51,810 bases of DNA, taken from the NCBI GenBank assembly GCA_001829625.1, contig MIBW01000092.1, positions 5,334 to 57,143 on the forward strand, read 5' to 3'. Below, piece by piece: positions 1 through 51,810 of this stretch. This DNA comes from Sulfurimonas sp. GWF2_37_8. GTDB taxonomy: Bacteria; Campylobacterota; Campylobacteria; Campylobacterales; Sulfurimonadaceae. The translations under genes and the position numbers were made by a program. Below the pieces are notes generated by a model. That model was not told the DNA's origin. It ran no database searches and saw only the letters and a program-made list of their open reading frames with translations. The stretch's first letter is position 1. Every line of letters starts with the position of its first letter.

Positions 1-1
1 A

Positions 2-82
2 CATGATAGACAAACCGTGATGCTTTATATTATATTTATGATATTAAACTGTGTGCGCTTATCAAAAACTTTTTGGTCTTAG
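2..82 (+). other. Possible 3' tail of an upstream gene
   Basis: One frame is open from base 2 to a TAG at 80-82, directly before the hypF ATG at 83. It could be the end of a gene starting outside the window, but about 26 codons are too few to recognise, and the other two frames stop early. The stretch is AT-rich and could equally be a leader. No clear ribosome binding site for hypF is visible here. Confidence 0.2.
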
Positions 83-2305
83 ATGATTAGAAAAAACTAT
101 CGTATCAAAGGCATAGTTCAAGGTGTGGGATTTCGCCCTTTTGTTTATAAAATGGCATATGAGTTAGATCTAAAGGGCTTTATAAAAAATAGTAGTGAGG
201 GTGTGATACTTGAAATAGAAGGCAAAGCGGATAATCTTACTGCGTTTGAAAAAGCGCTTATGACACAACTTCCTCCTTTGGCGCGTATAGATACCATCAT
301 CTCTAAGGAGATACAAATACTTCAAAGCAGAAACTTTGAGATACTCCAAAGTGATGACAATGTTATGACAAAAACAGCCTTAATATCTCCCGATATTGCC
401 ATTTGTCAAGAGTGTTTGGCGGATGTGAAAAATGAGGGCAGACACCACAACTATTTTGCCACAAACTGTACAAACTGCGGACCGAGATACTCCATTATCA
501 ATACACTCCCTTATGACCGAATAAACACTTCGATGGCAAAATTTGTTCTGTGTGAAAGTTGTGCACAAGAATATACAAACCCGCTCAAACGCAGATACCA
601 TGCCCAGCCAATTTCGTGTAACAGTTGCGGGCCAGAACTCTCTCTTTGGGATAATCAAACACAAAAGCAGATACAAACGCAGGATATCTACAAAAGTGTA
701 GCAAACTTGATACAAAAGGGCGAAATTTTGGCTATCAAAGGTATTGGGGGATTTCATATTGTTTGTGATGCAAGCAATGATGCGACCATCACAAAACTGC
801 GTCAATTTAAAAATCGTCCCGCAAAACCCTTTGCGCTTATGTGTAAAGATCTGACTCAAATACAAAGTATCGCTCATGTAGAAGCCAAAGAGTTAGAACT
901 TTTGATATCCAAAGAAGCACCTATCGTTATTTTGAAAAAAAAAGCAAACGCAAGTGTAATACTTTCACAAAATATCGCGCCAAATATCAACAAAATAGGG
1001 TGTTTTTTAGCTTATACATCATTGCATCATCTGGTCTTTGAGCATCTGCAAAACCCGATAGTGGCGACTAGTGCAAACCTTGAAAGTGAACCTATCATAA
1101 CAAACAAAGAGATGATAGAGGCAAAACTTCCTTTTGTTGCGTTTATCTTAGACTTTGATAGAGAAATCGTAAACGCCGTAGATGACTCTTTGGTGCAGGT
1201 AGTGGATGCAAATATGCAGACTTTAAGGCTTGCACGCGGTTATGCGCCAAAAGTGATACAACTTCCATTTGGTGCAGAAAAAAAGATTTTGGCAGTGGGC
1301 GCAAATGCAAAAAATGCGCTAGCGTTTGTGATGGATAATAATATCATCCTCTCACCACATATCGGGAATGTGGATTCGCTTGAGAGTTTTGGATTTTTTG
1401 AGCGAACCTTAGATAGTTTTAAGGGTTTTTACGACTTTGAACCTGATATCATCGTTCATGACAAACATCCAGAGTATCAAACGACAAAGTGGGCGAAAAA
1501 ACAAAACGCAGCGCTTTTGCAGGTGGGACATCATTTGGCGCATATCTATGCGTGCAAGGCGGAGTTTGGGCTGAGTGAAGATTATCTTGGTTTTAGTTTT
1601 GATGGAATAGGGTATGGAGATGGAGAGACTCTTTGGGGTGGAGAGATATTTGTGGGTGATAAACGCAAATACACTTTCAAAACTATCAAACTTTTAGGTG
1701 GTGAAAAAGCGATTAAAGAGCCGCGCAGAGTGGCTTTGAGTATGCTCTTTGAAACACTGCGTTTAGAAGAAGTTTTGGTTTTGTCATTAGAGTGTGTGGC
1801 TGCGTTTAGTACGGATGAGATAAAAATACTATATCAAAGTTATAGCAAAAATCTCAATGCGCCAAAAACAAGCTCTATAGGCAGACTCTTTGATGGCATA
1901 ATCTCTTTAAGCGGCGTGTTGCAAAATAGCAGTTACGAGGGTGAGAGCGGACTTTTGTGTGAGAGTTTGTATGATACAAATAGCACAAAATGTTTTGCAT
2001 ATACGCTGCAAGAGGGTGTTTTGGATATAAAAATAGTTCCTTATATCCTACAAAACGCAGTTGATAAACATGAGCTAAACTCCATGCTTATCAACACACT
2101 TGCACAGATTGTTGTGGATATAGCAATAATAGAAAAACGTGAAGTCATCCTCAGTGGCGGTGTTTTTCAAAATAAAACACTGCTAGAACTCATAGCGAAA
2201 AAACTCAAATCCCAAAACATTAGATATTACGCCCAGCAATCAACCCCGATAAATGACGGAGGAATAGCTTTAGGTCAGGCATATTATTGTAAAATGTCAC
2301 GCTAA
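83..2305 (+). CDS. hypF: Carbamoyltransferase HypF, [NiFe]-hydrogenase maturation
   Basis: HypF uses carbamoyl phosphate and ATP to carbamoylate the C-terminal cysteine of HypE, the first step in making the cyanide ligands of the [NiFe] site. Domains appear in the usual order: an N-terminal acylphosphatase domain (GVGFRPF with Arg18, and Asn36), a double zinc finger made of four CxxC pairs (about 105-190), a YrdC-like nucleotide-binding region (about 200-390), and a Kae1-like C-terminal domain with HHLAH, DGIGYGDG, SGGVFQN and NDGGIALGQ motifs. At 740 residues it is near full family length. It is separated from hypBCDEA by three genes but on the same strand with short gaps. Cytoplasmic. Confidence 0.96.
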   Translation: MIRKNYRIKGIVQGVGFRPFVYKMAYELDLKGFIKNSSEGVILEIEGKADNLTAFEKALMTQLPPLARIDTIISKEIQILQSRNFEILQSDDNVMTKTALISPDIAICQECLADVKNEGRHHNYFATNCTNCGPRYSIINTLPYDRINTSMAKFVLCESCAQEYTNPLKRRYHAQPISCNSCGPELSLWDNQTQKQIQTQDIYKSVANLIQKGEILAIKGIGGFHIVCDASNDATITKLRQFKNRPAKPFALMCKDLTQIQSIAHVEAKELELLISKEAPIVILKKKANASVILSQNIAPNINKIGCFLAYTSLHHLVFEHLQNPIVATSANLESEPIITNKEMIEAKLPFVAFILDFDREIVNAVDDSLVQVVDANMQTLRLARGYAPKVIQLPFGAEKKILAVGANAKNALAFVMDNNIILSPHIGNVDSLESFGFFERTLDSFKGFYDFEPDIIVHDKHPEYQTTKWAKKQNAALLQVGHHLAHIYACKAEFGLSEDYLGFSFDGIGYGDGETLWGGEIFVGDKRKYTFKTIKLLGGEKAIKEPRRVALSMLFETLRLEEVLVLSLECVAAFSTDEIKILYQSYSKNLNAPKTSSIGRLFDGIISLSGVLQNSSYEGESGLLCESLYDTNSTKCFAYTLQEGVLDIKIVPYILQNAVDKHELNSMLINTLAQIVVDIAIIEKREVILSGGVFQNKTLLELIAKKLKSQNIRYYAQQSTPINDGGIALGQAYYCKMSR

Positions 2306-2322
2306 ACCTAAAGGGAAACTCT

Positions 2323-3885
2323 TTGCTATATACAATCAAAAACGAAATAAAAGAAAATCAAAAATATATCTACTTGAGTTATCTCATAACACTTCTTACA
2401 ATGCTTCCGCAAACTATCGCGACTGCATCTGAGGATGTCGAACATCTTACCTTTTTGCTTATCGTTTTTTTTACACTTCTTTTTATCGCAAAATTTAATA
2501 AACTTTTGTTTGCCATATTTGTTATCTATATAAATCTGACTAATATTATAATCGGACATATTTTCCTGCATTGGGGATATTTTGGCGCGGATATAGGACC
2601 AAGGATAGATGTTTCTGCTGTTTCTCCTCTGTATGAAAGTATAGAATATTTGATGGCGTATATTGATTTTAGAGATACTCTTTTGTTTGTTTATACTTTT
2701 TTAGTATTGCTGCTTTTGTATAAATTTCTTGTGCACTTTAGGCACTCTTTTAGAGTTGTGAGATTTTTTGGTTTTATCGCGGCAACATCTATCATCGTAG
2801 CTTTGAGTTATTACTCCAACCCTTTAATCAACAAAGAGCCTTTTAGTATCCCAAATAAATATATAGATGCTCAAAAATATACACAGCTTTATGATGCAAG
2901 AAGTGGGTATTTGGAGAGTTTAAATACAGCTATTATGGAAAACAACAACTCTATTTATGACAAAATTGTTCTCATCCAAGGCGAATCCGTCAATAAACAT
3001 CATATGTCTATCTATGGTTATACCAAAAAAACGACACCCTATTTTTCCTACTTAAAAGCCCAAAAAAAGATATATATCTTCAATGCCATAGCTCCAACAG
3101 ATCAAACACGCTTCTCAATCCCGATTTTACATACGCAGGCCAATGTCAATGATTTTGAAGATGCATTTGTCCATTCACGCTCTATCGTAGGTGAGTTTAA
3201 GATGCAAAATTATAAAACGTATTGGATTTCAAATCAGGGCGAAGCAGGCGAGCACGACTCCTCTATCGCTTCTATGGCACAAGAAGCCGATGTACGACAC
3301 TTTGAAAATGTAAGCTACATGAGCGCACAAACTGATGAAGCATTGCTCCCTTTCCTTTTTGATATTCGCGATAATCCTGATAAAGAGTTCTACTTTATCC
3401 ATCTCATGGGATCGCATGTTGATTATGCAAAAAGATATACACACGAGCACATTTTATTTCAAAATCCAATCACGATAGATGAAGAGTATGACAACACTAT
3501 TTTTTATACGGATAGTATTTTGAAAAATATTTTTACACATTTTACAGGGAAATTTCCAGATAAAAAAATACTTATCATCTATGTTTCAGACCATGGAGAA
3601 ATTATTCATAAAAACAGACATGGACATGGATTTTTACCGCCTTTCAAAGAGGAATTTGATGTTCCTTTTGTCCTCTATAGCAACATAAAAAATAGCAGAA
3701 TAGATGAACTTTATAAAAAAAATAAAAAAGAGTATTTCAATTTGGAAAATCTCAACACAATAGTTGCGTTTCTCAATGGTTTGCGCGATGATGCAAACAT
3801 ATCTTCTAGCGGTGATGTTTTTGCGATAGATCCTGCTAATATTTTCAATTACAATATGCTGCAATTTTATAAGGACGCACAATAA
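2323..3885 (+). CDS. Phosphoethanolamine transferase, EptA/CptA-type sulfatase fold
   Basis: A predicted inner-membrane enzyme that would transfer phosphoethanolamine from phosphatidylethanolamine to lipid A, core sugar or another envelope target. The N-terminal third (about residues 15-165) carries four to five hydrophobic segments; the rest is a periplasmic alkaline-phosphatase-like domain. GESVNKHHMSIYGY holds the likely metal-binding Glu and a Ser where the family nucleophile (commonly Thr) sits. SDHGE and the HGHGF motif supply further metal ligands. TTG is taken as the start because an AAGGGA site lies 7-12 bases upstream. It sits between hypF and a pseudouridine synthase, so operon position says nothing about its job. 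The exact acceptor cannot be told. Confidence 0.85.
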   Translation: MLYTIKNEIKENQKYIYLSYLITLLTMLPQTIATASEDVEHLTFLLIVFFTLLFIAKFNKLLFAIFVIYINLTNIIIGHIFLHWGYFGADIGPRIDVSAVSPLYESIEYLMAYIDFRDTLLFVYTFLVLLLLYKFLVHFRHSFRVVRFFGFIAATSIIVALSYYSNPLINKEPFSIPNKYIDAQKYTQLYDARSGYLESLNTAIMENNNSIYDKIVLIQGESVNKHHMSIYGYTKKTTPYFSYLKAQKKIYIFNAIAPTDQTRFSIPILHTQANVNDFEDAFVHSRSIVGEFKMQNYKTYWISNQGEAGEHDSSIASMAQEADVRHFENVSYMSAQTDEALLPFLFDIRDNPDKEFYFIHLMGSHVDYAKRYTHEHILFQNPITIDEEYDNTIFYTDSILKNIFTHFTGKFPDKKILIIYVSDHGEIIHKNRHGHGFLPPFKEEFDVPFVLYSNIKNSRIDELYKKNKKEYFNLENLNTIVAFLNGLRDDANISSSGDVFAIDPANIFNYNMLQFYKDAQ

Positions 3886-4595
3886 TGAAAAATAGTTTCA
3901 AAAGAATAGATGCCCATCTCTCAACTCTTGGATACTGCTCACGAAGTGAAGCGGCGGCTTTTTTGAAAAAACATCAGGTAAGCTCAGGTGGTGTAAGAGT
4001 GAGGGATGTTAAATGCAAAGTTTTTCATACAAACGTTTTAGTCGATGGCAAAGAACTCGACCCTGAGACACTTACTCTGCTTATGAACAAACCAGAGGGT
4101 GTTATCTGTTCGCATAACGATGCGGGCAAACTCATTTATTCACTGTTGCCACAAAGATGGCAAAGACGTAATCCAAAACTCTCTACTATCGGCAGACTCG
4201 ATATAGATACGACGGGAGCTATCTTACTCACGGATGATGGCGGACTCAACCATAAACTCACAAGTCCAAAAAGCAAAGCGCCTAAAGTTTATGAAGCGAT
4301 TTTGGCAGCGTCTCTCAAAGGGGACGAAGCTGAGATATTTGCAAGCGGCAGATTGATGCTTCATGGTGAAAAGAAACCGCTTTTACCAGCTAAAATGGAA
4401 GTTTTATCAGAGAAAAAAGCGCGTTTGGAGATTTGTGAGGGTAAATACCATCAAGTCAAAAGAATGTTTGCAGCCACTGGCAACAAAGTCGTAGCGCTGC
4501 ACCGCGTCAGTTTTAACGGTTGTGATGTGGATGATTTGGAACCTGCCCAGTATAAGCTCCTAATGCTTCACTCAGATGAATATAATTTAGAGTAA
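3885..4595 (+). CDS. Pseudouridine synthase, RsuA/RluB/RluE/RluF family
   Basis: Isomerises a specific uridine in ribosomal RNA to pseudouridine. Residues about 1-60 form an S4 RNA-binding domain (RIDAHLSTLGYCSRSEA), followed by the catalytic domain with GRLDIDTTGAILLTDDG, in which the first Asp is the catalytic residue. KYHQVKRMFAATGNKVVALHR near the C-terminus is typical of the family and makes the assignment firm. Its ATG overlaps the stop of the preceding gene (TAATG), suggesting translational coupling. Whether the target is 16S (RsuA) or 23S (RluB) rRNA cannot be read from the sequence alone. Confidence 0.92.
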   Translation: MKNSFKRIDAHLSTLGYCSRSEAAAFLKKHQVSSGGVRVRDVKCKVFHTNVLVDGKELDPETLTLLMNKPEGVICSHNDAGKLIYSLLPQRWQRRNPKLSTIGRLDIDTTGAILLTDDGGLNHKLTSPKSKAPKVYEAILAASLKGDEAEIFASGRLMLHGEKKPLLPAKMEVLSEKKARLEICEGKYHQVKRMFAATGNKVVALHRVSFNGCDVDDLEPAQYKLLMLHSDEYNLE

Positions 4596-4679
4596 GATGC
4601 TCTGATGTATTTCATTATTTTGTATTTTTCTGAAGTTAATCTTATTCTTAATCAAGTAGCTATTTTTTTGGGGTCTCAT

Positions 4680-5321
4680 ATGGAAAACTTGGGTTTCGTT
4701 CTTATCTTTTGGTATGGCATTGTACATGCGTTTGGACCTGACCATCTCAGTGCTATTGCAGATTTTTCTATCGGCAAAAACAAAAAAAAGACGATGCTTG
4801 TCACCTTGCTTTTTGCCATCGGGCATGGAGCTTCTCTGTTTGTTTTTGCAAAGATACTTGAGAGTTATCATATAAGTGAGGCTATTTTAGGTTACGGTGA
4901 TATTATCTCTTCTGTTGTGATTTTGGGTATGGGATTGTATCTTTTGTACATGGTTCTTACAGACCGTATTCAGCTTCAAAAACACTTGCATCAAAGCAAA
5001 GAACATATCCATATTTGGTTTGGAAAGGAGCATGCACATAGCAACGCTGATACTAGTTCTGCGTTTACTATCGGTACGCTCATGGGTATAGGCGGCGTAA
5101 GAGGTATGCTTGTTACTTTAGGTGCTATAGAAGGACAAAGTGTGGATGTGATGATGGTACTTGCGTTTACGCTTGGTGTGATGACTATATTTGTAGGTTT
5201 TGGTATGGTTATACTCACTATCAATCAAAACCTGCTACACTCAAAACAAAATTTGAGAAGAGTTTTTGCGACCGCTGGAGTTGTCTCTGTTGTCGTTGGT
5301 TCAAATATGCTTCTACAATAA
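4680..5321 (+). CDS. NicO/UreH-like nickel (metal) transporter
   Basis: A 213-residue integral membrane protein with about six hydrophobic segments. The first contains HAFGPDH, matching the H-x4-DH metal signature of nickel/cobalt permeases, though with GP where NiCoT proteins have DA. A His-rich cytoplasmic loop (HLHQSKEHIH and KEHAHS) sits mid-protein. It ends 14 bases before hypB, so nickel supply for hydrogenase is the natural inference. ATG at 4680 was chosen over an ATG at 4605 because GGGG lies 7-10 bases upstream and the signature helix then starts the protein. It could also be a member of the broader UreH/TauE-like group with another substrate. Confidence 0.75.
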   Translation: MENLGFVLIFWYGIVHAFGPDHLSAIADFSIGKNKKKTMLVTLLFAIGHGASLFVFAKILESYHISEAILGYGDIISSVVILGMGLYLLYMVLTDRIQLQKHLHQSKEHIHIWFGKEHAHSNADTSSAFTIGTLMGIGGVRGMLVTLGAIEGQSVDVMMVLAFTLGVMTIFVGFGMVILTINQNLLHSKQNLRRVFATAGVVSVVVGSNMLLQ

Positions 5322-5335
5322 AGGATAAATAAAAT

Positions 5336-6076
5336 ATGTGTAAAGATTGCGGTTGTAGTATAGTAGAACATTCACATGAACATCAAAGCGCGCATGCACA
5401 TCTGCATGACAATCCACAACTCAATGACAAAAAAACCATAGAAATTATCACTAAAATTTTAGATAAAAATGACCATGAAGCGGAGCATAATCGCCAACAT
5501 TTTGATACACATGGTGTTTTGTGTATCAATCTCATGAGCAGCCCTGGAAGTGGAAAAACAACACTGCTGGAGTATTTGAGTGAAGTAGCAGACTTTACAT
5601 TTGGTGTCATCGAAGGCGATTTGGAAACTTCTCGGGATACAGATAGACTCAAAGCTAAAGGTATCCAAGCACATCAGATACAAACTGGTTCGGCATGTCA
5701 TTTGGATGCGTTTATGGTACATAAAGCTCTGCATCACATAGATTTGAACACGATAGATGTCTGTTTCATAGAAAATGTGGGTAACCTTGTTTGTCCCGCT
5801 TCGTATGATGTGGGAAGTCATCTCAGCATTGTACTTGTCAGTATTCCTGAGGGCGAAGATAAGATAGTTAAATATCCTGTAATGTTTCGAAAAGCAGATT
5901 TAATTTTGTTCACCAAAATAGATTTGCTTCCTTATTTTGAGTATGACATAGCAAAAGAAAAAGAGATGGCAAGAAAACTGAGACCAAATGTAGATATCCT
6001 TGAAGTCAGTACAAAAGATGAAGAGAGCCTCAAAAAAGTTGCGCAGTGGATAAGATTTAAAATGGAGATGCGATAA
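5336..6076 (+). CDS. hypB: GTPase HypB, nickel insertion into hydrogenase
   Basis: HypB is a SIMIBI-class GTPase that works with HypA to insert nickel into the hydrogenase large subunit. The N-terminus has a CKDCGC metal motif followed by a His-rich stretch (HSHEHQ, HAHLH), so it probably both binds and stores nickel. SSPGSGKTTLLE is the P-loop, EGDLETSRDTDR and the IENVGNLVCP region form the metal/switch site, and TKIDLLPY is the G4 motif. The 246-residue length is normal for a His-rich HypB. RBS AAAGGAT lies just upstream. Its stop overlaps the hypC start (TAATG), so it is coupled to the rest of the hyp genes. Confidence 0.96.
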   Translation: MCKDCGCSIVEHSHEHQSAHAHLHDNPQLNDKKTIEIITKILDKNDHEAEHNRQHFDTHGVLCINLMSSPGSGKTTLLEYLSEVADFTFGVIEGDLETSRDTDRLKAKGIQAHQIQTGSACHLDAFMVHKALHHIDLNTIDVCFIENVGNLVCPASYDVGSHLSIVLVSIPEGEDKIVKYPVMFRKADLILFTKIDLLPYFEYDIAKEKEMARKLRPNVDILEVSTKDEESLKKVAQWIRFKMEMR

Positions 6077-6366
6077 TGTGTCTCTCTATACCTAGCAAAG
6101 TCGTAAAAATCGACAAAGAAAACAATAGAGCAACTGTCGATACTATGGGTGTACAGCGTGATGCAAGTTTGGATTTGATAGGTGAAGGTGATGTGCAAAT
6201 AGGGGATTATGTACTTTTGCATATCGGTTTTATCATAAACAAAATAGATGAAGAAGATGCACTTTTATCTTTGAAAATTTACAAAAAGATCATCGCGCAA
6301 ATGGATGCAGAAGAGCGAAAGAGGAGGATTTTGGAAGGAGATAATTGTCCTAATGGAAGTGCATAA
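6076..6366 (+). CDS. hypC: Chaperone HypC for Fe(CN)2CO delivery
   Basis: HypC is the small chaperone that carries the iron-cyanide/CO group with HypD and then escorts the hydrogenase large-subunit precursor. The protein starts MCLSIPSKV; Cys2 is the essential iron-binding residue exposed after methionine removal. The rest follows the small beta-barrel pattern (GVQRDASLDLI, GDYVLLHIGFIINKIDEEDA). At 96 residues it is slightly longer than typical because of a charged C-terminal tail. It overlaps both hypB and hypD by the TAATG pattern, implying a single translationally coupled message. Confidence 0.95.
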   Translation: MCLSIPSKVVKIDKENNRATVDTMGVQRDASLDLIGEGDVQIGDYVLLHIGFIINKIDEEDALLSLKIYKKIIAQMDAEERKRRILEGDNCPNGSA

Positions 6367-7484
6367 TGGGACTTCAACTTAAAAATCTTTATGATGATTT
6401 TAGAAACGCAGAGACCATCAAAGCCTATGCAAAAATCATCAAAGAAGATGCCAAAAAGCTAGAAAAATCTATAAATATCATGGAAGTATGCGGTGGGCAT
6501 ACGCACACCATTATGAAATACGGCATCTTGCAACTTTTACCTCAAAATGTTAAGTTTGTTCATGGTCCAGGATGTCCAGTCTGTATCATGCCAAAAGAGC
6601 GGATAGATCATGCCTATGTTTTGGCGATGTTAGAAGATGTCATACTTGTCACACTTGGAGATATGATAAAAGTTCCCGGAAGCCGTGGAAGCCTCCAAAA
6701 CGCAAGAAGTAAGGGCGCGGATGTGCGTTTTGTCTATTCGCCCTTGGATTGCCTCCAAATCGCAGCCCAAAATCCATCGAAAAAAATCATCTTTTTTGCC
6801 ATAGGTTTTGAGACGACGACACCTATGAGCGCGGCACTTTTAAACGCAGTTGTGGGCAAAGATATCAAAAACATCTTTTTTCATATCAATCATGTAACGG
6901 TTCCCGAAGCGATGGCGGCACTTTTATCGGATACTGAGTGCAACATCGATGCATTTTTGGGACCTGCACATGTGAGTGTTATAAGTGGAAGCAAAATATA
7001 TGAGGAGTTTCCCAAAGACTACGCCAAACCCGTTGTCGTTTCTGGTTTTGAGCCTGTGGATGTGATGCAAAGTATCAGTATGATAGTCAAACAGTTTGTT
7101 GAAAGACGCTGTGAACTTGAAGTAGAATATAAACGCGCCGTCATACGAGAAGGCAATCTCAAAGCACAAGAACTTACTGCAAAGTTCTTTGAAAAAGCAC
7201 AAAATTTTAGATGGAGAGGTTTGGGTGATATCCCAAAAAGTGGACTGCGTTTGAGAGATACATATAAAGATTTAGACACAGAAGTTATTTACAAAGATAT
7301 CCTGCCGACGCAAGAGATAAACGACCACAAATTTTGTATCTGCGGAGATATACTTAAAGGCAAAGCGACACCCTCAAAGTGTGTTATTTTTGGCACAGTT
7401 TGTAAACCAACAACGCCGATAGGCAGCTGTATGGTCAGCAGTGAAGGTGCGTGTGCTGCGTATTATAAATATGGGAATTTATGA
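6366..7484 (+). CDS. hypD: HypD, Fe-S protein assembling the Fe(CN)2CO group
   Basis: HypD holds a [4Fe-4S] cluster and, with HypC and HypE, reduces and attaches the cyanide ligands to iron. Hallmarks seen are VCGGHTHTI near residue 40, GPGCPVCIMP near 70, GFETTTP near 150, and the C-terminal cysteine-rich segment (CICGDILKG, KCVIFGTVC, GSCMVSSEGAC) that supplies the cluster ligands. Length 372 is normal. Start and stop overlap hypC and hypE, keeping the strict hypB-C-D-E-A order. Cytoplasmic. Confidence 0.96.
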   Translation: MGLQLKNLYDDFRNAETIKAYAKIIKEDAKKLEKSINIMEVCGGHTHTIMKYGILQLLPQNVKFVHGPGCPVCIMPKERIDHAYVLAMLEDVILVTLGDMIKVPGSRGSLQNARSKGADVRFVYSPLDCLQIAAQNPSKKIIFFAIGFETTTPMSAALLNAVVGKDIKNIFFHINHVTVPEAMAALLSDTECNIDAFLGPAHVSVISGSKIYEEFPKDYAKPVVVSGFEPVDVMQSISMIVKQFVERRCELEVEYKRAVIREGNLKAQELTAKFFEKAQNFRWRGLGDIPKSGLRLRDTYKDLDTEVIYKDILPTQEINDHKFCICGDILKGKATPSKCVIFGTVCKPTTPIGSCMVSSEGACAAYYKYGNL

Positions 7485-8482
7485 TGAATAAAATAATAAT
7501 TTTGGCAAACGGAAACGGCGGAGAAGAAAATAATGAACTTATCTCAAAAGTTTTTTACAAAGCTTTTGAAAATGAGATTTTAGAGCGCAGTGAAGATGCA
7601 GCGGTTCTTTATGATGGTGCACTTGCGTTTTCTACGGATAGTTTTACTGTTTCGCCTCTATTTTTTGCAGGTGCAGACATAGGAAAACTTGCAGTTTGTG
7701 GAACTTGTAATGACTTGGCGATGATGGGAGCAAAACCAAAATATCTCACCTGTAGTGTTATCATCGAAGAGGGTTTTGAAGTAGCGCAACTGGAACGTAT
7801 AGTAGAAAGTATGAGAAAAGAGCTTGAGATAAACGGTGCTATTGTTGTAAGCGGCGATACAAAAGTAGTGCCACGAGGAAGTGTCGATAAAATATTTATC
7901 AACACAACAGGTATCGGTGAAATACTCCAAAAAGGGATAAGCTCAAACGCAATCACGCAAGAAGATGTGATAATAATAAGCCGTGATATCGGTGCTCATG
8001 GAGCAACTATCTTTGCAGCACGTGAGGGTATGGAGATAAGTTCTTCACTTGAGAGTGATTGCACTTCACTTTTTCCTCAGGTCAAAGCGCTTATAGATGC
8101 GGATATAAAGATTACGGCGATGCGCGATGCCACAAGAGGTGGCTTAAGTGCCGTTTTAAATGAATGGACTAAACAATCAGATATATGCATCGAAGTGCAA
8201 GAAGACAAGATTCCTATAAGTGATGAGGTCAACGGCATCTGTGAAATGCTTGGTTTTGAAGCGGCTTCTTTGGCAAATGAAGGTACTTTTGTATTGGCCG
8301 TGAAAAAAGAGGATGCATCCAGAGCCGTAGAGATTTTACAAACATTTGAGAAAAATGCCCATGCCGTTGTTATCGGTGAAGTAACTCAAAAATATCCAAA
8401 AAAAGTTATTTTAAAAAGTGCTTGGGGGACTTCTCGGTTTTTAGAGATGCCAACAGGTGAGCTGCTTCCTCGAATATGTTAA
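7481..8482 (+). CDS. hypE: HypE, thiocyanate-forming dehydratase
   Basis: HypE belongs to the PurM/SelD-type ATP-binding family. It receives a carbamoyl group from HypF on its C-terminal cysteine and dehydrates it to a thiocyanate that donates CN to HypC-HypD. The protein ends in PRIC, the required C-terminal Cys motif. Also seen are LAVCGTCNDLAMMGAKP and SGDTKVVPRG for ATP binding, and MRDATRGGLSAVLNEW. Length 333 is typical. Two adjacent ATG codons at 7481 and 7484 overlap the hypD stop; either could be the start. Confidence 0.96.
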   Translation: MMNKIIILANGNGGEENNELISKVFYKAFENEILERSEDAAVLYDGALAFSTDSFTVSPLFFAGADIGKLAVCGTCNDLAMMGAKPKYLTCSVIIEEGFEVAQLERIVESMRKELEINGAIVVSGDTKVVPRGSVDKIFINTTGIGEILQKGISSNAITQEDVIIISRDIGAHGATIFAAREGMEISSSLESDCTSLFPQVKALIDADIKITAMRDATRGGLSAVLNEWTKQSDICIEVQEDKIPISDEVNGICEMLGFEAASLANEGTFVLAVKKEDASRAVEILQTFEKNAHAVVIGEVTQKYPKKVILKSAWGTSRFLEMPTGELLPRIC

Positions 8483-8495
8483 TGAGGAGCAATAA

Positions 8496-8837
8496 ATGCA
8501 TGAGTATAGTATAGTGCAATCGTTGCTTGATACTTGTGAAAAAAATGCAGTCAAAAACGCAGCTACAAAAGTGACCCGTGTTGTTGTGAAAATAGGTGTC
8601 ATGAGTGGTGTTGAACCAGATTTATTAAAGACTGCGTTTGATATCTTTAAAGAAAATACACTCTGTGATGGCTGTGAGTTTATAATACATATCCAGCCTA
8701 TTGTTGTAAAGTGCAGAGTATGTGAGGCACAATCCACTCTCCAAAAGTTAGAATACCTTTGTCCAGAGTGTCAAAGTTTAGAACTTGATGTCATAGATGG
8801 TGAAGAGATGTATCTCATGCAACTAGAATTAGAATAG
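8496..8837 (+). CDS. hypA: HypA, nickel metallochaperone
   Basis: HypA delivers nickel to the hydrogenase large subunit together with HypB (and to urease in Helicobacter). The N-terminus MHEYSIVQS carries the nickel-binding His2 and Glu3. A zinc site is formed by two CxxC pairs (CRVCEAQ and CPECQS) about residues 72-93. At 113 residues it is full length. A GAGG-type ribosome site precedes the ATG. It is the last gene of the hyp group; 174 bases of promoter-bearing DNA separate it from rplU. Confidence 0.95.
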   Translation: MHEYSIVQSLLDTCEKNAVKNAATKVTRVVVKIGVMSGVEPDLLKTAFDIFKENTLCDGCEFIIHIQPIVVKCRVCEAQSTLQKLEYLCPECQSLELDVIDGEEMYLMQLELE

Positions 8838-9011
8838 CAATGTTTAGAATATTTGCAATTTGATGTGATTTGTAGAGTTTATCCATAAGAATTAAACAAA
8901 ACTTAAAGCTTTGATGGATATAATTGCGAACTTTTTATAGAGATATACCTATGAGTCGGGCTTTTTGTCTGTTCAAGGATTTTTATAGTATTAAAGATTA
9001 AGGACTTGTAT
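8838..9011 (+). promoter_or_regulatory. rplU promoter and leader
   Basis: The gap between hypA and rplU holds a perfect TATAAT at 8919-8924. No convincing -35 box is seen, as is common in this phylum. About 85 bases of leader follow, including CGGGCTTTTTGTCTG. A TAAGGAC ribosome site lies just before the rplU ATG. The leader may take part in L21 regulation, but no defined fold was established. Confidence 0.5.
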
Positions 9012-9320
9012 ATGTACGCAATTATTAAAAACGGTGGTAAACAGTATAAAGTTCAAGAGGGTGACATTTTAACTTTTGACAAAATGTCTCTTGAGCCTAA
9101 AGCAACTATCGAAATTACTGAAGTTTTAGCGGTTAACGCTGGTGAACTTGTAATGGGAACTCCATTTGTAAGTGGTGCTATTGTTACTGCTGAAGTTATC
9201 AATGAAGGTCGTGACAAAAAAGTTATCACTTTCAAAAAACGTCGTCGTAAAGACAGTAAAGTTAAAAGAGGTTTCAGAAGAGACTTCACTCGTGTTCGCA
9301 TCATTAAGATAGCTGCATAA
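9012..9320 (+). CDS. rplU: 50S ribosomal protein L21
   Basis: L21 binds 23S rRNA in the large subunit. The 102-residue protein begins [18 protein letters not shown] and ends in the basic [17 protein letters not shown] region, both diagnostic. ATG at 9012 is chosen over an in-frame TTG six bases earlier because TAAGGAC lies at the right distance. It is followed 21 bases later by rpmA, the near-universal pairing, and then by obg. Confidence 0.97.
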
Positions 9321-9341
9321 CTAAAAGTTAAGGAGTAAAAT

Positions 9342-9599
9342 ATGGCACATAAGAAAGGTCAAGGTAGTACACAGAATAATCGTGACTCAGCTGGTAGAAG
9401 ACTTGGTGTTAAGAAATATGGTGGACAATCAGTAATTGCTGGTAACATCATTATTCGTCAACGTGGAACGAAAGTTCACCCAGGTAAAAACATGGGTATG
9501 GGCAAAGACCATACTTTATATGCACTTGTAGATGGTATTGTTAGATTCGAAAGAAAAGACAAAAAACGTCAACAAGTTTCAATTATACCTGCTGCATAA
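9342..9599 (+). CDS. rpmA: 50S ribosomal protein L27
   Basis: L27 lies near the peptidyl transferase centre. The protein starts [16 protein letters not shown] and contains the family block [22 protein letters not shown]. Its N-terminus is the short form, MAHKKG, without the Firmicute-type cleavable extension. At 85 residues it is normal. A good AAGGAG ribosome site precedes it. Confidence 0.97.
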
Positions 9600-9608
9600 T
9601 TCTACAAT

Positions 9609-9628
9609 CTTTGGACTTTTGTCCAAGG
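9609..9628 (+). other. Small hairpin after rpmA
   Basis: CTTTGGAC and GTCCAAGG pair over eight bases (one G-U) around a TTTT loop. No T-run follows, so it is not a classic terminator. It may be an mRNA-stability or processing element between rpmA and obg. Confidence 0.35.
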
Positions 9629-9692
9629 ATTACACCTCCAAATCAATCGGGTTGCAACACCTACATTAATTTAAATATTTAACAGTTTACTC

Positions 9693-9716
9693 TTCACTCA
9701 GAATAAGTGAATTTTT
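9693..9716 (+). terminator. Weak intrinsic terminator between rpmA and obg
   Basis: TTCACT and AGTGAA form a six-base stem around a seven-base loop, followed directly by a short T-run. The stem is AT-rich, so termination would be partial at best. Confidence 0.35.
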
Positions 9717-9765
9717 AAGTATTATTCAATCAAATCCGCCTTATTAGAGGCAAAAAGGAGAGCAC

Positions 9766-10866
9766 TTGTTTACAGATAGTGTCGAATTAACAGTTAGTTC
9801 AGGAAAAGGTGGACAAGGGTGTGTTTCGTTTCGTCGTGAAAAGTTTGTTGTTAATGGCGGTCCAAATGGCGGCGATGGCGGAAAAGGCGGCGATATCTGG
9901 TTCAAATGTGATAACAATACACATACCCTCTCTCATTTTCAAAAAAAGATGCACATAAAAGCTGATGGCGGTGCTCCAGGTGAAAGCTCAAATATGGCTG
10001 GAAAATCAGGTTTGAAAAAAGTTGTAATTGTTCCTCCAGGGACACAAGTTATCGATGCTGAGACGGATGAAGTTCTTTTTGATATGCTCATTGATGGAGA
10101 AGAGGTTAAGTTTATAGAAGGCGGAAAAGGTGGACTTGGAAATGTTCACTTCAAATCTTCGACAAATCAAAGACCTACTTATGCACAACCAGGTCAAAAA
10201 GGACAAACTCGAAAAATTAAGCTAGACCTTAAGTTGATAGCTGATGTTGGACTTGTTGGATTCCCAAATGTAGGAAAATCTACTCTAATTTCAACAGTTT
10301 CAAATGCGCGTCCAGAGATAGCAAATTATGAATTTACAACACTTACACCAAAGCTAGGTCAAGTTAATATTGGAGATTTTGAGTCTTTCATTATGGCGGA
10401 TATTCCTGGAATTATCGGTGGTGCCCATGAAGGAAAAGGTCTTGGAATAGAGTTTCTAAGACATATTGAACGAACAAAAATTCTTCTTTTTATGGTAGAT
10501 TTAGCTTCCTATAGAGACCTTAAAGAACAGATAGAAACACTCAAAAATGAGGTTACTTCTTTTAGTGAAAAACTAGGAGATAGTAAATACGCTATTGCAC
10601 TCACAAGAGCCGACGTTGTTCCTGCTGAAGAGATAGAAACACTTGTTAATAGCTTTTTAGAACTTTTAGGACTTCAAGCAACACAAAATTCAAAACTTGA
10701 TTTTGATGTTTCTATGCCATATTTCATACAAGACAATGCAGATGCGACGCTTGGTTTTGATAAAACACTGCCATATTTTGTAGCGCCTATATCTTCGGCT
10801 TCAAATAAAAATATTGAACCGCTTAAACATGCACTCTTTAACTTAGTTCAAGTAGATAGAAAATAG
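9766..10866 (+). CDS. obgE: Obg family GTPase (ObgE/CgtA)
   Basis: A ribosome-associated GTPase involved in 50S assembly and stress control. The Gly-rich Obg fold covers about residues 1-158 ([13 protein letters not shown]). The G domain has GFPNVGKST (G1), a DIPG switch II motif and a TRAD sequence in place of the usual NKxD G4 motif. The 366-residue length means no extra C-terminal OCT domain. Start is TTG at 9766, supported by AAAAAGGAG just upstream. The TRAD form of G4 is worth noting but is still close to the T/N-K-x-D pattern. It follows rplU-rpmA as in most bacteria and is two bases from proB. Confidence 0.95.
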
Positions 10867-10868
10867 CA

Positions 10869-11630
10869 ATGAGAAGAGTTGTTGTTAAAGTTGGCTCTGC
10901 TGTTTTAACGCAAGATGGGGCTATCGCTCTTGCTCGAATGCGCGCTTTGGTTGCGTTTTTAGCAGAACTTCAAAAAGAAAATGAGGTCATTTTAGTCTCT
11001 TCTGGCGCTGTGGCAGCAGGATTTACAGAGCTTAAGCTTGACCGTTCAATTTTGAAAAACAAACAGGCATTAGCTGCTATTGGTCAGCCTGTTTTGATGA
11101 AAATGTATGCAAAAAAGTTTTCTGAATATAAAATAACAACCGCGCAGGTTCTTGTTACTGCGGCAAACTTTCAAAAATTTGATGATATTTTACGTATCAA
11201 AAATACTGTCAATACTCTTTTGGAAAACGGTGTTATTCCTATAGTCAATGAAAATGATGCAACCGCAACAGAAGAGCTTGTCGTTGGAGATAATGACCAA
11301 CTTTCAGCGTATATGACCAAACATACAAATTCAGATATTTTGGTGATTTTATCGGATATTGACGCTTTTTACGACTCAGATCCACGCACAAATGCAGAGG
11401 CAAAAGTTCTTAAAACGGTAGATACGATTACTCAAGAAGATCTCTCAAAAGAGGTCAATCCAAACAATGCTTTTGCTACAGGCGGCATTGTTACAAAACT
11501 TAAAGCTGCAAACTATCTTCTAAATGCAGAGTTGAGTATGTTTTTAGCAAGCGGATTTGATCTGGGTGATGTCAGAAATTTTATGATAGAAAACAATCAC
11601 ACAGGCGGAACTCTTTTTACAAAAGGTTAA
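10869..11630 (+). CDS. proB: Glutamate 5-kinase
   Basis: Phosphorylates glutamate in the first step of proline synthesis. The amino-acid kinase fold is clear: VVKVGSAVLT at the N-terminus, SSGAVAAGF, PIVNENDATA, VGDNDQLSA, LSDIDAFYDSDPR and FATGGIVTKLKAA. At 253 residues it lacks the C-terminal PUA domain found in E. coli ProB (about 367 aa), a shortened form also known in Campylobacter. It starts two bases after obgE and ends two bases before fmt, so it lies in the same transcript. Cytoplasmic. Confidence 0.93.
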   Translation: MRRVVVKVGSAVLTQDGAIALARMRALVAFLAELQKENEVILVSSGAVAAGFTELKLDRSILKNKQALAAIGQPVLMKMYAKKFSEYKITTAQVLVTAANFQKFDDILRIKNTVNTLLENGVIPIVNENDATATEELVVGDNDQLSAYMTKHTNSDILVILSDIDAFYDSDPRTNAEAKVLKTVDTITQEDLSKEVNPNNAFATGGIVTKLKAANYLLNAELSMFLASGFDLGDVRNFMIENNHTGGTLFTKG

Positions 11631-11632
11631 TC

Positions 11633-12541
11633 ATGGATATTATTTTTATGGGTACTCCGGAATATGCAAAAGTTATTTTAGAACGTTTGCTGCAAAGAGA
11701 TAGTATCAATGTAGTAGCAGTTTATACACAGCCTGATAAACCGGTTGGAAGAAAAAAGATTATGACTGCTCCTGAAGTCAAAATTGTTGCAGAACAAAAC
11801 GCAATAAAAGTTTACCAACCAGCGCGCTTGAGGGATGAAGTAACGGTATTAGAGTTATTAAAAATAAAATGCGACTTTATTGTTGTTGCGGCATATGGAC
11901 AAATATTGCCCAAAGAGATACTTGAGCATGCCCCATGTATCAATCTTCATGCTTCTATTTTACCTGAGTATAGAGGTGCCAGTCCTATCCAGCAAACTTT
12001 GCTTCATGGTGATACGAAAACAGGTGTGACCGCTATGCTCATGGATGAGGGTTTGGATACGGGCGCAATCTTAAAGATTTCTTCTACAGATGTTCCAATG
12101 GATATGATGGCGGAAACTCTTTTTGAGCGTTTAACAGAATGTGCTGCAGAGTTGACTTTGGATGTTTTAGAGAATTTTACTCATTATCCTCCACAAAAAC
12201 AAGATGCAGCAATAGCGACTCACTGTACGAAAATCAGTAAGCAAGATGGTGCTGTTACGTTTTTTGATGCACAAGCTCTTTACAATAAATACCGTGCATA
12301 TACACCGTGGCCAGGTATTTATCTTTCAAGTGGATTGAAACTCAAACGTATAGCTTTTGTAGAGAGTAAAAGTCAAAACGCAATGGGAATAATTTTAAAG
12401 ATTGAGAGTGATGGAATTGTCGTAGGATGTATACACGGGAGTATCAAGATATATTCAGTGCAACCGGAATCAAAAAATGAGATGGATATTCTCTCTTATA
12501 TAAATGGAAAAAGATTACACAATGAAGATATTTTATCTTGA
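11633..12541 (+). CDS. fmt: Methionyl-tRNA formyltransferase
   Basis: Formylates initiator Met-tRNA using 10-formyl-tetrahydrofolate. Seen are the start IIFMGTPEYAKVIL, the catalytic region NLHASILPEYRGASPIQ with conserved Asn-x-His, and MLMDEGLDTGAIL. The C-terminal anticodon/acceptor-recognition domain follows (about 205-302). Length 302 is near the usual 310. Its 3' end overlaps the birA start by about 20 bases, so the two are likely co-translated. Confidence 0.95.
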   Translation: MDIIFMGTPEYAKVILERLLQRDSINVVAVYTQPDKPVGRKKIMTAPEVKIVAEQNAIKVYQPARLRDEVTVLELLKIKCDFIVVAAYGQILPKEILEHAPCINLHASILPEYRGASPIQQTLLHGDTKTGVTAMLMDEGLDTGAILKISSTDVPMDMMAETLFERLTECAAELTLDVLENFTHYPPQKQDAAIATHCTKISKQDGAVTFFDAQALYNKYRAYTPWPGIYLSSGLKLKRIAFVESKSQNAMGIILKIESDGIVVGCIHGSIKIYSVQPESKNEMDILSYINGKRLHNEDILS

Positions 12542-13157
12542 GAGCATAGACTCAACACAGATATATCTTAAAAAATTACTCCGTGATACAAATATTCAAG
12601 TACCTTTAGCAGTATGCGCAAAGATGCAAACGCAAGGTGTGGGGAGTAGAGATAACAGCTGGATAGGTTTGGAAGGAAATCTTTTTCTTTCATTTGTACT
12701 CTCTATAGATACACTGCCACAAGATCTCAAACTTGAATCTGCATCAATTTATTTCTCGCAGTTATTCAAAGATACTCTTGAGTCGCTTGGTTCAAAAGTT
12801 TGGCTGAAATGGCCAAACGATATTTATCTATATGATTGTAAAGTCGGCGGTATGATTACTAATATAACGGGTAAAAATTTGATATGTGGAGTTGGTTTAA
12901 ATTTACTCTCTTCCCCACAAAATTTTTCAAAGATAGATATTGAAGTAGATATAAATAATTTATTAAAACTCTATTTTGAAAATATAGAAAAAAAGAGCTC
13001 ATGGAAGCAAGTTTTTAGTAAATATGAGTTAGAATTTTATAGGAATCAAAACTTTTTTACCCACAACAATAATTTAAAAATTTCTTTAGGCAATGCCATA
13101 CTTCAGTGCGATGGCTCGATAATTAGTGACGGCGAGAGGATATATAGTTTAAGATGA
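12522..13157 (+). CDS. birA: Biotin-[acetyl-CoA-carboxylase] ligase, monofunctional
   Basis: Attaches biotin to the carboxyl carrier protein of acetyl-CoA carboxylase. Motifs seen are SIDSTQIYLK at the N-terminus, QTQGVGSRDNSW (the biotinyl-AMP-binding loop, normally GRGRxxxxW, here degenerate), LKWPNDIYL, and KVGGMITN. The 211-residue size means no N-terminal DNA-binding domain, so it cannot act as a biotin repressor. ATG at 12522 is chosen over 12504 because the conserved beta strand then begins the protein. The loop GVGSRDNSW departs from GRGRRGRxW, but this is common in the phylum. Confidence 0.88.
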   Translation: MKIFYLESIDSTQIYLKKLLRDTNIQVPLAVCAKMQTQGVGSRDNSWIGLEGNLFLSFVLSIDTLPQDLKLESASIYFSQLFKDTLESLGSKVWLKWPNDIYLYDCKVGGMITNITGKNLICGVGLNLLSSPQNFSKIDIEVDINNLLKLYFENIEKKSSWKQVFSKYELEFYRNQNFFTHNNNLKISLGNAILQCDGSIISDGERIYSLR

Positions 13158-13936
13158 GTGAAGTAATCGTAATAGCAAATCAAAAGGGTGGCGTTGGTAA
13201 AACGACTACTGCTGTAAATTTAGCTGCATCTTTAGCAGTAGCAGAAAAAAAGGTGCTCTTAATAGACTCAGATCCACAAGCAAATGCTACAACTTCTCTT
13301 GGTTTTCACAGAAATGATTATGAGTTTAACATCTACCATGTACTTATAGGAACAAAAAAACTCAAAGATATTATTCTTAAGTCCGATCTGCCTACACTCC
13401 ATTTGGCTCCATCAAACATCGGTTTGGTCGGAATTGAAAAAGAGTATTATGATGCGGATAATGCGAAAGGCAGAGAGCTTATTCTCAAAAATGCAATAGC
13501 AAACGTTCATAAAGATTATGACTATATTATTATTGATTCACCACCGGCTCTTGGACCAATGACGATAAATGCACTTTCAGCATCTAACTCTGTTATCATC
13601 CCTATTCAGTGTGAATTTTTTGCTCTAGAAGGTTTGGCGCAATTGTTAAACACGGTCAAGCTCGTACGTAAATCTATCAATCCAAAACTGAATGTTTTAG
13701 GCTTTTTACCAACAATGTACAGTTCTCAAAATAATCTTTCAAAACAAGTATTTGCAGATTTAAGACAGCATTTTAAGGCAAAACTTTTTAAAGATGAACA
13801 AGAAGAATACATAGTTGTTCCACGCAATGTTAAACTTGCTGAGTCTCCATCATTTGGAAAACCAGCTATTTTATATGATGTAAAATCTATAGGTTCTATT
13901 GCTTATCAAAATCTTGCTCAGGCGATTATGAGATGA
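13154..13936 (+). CDS. parA: Chromosome partitioning ATPase ParA/Soj
   Basis: An ATPase that positions the ParB-parS complex during chromosome segregation. The deviant Walker A KGGVGKTTT spans residues 11-19; LLIDSDPQANATTSLG and IIIDSPPALGPMT are the A' and B motifs. Length 260 matches chromosomal Soj, without the N-terminal HTH found in plasmid type Ia ParA. It overlaps the birA end and parB start by four bases each. No parS-like 16-base palindrome (TGTTTCACGTGAAACA) was seen nearby. Confidence 0.96.
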   Translation: MSEVIVIANQKGGVGKTTTAVNLAASLAVAEKKVLLIDSDPQANATTSLGFHRNDYEFNIYHVLIGTKKLKDIILKSDLPTLHLAPSNIGLVGIEKEYYDADNAKGRELILKNAIANVHKDYDYIIIDSPPALGPMTINALSASNSVIIPIQCEFFALEGLAQLLNTVKLVRKSINPKLNVLGFLPTMYSSQNNLSKQVFADLRQHFKAKLFKDEQEEYIVVPRNVKLAESPSFGKPAILYDVKSIGSIAYQNLAQAIMR

Positions 13937-14778
13937 AAACGCAAGCATTAGGAAGAGGGCTTGACGCACTTTTTGGTGAGATAGATGAAGCATACAAAAA
14001 TGAAGGAACCAAAAGACAGGACGCAGTTTTAGAACTTTTACTTAAAGATATCCGTCCAAATCCATTTCAGCCTCGAAAGTCTTTTGATGAAGAGTCACTT
14101 CAGGAATTAGCAGACTCAATCAAAAAAGATGGTTTGATTCAGCCTATTATTGTGACTGAAGATATTGATGGATATGTTCTTATTGCAGGAGAGAGAAGAT
14201 TACGTGCTTCAAAACTTGCAAAACTCAAAACGATAAAAGCTGTTTTACTCAATTCTGATGAGCAAAAGATGCGACAATACGCGCTCATTGAAAATATTCA
14301 AAGAGAAGAGCTAAACGCAGTAGAACTTGCAGAAGCTTATGGTGAGCTTCTTAAGCTTCATGAGTTGACACATGATGAACTCTCTTCCATGATACATAAA
14401 AGTAGGGCACATATCACAAACACTTTAAGATTATTACAACTTTCACTTAAAACTCAAAGAGCTTTGGTTGAAAAAAAAATCACAGCAGGGCATGCAAAAG
14501 TTCTAGTTGGACTTGATGAAAAAGATCAGCAACTCATTGTTAACTCTATTGTTGGGCAAAAATTGAGTGTTCGTGATGTAGAATCAATGATTAAAGCTAT
14601 GAAAGATGAAATCGTTCCAAAACTTAAAGTAAAACCAGAGAACAGTTATGATTTTTCACAACTGAAGCAAAAAATCAACTTTTTAGGTTTTAACTGTAAA
14701 TCTTCCAAAAACCAATTAACTCTTGAGTTTAAAAATGAAGAAGAGATAGAAGAATTTCTAACTTATTTCACTAAATAA
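13933..14778 (+). CDS. parB: ParB/Spo0J CTPase and centromere-binding protein
   Basis: Binds parS and slides as a CTP-dependent clamp. The N-terminus has the ParA-stimulating basic start (QALGRGLDALFG), then NPFQPRKSFDEESLQELADSI and GERRLRASKLA (CTP-binding boxes), then an HTH region (about 135-190, with SRAHITNTLRLLQLS). A dimerisation segment closes the protein. At 281 residues it is standard. It precedes the ATP synthase operon, an order kept across Campylobacterota; a promoter of its own for atp lies in the 114-base gap that follows. Confidence 0.96.
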   Translation: MKTQALGRGLDALFGEIDEAYKNEGTKRQDAVLELLLKDIRPNPFQPRKSFDEESLQELADSIKKDGLIQPIIVTEDIDGYVLIAGERRLRASKLAKLKTIKAVLLNSDEQKMRQYALIENIQREELNAVELAEAYGELLKLHELTHDELSSMIHKSRAHITNTLRLLQLSLKTQRALVEKKITAGHAKVLVGLDEKDQQLIVNSIVGQKLSVRDVESMIKAMKDEIVPKLKVKPENSYDFSQLKQKINFLGFNCKSSKNQLTLEFKNEEEIEEFLTYFTK

Positions 14779-14864
14779 TTTAAATGTGTCACAATTCACT
14801 GCAAATATAATAAAATATTTTAAATTTTATAACTACTTTAACTATCTTTTCAATTTTGTCATAG

Positions 14865-14890
14865 TATAATTTCGCAACTTTTAGGAGGTG
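14865..14890 (+). promoter_or_regulatory. Promoter and ribosome site of the atp operon
   Basis: TATAAT at 14865-14870 lies 22 bases before the AGGAGGTG ribosome site, which ends two bases before the atpF' ATG at 14893. TTGTCA lies only a few bases upstream of the -10, too close to serve as its -35. The ribosome site is the strongest in the window, fitting a highly expressed operon. Confidence 0.55.
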
Positions 14891-14892
14891 CT

Positions 14893-15315
14893 ATGTTAGA
14901 TATAAACCCAATACTGCTTTTGGCAACATTTGTTGTATTTCTTTCTCTTATCGCCGTTCTTAACAGTTGGCTTTATAATCCATTGTTCGCTTATATGAAT
15001 AAACGCGATGAGGACATCAAAAAAGACCTGCAACAAGTTGGTTCTAACGATGATGAAATCAATGAGTTAACTCGCAAAGCGCAATCAATTGTTATGGATG
15101 CCAAATTGGAAGCTGCGGCCCTAAGAGAAAAAGTTATTGCGGATGCTAAAGAATTGGCAGAAAGTAAGTTAGAGACAAAACGTGCAGAATTAGCTAAGGA
15201 ATATTTAGAGTTTGAGCAATCTCTTGCAAAATCTAAAGATGAATTAACAGAAGAGTTAATGTCTCAAGTTCCATTGTTCAAAGAAGCTGTTAAAGCTAAA
15301 TTTAGTCAAATATGA
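14893..15315 (+). CDS. atpF': ATP synthase F0 subunit b'
   Basis: A peripheral-stalk subunit of the F-type ATP synthase. It has one N-terminal membrane helix (LLLATFVVFLSLIAVLNSWL, about residues 7-26) followed by a long charged helix, forming a heterodimer with the next gene product. The 140-residue length and lack of a signal sequence distinguish b' from b here. Paired b' and b genes are known from cyanobacteria, photosynthetic bacteria and this phylum. The a (atpB) and c (atpE) genes are not in the operon, as expected for Campylobacterota. Confidence 0.92.
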   Translation: MLDINPILLLATFVVFLSLIAVLNSWLYNPLFAYMNKRDEDIKKDLQQVGSNDDEINELTRKAQSIVMDAKLEAAALREKVIADAKELAESKLETKRAELAKEYLEFEQSLAKSKDELTEELMSQVPLFKEAVKAKFSQI

Positions 15316-15839
15316 AAGGATGTTTTGTGAGTAGAATTATAGTATTAATGCTAATGATATCAACTTTTGCATTTGCATCTGATGCAGAACACGCTGGTTC
15401 GGACATTGTTCAAAGAACAGTTAACTTTGTATTATTCGCTGGCTTAATTTGGTATTTGGTGGCTGAGCCTGTAAAAAATTATTTTACATCAAGAAGTCAG
15501 GCTATCGCTGGTGAATTGAAAAAGGTACAAGAGAAGTTAAATGAGTCTATAGCACTTAAGCAAGAAGCTTTGGCGAAGATAACTGAAGCACAAAAGTTTG
15601 CAGAAGAACTTGCTATAACTTCAAAGAGAGAAGGCAAAATTATCAGTGATAATATGCTTTTACAATCTGAATCTGATTTGGAAATATTATCAAAACAGTA
15701 TAGTTCGAATGTAGATTTTGAGCAAAGAAAAATGGTTCGTAAAGTTGTTGAAGACGTACTTAACGAAGTCTTAAGTCAAAGTAGTGATAGCTTTGATAAA
15801 GAAGTTATGGCAAATGTTATCTTAAAGAAGGTGGCATAA
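15312..15839 (+). CDS. atpF: ATP synthase F0 subunit b
   Basis: Second peripheral-stalk subunit. The start MKGCFVSRIIVLMLMI resembles a signal peptide (FAFASDA would be the cleavage region), followed by a membrane helix about residues 30-50 and a long coiled coil. The ATG at 15312 overlaps the preceding stop (ATGA). However, a GTG at 15327 has AAAGGA six bases upstream and may be the real start, giving a 170-residue protein. The cleavable-looking leader before the membrane anchor is a feature of this subunit in the phylum. Confidence 0.9.
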   Translation: MKGCFVSRIIVLMLMISTFAFASDAEHAGSDIVQRTVNFVLFAGLIWYLVAEPVKNYFTSRSQAIAGELKKVQEKLNESIALKQEALAKITEAQKFAEELAITSKREGKIISDNMLLQSESDLEILSKQYSSNVDFEQRKMVRKVVEDVLNEVLSQSSDSFDKEVMANVILKKVA

Positions 15840-16373
15840 ATGGAAGAGTTAATTGCAAAAAGATATATAAAAGCTCTTACAAGTGGTTCTGATGTAGCAT
15901 CAATAGAAAATATGTTTACAATTTTTACTGCATTAGCTGAATCATTTAAAAATGAGAAATTTGTAAGCATTGTGAATAACCCAAATGTGAACAGTAAAGA
16001 CAAATTATCAATTTTATTGGATGCAGTTAAAACTGCTAATTCTAGTAACATAAATAATTTTATTAAACTTTTAGTTGAAAACAAACGTATTGAGATTATC
16101 CCTGCTTTAGCTGCAGAGTTAAAGAAAAGTTTGTCAAACGCAACAAAAACTTATAGTGGACTTGTTTATAGTGACAGCGATATTGACTCAGGTGTTATTG
16201 AGCAATTAAGTAGTGGTTTAAGTAAAAAATTTGATTCAAATATTTCTCTAACATTCATTAAAAACGATTTTAATGGTATTAAAGTAAATGTAGATAGTCT
16301 TGGAGTAGAGATTAATTTTTCTAAATCAAGAATAAATAGTCAAATGATAGAACACATAGTAAAAGCAATTTAA
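15840..16373 (+). CDS. atpH: ATP synthase F1 subunit delta
   Basis: Links the peripheral stalk to the top of F1. The N-terminus (ELIAKRYIKALTS) and the middle segment NNFIKLLVENKRIEIIPALAAEL are typical of the OSCP/delta family. Length 177 is normal. The C-terminal portion, with FIKNDFNGIKVNVDSLGVEINFS, is the beta segment that usually contains GG..i..gd. It starts directly after the atpF stop. Confidence 0.94.
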   Translation: MEELIAKRYIKALTSGSDVASIENMFTIFTALAESFKNEKFVSIVNNPNVNSKDKLSILLDAVKTANSSNINNFIKLLVENKRIEIIPALAAELKKSLSNATKTYSGLVYSDSDIDSGVIEQLSSGLSKKFDSNISLTFIKNDFNGIKVNVDSLGVEINFSKSRINSQMIEHIVKAI

Positions 16374-16397
16374 CTTTCAACGAGAGGAGAACAAATA

Positions 16398-17915
16398 GTG
16401 GTAGCAAAAATTCAAGCTGATGAAATCAGCTCAATAATTAAAGAGCGTATCGATAACTTTGAACTAAGTGTAGATATTAACGAAATAGGAAAAATTGTTT
16501 CTTATGCAGACGGCGTTGCAAAAGTTTATGGACTTAACAATGTTATGGCAGGAGAAATGGTTGAATTCGAAGATGGAACAAGAGGTTTAGTTATGAACCT
16601 TGAAGAGAGTAACGTAGGTGTAGTTATTCTCGGTTCAGGCGTTTCACTCAAAGAGGGTATGTCTGTTAAAAGACTTGGTCGTCTTCTTCGTGTACCAGTT
16701 GGTGATGCACTTTTAGGTCGTGTTGTAAACGCGATGGGTGAACCAATAGACGGCAAGGGTCCAATTGAAACAACTGAAACTCGTTTCGTTGAAGAAAAAG
16801 CACCTGGCATCATGGAAAGAAAATCTGTTCATGAGCCATTAGCAACTGGTATTAAAGCTATTGATGCACTTGTTCCAATTGGCCGTGGTCAAAGAGAACT
16901 TATCATTGGTGATAGACAAACTGGTAAAACTACAGTCGCTCTTGATACTATTATCAATCAAAAAGGTAATGGTGTTGTTTGTGTATACGTAGCTATTGGT
17001 CAAAAAGAGTCCACCGTTGCTCAAATCGTTCGTCGTCTTGAAAATCATGGTGCACTTGAATATACTATCATCGTATCAGCAACGGGTGCAGAAGCAGCAG
17101 CTCTTCAGTTCTTAGCTCCATATACTGGTGTTACTATGGCTGAATATTTCCGTGATAATGCAAGACATGGTCTTATCGTATATGATGATTTGTCAAAACA
17201 TGCAGTTGCATACCGTGAAATGTCACTTATTCTTCGTCGCCCTCCAGGTCGTGAAGCATATCCTGGGGATGTTTTTTATGTTCACTCACGTTTGCTTGAA
17301 AGAGCTGCTAAGTTAAGTGATGAAAATGGTGCTGGTTCTTTAACTGCATTACCAATCATTGAAACGCAAGCAGGTGATGTTGCAGCGTATATTCCAACAA
17401 ATGTTATTTCTATTACAGATGGTCAAATATTTTTAGAAACAGATTTGTTTAACTCGGGTGTGCGTCCAGCTATTAACGTTGGTTTATCAGTATCTCGTGT
17501 TGGTGGTGCTGCTCAGATTAAAGCAACAAAACAAGTTGCTGGTACTTTAAGACTTGATCTTGCTCAGTATCGTGAACTTCAAGCATTTGCTCAGTTTGCA
17601 TCCGATCTTGATGAAGTCTCTCGTAAACAACTAGAACGTGGACAAAGAATGGTAGAAGTTCTTAAACAAGGACCTTTCTCTCCACTTTCAGCTGAAAAAC
17701 AAGTTATGATTATTTTTGCTGGTAACGAAGGTTTCTTGGATGATATGAATCCATCAAATGTTGTTCGTTTTGAAGCTGAAATGTATCCGTTTATTGAAGC
17801 ATCATACCCACAGATTTTTGATAGTATCAGTAGCTCTTCTAAAGTAGATGATGACACGAAAGCACTTATGATTAAAGCACTTGAAGAGTTTAAAGCTACT
17901 TTTGTAGCAGCATAA
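16398..17915 (+). CDS. atpA: ATP synthase F1 subunit alpha
   Basis: Regulatory nucleotide-binding subunit of F1. Seen are the beta-barrel start with [14 protein letters not shown], the Walker [27 protein letters not shown], and the signature [14 protein letters not shown]. At 505 residues it is full length. The start is GTG at 16398 behind AGAGGAGA. Codon and base use here are those of a highly expressed gene, and the window-wide TGCGTTT word is absent or rare across these subunits. Confidence 0.97.
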
Positions 17916-17925
17916 GGAAAACTTT

Positions 17926-20225
<2,300 letters not shown>

Positions 20226-20245
20226 TCTATATTTAAAGGACTGAA

Positions 20246-20638
20246 ATGGATAAGTTTAAACTTGAAATTCTAACTCCTAACGGTAGTATCTTCAGCGAAG
20301 ATGTTGTTAGTGTAGTTCTCCCTGGCGAAGAGGGAGAGTTCGGCGTTCTGGCACATCATGCTTCTCTAACAACTTTGTTGGAAGCTGGTGTTGTTGATGT
20401 TGAAAGAGAAGATAAATCAGTCGAATCTATCTTAATAAACTGGGGCGTTGTCCAAGTTGATGAAGAAAAAGTAATTGTTTTAGTAGAAGGTGCGGTCGCT
20501 ATTCGTGGTGAGAGTGAAGGCGCTATTGCTAAAGCACTTGAAGATGCAAAAGAACTTATTAAAGATATTGCAAATTCTAATCCAGCAATCGCTTCAGCAG
20601 TTGCTAAAATAGAATCAGCTGCACAAAAACTTTTTTAA
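20246..20638 (+). CDS. atpC: ATP synthase F1 subunit epsilon
   Basis: Rotor subunit that couples gamma to the c ring and can inhibit ATP hydrolysis. The N-terminal beta sandwich is clear (LEILTPNGSIFSEDV, LPGEEGEFGVLAHHASL), followed by a short helical C-terminal region. Length 130. It ends the atp operon; the next gene starts three bases on, so the Tol genes may be read from the same transcript. Confidence 0.95.
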   Translation: MDKFKLEILTPNGSIFSEDVVSVVLPGEEGEFGVLAHHASLTTLLEAGVVDVEREDKSVESILINWGVVQVDEEKVIVLVEGAVAIRGESEGAIAKALEDAKELIKDIANSNPAIASAVAKIESAAQKLF

Positions 20639-20641
20639 ACT

Positions 20642-21208
20642 ATGATAAATAATTTAATAGATTTTTATATAAAAAGTCACCCAGTTACATTAGGTGTATT
20701 GGCTCTTTTGTCAATATACTTTATTGTTTTAAATTGGGTATTCTTTTACCGTTATTTGTATTTAAATAGTTGGTTAGAAAAAGAGGCTACTTCTCTTGAA
20801 TCGCTACTCTTAGGTTCTTCATCAGTGAGTCAGAACTCATTTTTAAATAACTTTATAAAAGCAAGTGCAAATATTTCAAAACAATTGTTAGATTTAGGGA
20901 TGCTTGCAGCAACTAAAGAGGCTACTCAAGGTCTTTCTGTGCTTTCTATTTTTGCATCAACTACGCCTTTTATTGGTTTGTTTGGTACTGTTGTTTCCAT
21001 TCTAGACACATTTACACATATTGGTCAGGCAAGTGGAAGTATGTCTGTTATATCGAGTGGTGTTTCAGATGCGCTTGTTGCAACTGCTGCAGGTATATTT
21101 GTGGCTATATTCGCTTATACTTATCATCAATTATTAAAAAGAAAATCGTTTGAACTTATTAATATTCTTCAAATGCAAGCTGACGCTATTTTAGCACGTA
21201 GAGTTTAA
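20642..21208 (+). CDS. TolQ/ExbB-type proton channel subunit
   Basis: A MotA/TolQ/ExbB-family inner-membrane protein forming a proton channel with the next gene product to energise TolA or TonB. Three hydrophobic segments are seen (about 17-38, 103-125, 146-165), with the conserved stretch STTPFIGLFGTVVSILDTF and SDALVATAAGIFVAIFAY. At 188 residues it is ExbB/TolQ-sized. Followed by ExbD/TolR, TolA-like, TolB, Pal and CpoB genes, so TolQ is the more likely role than ExbB. Confidence 0.9.
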   Translation: MINNLIDFYIKSHPVTLGVLALLSIYFIVLNWVFFYRYLYLNSWLEKEATSLESLLLGSSSVSQNSFLNNFIKASANISKQLLDLGMLAATKEATQGLSVLSIFASTTPFIGLFGTVVSILDTFTHIGQASGSMSVISSGVSDALVATAAGIFVAIFAYTYHQLLKRKSFELINILQMQADAILARRV

Positions 21209-21213
21209 TAACA

Positions 21214-21603
21214 ATGTATAATTGGGACGATTCTCCAGAATTAAATATTACGCCATTAGTCGATGTAATGTTGGTATTGTTAGCTATATTAATGGTGATA
21301 GCACCCAATATAGTTTATGAAGAAAATATAAAATTACCTCAGGGTTCTACATCAAAGCAACTCTCAAAAATACCTCCTGTTCATATTTCTATTGACAGAG
21401 ATTTAAATGTTAAAATTAATAAAGACACCTATTTATTAAACGATTTTATGGATAATTTTTCTCTTTATGCAACTAACTTAGATAAAAAAGCGACTGTACT
21501 TATTAGTGCAGATAAATCTTTGGATTATGGTGTCGTTATGACTGTATTAGCCGCTGTAAAACAAGCTAGATTTACTGAGGTTTCGTTAGCTACCAATGGC
21601 TAG
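21214..21603 (+). CDS. TolR/ExbD-type subunit
   Basis: Single-pass partner of the TolQ-like channel. ELNITPLVDVMLVLLAILMV carries the membrane-embedded Asp that takes up protons; the remainder is periplasmic. At 129 residues it is normal. The end overlaps the start of the TolA-like gene by eight bases. Role in Tol-Pal is inferred from the downstream tolB and pal genes. Confidence 0.92.
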   Translation: MYNWDDSPELNITPLVDVMLVLLAILMVIAPNIVYEENIKLPQGSTSKQLSKIPPVHISIDRDLNVKINKDTYLLNDFMDNFSLYATNLDKKATVLISADKSLDYGVVMTVLAAVKQARFTEVSLATNG

Positions 21604-22312
21604 AGATAATTATTACTTTTATTTGAGTGGTTTTATATCATTTTCCTTCTTCTCTATCGTTCTAGGGACTTTTATATATATGATGTTCGTTACATCAAAA
21701 ATAAAAACCTATGGACTAACAAAACAAGACTATATCTCTATATCTGTTGATATGCCTACAGTTGAAACTAAAACTGATACTAAAAGTGTCACCATGCCAC
21801 CACAAGAAGTAAAAACAGTAGAAAAATCAAAAAGTATTGATGTTGCAGATCTTTTTAGTGATATACCTGCTAAAGTCGTCAAAAAAGAAAAACCAAAACC
21901 TGAAAATTCAAAACGAATACAAGATATACAAAAAAATATCAAAAAGACTGAGACAAAAGAAGTACAATCTTTTGCAGAAAAAGTAAAAAATATGGATAAA
22001 GTTGAAAAATCTGATAAAAATAATAAAGCTTCTGCTGGTGAAGAAGTAAATGAATATATTGCTAAAATTCAAGGCCTAGTTTATCAAAACTTTAATCCAC
22101 CTGTGAATACAGAAGGAAATAGTGTAAAAGTGCTTATAACCCTAAGTGCTTTAGGAAAAGTTGAAAGTTTTAGAATTCTATCATATTCTGGAAGTGATGC
22201 ACTTAATGAAGAATGCGACAGAGTAAAGGAGAGATTAGAAAACGTTTTGTTTCCAGTCAATCCAGAGAATAAATCTAGTAGTACAATTGTTATCTTGACA
22301 TCTGAGGAGTAG
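21596..22312 (+). CDS. TolA/TonB-like envelope-spanning protein
   Basis: Contains one N-terminal membrane helix (about residues 6-30), a long Lys/Glu/Pro-rich linker (KKEKPKPENSKR and similar), and a C-terminal TonB/TolA-like domain from about 150 (IQGLVYQNFNPPV, VLITLSALGKVESFRILSYSGS). It would link the TolQR motor to TolB/Pal at the outer membrane. The 238-residue size is short for TolA (E. coli 421), owing to a much shorter central region. Position between tolR and tolB makes a TolA role likely. Confidence 0.85.
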   Translation: MARDNYYFYLSGFISFSFFSIVLGTFIYMMFVTSKIKTYGLTKQDYISISVDMPTVETKTDTKSVTMPPQEVKTVEKSKSIDVADLFSDIPAKVVKKEKPKPENSKRIQDIQKNIKKTETKEVQSFAEKVKNMDKVEKSDKNNKASAGEEVNEYIAKIQGLVYQNFNPPVNTEGNSVKVLITLSALGKVESFRILSYSGSDALNEECDRVKERLENVLFPVNPENKSSSTIVILTSEE

Positions 22313-22314
22313 TT

Positions 22315-23565
22315 TTGAAAATATTTTTTTCAATTTTGTTGTTGTTTAGTTTATCGTTTGCAAGTGATGCGACGATTGAAGTTATTAAAAAAGTTGATTC
22401 TCTTCCAACTATAGCTGTTGAAGATGCTTCTACTAGTTATGATGAAAGTTTTAAAATGAAATTTTTCAAAACACTCATCGCAGATTTGAATGTTTTATCA
22501 ATTTTAAATGTAGATAGATATTATCGAGTAAATGACTTTGATGCTTCGAATGTTGTGGTTGAGAATAAAGATTTCAATTATGTTTTGCGCTATAAGTTAT
22601 TTCAAGGTGACGGCGGATCATTAAATGTTCAGATGATAGTATTACAAGACAATAAGCAAGTCTTTGGGAAAAATTATAAAGTTTCAAATACAAATATTCA
22701 CGTTTTTGTTTCACATGCTATGGCGTATGATATAAATGAATTCATGGGTGAGTCTTCTGTTGAGTGGATGAAAAAGAAAGTTATTTTTTCTAGAATAGTC
22801 GCTCCTAAAAAAAGTGAAATTGTTATATCTGATTATACATTAGCTTATACGCATGTTATAGTAACCGGTGGGTTTAACATTTTTCCAAAATGGGCTAATC
22901 AAGCACAGAGTGGATTTTATTATACATCATTTGATAGTGGTAAACCTACGTTAATGTATGTTGATATTAAAAATGGAAACAAAAAAAACATAATATCTTC
23001 AGATGGTATGATGGTTTGTTCGGATGTAAGCGATGATGCTAAAACATTACTTCTTACGATGGCTCCTAGTGGACAACCAGATGTTTATTCTTTTAATGTT
23101 GATACAAAAAAAAGTCAAAGACTCACTACCTATAAAGGGATAGATGTTAATGGTCAGTTTATGGAAAATAATAAGATAGCTTTTGTATCTGAACGAATGG
23201 GATATCCAAATATTTTTTCTGCTAACAGAAATGGTTCAGGTGTAGAGCAATTGGTTTATTATGGCAATAGCAATTCTTCATGTAGTGCAAATGGTGAATA
23301 TGTCGTTTATAAAGCGAGAGAGAGCTCAAGTGCCTTCAATTCAAATACATTTAATCTACATCTAATTTCTACTAAAACAGATTCGATTAGAAGACTAACT
23401 GCGAGTGGGGTGAATGAATTTCCGCGATTTTCTAAAGATGGTGATGCTGTAATTTATATAAAAAATTATCAAGCACAAAGTTCTATAGGAATTATCAGAT
23501 TAAATCACAACAGAAACTTTCTTTTCCCTCTTAATAGTGGGCGCATACAGTCCATGGATTGGTAG
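22315..23565 (+). CDS. tolB: TolB, periplasmic beta-propeller protein
   Basis: Periplasmic protein of the Tol-Pal system that binds Pal and TolA. A signal peptide (IFFSILLLFSLSFASD) begins the protein, then an N-terminal domain to about 160 and a propeller built from repeats such as KPTLMYVDIKNGNKKNI, GQPDVYSFNVDTKKSQRLT and YPNIFSANRNGSGVEQL. TTG at 22315 is taken as start behind GAGGAGT. Length 416 is usual. A hairpin and a strong promoter separate it from pal. Confidence 0.93.
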   Translation: MKIFFSILLLFSLSFASDATIEVIKKVDSLPTIAVEDASTSYDESFKMKFFKTLIADLNVLSILNVDRYYRVNDFDASNVVVENKDFNYVLRYKLFQGDGGSLNVQMIVLQDNKQVFGKNYKVSNTNIHVFVSHAMAYDINEFMGESSVEWMKKKVIFSRIVAPKKSEIVISDYTLAYTHVIVTGGFNIFPKWANQAQSGFYYTSFDSGKPTLMYVDIKNGNKKNIISSDGMMVCSDVSDDAKTLLLTMAPSGQPDVYSFNVDTKKSQRLTTYKGIDVNGQFMENNKIAFVSERMGYPNIFSANRNGSGVEQLVYYGNSNSSCSANGEYVVYKARESSSAFNSNTFNLHLISTKTDSIRRLTASGVNEFPRFSKDGDAVIYIKNYQAQSSIGIIRLNHNRNFLFPLNSGRIQSMDW

Positions 23566-23566
23566 T

Positions 23567-23596
23567 TTGCAAGGGGATTTCGTAACCTCTATGCAA
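23567..23596 (+). terminator. Hairpin just after tolB
   Basis: TTGCA plus AGGGG pairs with CCTCT plus TGCAA (one G-U pair and one bulged A) around a nine-base loop. No real T-run follows, so it may only attenuate, or protect the 3' end of the tol message, ahead of the separate pal promoter. Confidence 0.4.
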
Positions 23597-23621
23597 GTTA
23601 TTTAAAAATTGTAAAAATATC

Positions 23622-23652
23622 TTGACAAAATTTATATTTATTCTGCTATAAT
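23622..23652 (+). promoter_or_regulatory. Strong sigma70-type promoter of pal
   Basis: A perfect TTGACA at 23622-23627 and a perfect TATAAT at 23647-23652 are seen, the latter preceded by TGC (extended -10 form). The 19-base spacer is long, so the extended -10 may matter. This gives pal its own, probably high, expression. GAGGAA follows as the ribosome site. Confidence 0.7.
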
Positions 23653-23683
23653 TCTGCAAATTTAATTTTGAGGAACTCAAATA

Positions 23684-24205
23684 ATGAAAAACGTAATCCT
23701 TTCTGGTGTTGTTGCAACACTTCTTGTTTTTAGTGGTTGTGCTGACAAAGAGCCTGTAGTTGATAATAGTGATCTAAATAAACAAGCTGTTCAAGAAGTT
23801 GCACAAACTGCATCTGTAGCGGACACTTCTTCAATGATGTCAGAAGAAATGATCAGAGCGGCTCTTGAAAAAGAACTTGCAACTGTTTATTTTGCATTTG
23901 ACAAATACGACATCGTTGGTGAAAACAAAGATAAAGTTTCTAATGATGCTTCTGTTTTAAGCTCAAAAGCAAGTGCTTATGCTATTAAACTTGAAGGTAA
24001 CTGTGATGAGTGGGGTAGTGATGAGTACAATATCGCACTTGGTCTTAAGAGAGCTGACGCTGTTAAAAGTGCTCTAGTTGCTGAAGGTGTAAGTGAAAGT
24101 CGTATCTCTATGGTTAGTTATGGTGAAAGTAACCCAACTTGTACTGATAAAACTCAAGATTGCTGGTCTCAAAATCGTCGTGTAGATTTTAAACTTCTTC
24201 CATAA
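23684..24205 (+). CDS. pal: Pal, peptidoglycan-associated lipoprotein
   Basis: Outer-membrane lipoprotein that anchors the outer membrane to peptidoglycan through an OmpA-like domain. The lipobox is FSGC with the lipidated Cys at residue 19. After a flexible linker, the OmpA-C domain covers about 65-172, with VYFAFDKYDIV, LEGNCDEWGSDEYNIALGLKRA and the closing SQNRRVDFKL. Length 173 is normal. Highly expressed, judging by its promoter. Confidence 0.96.
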   Translation: MKNVILSGVVATLLVFSGCADKEPVVDNSDLNKQAVQEVAQTASVADTSSMMSEEMIRAALEKELATVYFAFDKYDIVGENKDKVSNDASVLSSKASAYAIKLEGNCDEWGSDEYNIALGLKRADAVKSALVAEGVSESRISMVSYGESNPTCTDKTQDCWSQNRRVDFKLLP

Positions 24206-24208
24206 TCG

Positions 24209-25156
24209 ATGAATAGAAATCTTTTAGTTACACTTTTTGTTTTTAGTGTGCCTTTTAGTTTACTTGGTTCCGAACCTTCTGCGTTCGGCGCTGGGAACCT
24301 TGACAGCTCTTCGCCGTACGGTTTAACAACTAATGAAAAAGTCATTTTAGAAAATAAAAATATTCTTCGTAAAGTTGAAGTTAAAAGTAATAATCAAGCA
24401 AATGAAGTTGAATCTCTTCGTGAAAGATTGGATGGTTTGCAAAGCATTATTGAAAACTTAAGTAGAAAAACTCATGAAAATAAAGTTATTCTTGATAGAA
24501 TGGATCAAAGTAAAGCTGCAAATGCTGAAGTGAATAGTGAATATGAAAAAAGGTTGGGTGGTGTCTCTCAAACAAATAGTGAGAGTATAGAAAAAATAAA
24601 AGCCATTTTAACTGAACTTTCACTACTAGTTGATTCTATCAATACAAAATATGTCACAAAAGATGAATTTAATGGGCTTGTTTCTAGTGTAAATGAATTT
24701 AAATCTTTAGTTAGTAAAGAACTTAAAGTATCGGCTCCTGCAAAAACTTCTTCTAAAACAACTGCTGCAGCTGCTACAACTTTAGAAAGTATGTCAAACA
24801 TCGATATAGCGAATGAAGCACAAATCTTTTATGATAAAAAAAATTATACAAACGCAATAGAATATTATACATATCTTGTTGAAAAAAACTACAAGCCAGC
24901 ATATGCTAATTATATGCTCGGTGAAATAAATTATAAAAGAAAAAATCATAATGATGCCATTGCTTATTACAAGCAAAGTGCGACACTTTATGCAGATGCA
25001 TCTTATATGCCTAATTTGATGTTCAATACAGCCGCCTCTATGGCTGTAAGCGGTGATAAGGCAAATGCAAAAACTTTTTATAAAGCTCTTGTGGCAAAAT
25101 ACCCAAATTCACCTGAAGCTAAAAAAGCTCAAAAACAACTAAGCTCAATGAAATAA
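24209..25156 (+). CDS. CpoB/YbgF-like periplasmic coiled-coil TPR protein
   Basis: Follows pal as ybgF/cpoB does in many bacteria, where it coordinates Tol action with peptidoglycan synthesis. A signal peptide (LVTLFVFSVPFSLLGSEP) is followed by a long coiled coil (about 45-165) and, after an Ala/Thr-rich linker, TPR repeats from about 195 (EAQIFYDKKNYTNAIEYYTYL, NYKRKNHNDAIAYY, MAVSGDKANAKTFY). The longest block quoted is split among repeats. Length 315 is slightly above E. coli CpoB (263). No clear ribosome site was seen, suggesting coupling to pal. Confidence 0.85.
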   Translation: MNRNLLVTLFVFSVPFSLLGSEPSAFGAGNLDSSSPYGLTTNEKVILENKNILRKVEVKSNNQANEVESLRERLDGLQSIIENLSRKTHENKVILDRMDQSKAANAEVNSEYEKRLGGVSQTNSESIEKIKAILTELSLLVDSINTKYVTKDEFNGLVSSVNEFKSLVSKELKVSAPAKTSSKTTAAAATTLESMSNIDIANEAQIFYDKKNYTNAIEYYTYLVEKNYKPAYANYMLGEINYKRKNHNDAIAYYKQSATLYADASYMPNLMFNTAASMAVSGDKANAKTFYKALVAKYPNSPEAKKAQKQLSSMK

Positions 25157-25189
25157 ATAGTGGACTTTTTCAGCCATATTAAATTTAAT

Positions 25190-25195
25190 TATGAT
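25190..25195 (+). promoter_or_regulatory. Possible -10 box for slyD
   Basis: TATGAT at 25190-25195 in an AT-rich gap about 34 bases before the slyD ATG. The match is weak, no -35 is visible, and AAAGG follows as the ribosome site. Confidence 0.35.
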
Positions 25196-25228
25196 AAAAT
25201 CCAAAAAATAAAATAAAGGTTTACAAAA

Positions 25229-25750
25229 ATGGCAATTGAAGCAAATCAAATAGTATCACTTGAATATGAAGTACGTGATGGAAATACTATAGTGGACAGT
25301 AATGTAGGTGGTGCACCTTTAGTGTTTATGTTTGGAAAAGGTCAAATTATTCCAGGTTTGGAAAATGGGATTTCAAATATGTCTATCGGCGAAAAAGGCG
25401 ATGTGTTGGTTAAATCAGAAGATGCATATGGAGTACATAACCCAGAGGCACAGCAAGAAGTTCCAAAAGATCAGTTTGCAGGTATAGATCTTGAAATTGG
25501 TATGACTTTATATGGTCAAGGTGAAGATGGTGGAACTGTTCAAGTTACAGTGAAAGAGATTGCTGGTGAGAATGTTATTATTGATTTTAATCATCCTTTG
25601 GCTGGTAAAGATTTGATGTTTACTGTAACAATTAACAACATTAGAGATGCATCTGCAGAAGAAGCTATGACTGGTATTCCTGCTGAAAATAAACAAGATG
25701 ATTCAGGTTGTTGTGGTACAGGTGGCGGCAGCGGCTGTGGATGTCACTAG
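25229..25750 (+). CDS. slyD: FKBP-type peptidyl-prolyl isomerase SlyD
   Basis: A proline isomerase, chaperone and metal-binding protein. The FKBP fold with an inserted flap is seen (VSLEYEVRDG, FMFGKGQIIPGLENGI, DVLVKSEDAYG, IIDFNHPLAGKDLMF). The C-terminal tail is short and Cys/Gly/His-rich (DDSGCCGTGGGSGCGCH), able to bind nickel or zinc. SlyD can hand nickel to HypB in E. coli, so a link to the hyp genes at the start of the window is plausible. The tail region overlaps the start of the next gene in another frame. Confidence 0.95.
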   Translation: MAIEANQIVSLEYEVRDGNTIVDSNVGGAPLVFMFGKGQIIPGLENGISNMSIGEKGDVLVKSEDAYGVHNPEAQQEVPKDQFAGIDLEIGMTLYGQGEDGGTVQVTVKEIAGENVIIDFNHPLAGKDLMFTVTINNIRDASAEEAMTGIPAENKQDDSGCCGTGGGSGCGCH

Positions 25751-26489
25751 TTTTGTAACTGCTTCTGATGCTTCATCTCAAGCATTTAAAACAGCAACAC
25801 TTTTAAAAACACTCAGTATAAACTCTCTCATTACTGGAGAGAGTGGAGTTGGAAAAAAAAGTCTTGCTAGATATATACTTCCAGATGCACAAATCATTGA
25901 TGCATCTGAGTTTGATCACATTTTTCTCGCTTTAGAAAATGCAAGAGAGATTATCATTTCAAACTTAGAAAACTCTCCTAATCTTATACGACTTATCAAG
26001 GCACTACAAGAAAATAATGTACGTGTTATAGCAACTGCAAAAAGTTCGTTTTTTGACGAAAAAATTGATGATTTATTTAGCTTGAAATTTGATATTCCAC
26101 CGCTTTCTCAAAGACCGGAAGATATTGATGTCTTAGTGAAAATATTTGTTAAAGAAGCTTCCCTTCTTTTTAATAGTAATGAAAAATTTGATTTTAAAAA
26201 CTTTAGGCCAGATGTAAGTAAAAATGCAGATTCGTTACGAAGACAAGTGATGGTTAGCTGCCTCTTACAAGATATTAAAGATGTCGAACTTATGGATATT
26301 ATGGATAATTATCTTTATTCAAGATTAGGTTCCAATAGTGATTACAGAAATTTTTTATATCTATATGAAGTGCCACTTATAAAGTCAGGACTTAGAAAAT
26401 TTAAGTCACAATTGAAACTTGCAGATAAGCTTGGCTTAAACAGAAATACGTTGAGAAAAAAAGTCTCAGATAATAAACAATACATATAA
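25737..26489 (+). CDS. AAA domain/Fis-type HTH protein lacking GAFTGA
   Basis: Derived from a sigma54-activator (bacterial enhancer-binding protein) AAA domain. Counted from GTG 25737, Walker A GESGVGKK is at 34-41, RVIATA at 96-101 (matching RVIAAT of activators) and PPLSQRPEDI at 121-130 (matching PPLRERxEDI). A Fis-type HTH closes the protein (LADKLGLNRNTLRKKV). The GAFTGA loop and most of the segment around it are missing, with too few residues between Walker A and RVIATA. There is no receiver domain. It may regulate DNA or partner proteins without activating sigma54. The start is uncertain: an ATG at 25698 also opens the frame inside slyD. Confidence 0.75.
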   Translation: MDVTSFVTASDASSQAFKTATLLKTLSINSLITGESGVGKKSLARYILPDAQIIDASEFDHIFLALENAREIIISNLENSPNLIRLIKALQENNVRVIATAKSSFFDEKIDDLFSLKFDIPPLSQRPEDIDVLVKIFVKEASLLFNSNEKFDFKNFRPDVSKNADSLRRQVMVSCLLQDIKDVELMDIMDNYLYSRLGSNSDYRNFLYLYEVPLIKSGLRKFKSQLKLADKLGLNRNTLRKKVSDNKQYI

Positions 26490-26500
26490 AAGGATTATAA

Positions 26501-27442
26501 ATGTCTAAAAAAATTGCAATGATATTCGCTGGTCAAGGTTCACAATCAATTGGTATGGGAAAAGAATTTTATGAAAATTCCGCTATAGCCAAAGAGATGT
26601 TTGAAGAAGCTGGAAAAAGAATAAATGTGGATTTTAAAGAGTTGCTTTTTACGGAAAATGAAAAACTCGCTCAAACAGAATATACGCAACCAGCCATTTT
26701 ACTTATTCAGATAATTGCATATCGTCTTTTTATAAATGCTTGTCCTGATGTTAAAGCAGAACTTTTTTTAGGACATTCTCTTGGTGAATTTTCTGCTCTT
26801 TGTGCAAGTGGAGCAATAGATTATATCGATGCTGTAGAGCTTGTTCATAAACGCGGTGCACTTATGCAGAGTGCGTGTGAATCAATTGAAGCTGGTATGA
26901 TGGCCTTAGTCGGTATAGAAGATGCAGCAGTTGAAGATGTATGTGCTCAAGCGCAAGAAAAAGGGAAAAAAGTTTGGCCGGCAAACTATAATCAAGATGG
27001 GCAACTTGTTGTTGCTGGAATGAAATCAGATTTGCTAGCTCTTGAACAAGCATTTAAAGATGCTGGTGCGAAAAAAGTGATACTTTTAAATATGTCAGTT
27101 GCATCTCACTGTGCATTATTATCACCTGCACAAGAGGCTCTTGAAGTATTGATGATAAAAATGGTAAATGAAACTTTTAGCGCCCCTATCATCTCTAACG
27201 TCACCACAAAACAATATAACACAAAAGCAGAAGCTGTATCACTTTTAAAAGACCAACTTGTTAAGCCTGTAAAATATAAGCAATCTATTATTGCAATACA
27301 AAATAGTGTGGATTTGGCTATTGAATTTGGAAATGGATCTGTTTTGAAGGGTTTAAATAAAAGAATAGCAAAAGATATGCCTACACTTAACATCTCAGAT
27401 ATGGAAAGTTTGGCAAAAGTTATAGAAGAAATTTGTAGCTAG
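26501..27442 (+). CDS. fabD: Malonyl-CoA:ACP transacylase
   Basis: Loads malonyl groups onto acyl carrier protein for fatty-acid synthesis. GQGSQSIGMG lies near the N-terminus and the nucleophile elbow GHSLGEFSAL puts the catalytic Ser at residue 93. Conserved Arg/His blocks (HKRGALMQSA, SVASHCALL, LVKPVKY, EFGNGSVLKGL) are present. Length 313 is normal. A clear AAAGGATT ribosome site precedes the ATG. It is not next to other fab genes here. Confidence 0.95.
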   Translation: MSKKIAMIFAGQGSQSIGMGKEFYENSAIAKEMFEEAGKRINVDFKELLFTENEKLAQTEYTQPAILLIQIIAYRLFINACPDVKAELFLGHSLGEFSALCASGAIDYIDAVELVHKRGALMQSACESIEAGMMALVGIEDAAVEDVCAQAQEKGKKVWPANYNQDGQLVVAGMKSDLLALEQAFKDAGAKKVILLNMSVASHCALLSPAQEALEVLMIKMVNETFSAPIISNVTTKQYNTKAEAVSLLKDQLVKPVKYKQSIIAIQNSVDLAIEFGNGSVLKGLNKRIAKDMPTLNISDMESLAKVIEEICS

Positions 27443-27443
27443 T

Positions 27444-28172
27444 ATGAACGTAACTCTTGTTCAAAGTTCACCGAAGTTAAATCGCTCAAATCTAGCAACT
27501 ACACTCGCAATAGTGGAGTTGTATAAAAATAACAGTGATTTGATAGTGTTTCCTGAACTTTCTTTAAATGGGTATTTACTTCAGGATAAACTCTTTGAAG
27601 ATGCCTGGGATATAGATGAACTTAATGCGTTAAAAGAAGTGAGTAAGGAAGTAGATATTGTGGTCGGTGCAGCAATACGTGAAGGTGTTGCGTTTAGAAA
27701 CGCAGCTCTTTATTTTTCAAAAGGTAATTTGTTAAGTCAGCATAATAAAGTTCATTTACCAAATTACGGGATGTTTGAAGAAGCAAGATATTTCGATGCC
27801 GGAAATATCTTTGAAAGTTTTCAAACGCAAAATATGAAAATATCAATGTTGGTTTGCGAAGATTTATGGCATGAGAGTGTCCATAAAGATTTAGTAAAAG
27901 AAAACCCAGATCTTATTATTGTTTTAGTTGCTTCACCTGCACGTGGATTTGGGGATGATGGCTTATATATACAAAAGCAGTGGTATTCAATTATTCAAAC
28001 TGTTGCAAAAGAGTGTTGTGCAAAACTACTTTTTGTCAATAGAGTGGGTTTTGAAGATGGTCTTGGTTTTTGGGGTGGCAGCTGTATTTTGGATGAAGAG
28101 GCAAATATACTCCATAAAATAGCTAATTTTAAAGAATATATAGAAACATTTAAAATAGAGGACAAAATATGA
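27444..28172 (+). CDS. Nitrilase-superfamily amidohydrolase
   Basis: A carbon-nitrogen hydrolase with the Glu-Lys-Cys triad: Glu38 in VFPELSLNGYL, Lys in HNKVHLPNYGMFEEARYF, and Cys in SMLVCEDLWHES. The short 242-residue form resembles stand-alone amidases or the glutaminase-like domain of NAD synthetases. Substrate unknown. ATG follows the fabD stop after one base, and the end overlaps mtnN by four bases, so it is translated as part of a tight operon. Confidence 0.85.
   Translation: MNVTLVQSSPKLNRSNLATTLAIVELYKNNSDLIVFPELSLNGYLLQDKLFEDAWDIDELNALKEVSKEVDIVVGAAIREGVAFRNAALYFSKGNLLSQHNKVHLPNYGMFEEARYFDAGNIFESFQTQNMKISMLVCEDLWHESVHKDLVKENPDLIIVLVASPARGFGDDGLYIQKQWYSIIQTVAKECCAKLLFVNRVGFEDGLGFWGGSCILDEEANILHKIANFKEYIETFKIEDKI
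27689..27704. repeat. Perfect inverted pair of the TGCGTTT word
   Basis: TGCGTTTAGAAACGCA inside the nitrilase-family gene: two copies of the word facing each other with two bases between. The encoded residues (VAFRNA) give no obvious reason for it. Confidence 0.65.
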
Positions 28173-28870
28173 GAATAGCCATTATGGGAGCTATGCCCGA
28201 AGAGATTGCTCCAATACTAAAGCAACTTGGCGAGTATAAAACAACATCTTATGCTGGCAATACTTATTATGAAGCAACATATAAAGGTGCTGTGCTTGTT
28301 ATTGCTTATTCAAAGATTGGGAAGGTTTTTTCTACACTTACAGCAACAACGCTTATAGAGCATTTTGGTGTACAAAAGCTTCTTTTTAGTGGTGTTGCTG
28401 GTGCTATATCTGAGTCATTAAAAGTTGGAGATCTTCTTGTAGCTACAAAACTTTCTCAGCATGATTTAGATATCACTGCGTTTGGACATCCCTACGGTTA
28501 TGTTCCAGAGGGTGCTGTATATATTGAGGCAGACAAAGAACTAATCACTTTAAGCAAACAAATTGCTTTACAGATGGATAAAAATATTCAGGAAGGGATT
28601 ATTGCAACTGGAGATCAGTTTGTTGCCAATGAAGAGCGAAAAAACTGGATTGGGGCTACATTTGGAGCGGATGCATTAGAGATGGAGGGAGGTTCTGTTG
28701 CTGTTGTATGTGATGCATTTAAGGTGCCATTTTTTATTCTTCGTGCTATAAGTGATGCTGCAGATATGGATGCAAGTTTTTCTTTCGATGTATTTTTAGA
28801 GGCCAGTGCAAAAGAAAGCGCTGCGTTTGTTATGAATATGGTCGATGCTATCATTGAAAAAAATGTTTAA
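28169..28870 (+). CDS. mtnN: MTA/SAH nucleosidase (and likely aminodeoxyfutalosine hydrolase)
   Basis: Cleaves methylthioadenosine and S-adenosylhomocysteine. In Campylobacter and Helicobacter the same enzyme also hydrolyses 6-amino-6-deoxyfutalosine in the menaquinone pathway; that role is inferred here. Motifs are IMGAMPEEIAPIL, LLFSGVAGAISESLKVGDLL, ATGDQFV, the catalytic region EMEGGSVAVVC and ISDAADMDA. At 233 residues it is standard. Starts inside the end of the preceding gene. Confidence 0.94.
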   Translation: MRIAIMGAMPEEIAPILKQLGEYKTTSYAGNTYYEATYKGAVLVIAYSKIGKVFSTLTATTLIEHFGVQKLLFSGVAGAISESLKVGDLLVATKLSQHDLDITAFGHPYGYVPEGAVYIEADKELITLSKQIALQMDKNIQEGIIATGDQFVANEERKNWIGATFGADALEMEGGSVAVVCDAFKVPFFILRAISDAADMDASFSFDVFLEASAKESAAFVMNMVDAIIEKNV

Positions 28871-28888
28871 TCAACAAAAAGATAACAT

Positions 28889-29647
28889 ATGTCTATAAAA
28901 TTATCTAAAAAAATAATGTCCAAACTTGGCCGCACAAACGCAGAGTTTGGGCTTATAGAAGAGGGTGATAAAATTTTAGTCGGCTTGAGTGGTGGCAAGG
29001 ACTCTTTGACTATGGTTCATGCATTACGTGAGCAGCAAAGACGTGCTCCTTTTACATTTGAATTTTTAGCAGTGACGATATCATATGGAATGGGTGAAAA
29101 CTACGAAGCTCTGAGTGCACATTGTAAAGAATATGATATTCCTCATGTAGTGCATGATACGAATGTTTTTGATTTGGCACAGGAAAAAATACGTAAAAAT
29201 TCTTCTTTTTGCAGTTTTTTTTCACGTATGCGAAGAGGTTATCTTTATAGTGCAGCAGAAAAATATGGATGTAATAAAGTAGCCCTTGGACATCATATGG
29301 ATGATGCTGCAGAGAGTTTTTTTATGAACTTTATCTACAATGGACAGATGCGTTCACTTGCACCTAAATATAGAGCTTCCAACGGTCTTGTGGTCATCAG
29401 ACCACTTATCCAGATGCGCGAACGCCAACTTGCTGCGTTTGCACTTGAAAATAATATTCAAACCATTGGCGATGAAGCTTGTCCAGCAATGCGTTTTGAT
29501 GTAAAGATGCCTCATGCAAGAGCACATACAAAAGAGATGCTCTCAAATATGGAACAAGAATTTCCTACGCTTTTTACAAGCCTAAACGCAGCATTTAAAA
29601 ATATATCAGAAGATAGCTTTTTTGAAGTAGATAAGTTTTCTCTTTAA
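28889..29647 (+). CDS. TtcA-like tRNA thiolase with one cluster Cys replaced
   Basis: An ATP-dependent PP-loop enzyme of the TtcA family, which makes 2-thiocytidine in tRNA using a [4Fe-4S] cluster. SGGKDS occupies 34-39 and GHHMDDAAE about 134-142. In E. coli TtcA the cluster is held by CxxC plus one downstream Cys. Here the CxxC reads CSFF: Cys108 is kept, the second is Phe111, and the later Cys198 is kept. A single base change (TGT to TTT) would account for it. The protein might bind the cluster differently or form a distinct subfamily. It lies 18 bases after mtnN and points toward a gene on the other strand. Confidence 0.82.
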   Translation: MSIKLSKKIMSKLGRTNAEFGLIEEGDKILVGLSGGKDSLTMVHALREQQRRAPFTFEFLAVTISYGMGENYEALSAHCKEYDIPHVVHDTNVFDLAQEKIRKNSSFCSFFSRMRRGYLYSAAEKYGCNKVALGHHMDDAAESFFMNFIYNGQMRSLAPKYRASNGLVVIRPLIQMRERQLAAFALENNIQTIGDEACPAMRFDVKMPHARAHTKEMLSNMEQEFPTLFTSLNAAFKNISEDSFFEVDKFSL

Positions 29648-29662
29648 CTAACTTTTATTTTT

Positions 29663-30130
29663 TTAATCTTTTGGAATCTGCCCTTTTTTTTCTTGGAGAA
29701 TCTCTTCTTTTATCTCTTCTAAAAATTCTATAATGTTTTTTTGATAAGATATGGTATCTTCGTCATAAGATAAATCAAGCAATGGATAAAGTTCGTTTAG
29801 ATCTATCTTTTTTGCATAACGAGGGATGACTTTGAGTTCTGCTTGGATATTGCTTATTAGTTTTTCTATAAGAACTCCATTGTTTTCACGTATTTTTTTG
29901 ACAAATTCTTTTGTGTTGAGCATTAAAAGATTTGCTCTGTCTTCATCATTATTATAAATTTTCATGCCTGCATTTTTTACAATAATATAATTTTCTACTC
30001 TTGCGTTTTCATCTGCTGCTATGACAAGTGCAAAAATTTTTGCACGAAATTCCAGAGAACTATGATGATACACAAACAATTCACGAAATGCGTTGTAAAA
30101 ATACTGTTTAATCCGAAAACTCAGCGTCAT
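29663..30130 (-). CDS. Unknown protein, possibly TerB-like
   Basis: A 155-residue protein I do not recognise. It is mostly helical with no signal or membrane segment; ALVIAADENARVENY near residue 35 loosely recalls the TerB-like helical fold, and the C-terminal third is Glu/Lys-rich (EFLEEIKEEILQEKKG). A TAGGAGC ribosome site precedes the ATG, and a TATAAT on this strand lies about 20 bases upstream. It converges on the TtcA-like gene with only 15 bases between the stops. Function unknown. Confidence 0.7.
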   Translation of the reverse strand: MTLSFRIKQYFYNAFRELFVYHHSSLEFRAKIFALVIAADENARVENYIIVKNAGMKIYNNDEDRANLLMLNTKEFVKKIRENNGVLIEKLISNIQAELKVIPRYAKKIDLNELYPLLDLSYDEDTISYQKNIIEFLEEIKEEILQEKKGQIPKD

Positions 30131-30148
30131 TCATGCTCCTAATGTGAT

Positions 30149-30154
30149 ATTATA
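30149..30154 (-). promoter_or_regulatory. -10 box for the minus-strand unknown gene
   Basis: TATAAT on the minus strand in the 54-base divergent gap. It leaves only about 18 bases to the ATG at 30130, so the transcript would have a very short leader containing the TAGGAG ribosome site. Confidence 0.4.
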
Positions 30155-30184
30155 CCTCTTTGATTTTAAAGAAAGTGTAAAATA

Positions 30185-30532
30185 ATGCTAAATACAAATG
30201 ATTACGAACTTCTCAAAGAAAATTTTATAGCTTCACAAGCTCTTTTCATGAAATTACGCTCTGTAGTTTATCATGCTTCAAATATTGAATATGATGGAGT
30301 TGGTTTTTATGTGGATGAAGAAAAGATGTATAAACGGCACAGAGAAAAGTTACGTTTAAAGATTTTTCAATCGATTAGTGCTGCTTTAACTTTATATGAT
30401 ATAAAGCTTTTGGAGAATAAGGACGATGCATCATATACTTTAACATTAATGCTAAGTTTCAGAGATATACAAAGTCTTCTTCGTATTGATTTTACAGAAG
30501 AAAACACACTGGATATCATCCAGCTTAGCTAA
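30185..30532 (+). CDS. Unknown small protein
   Basis: A 115-residue soluble protein with no recognised domain. It begins MLNTNDYELLKENF and is rich in Leu, Lys and Asp, with a basic stretch (KMYKRHREKLRLKIF) mid-protein. It is divergent from the preceding unknown gene and read toward yebC. Coding is supported by a full-length open frame and codon use like its neighbours. The start is not backed by a strong ribosome site. Confidence 0.6.
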   Translation: MLNTNDYELLKENFIASQALFMKLRSVVYHASNIEYDGVGFYVDEEKMYKRHREKLRLKIFQSISAALTLYDIKLLENKDDASYTLTLMLSFRDIQSLLRIDFTEENTLDIIQLS

Positions 30533-30541
30533 GAAAAAAAT

Positions 30542-30558
30542 AGTGCTATAATTGCACT
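30542..30558 (+). promoter_or_regulatory. yebC promoter with a palindrome over the -10
   Basis: TATAAT at 30547-30552 sits between AGTGC and GCACT, giving a 17-base interrupted palindrome centred on the -10 box. It may be an operator or chance. ATAAGGAAA follows as the ribosome site for yebC. Confidence 0.5.
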
Positions 30559-30581
30559 GAAAATTTATAAGGAAATATTTT

Positions 30582-31292
30582 ATGGGTAGAGCATTTGAAT
30601 ATAGAAAAGCATCAAAATTAAAGAGATGGGGAGCAATGTCAACATTGTTTCCTAAGCTTGGAAAGATTATCACCATGGCAGCAAAAGAGGGCGGGTCAGA
30701 TCCTGATATGAACTCAAAGCTTCGTACGGCAATTTTAAATGCAAAAGCTGAAAATATGCCAAAAGATAATATTGACGCAGCTATAAAAAGAGCAACAGCG
30801 AAAGATGCTGCAAATCTGTTGGAAGTGAATTTTGAAGGAAAAGCACCTCATGGTGTTTTACTTTTTATAGAGTGTGCAACTGATAATAATACAAGAACTG
30901 TAGCGAATGTAAAAAGTATTTTGAATAAAAATAGCGGAGAGATGTTAACAAATGGTTCTCTAGAATTTATGTTTAGCCGAAAAGCAATATTTGAATGTAA
31001 ATTACCACTAGGCACTGACATTGAAGAGCTTGAGCTTGAGCTTATAGATGCTGGTCTTGAAGAGATTGAAGCGGAAGAGGGTATTTGTATAATAACAGGT
31101 GATTATACAAGCTTTGGTACATTGAGTGAAGCTATAGAAAAAATAGGAATCGAGATTATAAAAGCAAACCTTGAGAGAATAGCAAATACTCCAATCTCTA
31201 TAAGTGAAGAGCAACAAGCAGATATAGATAAAATCTTGCAGAGACTAGATGATGATGAAGATGTTCAAAATGTCTTTAGCAACATAGCATAA
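30582..31292 (+). CDS. YebC/PmpR family protein
   Basis: A conserved cytoplasmic protein of the YebC/TACO1 family, described both as a transcription regulator and as an aid to translation of difficult peptides. The N-terminus [19 protein letters not shown] and the block [15 protein letters not shown] are diagnostic, as is the middle [15 protein letters not shown]. The 236-residue length is normal. A short hairpin follows as a possible terminator. Convergent with the pilus cluster. Confidence 0.93.
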
Positions 31293-31294
31293 AC

Positions 31295-31311
31295 TTCCAC
31301 CCTGTGTGGAA
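31295..31311 (+). terminator. Hairpin after yebC
   Basis: TTCCAC and GTGGAA form a six-base stem around five bases. The following ATTTAT is only weakly T-rich. It sits between convergent genes and could act in either direction. Confidence 0.4.
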
Positions 31312-31338
31312 ATTTATACGCATAAACGAAATACCTTT

Positions 31339-32583
31339 TTATCTTCCTTGAACAGCGTTCCCCATATCCCACATAGGTAAGAAAATACCAAGCGCAAGTA
31401 AAATAACCATAGACGCAATAATAAAGAGCATAACAGGTTCAATCGCTTCTGAGAGTCCATCAATAATGGCATCAAAACGCATTTTGTAATATTCAGCCAC
31501 TTTTTTTATCATCGCATCTAGTGTCCCACTATCTTCACCAGCACGTATCATTTGAATAATCATATTTTCAAATAACTCTGTATCTTGGAGTCCTTTATTT
31601 AGAGTGCCACCTTTTTCAACAGCCGATCTTACGGTAAGGAGTCTATTTTTAAGTGGCAGGCTATCTATCATAGAGATAGAGGTGTCTAGTGCTTCAGCTA
31701 TAGGAATACCGGCGCGGATAAGTTCAGAAAAAACAAGAGTAAATCTACTGAGTGTAGAAAACTTGATAATGTTATTGATAAGATAGGTTCTAAGCAAAGC
31801 TTTATGCCAGCCAAATCTGAAATTGTAGGAGTTATCAACAAAATATTTAAAGATCATAAACGTAAGAACAAGTACAGCTAGGACATAAAGGCCATAGTTA
31901 TTAAATAGATGTTCTAGTGTGAGTAAGATTTGCGTTGGAAGTGGAAGTTCTGCATTGAGTTCTTCAAAAATAGCTTTAAATTCCGGAACAACATATGAGA
32001 TAAGAATTGTAAACGCAACTGCCATAGCTATCATAACATTTCGTGGATATGCCATTGCTTTTTTGAATTTGATGACATTTGCGCGTATCTCTTCAAGCAT
32101 ATTTGCTAAAGCATACAGAGATTCATCAAGATTACCAGTTTTTTCACCGAGTTGCACCATTGCAATTGCAAGGTTACCGAGTTCAAAACGAAAGTTTTCC
32201 ATAGAAGCTGAAAGAGAATGTCCCGCGTTTATATCATCTGCAAGTTTGCTAAATACTATTTTTAGGGCTTCATCTTGCGTTGAAGTAGCAATTTCATGAA
32301 GTGAATCGTGAATAGAAATACCTGCATTTGTCATAACAGCTAATTGTCTAATAGCTGCAATAAGAGCATCTGGTCTAATTTTTCTTTTTTTAATATTTTG
32401 GAGCAAATTTGTCTTAAATCTTTTGAGTTTAGCTTCAAATGGCTCTTCAGATTCAACGACTTTAACAATAATACCGGAGAATTTTATTTTTGCATGACTA
32501 TTTGCTTCTTTTCTATCTTGGGCATAAAGACCTATATTTTCTTTTTTACCTTTTGTAAATACTGTTACGATAAAGTACTTCAT
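31339..32583 (-). CDS. Pilus inner-membrane platform protein (MshG/PilC/CtsF-like)
   Basis: A GspF/PilC-family inner-membrane protein that works with the assembly ATPase. After a short cytoplasmic region, two T2SSF domains are seen (about 75-195 and 275-400), with three membrane segments near 180-200, 225-250 and 385-405. Typical motifs are LAVMTNAGISIHDSLHEIA and SELIRAGIPIAEALD. The 414-residue length is normal. Its ATG overlaps the ATPase stop (ATGA). In gene order it corresponds to Vibrio mshG and Campylobacter ctsF. Confidence 0.92.
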   Translation of the reverse strand: MKYFIVTVFTKGKKENIGLYAQDRKEANSHAKIKFSGIIVKVVESEEPFEAKLKRFKTNLLQNIKKRKIRPDALIAAIRQLAVMTNAGISIHDSLHEIATSTQDEALKIVFSKLADDINAGHSLSASMENFRFELGNLAIAMVQLGEKTGNLDESLYALANMLEEIRANVIKFKKAMAYPRNVMIAMAVAFTILISYVVPEFKAIFEELNAELPLPTQILLTLEHLFNNYGLYVLAVLVLTFMIFKYFVDNSYNFRFGWHKALLRTYLINNIIKFSTLSRFTLVFSELIRAGIPIAEALDTSISMIDSLPLKNRLLTVRSAVEKGGTLNKGLQDTELFENMIIQMIRAGEDSGTLDAMIKKVAEYYKMRFDAIIDGLSEAIEPVMLFIIASMVILLALGIFLPMWDMGNAVQGR

Positions 32584-34316
32584 CCTTTTGCCACCTTTAA
32601 GACTTCCTTGAGACTTGTAATTCCATCAAGTGCTTTTTGGATACCGTTTTGATATATTCCTATAAAACCTTCACTCACAGCGAGCTCATGTAGTGCTTCT
32701 TTGGAAGCTCCTTTTGCAATGAGAGATGAAAGTCCTTCTGAGATATTAAGAACTTCACAAATCATTTCTCGTCCCATAAAGCCAGTGTCATTACACTCTT
32801 TGCAGCCTTTACCCGTATAAAATCTTGCACCATCAGGTATAAGTCCACCTAACTCTTCAAGTGTAGATGCCGGAATAATCTCTTCTTCTTTACAGCTAAG
32901 ACAAATCTTTCTAACAAGCCTTTGAGCTTGGATAGCAACAAGAGCACCGCTAATGAGGTAATGTGCAATACCCATATCTACCATACGAGGAATAGCACTT
33001 ATAGAGTCGTTTGTGTGAAGAGTAGAAATAACTAAGTGACCTGTTAGAGCGGCTTTTATAGCTATTTCAAGTGTTTCCTGATCACGAATCTCACCGATCA
33101 TGATCTTATCTGGATCCTGTCGAAGGATAGAACGCAGGGCATCCGCAAAACTCAGACCAACTTTGGGATTTACTTGAACTTGCTGAATAAGATTCATTCT
33201 ATATTCAACTGGATCTTCAACAGTAATAACTTTATCTTCTACATTTCTAAGTTCATTTAGTGCACCATAAAGTGTTGTTGTTTTACCACTTCCAGTTGGA
33301 CCTGTAACCAAAATTATTCCATAAGGTGCTTCAAGACCTTTTAAAAATTTATGATAACTCACACTATCCATACCGGCATCTTCAAGTTTTACAAGTGCTT
33401 TTTGTTTGTCTAGAACACGCATAACGATGGACTCACCGTATAAAATAGGGAGTGTTGAAATACGAAAATCATATTCTCTTGCTCCGACTAAAGTGGAAAA
33501 ACGACCATCCTGAGGTTTTCTTTTTTCAGCAATATCAAGATTGGCTAATAACTTGAGTCTCGAAGCAAGAGGTGGATAGATGGATTTTTCAAAAATGAAA
33601 ACTTCAGAGAGTTTACCATCGATTCGTCCGCGAACAACACAATTTTTTTCCGTAGGTTCTATATGCACGTCACTAGCTCTGCCGTTGATACACGCTTTGA
33701 GAATAACATCAATAAGTAAAAGAATAGAAGATGCTTCTTGCTGTTCCTCTATAGAACTAATCGAATTTAGCTCATCTTTTATCTTTTTAACAAGACCTTT
33801 AACACTATCTTTAAGTTCGGCTTTAAAGAGATACGATGCTATCTGTTTTTTTGTTGCCAGTGCAACTTTAATAGGTTTTCTTGGGAAAAGTCTTTGTATA
33901 GACTCTTGAGCGTTTATATCAAGTGGATCATTAAACGCAATACTTACACTCATGTCATCTTCAAAAATAGGAATAGCATTGTGTTTTTTAAGTTGAGCAA
34001 GAGGCGAGTTTGATGTGAGTTGATAATCCATGTCGATAGAGTCTAAATCTACAAAAAGAATATCTAACTCATGAGCGAGTTTTTCTAAAACGGCTCTTTC
34101 ACTAATGTAATCATAGTTATCAATTATAGAAAGGTTGTAAACGCCATCTCTCACTTGCTGTACAATAAAGCGCACCAGCCTATCCATTGTCATAAAACCT
34201 GAAAGTGTTATATCTCGTAAAATCAGGTTTGGATGTATTCCCTTAGCGAGAAGCCTATCTACCTGACCTTTCATAATGGAACCATTAGCCAATAAATCAG
34301 TTGTTACTCTATCCAC
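32580..34316 (-). CDS. Pilus/T2SS assembly ATPase (MshE/PilB/CtsE-like)
   Basis: Hexameric ATPase driving pilin assembly. After an N-terminal MshEN-like region, the ATPase core has Walker A GPTGSGKTTTLYG near residue 340, the Asp box region EDPVEYRM, Walker B with KIMIGEIRDQETLEIA, the His box HLVISTLHTND, and a zinc tetracysteine (CLSC and CKEC). GTG at 34316 is chosen because TAGGGG lies five bases upstream; a TTG at 34331 is less likely. No PilT-type retraction ATPase is in the window. Matches Vibrio mshE by order. Confidence 0.93.
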   Translation of the reverse strand: MDRVTTDLLANGSIMKGQVDRLLAKGIHPNLILRDITLSGFMTMDRLVRFIVQQVRDGVYNLSIIDNYDYISERAVLEKLAHELDILFVDLDSIDMDYQLTSNSPLAQLKKHNAIPIFEDDMSVSIAFNDPLDINAQESIQRLFPRKPIKVALATKKQIASYLFKAELKDSVKGLVKKIKDELNSISSIEEQQEASSILLLIDVILKACINGRASDVHIEPTEKNCVVRGRIDGKLSEVFIFEKSIYPPLASRLKLLANLDIAEKRKPQDGRFSTLVGAREYDFRISTLPILYGESIVMRVLDKQKALVKLEDAGMDSVSYHKFLKGLEAPYGIILVTGPTGSGKTTTLYGALNELRNVEDKVITVEDPVEYRMNLIQQVQVNPKVGLSFADALRSILRQDPDKIMIGEIRDQETLEIAIKAALTGHLVISTLHTNDSISAIPRMVDMGIAHYLISGALVAIQAQRLVRKICLSCKEEEIIPASTLEELGGLIPDGARFYTGKGCKECNDTGFMGREMICEVLNISEGLSSLIAKGASKEALHELAVSEGFIGIYQNGIQKALDGITSLKEVLKVAKG

Positions 34317-34324
34317 AATTGCCC

Positions 34325-34870
34325 CTACCAATAAATGTGTCTTTTGATAACTATTGTATCATAAAACTCTTCAATCACCATTTTACTAATTCTCTCCTCT
34401 TCGAGTATATAAAGCTTATAAGAGAGTTTAGGATCATGTAGATCATCGAAAATATAAACAGATCGTTTATCATGTTTTTTGAGTTTTGAATAAAAATCAA
34501 ATACTTTGGATAATATGTAGTCTGTTGTTGGTAAATTTAAATTTTCTAAGTCATACCCATCTACAAGTGCATGGTAAAGAAGTTTTTTTTGCATAAGTAT
34601 GATTGAAAAATAAGCGGCGTTTGCGCGAGCTTCTTTTGAATATTTTAGCATTGCAAGAGGCATAGCTAATCTATCTATTAAGTCAGACTGTAGACAAGAA
34701 AAAGCATATAAAGAGAGAAACTCATCTTCTTGTTTGTAATATTTAAAATGCTCAAAACCTAGATTACATGCTGCCTCGTATTTATTATTTTGAAATAACT
34801 GAAGCATTTCTAGTTTGGCATCTGCATAAAGATTTAAATAAATCAATAAGGATAGTATAATGAGCTTCAT
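34325..34870 (-). CDS. Unknown secreted or periplasmic protein in the pilus operon
   Basis: A 181-residue protein with a signal peptide (LIILSLLIYLNLYADA) and a helical, TPR-like body (LQLFQNNKYEAACNLGFEHF). I do not recognise it. It lies between the MshN-like and MshE-like genes, a spot with no gene in the Vibrio msh order as I remember it. Its start overlaps the upstream stop by four bases, so it is clearly made with the machine. It may be a periplasmic assembly or pilotin-like factor; this is inference. Confidence 0.7.
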   Translation of the reverse strand: MKLIILSLLIYLNLYADAKLEMLQLFQNNKYEAACNLGFEHFKYYKQEDEFLSLYAFSCLQSDLIDRLAMPLAMLKYSKEARANAAYFSIILMQKKLLYHALVDGYDLENLNLPTTDYILSKVFDFYSKLKKHDKRSVYIFDDLHDPKLSYKLYILEEERISKMVIEEFYDTIVIKRHIYW

Positions 34871-35760
34871 TTGAATCTTCCTGAGAGGATTTCATCGAGT
34901 AGTAAATTAGCACGATTTGAATTAGACTGTTTTGCATATTCTCTTAAAACTTTGATTGCTTTTTCTTTGTCACCTAGTTTTACAAGTGATTGTGCAAAAA
35001 TAATCCAGCTTGCTTCTATCTCTTTGTTGAGCTCATTTGTAATTAGAGAGTAGTTGTATGCCTCACGGTATTCGCCTAAATCGTAATATTTCTTAGCTAT
35101 AAAAAGACTAAGTGTAGGATTGTTGTTCTTTCTAAATCTTTGAATAATTTCTTTAATATCACTATAAGTATCTTGTCTTCTTATATTGACTACACTTGTT
35201 TTAGATTTTTCTTCTTCTGGTGCTGTCTCTTCAATTGTTGGACTTTGTTTTTCTGTAACCTCAATTGTTTGTGTCATAACTATTTCTTCTATATTTGTTG
35301 GAGCAGGAGAAGTTTGCGGTTGTATAACTTTGATGTGTTTTACATCATTAATCTGTGCTGGTTCATTATCATATTCGAGATTGTTGTGTTGCATGTTTTT
35401 TATAAAATTCATAGATGGAGTGAGAATAACTTTTCGTTCTTGTTCCGTTTTTTCAACAGCTAAAAGAGGTTGTGTAATAGTTATGGCTGCATATTCTTGT
35501 GATGTTGTAGTTTTTACTGGAACGGCTTGCAGAGGAATTTCATTTGTACTGTTGTCTTTAGCGAGCGCTTTTTCTTGTGTTTCTTCAGGCTTGTGTAGGG
35601 TATTGTCTTTTTGTATCTGAACTTCAAAATAATTTGAGTTAATTGAAACATATAGTAAAATAATAATTAATAGAGAACTTATCAATATAACTGCAAGCGG
35701 AATATATGATTTTATCTTATATCGTAACCATTTTTGTTCGAGTTGATTTATATTAAGCAT
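34867..35760 (-). CDS. MshN-like (CtsX-like) membrane-anchored TPR protein
   Basis: One N-terminal membrane helix (YIPLAVILISSLLIIILLY, about residues 18-38) precedes a long Thr/Glu/Gln-rich periplasmic linker and C-terminal TPR repeats (LSLFIAKKYYDLGEYREAYNY, KLGDKEKAIKVLREYA; each given in part). The layout matches MshN. ATG at 35760 overlaps the MshM stop and is preferred over 35811, which would overlap by 59 bases. It would link inner-membrane parts with the secretin or peptidoglycan. Confidence 0.75.
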   Translation of the reverse strand: MLNINQLEQKWLRYKIKSYIPLAVILISSLLIIILLYVSINSNYFEVQIQKDNTLHKPEETQEKALAKDNSTNEIPLQAVPVKTTTSQEYAAITITQPLLAVEKTEQERKVILTPSMNFIKNMQHNNLEYDNEPAQINDVKHIKVIQPQTSPAPTNIEEIVMTQTIEVTEKQSPTIEETAPEEEKSKTSVVNIRRQDTYSDIKEIIQRFRKNNNPTLSLFIAKKYYDLGEYREAYNYSLITNELNKEIEASWIIFAQSLVKLGDKEKAIKVLREYAKQSNSNRANLLLDEILSGRFK

Positions 35761-36565
35761 GTAATAAGCCTGTATGAAGTGCAGACATCTCAATAATTTT
35801 TGTGGAGACACTGTTTGTTTTTAGTGAGTAAAGTTTATGATTATTTTCATAAATAGCATAGATATCAAAAAGTGTGTAGAGCAGTTTATTAGTATCTCTG
35901 TAATTACCTCGAGTGATTTTGTGAATGAGATTGACAGTTTTATTTGTAAACATATTGGCACTATCAAAGCAGTTTGCTTTCATAAGTTTTTTTTGAATAT
36001 AAATTTTTAATTCTGCGCTTGAAGCATTTTCTAGTTCAATACTTTCCCAAATTCTTGTTTGAAAATGTTCTTTTGCAATAAGGTCTTCTTTGTCTGTTTT
36101 ATGCAGTGTAATAACAAACTTAACACTTCTTGTATCTGAGAGTAGTCGTATCTTTTCCATAAGTTGATTCGAATAGAGTTGTGCTTCATCAAGTAAAATA
36201 ATAGGAATAGCATCAAGTGAACTTTGTTTAACAATTTTCATAAATTGTGTAAAATTGAGCTCCCCTCTATAATTTACAGAAAATATATCTTGTGCTAATG
36301 TTCTAAAAAATTCACTTTCATCTAAAATAGGAGTTTTGTAAATAAACATTGGTTGATTTTTTGAGATATCATGGTAAAGTTTATTGAGAAACATACTTTT
36401 GCCAGTTCCTGGTCTTCCATAAAGTAAGACCATCTTAAGTGGTTTATTTATTGAGTCTTTTAAAGACTGATAAATGCTTGATATTCGATCAAGCTGTATA
36501 TAATCTTTCGCATTTACCGTATCTAAGAAAACATCTTTTGAATTTTGAAAGATACTATTACTCAT
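35753..36565 (-). CDS. AAA ATPase, MshM/CtsP/ExeA-like
   Basis: A cytoplasmic AAA+ ATPase of the ExeA/MshM group. Walker A GRPGTGKS is at 50-57 and Walker B IILLDEAQL near 118. The GspA/ExeA family helps secretin insertion in T2SS, while Campylobacter CtsP is a soluble NTP-binding protein needed for DNA uptake. The 270-residue size lacks the C-terminal membrane and peptidoglycan-binding domains of ExeA, so it is the short MshM type. TAAGGTAGG precedes the ATG. Confidence 0.88.
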   Translation of the reverse strand: MSNSIFQNSKDVFLDTVNAKDYIQLDRISSIYQSLKDSINKPLKMVLLYGRPGTGKSMFLNKLYHDISKNQPMFIYKTPILDESEFFRTLAQDIFSVNYRGELNFTQFMKIVKQSSLDAIPIILLDEAQLYSNQLMEKIRLLSDTRSVKFVITLHKTDKEDLIAKEHFQTRIWESIELENASSAELKIYIQKKLMKANCFDSANMFTNKTVNLIHKITRGNYRDTNKLLYTLFDIYAIYENNHKLYSLKTNSVSTKIIEMSALHTGLLHA

Positions 36566-36573
36566 GACCTACC

Positions 36574-38157
36574 TTATTCTTTTTCTGTGCTGTTAAAGTC
36601 TGTTCTATTGCTTTTTAAAATGCTATTTGAGAGCCCTTCATAACCTAAATCTGATAATGATACAGAGTTTTTCTCTCTGTGTATAATATGTGGTTCAATA
36701 ATAACAACAAGTTCTTGTGTCACTTTGACATTATTTTCATATTTAAACAGGTAATTTACTATAGGAATATCACCTAAGAGAGGGACTTTATTTGTCTCTC
36801 GTGTATTTTTAGTATTAATAAGACCACCAAGAATAATTCTATTACCATCTTTGACTGTTACAACTGAAGAGAGTTGACGACGATTAAGATCTGGTGGCAT
36901 ATCTCTACCTGTATTGGATTCTTGTGATATATCTACATTTGTTTCTGATAAGGATGGGTTAATAATCAAAGTAATTGTGTTGTCATCGGCAATTTCAGGA
37001 GTTATAGAGAGAAGAACGCCTGCAAAAACAGATTGAATATTTTCACTTGCTGATGTTAGTGAGCCAGCTGTTCCTGCAGTTGACAATGATTCTGATTTGA
37101 TTTTATAAAAATACTCTGTTCCTGCGGTGATAAGAGCTGGCTGATTGTTTAAAGTAAGTACTTTAGGATTGGAAATTGCACTTACATCTCCTTGCGTTTG
37201 AAGGAATTTTATTACCTCATTTAAGCTTCCTCCAGCTTTAAAACTTACAAGACTTGCCGCGCCCTTAATAGCATCTGCAGCAATCTCTGTCTCGGTAATA
37301 TTGATTTTGCCAGTATCCGAGTCCCAAGCAGATACATTTTGATTTTGCAGTTTGTGTACGCTTAGTTCTACATTTTGCAATGCATAGATTTGACTCCAGT
37401 CTATCCCCGTGCTTTTTCCATCAGAGATGGTAACTGTTAAAAGTTGTACATCTATGAGTACTTGGAGCTGTACTTTATCTTGAAGTTTTTTGAGATAGTC
37501 ATCAAAGCGTTTCATCTGTTTTGTTGTTGCAGTTATTGTGATAAGGCCTGCATTTTTATTGATGATTGGTTTTGGAGCTTCATATACATCTTGAGGTCTA
37601 TTGAGTATTCTTTGTAGTTCTAAGTCTAATTCTTCCCAAAATTTTACTTCATCTAAACTTTCTATTTTAATGCCAGATTGTGCGCCAGAAGTAGCTTGTC
37701 CATTTGATGTTTGGGGCGTTGACCCTCCTGACATACCGCTTGCTTGTGAGTTTGATTGAGAGCTGAGTGTGATATCAGTACTGCCTTTTCCTGATCTTTG
37801 TGAAAGAATATAATCAATATTAAATACCTTTGTCGTCAAATAAGAAATTTTAAGTACATTGTTTTCAAGAGTATAAGAGAGATTGTTTTCACCTAATACA
37901 ATGGCTAAAACTTCATCAATTGTAAGATTTTTTAAATGTGTTTTATTGAGTTTTGTATTTAAAAATTCTTCGGCATGGGGATCAGCTACAATGATACTAA
38001 ATTGACATTCATCGCTTAGCTGTTCAATAAACTCTATAATCTTTGTGTCTTTTGTGGAACTAATACTAAAAAGTTCATAAGAACAATCAGCAAAGGCACT
38101 CGTTGAGAGCAGTAGAGCCAATAAAGTTGCGTTTATTTTTCTATTAAAAAGTTTCAT
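36574..38157 (-). CDS. Secretin (MshL/CtsD-like)
   Basis: Outer-membrane channel through which the pilus or pseudopilus passes. A signal peptide (ATLLALLLSTSAFAD) is followed by an STN-like domain (about 30-115), a Ser/Gly-rich linker (SQSNSQASGMSGG), an N1-type domain (about 195-240), and the C-terminal secretin domain with VPLLGDIPIVNYLFKY and ELVVIIEPHII. The 527-residue length fits MshL. The Ser/Gly linker is long and of low complexity. Matches ctsD of Campylobacter by position. Confidence 0.93.
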   Translation of the reverse strand: MKLFNRKINATLLALLLSTSAFADCSYELFSISSTKDTKIIEFIEQLSDECQFSIIVADPHAEEFLNTKLNKTHLKNLTIDEVLAIVLGENNLSYTLENNVLKISYLTTKVFNIDYILSQRSGKGSTDITLSSQSNSQASGMSGGSTPQTSNGQATSGAQSGIKIESLDEVKFWEELDLELQRILNRPQDVYEAPKPIINKNAGLITITATTKQMKRFDDYLKKLQDKVQLQVLIDVQLLTVTISDGKSTGIDWSQIYALQNVELSVHKLQNQNVSAWDSDTGKINITETEIAADAIKGAASLVSFKAGGSLNEVIKFLQTQGDVSAISNPKVLTLNNQPALITAGTEYFYKIKSESLSTAGTAGSLTSASENIQSVFAGVLLSITPEIADDNTITLIINPSLSETNVDISQESNTGRDMPPDLNRRQLSSVVTVKDGNRIILGGLINTKNTRETNKVPLLGDIPIVNYLFKYENNVKVTQELVVIIEPHIIHREKNSVSLSDLGYEGLSNSILKSNRTDFNSTEKE

Positions 38158-38166
38158 TTTTAGTTC

Positions 38167-38613
38167 CTACTTGTTTTTAAATTTTAGATTTTTGCTATCG
38201 CTTTGTGTACTAAGCGTTAGTTTTTTATTTTTATTTGTCAAGTGAGCAGATTTAAGGTCTAAACTTACAACTTTATAGCCCTGAACTGTGTCACCTATTT
38301 TGCACCATTTTCCATTTATGAGAGCAGCCCCATTCATAATTGCAGCAAGTTTGAGTGTAGGTGCAGTTGGTAAAGGAGTTTTAAAAGCAAAAGTACCACT
38401 AGTAGCTGGTACCTGCTTTACGGTATTAGTAGTATCCAAAGTAACTTTCTTCTCAAGAAAAATAAAAGGATCATTTAATGCAGCAATAGTTACTGCAGCG
38501 ACACCTATTCTAGGAGGTTTAATAGCATCAATCTGATGATCTACCCATGCAAGCTCGTTCGAGCTGAGTGCAAGTGTAAATACAAAAAAGCCAAAAATTA
38601 CGTTTTTATTCAT
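38167..38613 (-). CDS. MshK/CtsR-like small periplasmic protein
   Basis: A 148-residue protein with an N-terminal signal or anchor segment (VIFGFFVFTLALSSN) and a C-terminal domain with NGAALINGKWCKIGDTVQGYKV. That block resembles the GspC/PilP/MshK homology region (IING.....G..v.g..v). ATG at 38613 overlaps the stop of the upstream PilO-like gene (TAATG) and is preferred over 38631. By order it is mshK/ctsR. It would contact the secretin from the inner-membrane side. Confidence 0.75.
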   Translation of the reverse strand: MNKNVIFGFFVFTLALSSNELAWVDHQIDAIKPPRIGVAAVTIAALNDPFIFLEKKVTLDTTNTVKQVPATSGTFAFKTPLPTAPTLKLAAIMNGAALINGKWCKIGDTVQGYKVVSLDLKSAHLTNKNKKLTLSTQSDSKNLKFKNK

Positions 38614-39245
38614 TAGTATATAATCCCCCAAACTGAGATATTTAAATCAGAGTGTAAGCCATTTGCGGCTGTGATATTCATATCGTGTATATCAACAACA
38701 AGATCACTTTGTTCGAGTGAATTGATGAAATTTACGGTGTTTTTATATCCAGCTACAGATGAAACTGTGATATCAAGTACATGCCCAAAGGAGGTGTTCA
38801 TTTGGGCTAGTTTATTGGTGAAGTTTAAAATTTTAACATCATATTTTTTTGCGTTAGTGGAGATAGAATGCAAATACTCACCCCATGCTCTTTCATCATA
38901 AATTAAAAAAGCAATTGCTTCTATTTTATTTTTTATATATGCATTATTGTCTTTATGCATAAGCATTTCATTTGATGCCTGTACAGTTTCAGCTTCAAGT
39001 TGTGCCACTTTGGCTTCAGTGTTATTTTTTAAGTACAAGTTATCATTTTTAATATTTGTTTCGACGTTAATAATTTCATGATTTTTAGTTTCAAAGTTTT
39101 CAAATGAACTTTCCCAAAAGAAAAGATATGATACAGCGAAAATAGCAGTAAAAATCATAATATACGTCATATAAATATCTTTCTGATTTTTTTCTTTGAA
39201 ATTATGGTCAATCTGATGTAAAAAATCCTCAATATTTGTTTTCAT
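38613..39245 (-). CDS. PilO/MshJ-like inner-membrane protein
   Basis: One membrane helix (YMTYIMIFTAIFAVSYLFFW, about 25-44) follows a short cytoplasmic tail. A coiled coil (about 55-115) and a ferredoxin-like periplasmic region come next (VLDITVSSVAGYKNTVNFINS in part). This is the PilO/GspM/MshJ layout. Length 210 is usual. Its ATG overlaps the preceding stop by four bases. Sequence identity to any one family cannot be judged by eye; the call rests on topology and neighbours. Confidence 0.75.
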   Translation of the reverse strand: MKTNIEDFLHQIDHNFKEKNQKDIYMTYIMIFTAIFAVSYLFFWESSFENFETKNHEIINVETNIKNDNLYLKNNTEAKVAQLEAETVQASNEMLMHKDNNAYIKNKIEAIAFLIYDERAWGEYLHSISTNAKKYDVKILNFTNKLAQMNTSFGHVLDITVSSVAGYKNTVNFINSLEQSDLVVDIHDMNITAANGLHSDLNISVWGIIY

Positions 39246-40777
39246 AATAGTTCTACCTTTAATGCACTAAAGTATTTCTTTGTATCATCTTTATAAGATA
39301 TGTAACGGAGTGAAAATTTGAAAACACCTTGATGGATATTGGTTAAGTGCTCAACAAGTTTAGTTATTTTTTTATCATCTTCTGCAACTAGATTGAGTGT
39401 TAATGTTTTGATGGATTCTTTTTCATTATAGTCAAGATTTTCGAGTCGTACATCATAGTCATTTAAATCTTTTGTGAGCGTAGAGATAAGTTGAGCTTTC
39501 ATTGGATAATTGACTTTAACATCGTGAATTTTGATTAAAGTGTTTTTCTTATCTGTATATTCATCTTTCTCTTTTTTTAAAAGAGCTAAGGCCTTCTCTT
39601 TATCCGCTTCTTTATTTTTTATAGTAGCTTCTCTTGAGATCTTTACATTATGTACTTCAATATATTCCTGTTGGAGCAGATTGAGTTGCAATTCCTGTGC
39701 ATAACTTAATACCCAGTAAGTGATTGGATAAGCAAAAGCAATAGCAAAAGAAGCGGCAACAGCCATAATTAACTTTCCACTTTCTCGTTTGATGAATTTA
39801 GGTGGACGATAAAAAGTGCTGAAATTATTTTCATATCTTTCATGCGGAGGTAATGTCGCATATAAATGCATAAGCGCATGCATTTGTTCAATATGTTCAT
39901 TATTGCTTTGGAACCCATAATCAAATGCAAAGTCACTTGCTTTAATATTGAGTTCAGATTCTATCATCTCGTCTAACTTAGTAAGAGATGGTATTTTCAT
40001 ACCAATATATAAATGCTCTATTTTTTCTAGATCAAAAGCCCGTTTTAAATATGTAAGAATGTCATTGATATTTGCAAACAGTTCTTTGTATAACTTAATA
40101 ATAAAGCTTTTGTAGTTGCTCTGCGTTTCTTTGAGATTTTGTGTAGAAATAAAGTTGATAAAATCTTGATATTCCACTCTCTCACCATAGAGTTCGCAAA
40201 ATCTTTCATGCATTTGTTTCAGTGAGAACTTTATAGACTTAGCATATACAAACTCTTTATCATGATAGATAGTAACAAAAGCATCGTTTTCTTGAATATA
40301 AATAAAACAGTGTACCCCACTATTTTGAATGAGGTTTTTTGTGTAGAGTGATTTAAGTAAAAGAGGTGATGGTATAATAATATCAATATATTTTATCTTA
40401 TCTATAGCAGCTTGATATGTTTGAGCAATTATGAGTGGATCAACAATAAAAACATTAAAGTATCTATTTTCTAAATCAAGAGTATTAAATGTTTCAATAA
40501 ATTGAATTTGATATTCTACTGCTTGATCGAGTGCAAGTTCGTCATAGACTTTGTTGAAAATAGCATCCGTTAAATCTTCTTGGGGAATATTTTTACTGAT
40601 TTCAATTTTTGCATTTATAAAGCTATGTGTATTTAGAAAAGAGAGTACAAACTGATTTTTTATATACGAAGGTGATAAAGCTTCATTTAAAACATCAGAC
40701 GTACCACTAAAATATGTGTTATTATAGGGATTAATTGATATTACACTTGAAAAAGAGTGTTGCGTTGATTTGTCCAT
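39242..40777 (-). CDS. PilM-PilN-like fusion (MshI/GspL-like)
   Basis: The cytoplasmic N-terminal 330 residues have an actin-like PilM/GspL character (LENRYFNVFIVDP, VHCFIYIQENDAFVTIYHD, LTYLKRAFDLEKIEHLYIGM). A membrane helix about 337-360 (LIMAVAASFAIAFAYPITYW) leads to a coiled coil and a PilN-like ferredoxin fold. So the separate pilM and pilN of type IVa systems are one gene here, as in GspL or MshI. It is the first gene of the pilus block and starts 11 bases after the upstream csd4-like gene. Confidence 0.8.
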   Translation of the reverse strand: MDKSTQHSFSSVISINPYNNTYFSGTSDVLNEALSPSYIKNQFVLSFLNTHSFINAKIEISKNIPQEDLTDAIFNKVYDELALDQAVEYQIQFIETFNTLDLENRYFNVFIVDPLIIAQTYQAAIDKIKYIDIIIPSPLLLKSLYTKNLIQNSGVHCFIYIQENDAFVTIYHDKEFVYAKSIKFSLKQMHERFCELYGERVEYQDFINFISTQNLKETQSNYKSFIIKLYKELFANINDILTYLKRAFDLEKIEHLYIGMKIPSLTKLDEMIESELNIKASDFAFDYGFQSNNEHIEQMHALMHLYATLPPHERYENNFSTFYRPPKFIKRESGKLIMAVAASFAIAFAYPITYWVLSYAQELQLNLLQQEYIEVHNVKISREATIKNKEADKEKALALLKKEKDEYTDKKNTLIKIHDVKVNYPMKAQLISTLTKDLNDYDVRLENLDYNEKESIKTLTLNLVAEDDKKITKLVEHLTNIHQGVFKFSLRYISYKDDTKKYFSALKVELL

Positions 40778-40788
40778 AAACTATAATC

Positions 40789-42072
40789 CTATTTAAATTT
40801 TACCATTAATGTGGTGCAAAATTCATCATTCTTGTAAAACTCTACTCGATAAACTTTTTTAAGTGTGTCAAGTGAAAAACTCTCACTCATATCACTTTGT
40901 TTTAAAAGTATTTCCTCTTCATTGGAAACTCCTTTGGAATAGTATCCAATAACATTCACACGAACTCCATCATTTTTTAATATCTTAAAATCGTCATTTA
41001 CAAAAAAATATGAAGCTTTTTCTACGGAAGTAACATTTCCGTCAATCTCAATCTTGTAAGTATCAGGACATGAGTCTGATAGTTTAAAGTACTGAGGCTT
41101 AAGCTCAGTTAACTTTTTATTTGCTATAAAGATTTCGATTTTCCCTTTTGAATATTCTACTGCTCCCAAAGGACTCGAAAAATTAAAGAGATTGTTAGTC
41201 GATTTTATCGGAATAAAGCTTAAAGAGTTTTTGATATCCTTTAAATTTAGTGAAATATTATTATTTATACTAACAAAACCATATTCCTCAATAATTGTAT
41301 TTATCTCTTTTTCATTCATATCAAATTTTCTTGTAAATTTAATATCCATAATTTTCATGAATTCTTCTATAGCAAGAAGTTGATAAAAAACTTTTTCAGA
41401 TAAAGAAGAGAGATTTTTACTGCTTTCAATTGCAAACGCAGGTTTGTTATTGGTTACAGCAAAGTAAGTTAGTGAAAGTTGCATTGCTTCATCATCAAAC
41501 TTTGTATTAGTATTTCTGACATCAAAACTATGATGTGATTTTAGAAGTTTTTTATTGAGATTTTCTTTTACAAGAGAAGCAATTTCATCAAGATTACCAA
41601 AAGGCTGATTTTCTTTGAGTTTGCATTGATCAATAACGCAGGTTTGTCCCCATGCATTTGGATTGAAGATATTACCTTGTTTTTCTTTTCTATAAAAACC
41701 ATGTCCATCATGAAGATTGAGGATAAGTGAGACTTTTTCTTCTAAAATAATTTTCTTTATCTCTTCTATAGTTTGTTTGTCAGAATCATTCTCTGTTATA
41801 GCAGAAAACTTTCTATTCATATCACCGTAAATACCTCTTGAATTTTGTTGAATACTTTTTTGATTGAGATTTGGAACAATCCATAAATTTTTTGACTCTA
41901 TTTCATAGTGCGTTGCAAGAATAGAAGCTGCAAAATAGCCACCTGGTTCATCACCATGTATTCCACCTATAACAAGTAAAGTAGTATTGAAATCTGCATT
42001 TTCTTTTTTAATAAGTTGAATTTCTCCATACAGCGAAGAGAAATATAATAAAATAAATAAAAAAAACTTCAT
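40789..42072 (-). CDS. M14 zinc DL-carboxypeptidase, Csd4/Pgp1-like
   Basis: Trims peptidoglycan tripeptides to dipeptides, a step that sets helical or curved cell shape in Helicobacter (Csd4) and Campylobacter (Pgp1). A signal peptide (FFLFILLYFSSLYGE) is followed by the M14 domain with HGDE (His39, Glu42), a third ligand in LNLHDGHGF, and the catalytic Glu in FAIESSKNL. C-terminal domains fill out 427 residues. H. pylori Csd4 is known for Gln at the first zinc position; here it is the usual His. The ATG follows the csd6-like stop with no gap. Confidence 0.88.
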   Translation of the reverse strand: MKFFLFILLYFSSLYGEIQLIKKENADFNTTLLVIGGIHGDEPGGYFAASILATHYEIESKNLWIVPNLNQKSIQQNSRGIYGDMNRKFSAITENDSDKQTIEEIKKIILEEKVSLILNLHDGHGFYRKEKQGNIFNPNAWGQTCVIDQCKLKENQPFGNLDEIASLVKENLNKKLLKSHHSFDVRNTNTKFDDEAMQLSLTYFAVTNNKPAFAIESSKNLSSLSEKVFYQLLAIEEFMKIMDIKFTRKFDMNEKEINTIIEEYGFVSINNNISLNLKDIKNSLSFIPIKSTNNLFNFSSPLGAVEYSKGKIEIFIANKKLTELKPQYFKLSDSCPDTYKIEIDGNVTSVEKASYFFVNDDFKILKNDGVRVNVIGYYSKGVSNEEEILLKQSDMSESFSLDTLKKVYRVEFYKNDEFCTTLMVKFK

Positions 42073-43068
42073 TTAGCGTTCTGTGAAAATTTTCATTTTT
42101 TTGTCTTCTAATTTTATCATGAGAGTTTTATCACCAGTAAATCTAAAAGTATCCGATCTATACATTTCTTTGAATGTTATTTTGAAAACATTTGTCAAAT
42201 TTGGATAAGGAACAATACTTATATTTTGAAAAATAATCGTTTTTTTCTCACTTTTTTGGAAAACCCTTGTTTTAAATCTTTTAAATTCTGGATATTTCAT
42301 GCCATCATCTCTAACAAAATCAGGAGTATAAAAATCAAGATAAGTATCTGTGTCGCTGTAAAGCCAAGCATATCTCCATTTGAATAATTCAGATAAAAGT
42401 AAAGAGAGAGTCTCTTTGGATGAAATTTTTGGTGTTGTCTGTTCGTCAATGATTAAAAGGGTCTCTTTATAATTGATTTTCCCCTCCAAACATTCTATAT
42501 TTTCATTTTCTATAGCAATACAACCTTTGGTGTATGTATCTCTTGTTTGTTCTGTTGGTAAACCATGAATCCAAATACCATGACCATTTTTTCCCTGAAA
42601 TCTGTCATAGATATTTGGGTACGAAGTCACAAAAGCAAGAGGACCATAAAAAGAGTCAAGATTTTTGTCTTTTGAGAGTTTATCTATAATACGATAGATA
42701 CCTATAGGCGTTTTTAAATCTCCTTCTTCTGCCTTGTCTCCATTATTTTTTCCTGTATAAGCACTATGTTCTTTGACAAATTCATATTTATTCTCCTTGT
42801 TTTTTACATATAAAGAGAGTGTCGATTTGTTTTTGTCACAGTAAAGAATACTACTATACTCTTCAGTAAAACCAAATTTTGTATCCTTATCTTTGATATA
42901 TTCACTCCAATAAGATTCTCTAGTGAGTTCTTCATCCATTATTTTGGCAATATTGTCTATACCATTTATTCGATAATTATCTAAAGATTCATTCGCAAAA
43001 AGCAAAACATTTGTAAAAATAATAATCATAGCTGTTTTAAATAGTTTATTAACATTATGCTTTGTCAT
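42073..43068 (-). CDS. L,D-carboxypeptidase/YkuD protein, Csd6/Pgp2-like
   Basis: Trims tetrapeptides to tripeptides on peptidoglycan, in series with the neighbouring Csd4-like enzyme. A signal peptide (AMIIIFTNVLLFANES) leads to a YkuD domain with the active-site pattern GIWIHGLP and TKGCIAI (His and Cys). The C-terminal region (about 225-331) has the NTF2-like layout of Csd6, with WRYAWLYSDTDTYLDFY. Length 331 is as in Csd6. The start overlaps the era end by 14 bases. The order era-csd6 is the same as in H. pylori. Confidence 0.9.
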   Translation of the reverse strand: MTKHNVNKLFKTAMIIIFTNVLLFANESLDNYRINGIDNIAKIMDEELTRESYWSEYIKDKDTKFGFTEEYSSILYCDKNKSTLSLYVKNKENKYEFVKEHSAYTGKNNGDKAEEGDLKTPIGIYRIIDKLSKDKNLDSFYGPLAFVTSYPNIYDRFQGKNGHGIWIHGLPTEQTRDTYTKGCIAIENENIECLEGKINYKETLLIIDEQTTPKISSKETLSLLLSELFKWRYAWLYSDTDTYLDFYTPDFVRDDGMKYPEFKRFKTRVFQKSEKKTIIFQNISIVPYPNLTNVFKITFKEMYRSDTFRFTGDKTLMIKLEDKKMKIFTER

Positions 43069-43969
43069 TTTGATATCCTATTTCTTTTAAATAATTTTTA
43101 TCTTTACTCCAGCCTTTTTTGACACTTACCTGAAGGTCAAGGTAGGCTTTTTGTCCACTTAAAAATTCTATTTTTTCTCTGGCATATTTTCCTATACGTT
43201 TGATAGACTCTCCGCCTTTACCGATAATGATGCCTTTTTGAGACTCTTTTTCGATGATAATAGTCGCATAAATCTTATCCATACCTTTGTTTTCTTCTAT
43301 CTTGTCTATCAAAACATCCGATTCATAAGGAATCTCATCGCTGACATTTTCAAAAACAGCTTCGCGTATAAAACCTGCATAGATATCACGCACAAGCTCA
43401 CTTGTTAAATCTTGAGGATCAAAAAGATAAGGAGAATAAGGCAGATTTTTTGCGATAGTATCAAGTAAATCTTTATGTCCTATTTTTTTTGGTACAGCGA
43501 TAGGAATCAATGCTTCAAAATGGTCTGAAAATTGGTTATACGAGCTGATGCGTTTGAAGAGTTTTTCCTGAGTAACTTGGTCGATTTTACTAAGAACTAT
43601 AATATGTTTCACCTGATTATTGTTTAGTTTTAAAAATTTTTCATAATGCTCTGTAGAATCTGTTATCGGTGCAAGATAAACAATAAGGTCACAATCTCCC
43701 ATGGCTTTGAGTGCTTCATCAAGCATAAACTGGTTGAGCACTTTTTCGCGCTCATGTATGCCCGGTGTGTCAACAAAGATAATCTGATCTCCATTATGCA
43801 TGACAATTGCGTTTGAGCGTTTTCTCGTTGCGTTTGCTTTTTGAGAAACCATTGCGATATTTTCACCTAAAAGGGAGTTCATAAGCGTGCTTTTACCTGC
43901 GTTTGGACGACCTATAAGAGAGACAAAACCACTTCTTGTGGTTTCTTGCGTATTTATTTCTTGGCTCAT
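43055..43969 (-). CDS. era: GTPase Era
   Basis: An essential GTPase that binds the 3' end of 16S rRNA in 30S assembly. GRPNAGKST is G1, FVDTPG G3, LSKIDQV G4; the C-terminal KH domain has GIIIGKGGESIKRIG. The 304-residue length is normal. The gene holds three TGCGTTT words within about 100 bases (43807-43910). It follows hslU by 24 bases. Confidence 0.96.
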   Translation of the reverse strand: MSQEINTQETTRSGFVSLIGRPNAGKSTLMNSLLGENIAMVSQKANATRKRSNAIVMHNGDQIIFVDTPGIHEREKVLNQFMLDEALKAMGDCDLIVYLAPITDSTEHYEKFLKLNNNQVKHIIVLSKIDQVTQEKLFKRISSYNQFSDHFEALIPIAVPKKIGHKDLLDTIAKNLPYSPYLFDPQDLTSELVRDIYAGFIREAVFENVSDEIPYESDVLIDKIEENKGMDKIYATIIIEKESQKGIIIGKGGESIKRIGKYAREKIEFLSGQKAYLDLQVSVKKGWSKDKNYLKEIGYQNDKA

Positions 43970-43993
43970 GTGTATGACCTTTATTTGGTGTTT

Positions 43994-45322
43994 TTACAAT
44001 ATATAACGAGAGAGATCTTCATTTTCTACGACTAAATCAAGTTTTTCATGTACTAAAGCAGCTGTGACAATACAATCTTGTCCTTTGTAGCTCTCAGCAT
44101 CAAAACTTATATCTTCTAAAACTTTTTCCAAAACTGTATGAAGGCGTCTAGCACCAATGTCTTCGGTTATCTCATTGGCACGATGAGAAAGTTTGGCTAT
44201 AGCACGAATAGCTTCATCATCAAAACGCAGCGTAAGCCCTTCTGTCGATAAAAGTGCCTCATACTGTTTGAGTAAAGAGTTCTGTGTTTGTGTAAGTATG
44301 GCATAAAGCGTCTCTTCTGTTAGTGCTTCAAGTTCAACACGCAAAGGAAATCTTCCTTGAAGTTCAGGGATAAGATCACTAGGTTTACTTACATGAAAAG
44401 CACCTGCGGCGATAAAGAGAATATGGTCCGTATTGATGACACCATATTTTGTAGTAACACTGCTGCCTTCAACAATAGGAAGTAAATCCCGTTGTACGCC
44501 TTCCTTACTTGGATCATTTCTGCCCTGAGATTTTTCACTGAGAGCTATTTTGTCTATTTCATCCAAAAAGATGATGCCACCATTCTCTGCACGACGTAAT
44601 GCTTCTGCGTTTATGTTTGTCATATCTAGGAGTTTATTTGTTGCTTCGAGTTTTAGAAGAGACTTTGCATCTTTTACTGTAAGCTCTTTTTGATTATCTT
44701 CTTTATTCATGGTAGAAAATATTTTTGAAAAGCTTTCTTGCACTTTTGCCATTTCAGGAGGTATATTTGTATCATTAAACTCAATATTTACTTTTTCAAG
44801 TTGCAGTTCAATGATTGTATCATCCATCTCACCGGATTCTACTCTCTTTTCCATGGCGCAAAGTAGATGTGCATAGTCATCTTTTTTACTTTCACTCGCA
44901 CTAGGAGAAAGAGGTGGGAGAAGTGTTTCTACTATTTTGTTACGGATATAGTTTTCTATTTTTTCTTTGTTTTCTTCTTCTTTTTCGGCTTTTACGATAG
45001 TGATTGCGTTTACGACAAGATCACGGATCATCGACTCTACATCACGCCCGACAAATCCTACTTCGGTGTATTTGCTAGCTTCGACTTTGATAAATGGTAC
45101 TTTCATCATTTTTGCTAGTCTTCGTGAGATTTCTGTTTTTCCGACTCCGGTTGAACCTATCATAAGTATGTTTTTAGGCATTATTTCATTTTGAAGTTCT
45201 ATAGGAAGTTGCATTCTTCTATAGCGTGTTCGAAGTGCTAAAGCTATAGTTTTTTTTGCATTTTTTTGAGAGATAACATATTGGTCTAAATATGCAACTA
45301 TCTCTTTTGGCGTTAAATTCAT
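43994..45322 (-). CDS. hslU: HslU, ATPase of the HslUV protease
   Basis: AAA+ unfoldase that feeds HslV. The N-terminus NLTPKEIVAYLDQYVI, Walker A GSTGVGKTE, Walker B IIFLDEIDK and the C-terminal EKLDLVVENEDLSRYIL are as in the family. An I domain lies about 110-240. Start ATG at 45322 is preferred over 45376, which would overlap hslV. That leaves 11 bases after the hslV stop. The protein is 442 residues. Confidence 0.96.
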   Translation of the reverse strand: MNLTPKEIVAYLDQYVISQKNAKKTIALALRTRYRRMQLPIELQNEIMPKNILMIGSTGVGKTEISRRLAKMMKVPFIKVEASKYTEVGFVGRDVESMIRDLVVNAITIVKAEKEEENKEKIENYIRNKIVETLLPPLSPSASESKKDDYAHLLCAMEKRVESGEMDDTIIELQLEKVNIEFNDTNIPPEMAKVQESFSKIFSTMNKEDNQKELTVKDAKSLLKLEATNKLLDMTNINAEALRRAENGGIIFLDEIDKIALSEKSQGRNDPSKEGVQRDLLPIVEGSSVTTKYGVINTDHILFIAAGAFHVSKPSDLIPELQGRFPLRVELEALTEETLYAILTQTQNSLLKQYEALLSTEGLTLRFDDEAIRAIAKLSHRANEITEDIGARRLHTVLEKVLEDISFDAESYKGQDCIVTAALVHEKLDLVVENEDLSRYIL

Positions 45323-45333
45323 TATCTGTTTTC

Positions 45334-45864
45334 CTAAAGAGTGAGGATTTTGATATTGTGGTTTGTGTAGATACACAGATCTGCTGCGATAGTAAGACTC
45401 TCTCTGACAAGCTCCTCTTCATCGAGTGAAGCATGTTTTTTGAGTGCGCGCGCTGCTGCAATAGCATAATTGCCACCGCTACCGATAGAAGCTATTACAC
45501 CATCTTCTGGTTCGACTACATCCCCATTTCCTGTTAAAATGAAAATATGTTCGTTGTTGAGAACGATCATCATAGCTTCAAGTCTGCGAAGAACTTTGTC
45601 TTTTCTCCAAGCTTTGGAAAATTCTATAACAGACTTGAGAAGATCACCTTTTTTATTTTCTAAAAATTGTTCAAACATTTCAAAAAGATTAAAAGCATCA
45701 GCAGTGCTTCCAGCAAAACCTGCAAGAATCTTGCCATTGTGAAGTGTCCGAATCTTTGTTGCATTACCCTTGAGGATAGAACTCCCAAAAGTAACTTGTC
45801 CATCACCACCTATAACAGCTTTATTTTTGCCCTTATAGGCAAGTATGGTTGTTGCATCAAACAT
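45334..45864 (-). CDS. hslV: HslV, peptidase of the HslUV protease
   Basis: Threonine protease of the proteasome-beta family. It reads [12 protein letters not shown]: the catalytic Thr is residue 5, so a four-residue propeptide must be removed, whereas E. coli HslV only loses Met. [10 protein letters not shown] and the closing [15 protein letters not shown] support the family. Length 176. In the order rplI-hslV-hslU-era, as in Helicobacter. Confidence 0.96.
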
Positions 45865-45866
45865 TC

Positions 45867-46313
45867 TTATTCGCCTTGGATATCCACATGAAGTGTTGCA
45901 TGAATACCATGACCGAGTTTGAGGTCTAGCTCATGTTCACCAACTGTTTTGATAGCAACTTTGTCAATGATGTGTTTTTTATCTATTTCAATACTATGTT
46001 GTTCGAGGAGTGCATGAGCCACTTCATCTTTTGTGATTGAACCAAAAAGATGGCCGTTATCACCGAGTGGTTTTGTAATGATTATTTCCGCTTTATCCAG
46101 CTTCATTGCAAGGGCTTTTAGTGTTGTTATCTCATCTGCCAAATCTTTTGCTTTTTGTGCCTCATCGGCAGCATGTTGTGTTAATATCTCCGTTGTTGCA
46201 TGTTTTGCAAAACCTTTAGCTATAAGAAAATTTTTGCCATATCCGTCCTTTACCTCTTTAACTTCGCCAATTTTCCCTAAACTTTTTACATCTTTTATAA
46301 GTAGTACTTTCAA
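45867..46313 (-). CDS. rplI: 50S ribosomal protein L9
   Basis: L9 binds 23S rRNA. The N-terminal domain starts [21 protein letters not shown] (given by its first residues) and continues with [16 protein letters not shown]. The C-terminal domain has [14 protein letters not shown]. Length 148. The start is TTG at 46313 preceded by AAGGAAT. Its stop is two bases from hslV. Confidence 0.96.
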
Positions 46314-46350
46314 TTTTATTCCTTTTTTTTACTTCTAAAACAAGAGAGAA

Positions 46351-47088
46351 TTATCTCTCTTTTGGTCCGCCATAAGAGACAATACCGTGCGTTAAGTTTC
46401 CGATTTTTGTGTAGCCCATATCACCTAAAATTCTTGCACAGTGTGCAGAACGACTGCCTACATGACAATAAAGAATGATATTTTCATTTTTATCCAGTTT
46501 TGCTTCATCTAAAGTTTGGAAGAAACTGCTTGTAGGAACAAGGGCATCTGCTCCAGTAATATGACCCATCATCCACTCCATATGCTCACGAACATCGACG
46601 ATTTTAAAGTCAACCATACCGAGATCACGGGCTTCGATAAGTGCGATAAGTTCATCGCCATCGATTTCTCTTTGGTTTACAAGAACTTGACACTCTTCTT
46701 TGGTAAGACCACGTGAATGTGTATGAACTACCTCTTCCATACCGAGTTCGATGCGTTTTGCAGCTGCAAACGCAGGAGTACAAAAGATTTGGCAGTGGCA
46801 AACACCTTCTTCTGGTATCTCATGTTCAAGGGCAGGTTTACAAGGACAGATTCTATCTTCAACACTTCTTGGTTTGTCATCTACCACTTCAACCATAAAA
46901 CAAGGACAAAAACGCTTGTTGTACATCATTTTGTTTCTGGCAAGACCCATCTGGACACCCTCATTTATCTCTGCTTGAGGGTTGTATTCCCAGTTAAATT
47001 GTTTTACCACTTTATCTGTAAACTTAATAGTTTTTTCCATTTCAGCTTGAAATTCCGGAGAGATCATGTCAATTTTGATAATGCTCAT
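46351..47088 (-). CDS. Ferredoxin-thioredoxin reductase catalytic domain fused to rhodanese
   Basis: Two domains in one 245-residue protein. Residues about 10-120 carry CPC (61-63), CPC (81-83) and CHC (97-99), the cysteine pattern of the [4Fe-4S] and disulfide site of FTR catalytic subunits, with wider spacing than plant FTR; an extra Cys is at 103. Residues about 140-245 form a rhodanese domain with the active-site loop CHVGSRS (Cys208). It could pass reducing power or sulfane sulfur to a partner. RBS AAAAGGAT precedes the ATG. It lies 12 bases after argG and before rplI. No variable FTR subunit is near, so it need not be a plant-type FTR. Confidence 0.85.
   Translation of the reverse strand: MSIIKIDMISPEFQAEMEKTIKFTDKVVKQFNWEYNPQAEINEGVQMGLARNKMMYNKRFCPCFMVEVVDDKPRSVEDRICPCKPALEHEIPEEGVCHCQIFCTPAFAAAKRIELGMEEVVHTHSRGLTKEECQVLVNQREIDGDELIALIEARDLGMVDFKIVDVREHMEWMMGHITGADALVPTSSFFQTLDEAKLDKNENIILYCHVGSRSAHCARILGDMGYTKIGNLTHGIVSYGGPKER
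46752..46774. repeat. Inverted pair of the TGCGTTT word
   Basis: TGCGTTT (46752-46758) and AAACGCA (46768-46774) face each other around a nine-base TGCAGCTGC core, all within the FTR-rhodanese gene. The whole stretch is nearly palindromic. Confidence 0.6.
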
Positions 47089-47100
47089 TTTGTATCCTTT

Positions 47101-48345
47101 TTATTTATTTAAGTGATTTCTTTTTTTACCGGCAATAATTCTTCTAAGCGCATTGAGTCTAATAAAACCTTCCGCATCTTTTTGATTGTAAACTTCATCT
47201 TCTTCAAATGTCGAGTGTGCTTCAGAATATAAGGACATATCTGACTCACGACCTACAACTTCTACATTTCCTTTATAGAGTTTGAGTTTTACAGTTCCTT
47301 GGACATATTTTTGTGTAATGTCAATGGCTGCCTGCATCATCTCTCGCTCAGGAGTAAACCAGAAACCATTGTAGATAAGTTCTGCATATTTTGCAATCAT
47401 GCCGTCTTTCATATGCGCTTCTTCACGGTCTAAACAAATAGATTCTATAGCGCGGTGTGCTTTAAGCATGATAGTTCCACCTGGTGTCTCATAACATCCG
47501 CGTGCTTTCATACCGACAAAACGATTTTCAACGATATCAACACGCCCGATACCGTGTTTGTTACCATACTCATTTAATGTTCTCAAAAGAGTAGCAGGAG
47601 ACATCTCCGTGCCATTTACAGAGATAGGGTCGCCATTTTTATAGCCGATAGTAATGTACTCTTTTTCATCAGGAGCATTCTCTGGAGAATTTGTCCACAA
47701 CCACATAGACTCTTCGGGTTCATTCATTGGGTTTTCTAAGTGAAGTCCTTCATAAGAGATATGAAGAAGGTTCGCATCCATTGAGTAAGGGCTTACAGTA
47801 GGATTTCCATTCGCATCCAAATGCTTTTGGTCTATTTTAATTCCATGCTCTCTCGCATACGCTAAAAGTTTTTCTCTTGAGTTTAAGTTCCACTCTCTCC
47901 AAGGAGCAATAACAGTAATGTCAGGGTTGAGACCTAGATAACCAAGCTCAAATCTTACCTGGTCATTTCCTTTTCCTGTAGCTCCGTGACTTACAGCATC
48001 TGCACCCATCTTCGTCGCAATCTCAATTTGTTTTTTGGCGATAAGAGGTCTTGCGATAGATGTTCCAAGAAGGTACTCACCCTCATAAATAGCATTTGCT
48101 CTAAACATAGGAAAAACATACTCTTTTACAAACTCTTCTTGTACATCAAGAATAAAAATATTTTCAGGTTTAATGCCGTTGTCAAGTGCCTTTTGGCGTG
48201 CCGGCTCAACATCTTCACCTTGTCCTAAATCCGCTGTAAAGGTAATAACTTCAGCTTTGTACTCATCTTGTAGCCACTTCAAAATAACACTTGTATCAAG
48301 TCCGCCTGAATATGCTAAAACTACTTTTTTGACTTCTTTTTTCAT
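47101..48345 (-). CDS. argG: Argininosuccinate synthase
   Basis: Joins citrulline and aspartate using ATP in arginine synthesis. [10 protein letters not shown] spans 11-20, and [30 protein letters not shown] and [12 protein letters not shown] are all present. Length 414 is normal. Its own promoter has a -10 at 48386-48381. The following genes are unrelated in function, so co-transcription is by position only. Confidence 0.96.
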
Positions 48346-48380
48346 ATAAAAAAACCTTTGCTTGAGAAATAATTGACGCG

Positions 48381-48386
48381 ATTATA
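48381..48386 (-). promoter_or_regulatory. -10 box for argG
   Basis: TATAAT on the minus strand, 36 bases before the argG ATG. No clear -35 is seen. AAAGG before the ATG serves as the ribosome site. No ARG-box repeat was recognised. Confidence 0.5.
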
Positions 48387-48473
48387 ACGAAAAAGAGGTG
48401 AGGGAATACTTATAAAAAATGAATTAAATGAGTGCCGAGATAAAATATAAAAAGAGTGTAGCAAAACTAAGCA

Positions 48474-48522
48474 GAAAAAAAGTGTTTGATTCAAAGGAGT
48501 TTATTTACCCCTTAGAATCAAA
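48474..48522 (-). terminator. Intrinsic terminator of flaG
   Basis: On the minus strand TTTGATTC and GAATCAAA form an eight-base stem, extended after one mismatch by AAGG/CCTT. Three bases later comes a run of seven T. The stem includes the flaG stop codon. This is the clearest rho-independent terminator in the window. Confidence 0.75.
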
Positions 48523-48894
48523 TAATATGCCTGTTACTTCTTGCATCTTAGGTAAAAAATCTGCAGCTTGTTCAGCAGGAAATCTTCGTATCATTTTGTT
48601 TGTTTGTGCTTCGATAACAGAGACATAAAAAATGTCGTTTGTATCTACGCCAAACTTGAGATTTGTATTCATTGGAGCCATTGCTTTGTTGAGGTCATCT
48701 ACCAAATCTTGAACTTTTTCTTTTGAATCTATCTTATTTAAATTAACAGCAGAATCTTCTTTTTGCATTTGTTTGACAACATCCACCTTTTGTGGTTGCT
48801 GTATCTGCTGTTGTGCCTGTTGCGCTCGTCCTTGAGCCTCACTCGAAGCTAACTGTGATTGTTGCTGTCTTGCAACATTTGCTATGCCATCCAT
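48505..48894 (-). CDS. flaG: Flagellar protein FlaG
   Basis: A flagellar protein that limits filament length in Campylobacter. After a Gln-rich N-terminal region (QAQQQIQQPQK), the FlaG domain covers about 55-128, with LNKAMAPMNTNLKFGVD and VIEAQTNKMIRRFPAEQAADFLP. Length 129 is normal. A sigma28-like promoter is upstream and a strong terminator follows, so it is a stand-alone unit. No other flagellar genes are in the window. Confidence 0.92.
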   Translation of the reverse strand: MDGIANVARQQQSQLASSEAQGRAQQAQQQIQQPQKVDVVKQMQKEDSAVNLNKIDSKEKVQDLVDDLNKAMAPMNTNLKFGVDTNDIFYVSVIEAQTNKMIRRFPAEQAADFLPKMQEVTGILFDSKG

Positions 48895-48931
48895 GACTTA
48901 CTCCTATCTTTTAAGAATATTATTACACTTT

Positions 48932-48958
48932 AAATCGACCTAAAAATAAATAACTTTA
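48932..48958 (-). promoter_or_regulatory. Sigma28 (FliA) promoter of flaG
   Basis: On the minus strand TAAAGTTA (48958-48951), an 11-base spacer and GTCGATTT (48939-48932) match the TAAAGTTT-N11-GCCGATAA consensus at seven of eight and five of eight positions with exact spacing. It lies 38 bases before the flaG ATG, behind a TAGGAG ribosome site. Confidence 0.7.
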
Positions 48959-49011
48959 ATACAAAATATGCAAAATTTAAAAATAATTAACTTTATGCTA
49001 CTCTTGCGTTT

Positions 49012-50217
49012 ATGAAAACCTACAGAAAACTTCTTGCAAACGAACCTTTACTCAAAAGACTCTCTGGCATACAACTCATCGTTTATTTTGGCGCATGGTT
49101 TTCCAATGTTGCAATTTATACACTTCTTTTAAGTATGCATGTTTCAGCAGAAATCGTTGCGTTTACTGCGATGATTCATTTTGCTTCGGGGATTATTCAA
49201 GCGCCTTTTTCTGGGAGTATTATCGATAAAGTACAACCAAAAAAGTTGATGCTATGGTTGATTTTTTTGGAGATGAGTACAACTTTTTTCCTTGTTTTTA
49301 TTACAGAGCTCGCGGATTTGTGGTTGCTTTATATCCTTATCTTTATCAAGATGGCAGCAGCAAGTTTTTATTTTACAAGTGAGATGTCATTGCTTCCAAA
49401 AATACTGAGTGCTTCAAATCTACAAAAAGCAAACGAACTGCACTCTATCATCTGGTCACTTTCATATACGCTAGGTATGGCAGTGAGCGGGTTTGTTGTT
49501 TATATACTTGGAGTGAAGATGGCGTTTATCCTTGATGGATTTATTCTCATGGCTGCGTTTTTTCTTTTTTATCGCATCGATATCCGAGTTGAACTCGAAG
49601 AAACGCAAGAAAATCTTTTAGTGATGATGCAAGATACTTTTACCTATCTCAAAAAATATCCTCATGCGATGCATCTGATGTTTTTGCATGCTTTTGTCGG
49701 TTTGACTGCGTTTGATGCGCTTGTAGCTTTGATGGTGGATGCGTACTACGCAAGCATCATAGCCACGTCACTTGCATTGGGTTTACTGCATGCTAGTCGA
49801 GCTATCGGTCTGGTTATCGGACCTGTTCTCATGCGAGATTGGGTAAACAATAAACGACTTGTTTATATTTTTATTGCGCAGGCTTTGGCTATTTGGCTTT
49901 GGGCGTATGTGATGCAAAATTTTTACCTCTCCATAGTTGCAAGTGTTGTTGTGGGTTTTTTTACGACAACACTCTGGTCTTATACTTATACACTTTTACA
50001 AAAAAATATCGATAAAAAATATTATGGTCGTATAGTCGCGTATAACGATATGCTTTTTCTCTCTATTGCTGCGTTTACATCCTATATGATAGGGTATCTT
50101 GCGACACTCACATATTCTTTGGGGTTTATCACTTTTCTTATTGGTCTAGGTTTTGCTTTTGGCGGAATCTATTATCGCTGGATATACAAAACGCAGAAAA
50201 TAGGTGATGTGCAATGA
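49012..50217 (+). CDS. Major facilitator superfamily transporter
   Basis: A 401-residue membrane protein with about 11-12 hydrophobic segments. The N-terminal half has the loop SGSIIDKVQPKKLML, resembling the MFS motif A (GxxxDrxGrrk). This pattern is common in the EntS-like (MFS_3) exporters; substrate unknown. A TGCGTTT word ends right at the start codon, and no good ribosome site is visible. It overlaps the next small gene by four bases and shares no strand with flaG. Confidence 0.85.
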   Translation: MKTYRKLLANEPLLKRLSGIQLIVYFGAWFSNVAIYTLLLSMHVSAEIVAFTAMIHFASGIIQAPFSGSIIDKVQPKKLMLWLIFLEMSTTFFLVFITELADLWLLYILIFIKMAAASFYFTSEMSLLPKILSASNLQKANELHSIIWSLSYTLGMAVSGFVVYILGVKMAFILDGFILMAAFFLFYRIDIRVELEETQENLLVMMQDTFTYLKKYPHAMHLMFLHAFVGLTAFDALVALMVDAYYASIIATSLALGLLHASRAIGLVIGPVLMRDWVNNKRLVYIFIAQALAIWLWAYVMQNFYLSIVASVVVGFFTTTLWSYTYTLLQKNIDKKYYGRIVAYNDMLFLSIAAFTSYMIGYLATLTYSLGFITFLIGLGFAFGGIYYRWIYKTQKIGDVQ

Positions 50218-50468
50218 TGACTTTTGCAGTTCTTGGCGGATTTCTTCTCAATGTCGGTGCGTTTTTAACTTACAAAGGCAAGATTTATCAAGCAGTTATC
50301 GTCTATCTTTTTGCTGATATCTGTTGGATAGTCATGGCATATGAAAGAGATGACTATATAGGTTCATTTTTTATTATCACAGGAACTACTTTTGGTTTTT
50401 TGACCTATTTGAAGATGCAGCGTGGTGAGATGAATAAAAGCCTCAATAAGGAAAAAAATGATTTATAA
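50214..50468 (+). CDS. Small membrane protein
   Basis: An 84-residue protein with about three hydrophobic segments (FAVLGGFLLNVGAFLTY, AVIVYLFADICWIVMAY, FFIITGTTFGFLTYL) and a charged tail. No family is recognised. It is translationally coupled to the transporter (ATGATGA overlap) and overlaps the next gene by 11 bases. It may assist or modulate the transporter; this is inference. Confidence 0.7.
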   Translation: MMTFAVLGGFLLNVGAFLTYKGKIYQAVIVYLFADICWIVMAYERDDYIGSFFIITGTTFGFLTYLKMQRGEMNKSLNKEKNDL

Positions 50469-50730
50469 CTCAAGCATAGGTGCAATAAAACTCTCAAATC
50501 TTACAAGACTCTATCCTGCAGTTGTGGTCGATATGCATGGTGAAGTGGCGGAGATGAGCTTGGAATGGGCTGATTTGTATGGTGAAAAAGTGAAACTCTT
50601 ACGCTATATCCTTGTCTTTGACTACACCCAGCCCGCTGAGGATGTAAAAAACAAAAAAGTTTTGGAGTTTGAAACAAAAGAAGAACTCATCGTGATTATG
50701 CAAGAGGTAGCACAATTTTTTCAAGAGTGA
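50458..50730 (+). CDS. Unknown small soluble protein
   Basis: A 90-residue acidic protein without membrane segments, containing VVVDMHGEVAEMSLEW and ending EELIVIMQEVAQFFQE. No domain recognised. It closes the three-gene group begun by the transporter. An AAGGAAAA ribosome site lies within the previous gene. Confidence 0.7.
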   Translation: MIYNSSIGAIKLSNLTRLYPAVVVDMHGEVAEMSLEWADLYGEKVKLLRYILVFDYTQPAEDVKNKKVLEFETKEELIVIMQEVAQFFQE

Positions 50731-50978
50731 TTTTATTACTATTATTTTTGTGTTAATTGAGTAAAACGATGCTTTAGTATAATATCATAAGGGTTTTTAG
50801 AACAAAAAAATTGACTCTTTGATTAATCATAAAGATTTTAGAGTCAATTTGATAAAATAAATTTCTTTATAAATATCATTGCTACACCTCAGAAGTGAAA
50901 TTTAAGTGAATTTTACTTCTGAGCTGACATTTAAAAATTTATTTACTAGTCTTGAAAAAAGGAGCATCACTAACGAAC
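50731..50978. other. Gene-free stretch with two hairpins and a -10 box
   Basis: This 248-base gap holds TATAAT at 50778-50783 with TTGAGT 15 bases upstream. It also holds a perfect 11-base inverted repeat (AAATTGACTCT at 50808-50818, AGAGTCAATTT at 50840-50850, 21-base loop) and a second, stronger hairpin listed separately. No open frame is seen. It could be a short non-coding RNA, a leader for the next gene or remnant mobile DNA. Confidence 0.4.
50888..50923 (+). repeat. Long hairpin upstream of the GNAT gene
   Basis: CTCAGAAGTGAAATT pairs with AATTTTACTTCTGAG over 15 bases (one G-U pair) around a six-base loop TAAGTG. No T-run follows, so it may be a bidirectional end signal, an RNA structure or a mobile-element end rather than a classic terminator. 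Confidence 0.6.
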
Positions 50979-51386
50979 ATGCAAATTAGAGAATTAGACT
51001 TAAAAGAATTAGATAAAGCTTATTTAGTTGTCCGTCAACTACGAGATAAAGTTTCTTACGAAGAGTTCGAAGACCTTATTTATGACATGAAACACACAAA
51101 ATATCAAATGTTTGGCATCTTTGAAAGAGAAAATCTTGTTACATTTGCAGGAGTGAGTGTAAATACAACGCTTCAGCATAAACGCCATCTTTGCGTATAT
51201 GATTTTATTGTGGATGAAAATGAAAAGATGAAGGGATATTCCGAGATGATGCTTGAATACATTGAAGATTACGCAAAAATATGTATGTGTGAAAATATTT
51301 TGTTTTTAGGTGAGTTTACACAAGGAAAATTGTCAAATAGTGAAAATTCAGTCTTTTGTGTCAAACGAATTTCAGCTTCAATCTAA
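50979..51386 (+). CDS. GNAT-family acetyltransferase with an abnormal C-terminus
   Basis: Residues 1-110 read as a GNAT fold (MQIRELDLKELDKAYLVV, FGIFERENLVTFAGVSV, LCVYDFIVDENEKMKGYSEMML, each part of the fold). The end is unusual: after ENILFLGEFTQGKLS it goes to NSENSVFCVKRI and lacks the usual FYEKxGF strand of acetyl-CoA-binding GNAT proteins, as if about 8 residues were deleted. It may be decayed. ATG at 50979 is the likely start; an AAGGAG lies 14 bases before it. Directly after the stop come IS-like sequences. Substrate unknown. Confidence 0.55.
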   Translation: MQIRELDLKELDKAYLVVRQLRDKVSYEEFEDLIYDMKHTKYQMFGIFERENLVTFAGVSVNTTLQHKRHLCVYDFIVDENEKMKGYSEMMLEYIEDYAKICMCENILFLGEFTQGKLSNSENSVFCVKRISASI

Positions 51387-51392
51387 ACAAGT

Positions 51393-51520
51393 GGGACTGT
51401 AAATAATTCTGTGTCAACACCTAATTTCTCCTAAAATTATATCACAATCCTAAAGCGTCTTTATAGTTAGAATTTTTGTAATTTATGAGACTGTATAGGG
51501 TTTAGTTATTTCACAGTCTC
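51393..51520. mobile_element. Possible remnant of a small transposable element
   Basis: GGGACTGT (51393-51400) and ACAGTCTC (51513-51520) are inverted at seven of eight positions, 128 bases end to end, and a further GAGACTGT lies at 51487-51494 making an exact eight-base hairpin with the right end. The left end continues AAATAATTCTGTGTCAACAC, in the general style of IS256-family ends from memory. No transposase and no clear target duplication are seen. Confidence 0.25.
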
Positions 51521-51541
51521 TATGTTTTGTTATATCTGAAT

Positions 51542-51810
51542 CTATAAATATCTTTCTATCTCTAATGCTCCATGAAATACACCTAAAATATCTATAGTTT
51601 CTGTATCTTTGATAAAATATGCAATACGATAATGTCCATAAAGTAAAATTCTAATTTCATTATTTGTATTATCCTCATAGGGATAACCAACTTTTGGGAA
51701 TGTAGCTAGTATTTGAGTTTTAGTGAAAATTTCGTTTACAACCTTTTTAGCTATTTTTGGATTATCTTGTGCGATATAGTCGTGAATATCTTTCAGCCAA
51801 AAACTTGCTT
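51542..51810 (-). CDS. RelE/ParE-family toxin, partial
   Basis: The minus strand encodes 88 residues to a TAG at 51544-51542; the 5' end lies outside the window. The order FWLKDIHDYIAQDNPKIAKKV, LATFPKVGYPYED, EIRILLYGHYRIAYFIKD and DILGVFHGALEIERYL is typical of the RelE/ParE fold (each given in part). Such toxins act on mRNA at the ribosome (RelE) or on gyrase (ParE); the group cannot be set here. The antitoxin, usually upstream, would be beyond the window edge. Confidence 0.8.
   Translation of the reverse strand, partial: ASFWLKDIHDYIAQDNPKIAKKVVNEIFTKTQILATFPKVGYPYEDNTNNEIRILLYGHYRIAYFIKDTETIDILGVFHGALEIERYL

Follow-up and report, generated by a model that had tools for sequence, protein, structure and literature searches.

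We found that the window, a 51,810-nucleotide stretch of a Sulfurimonas sp. GWF2_37_8 contig, encodes a protein in which the catalytic domain of ferredoxin-thioredoxin reductase (FTR) is joined to a C-terminal rhodanese domain. We propose that this fusion works as a stand-alone [4Fe-4S] reductase that depends on ferredoxin and acts on bound sulfane sulfur, that is, as a persulfide reductase built like Npsr, and we give this reading a probability of roughly 0.42. Both domains lie in one ORF (Table 1), as a preliminary description of the sequence had stated: the matches to Pfam families FeThRed_B (PF02943; 105.5 bits, cut-off 22, E = 1.9e-30) and Rhodanese (PF00581; 53.6 bits against a cut-off of 22.2, E = 3.3e-14) were both strong, the folds agree, and every predicted active cysteine is present in both domains. 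A ribosome-binding-like AAAGGA is found 6 nt 5' of the ATG of the gene.

Table 1. Location of the fusion gene, its domains and adjoining genes in the window, and of a second type of FTR fusion in other genomes.
Feature	Coordinates	Strand	Basis or remark
FTR-rhodanese fusion gene, 245 aa	46351..47088	-	ORF and Pfam; relative L032 96% identical
FTR catalytic domain, Pfam residues 16-122	46723..47043	-	Pfam, alignment with plant FTR
Linker, residues 123-149	46642..46722	-	conserved H124, S125, G127, L128
Rhodanese domain, residues 150-239, loop C208-H-V-G-S-R-S	46372..46641	-	Pfam
argG (argininosuccinate synthase)	47101..48345	-	12 bp upstream of fusion gene, same strand
rplI (ribosomal protein L9)	45867..46313	-	37 bp downstream of fusion gene; then hslV, hslU, era
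FTR-TusA-like fusions	L145:4197-4871, L147:4475-5095, L148:4238-4882(-), L160-L162		

The FTR half contains a CPC motif at residue 61, a second CPC at 81 and a CHC at 97, and the rhodanese loop CHVGSRS begins at residue 208, all intact as previously described. From the alignment with plant FTR, C61, C81, C83 and C97 are predicted to be cluster ligands, roles which we take to be those of the plant enzyme, and C63 and C99 to form the redox pair. Nine residues (C61, C63, C81, C83, C97, H98, C99, C103 and C208) are invariant across 48 fused proteins, and of 114 distinct FTR domains in fused proteins, 113 have a readable motif. The spacers between motifs are 17 and 13 residues long, compared with 16 and 8 in the aligned plant chain 7bzk, so the wider spacing noted earlier lies almost wholly in the second spacer, which is 12-13 residues in all 137 motif-matching domains among the 139 distinct FTR domains at the loci we collected. 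The residue four positions after the last motif cysteine, Cys103 in this protein, is Leu in plant chains; of the 113 readable fused domains, 111 have Cys there and 2 have Val, and Cys is found in 13 of 16 lone FTRs (the other three, of the TusA-like type described below, have Gly), in all four split FTRs and in four of five tandem FTRs, the fifth of which gave no motif match.

When modelled alone (pLDDT 92.7, pTM 0.85), the FTR half matched ten FTR entries at Z-scores of 9.5-11.2, the next and unrelated structure scoring 3.3. The catalytic chains of plant and cyanobacterial FTR (1dj7, 2pu9 and 7bzk) have the same fold (Z 10.2-11.2) and the same six motif cysteines and histidine, but the fusion differs from them in its longer second spacer, its attached rhodanese and its lack of a variable subunit. 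No match to the variable subunit (PF02941) was obtained in any of 200 sampled Campylobacterota genomes, including the 82.7% complete genome to which the window belongs, in a search in which Synechococcus alone among the control genomes gave a match. The earlier observation that no variable subunit is encoded nearby thus extends to the phylum sample, and it indicates that this is a stand-alone kind of FTR like 4tpu and 7pwe. The best NCBIfam match of the FTR half was to the FtrB family double-selenoprotein NF041072 (E = 1e-15; 57.6 bits, short of the cut-off of 160); where that family has selenocysteines, this protein has cysteines, and a selenoprotein is ruled out as the ORF has no in-frame stop.

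The structures 4tpu (Methanosarcina acetivorans) and 7pwe (Desulfotalea psychrophila) are stand-alone ferredoxin disulfide reductases carrying an FTR domain; in the PDB, 7pwe is titled a glutaredoxin fusion and the 4tpu molecule is named rubredoxin. The fusion shares with them the FTR catalytic fold, three CxC motifs, an extra small domain in the chain and a second spacer of about 12-13 residues, and is set apart by its C-terminal rhodanese, the histidine of its CHC, the additional Cys103 and an identity of 21-22% over the aligned fold. Because the FTR domain of 4tpu and 7pwe sits in disulfide reductases, this kinship favors an alternative in which the fusion would be a conventional disulfide reductase that uses ferredoxin to reduce thioredoxin or a target protein, and the rhodanese would serve for docking or regulation. 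Disulfide reduction is the reaction of the FTR relatives that have been characterised, and this alternative also draws on genes found beside FTR genes elsewhere: lone FTRs occur near nrdB, and dsbD lies ahead of the fusion gene, directly at locus L113 and separated from it by a small ORF at L117. However, the rhodanese loop reads CxxGSRS in all 115 distinct fused proteins, and a catalytic cysteine kept so strictly would be superfluous in a mere docking domain; a separate thioredoxin reductase in nearly all genomes (see below) also speaks against it. We regard this alternative as somewhat unlikely.

The rhodanese half matched many rhodanese structures (top Z 17.2, with an rmsd of 1.3 over 98 residues), and Npsr chains are among its structural neighbors. 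It also resembles models of the MoeZ/MoeB and PspE types, with scores below their cut-offs. The whole-protein AlphaFold model had a pLDDT of 91.9 and a pTM of 0.56, with a low-confidence stretch near residues 121-130; each domain is certain, and the model does not fix how they are oriented, so it lends no support to Cys208 reaching Cys63/Cys99.

A survey of fused versus separate domains, as proposed in the preliminary description, identified the intact fusion in 87 of 298 Campylobacterota genomes. This number comprises 85 from the scripted intersection of the two domain searches, which gave FTR matches (PF02943) in 101 genomes and rhodanese-half matches in 110, plus G122 and G004, in which the two matches overlap slightly within a single frame. 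In a separate scan of named genomes, 456 relatives were confirmed, and the best 80 of the 456, from records titled Sulfurimonas, Sulfuricurvum, Helicobacteraceae, Sulfurimonadaceae, Campylobacterales, Epsilonproteobacteria or plain "bacterium", all encode the fusion. An assembly error, the objection raised at the outset, is therefore ruled out as its source. Compared with eight relatives, the whole gene had a dN/dS of 0.028-0.084 (no ratio was obtained where dS was saturated), with constraint on both halves, and together with the recurrence among genomes this demonstrates that the fusion did not arise by chance. In one genome (G039, L134:4679-5393) the fusion gene is broken by a frameshift, and relatives have intact copies.

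Counted by hand and by family, FTR is present in 100 of the 108 genomes that do not belong to families f2 and f3, which presumably are the Helicobacter and Campylobacter groups, mostly host-associated, and in only one of the 190 inside them (G167), where a lone FTR occupies the same rplI-hslV-hslU slot. The joined gene, kept across many related free-living bacteria, is real and old. A viral or plasmid gene is not supported: no relative was confirmed on viral contigs, and among 11 plasmid records only that of Sulfurovum mangrovi has both domains. Our literature searches, which left most subscription papers out of reach, found no paper on an FTR-rhodanese fusion; this stand-alone FTR with a fused partner is apparently undescribed in the searchable literature. 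A 2013 Planta paper, reportedly on FTR in deeply rooted bacteria, may mention this fusion.

The two domains are also encoded by neighboring genes. In seven genomes (G204, G219, G221, G224, G225, G264 and G284) an FTR gene is immediately followed on the same strand by a separate rhodanese gene, with 23-130 bp between the two domain matches, and four of these genomes (G219, G221, G225 and G264) have the fusion as well. The split pair on the S. mangrovi plasmid (L152) is annotated as a "ferredoxin-thioredoxin reductase catalytic domain-containing protein" and a "rhodanese-like domain-containing protein". The existence of fused and split neighboring versions is a good, independent sign that the domains work together and, with the conservation of the fusion, makes the link between FTR and sulfane sulfur suggested earlier plausible. 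A poorly supported tree of 74 of the 139 distinct FTR domains (the 65 left out are four in five of loci L032-L111, plus short domains) implies three changes between fused and unfused states by parsimony. At L132:4223-5288, L133 and L135:2726-3783, a lone FTR gene lies immediately 5' of an FTR-rhodanese gene, with a 4 bp overlap at L135, and this lone FTR is possibly a partner subunit. A second fusion, in 4 of the 298 genomes (Table 1), joins FTR to a C-terminal domain that is weakly TusA-like: two of three tested matched PF01206 at E = 0.0018 and 0.12, the third had no match, and all were under the cut-off. Its sole PDB profile match was a UPF0033 protein (E = 0.056), and the domain does not have the cysteine expected in a TusA motif.

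The gene order around the fusion in the window (argG, rplI, hslVU and era) is one of housekeeping, not sulfur metabolism. Among the best 80 of the 456 loci, argG is upstream of the fusion in all 80 (in L054 the start of the argG match is further off), and the whole order argG, fusion, rplI, hslV, hslU, era is found in 65, several of the other 15 ending at a contig edge; argG and the fusion gene are probably on one transcript. Two other features of the window were observed: an M99 carboxypeptidase (helical cell shape) adjoins YkuD/Cds6_C proteins at 40789-43068 in an arrangement resembling the cell-shape genes of helical relatives, and two short overlapping ORFs with no Pfam match lie downstream of an MFS transporter at 50214-50730. 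PADLOC gave no match that would point to a defence role.

Beyond the family of the window, the neighbors of FTR genes vary across 40 stretches from other genomes, in which genes were mostly named by eye and some proteins checked by profile. The particular contexts are single or paired cases, among them the nrdB and dsbD neighbors mentioned above and a lone FTR with a Sulf_transp gene three genes downstream (L137). In L131:1460-4916 (G134), the fusion gene lies immediately behind genes for 2-oxoacid:ferredoxin oxidoreductase subunits, and that enzyme might supply electrons. These surroundings also bear on a self-resetting sulfurtransferase, which would pass rhodanese sulfur to a biosynthetic acceptor (in tRNA thiolation, or cofactor or cluster assembly) and use FTR to reduce the leftover disulfide. 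ThiI is a precedent for such an enzyme, and the likeness to MoeZ/MoeB and PspE models and the housekeeping gene order agree with it. However, we recognized by eye no recurrent thiolation or cofactor-synthesis neighbor in the 40 stretches, moaE/moeA-like genes being nearby in L115 alone, and we consider this alternative unlikely.

The preliminary description placed the fusion in the context of sulfur oxidation, and this was not borne out. SoxB was found in 54 of the 298 genomes (53 over the cut-off plus a truncated SoxB in G199, not counting 26 weaker matches below it); all 54 have FTR and 47 have the fusion. In turn, 40 of the 87 fusion genomes have no SoxB, including that of the window (82.7% complete) and its close relative G239, so a part in Sox oxidation is not supported. 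Similarly, ATP-citrate lyase is strongly matched in 76 genomes (5 weak matches excluded), 73 of which have FTR, yet 26 fusion genomes have no strong match, which argues against a tie to the reductive TCA cycle. As both correlations follow family lines and are confounded by ancestry, they are no proof of function. Thioredoxin reductase (TIGR01292) was matched at E < 1e-70 in 296 of 298 genomes, and the fusion is therefore not needed there as the sole thioredoxin reductase. We reject that as its general role; the two exceptions, G256 and G273, are near-complete genomes that have the fusion and only weak TIGR01292 matches (3.7e-24 and 1.8e-15).

These distributions are relevant to a further alternative, in which the fusion protects against persulfide or redox stress by stripping persulfides off proteins or small thiols when sulfide meets oxygen, with no role in energy metabolism. 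That 12 fusion genomes lack both SoxB and a strong match to ATP-citrate lyase shows that the gene is not bound to one energy pathway, and the absence of FTR from 189 of the 190 f2 and f3 genomes also favors this alternative. However, we recognized no oxidant-defence neighbor, and the chemistry overlaps that of a persulfide reductase; we judge protection as the role to be quite improbable.

We favor a ferredoxin-dependent persulfide reductase because Npsr is the nearest working parallel of a disulfide reductase with a C-terminal rhodanese. In Npsr, sulfur is first accepted at a surface cysteine of the rhodanese, and the enzyme reduces persulfides to H2S (PMC7969121). Npsr (3nta, 6pfz) and CoADR-RHD (3ict) share with the fusion a layout in which a disulfide reductase precedes a C-terminal rhodanese that has an active cysteine. 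Their reductase half, however, is an FAD/CoA enzyme, whereas by Pfam and fold ours is an FTR domain alone, and the donor is NADH in Npsr and, in our proposal, ferredoxin. The fusion may thus work like Npsr, yet it is not a member of the Npsr/CoADR-RHD group. Beyond the domain assignment, we infer a cluster, a ferredoxin donor, a sulfur path and a product as follows. Rhodanese Cys208 would accept sulfur from persulfide, polysulfide or thiosulfate; the dithiol of the FTR half (Cys63/Cys99, possibly together with Cys103) would attack the Cys208 persulfide, releasing H2S and leaving a disulfide on FTR; and the cluster would re-reduce this disulfide as ferredoxin supplies one electron at a time. 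The fusion probably reduces bound sulfur, and the direction of sulfur flow is our proposal, as it cannot be read from the sequence. Counting against a persulfide reductase, the seven further rhodanese domain matches in the same genome could serve sulfur uptake, and the gene order is housekeeping in the window and varied elsewhere.

A broader and more doubtful possibility is that the fusion is a new type of enzyme, an iron-sulfur, ferredoxin-driven and flavin-free counterpart of Npsr that is old in free-living Campylobacterota, in which the rhodanese would give sulfane sulfur to a cluster-reduced FTR site with Cys103 as a third conserved cysteine. If so, the fusion of FTR to a weakly TusA-like domain would be a parallel solution. 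To our knowledge, sulfane-sulfur reduction of this sort is so far known only from Npsr-type flavin enzymes. If the proposed mechanism is correct, low-potential ferredoxin would directly feed sulfane-sulfur reduction through the FTR cluster in bacteria that are common in sulfidic habitats, and the role of FTR would be widened from thioredoxin control to sulfur handling. Related species, in which FTR occurs fused, split or alone, provide ready-made comparisons.
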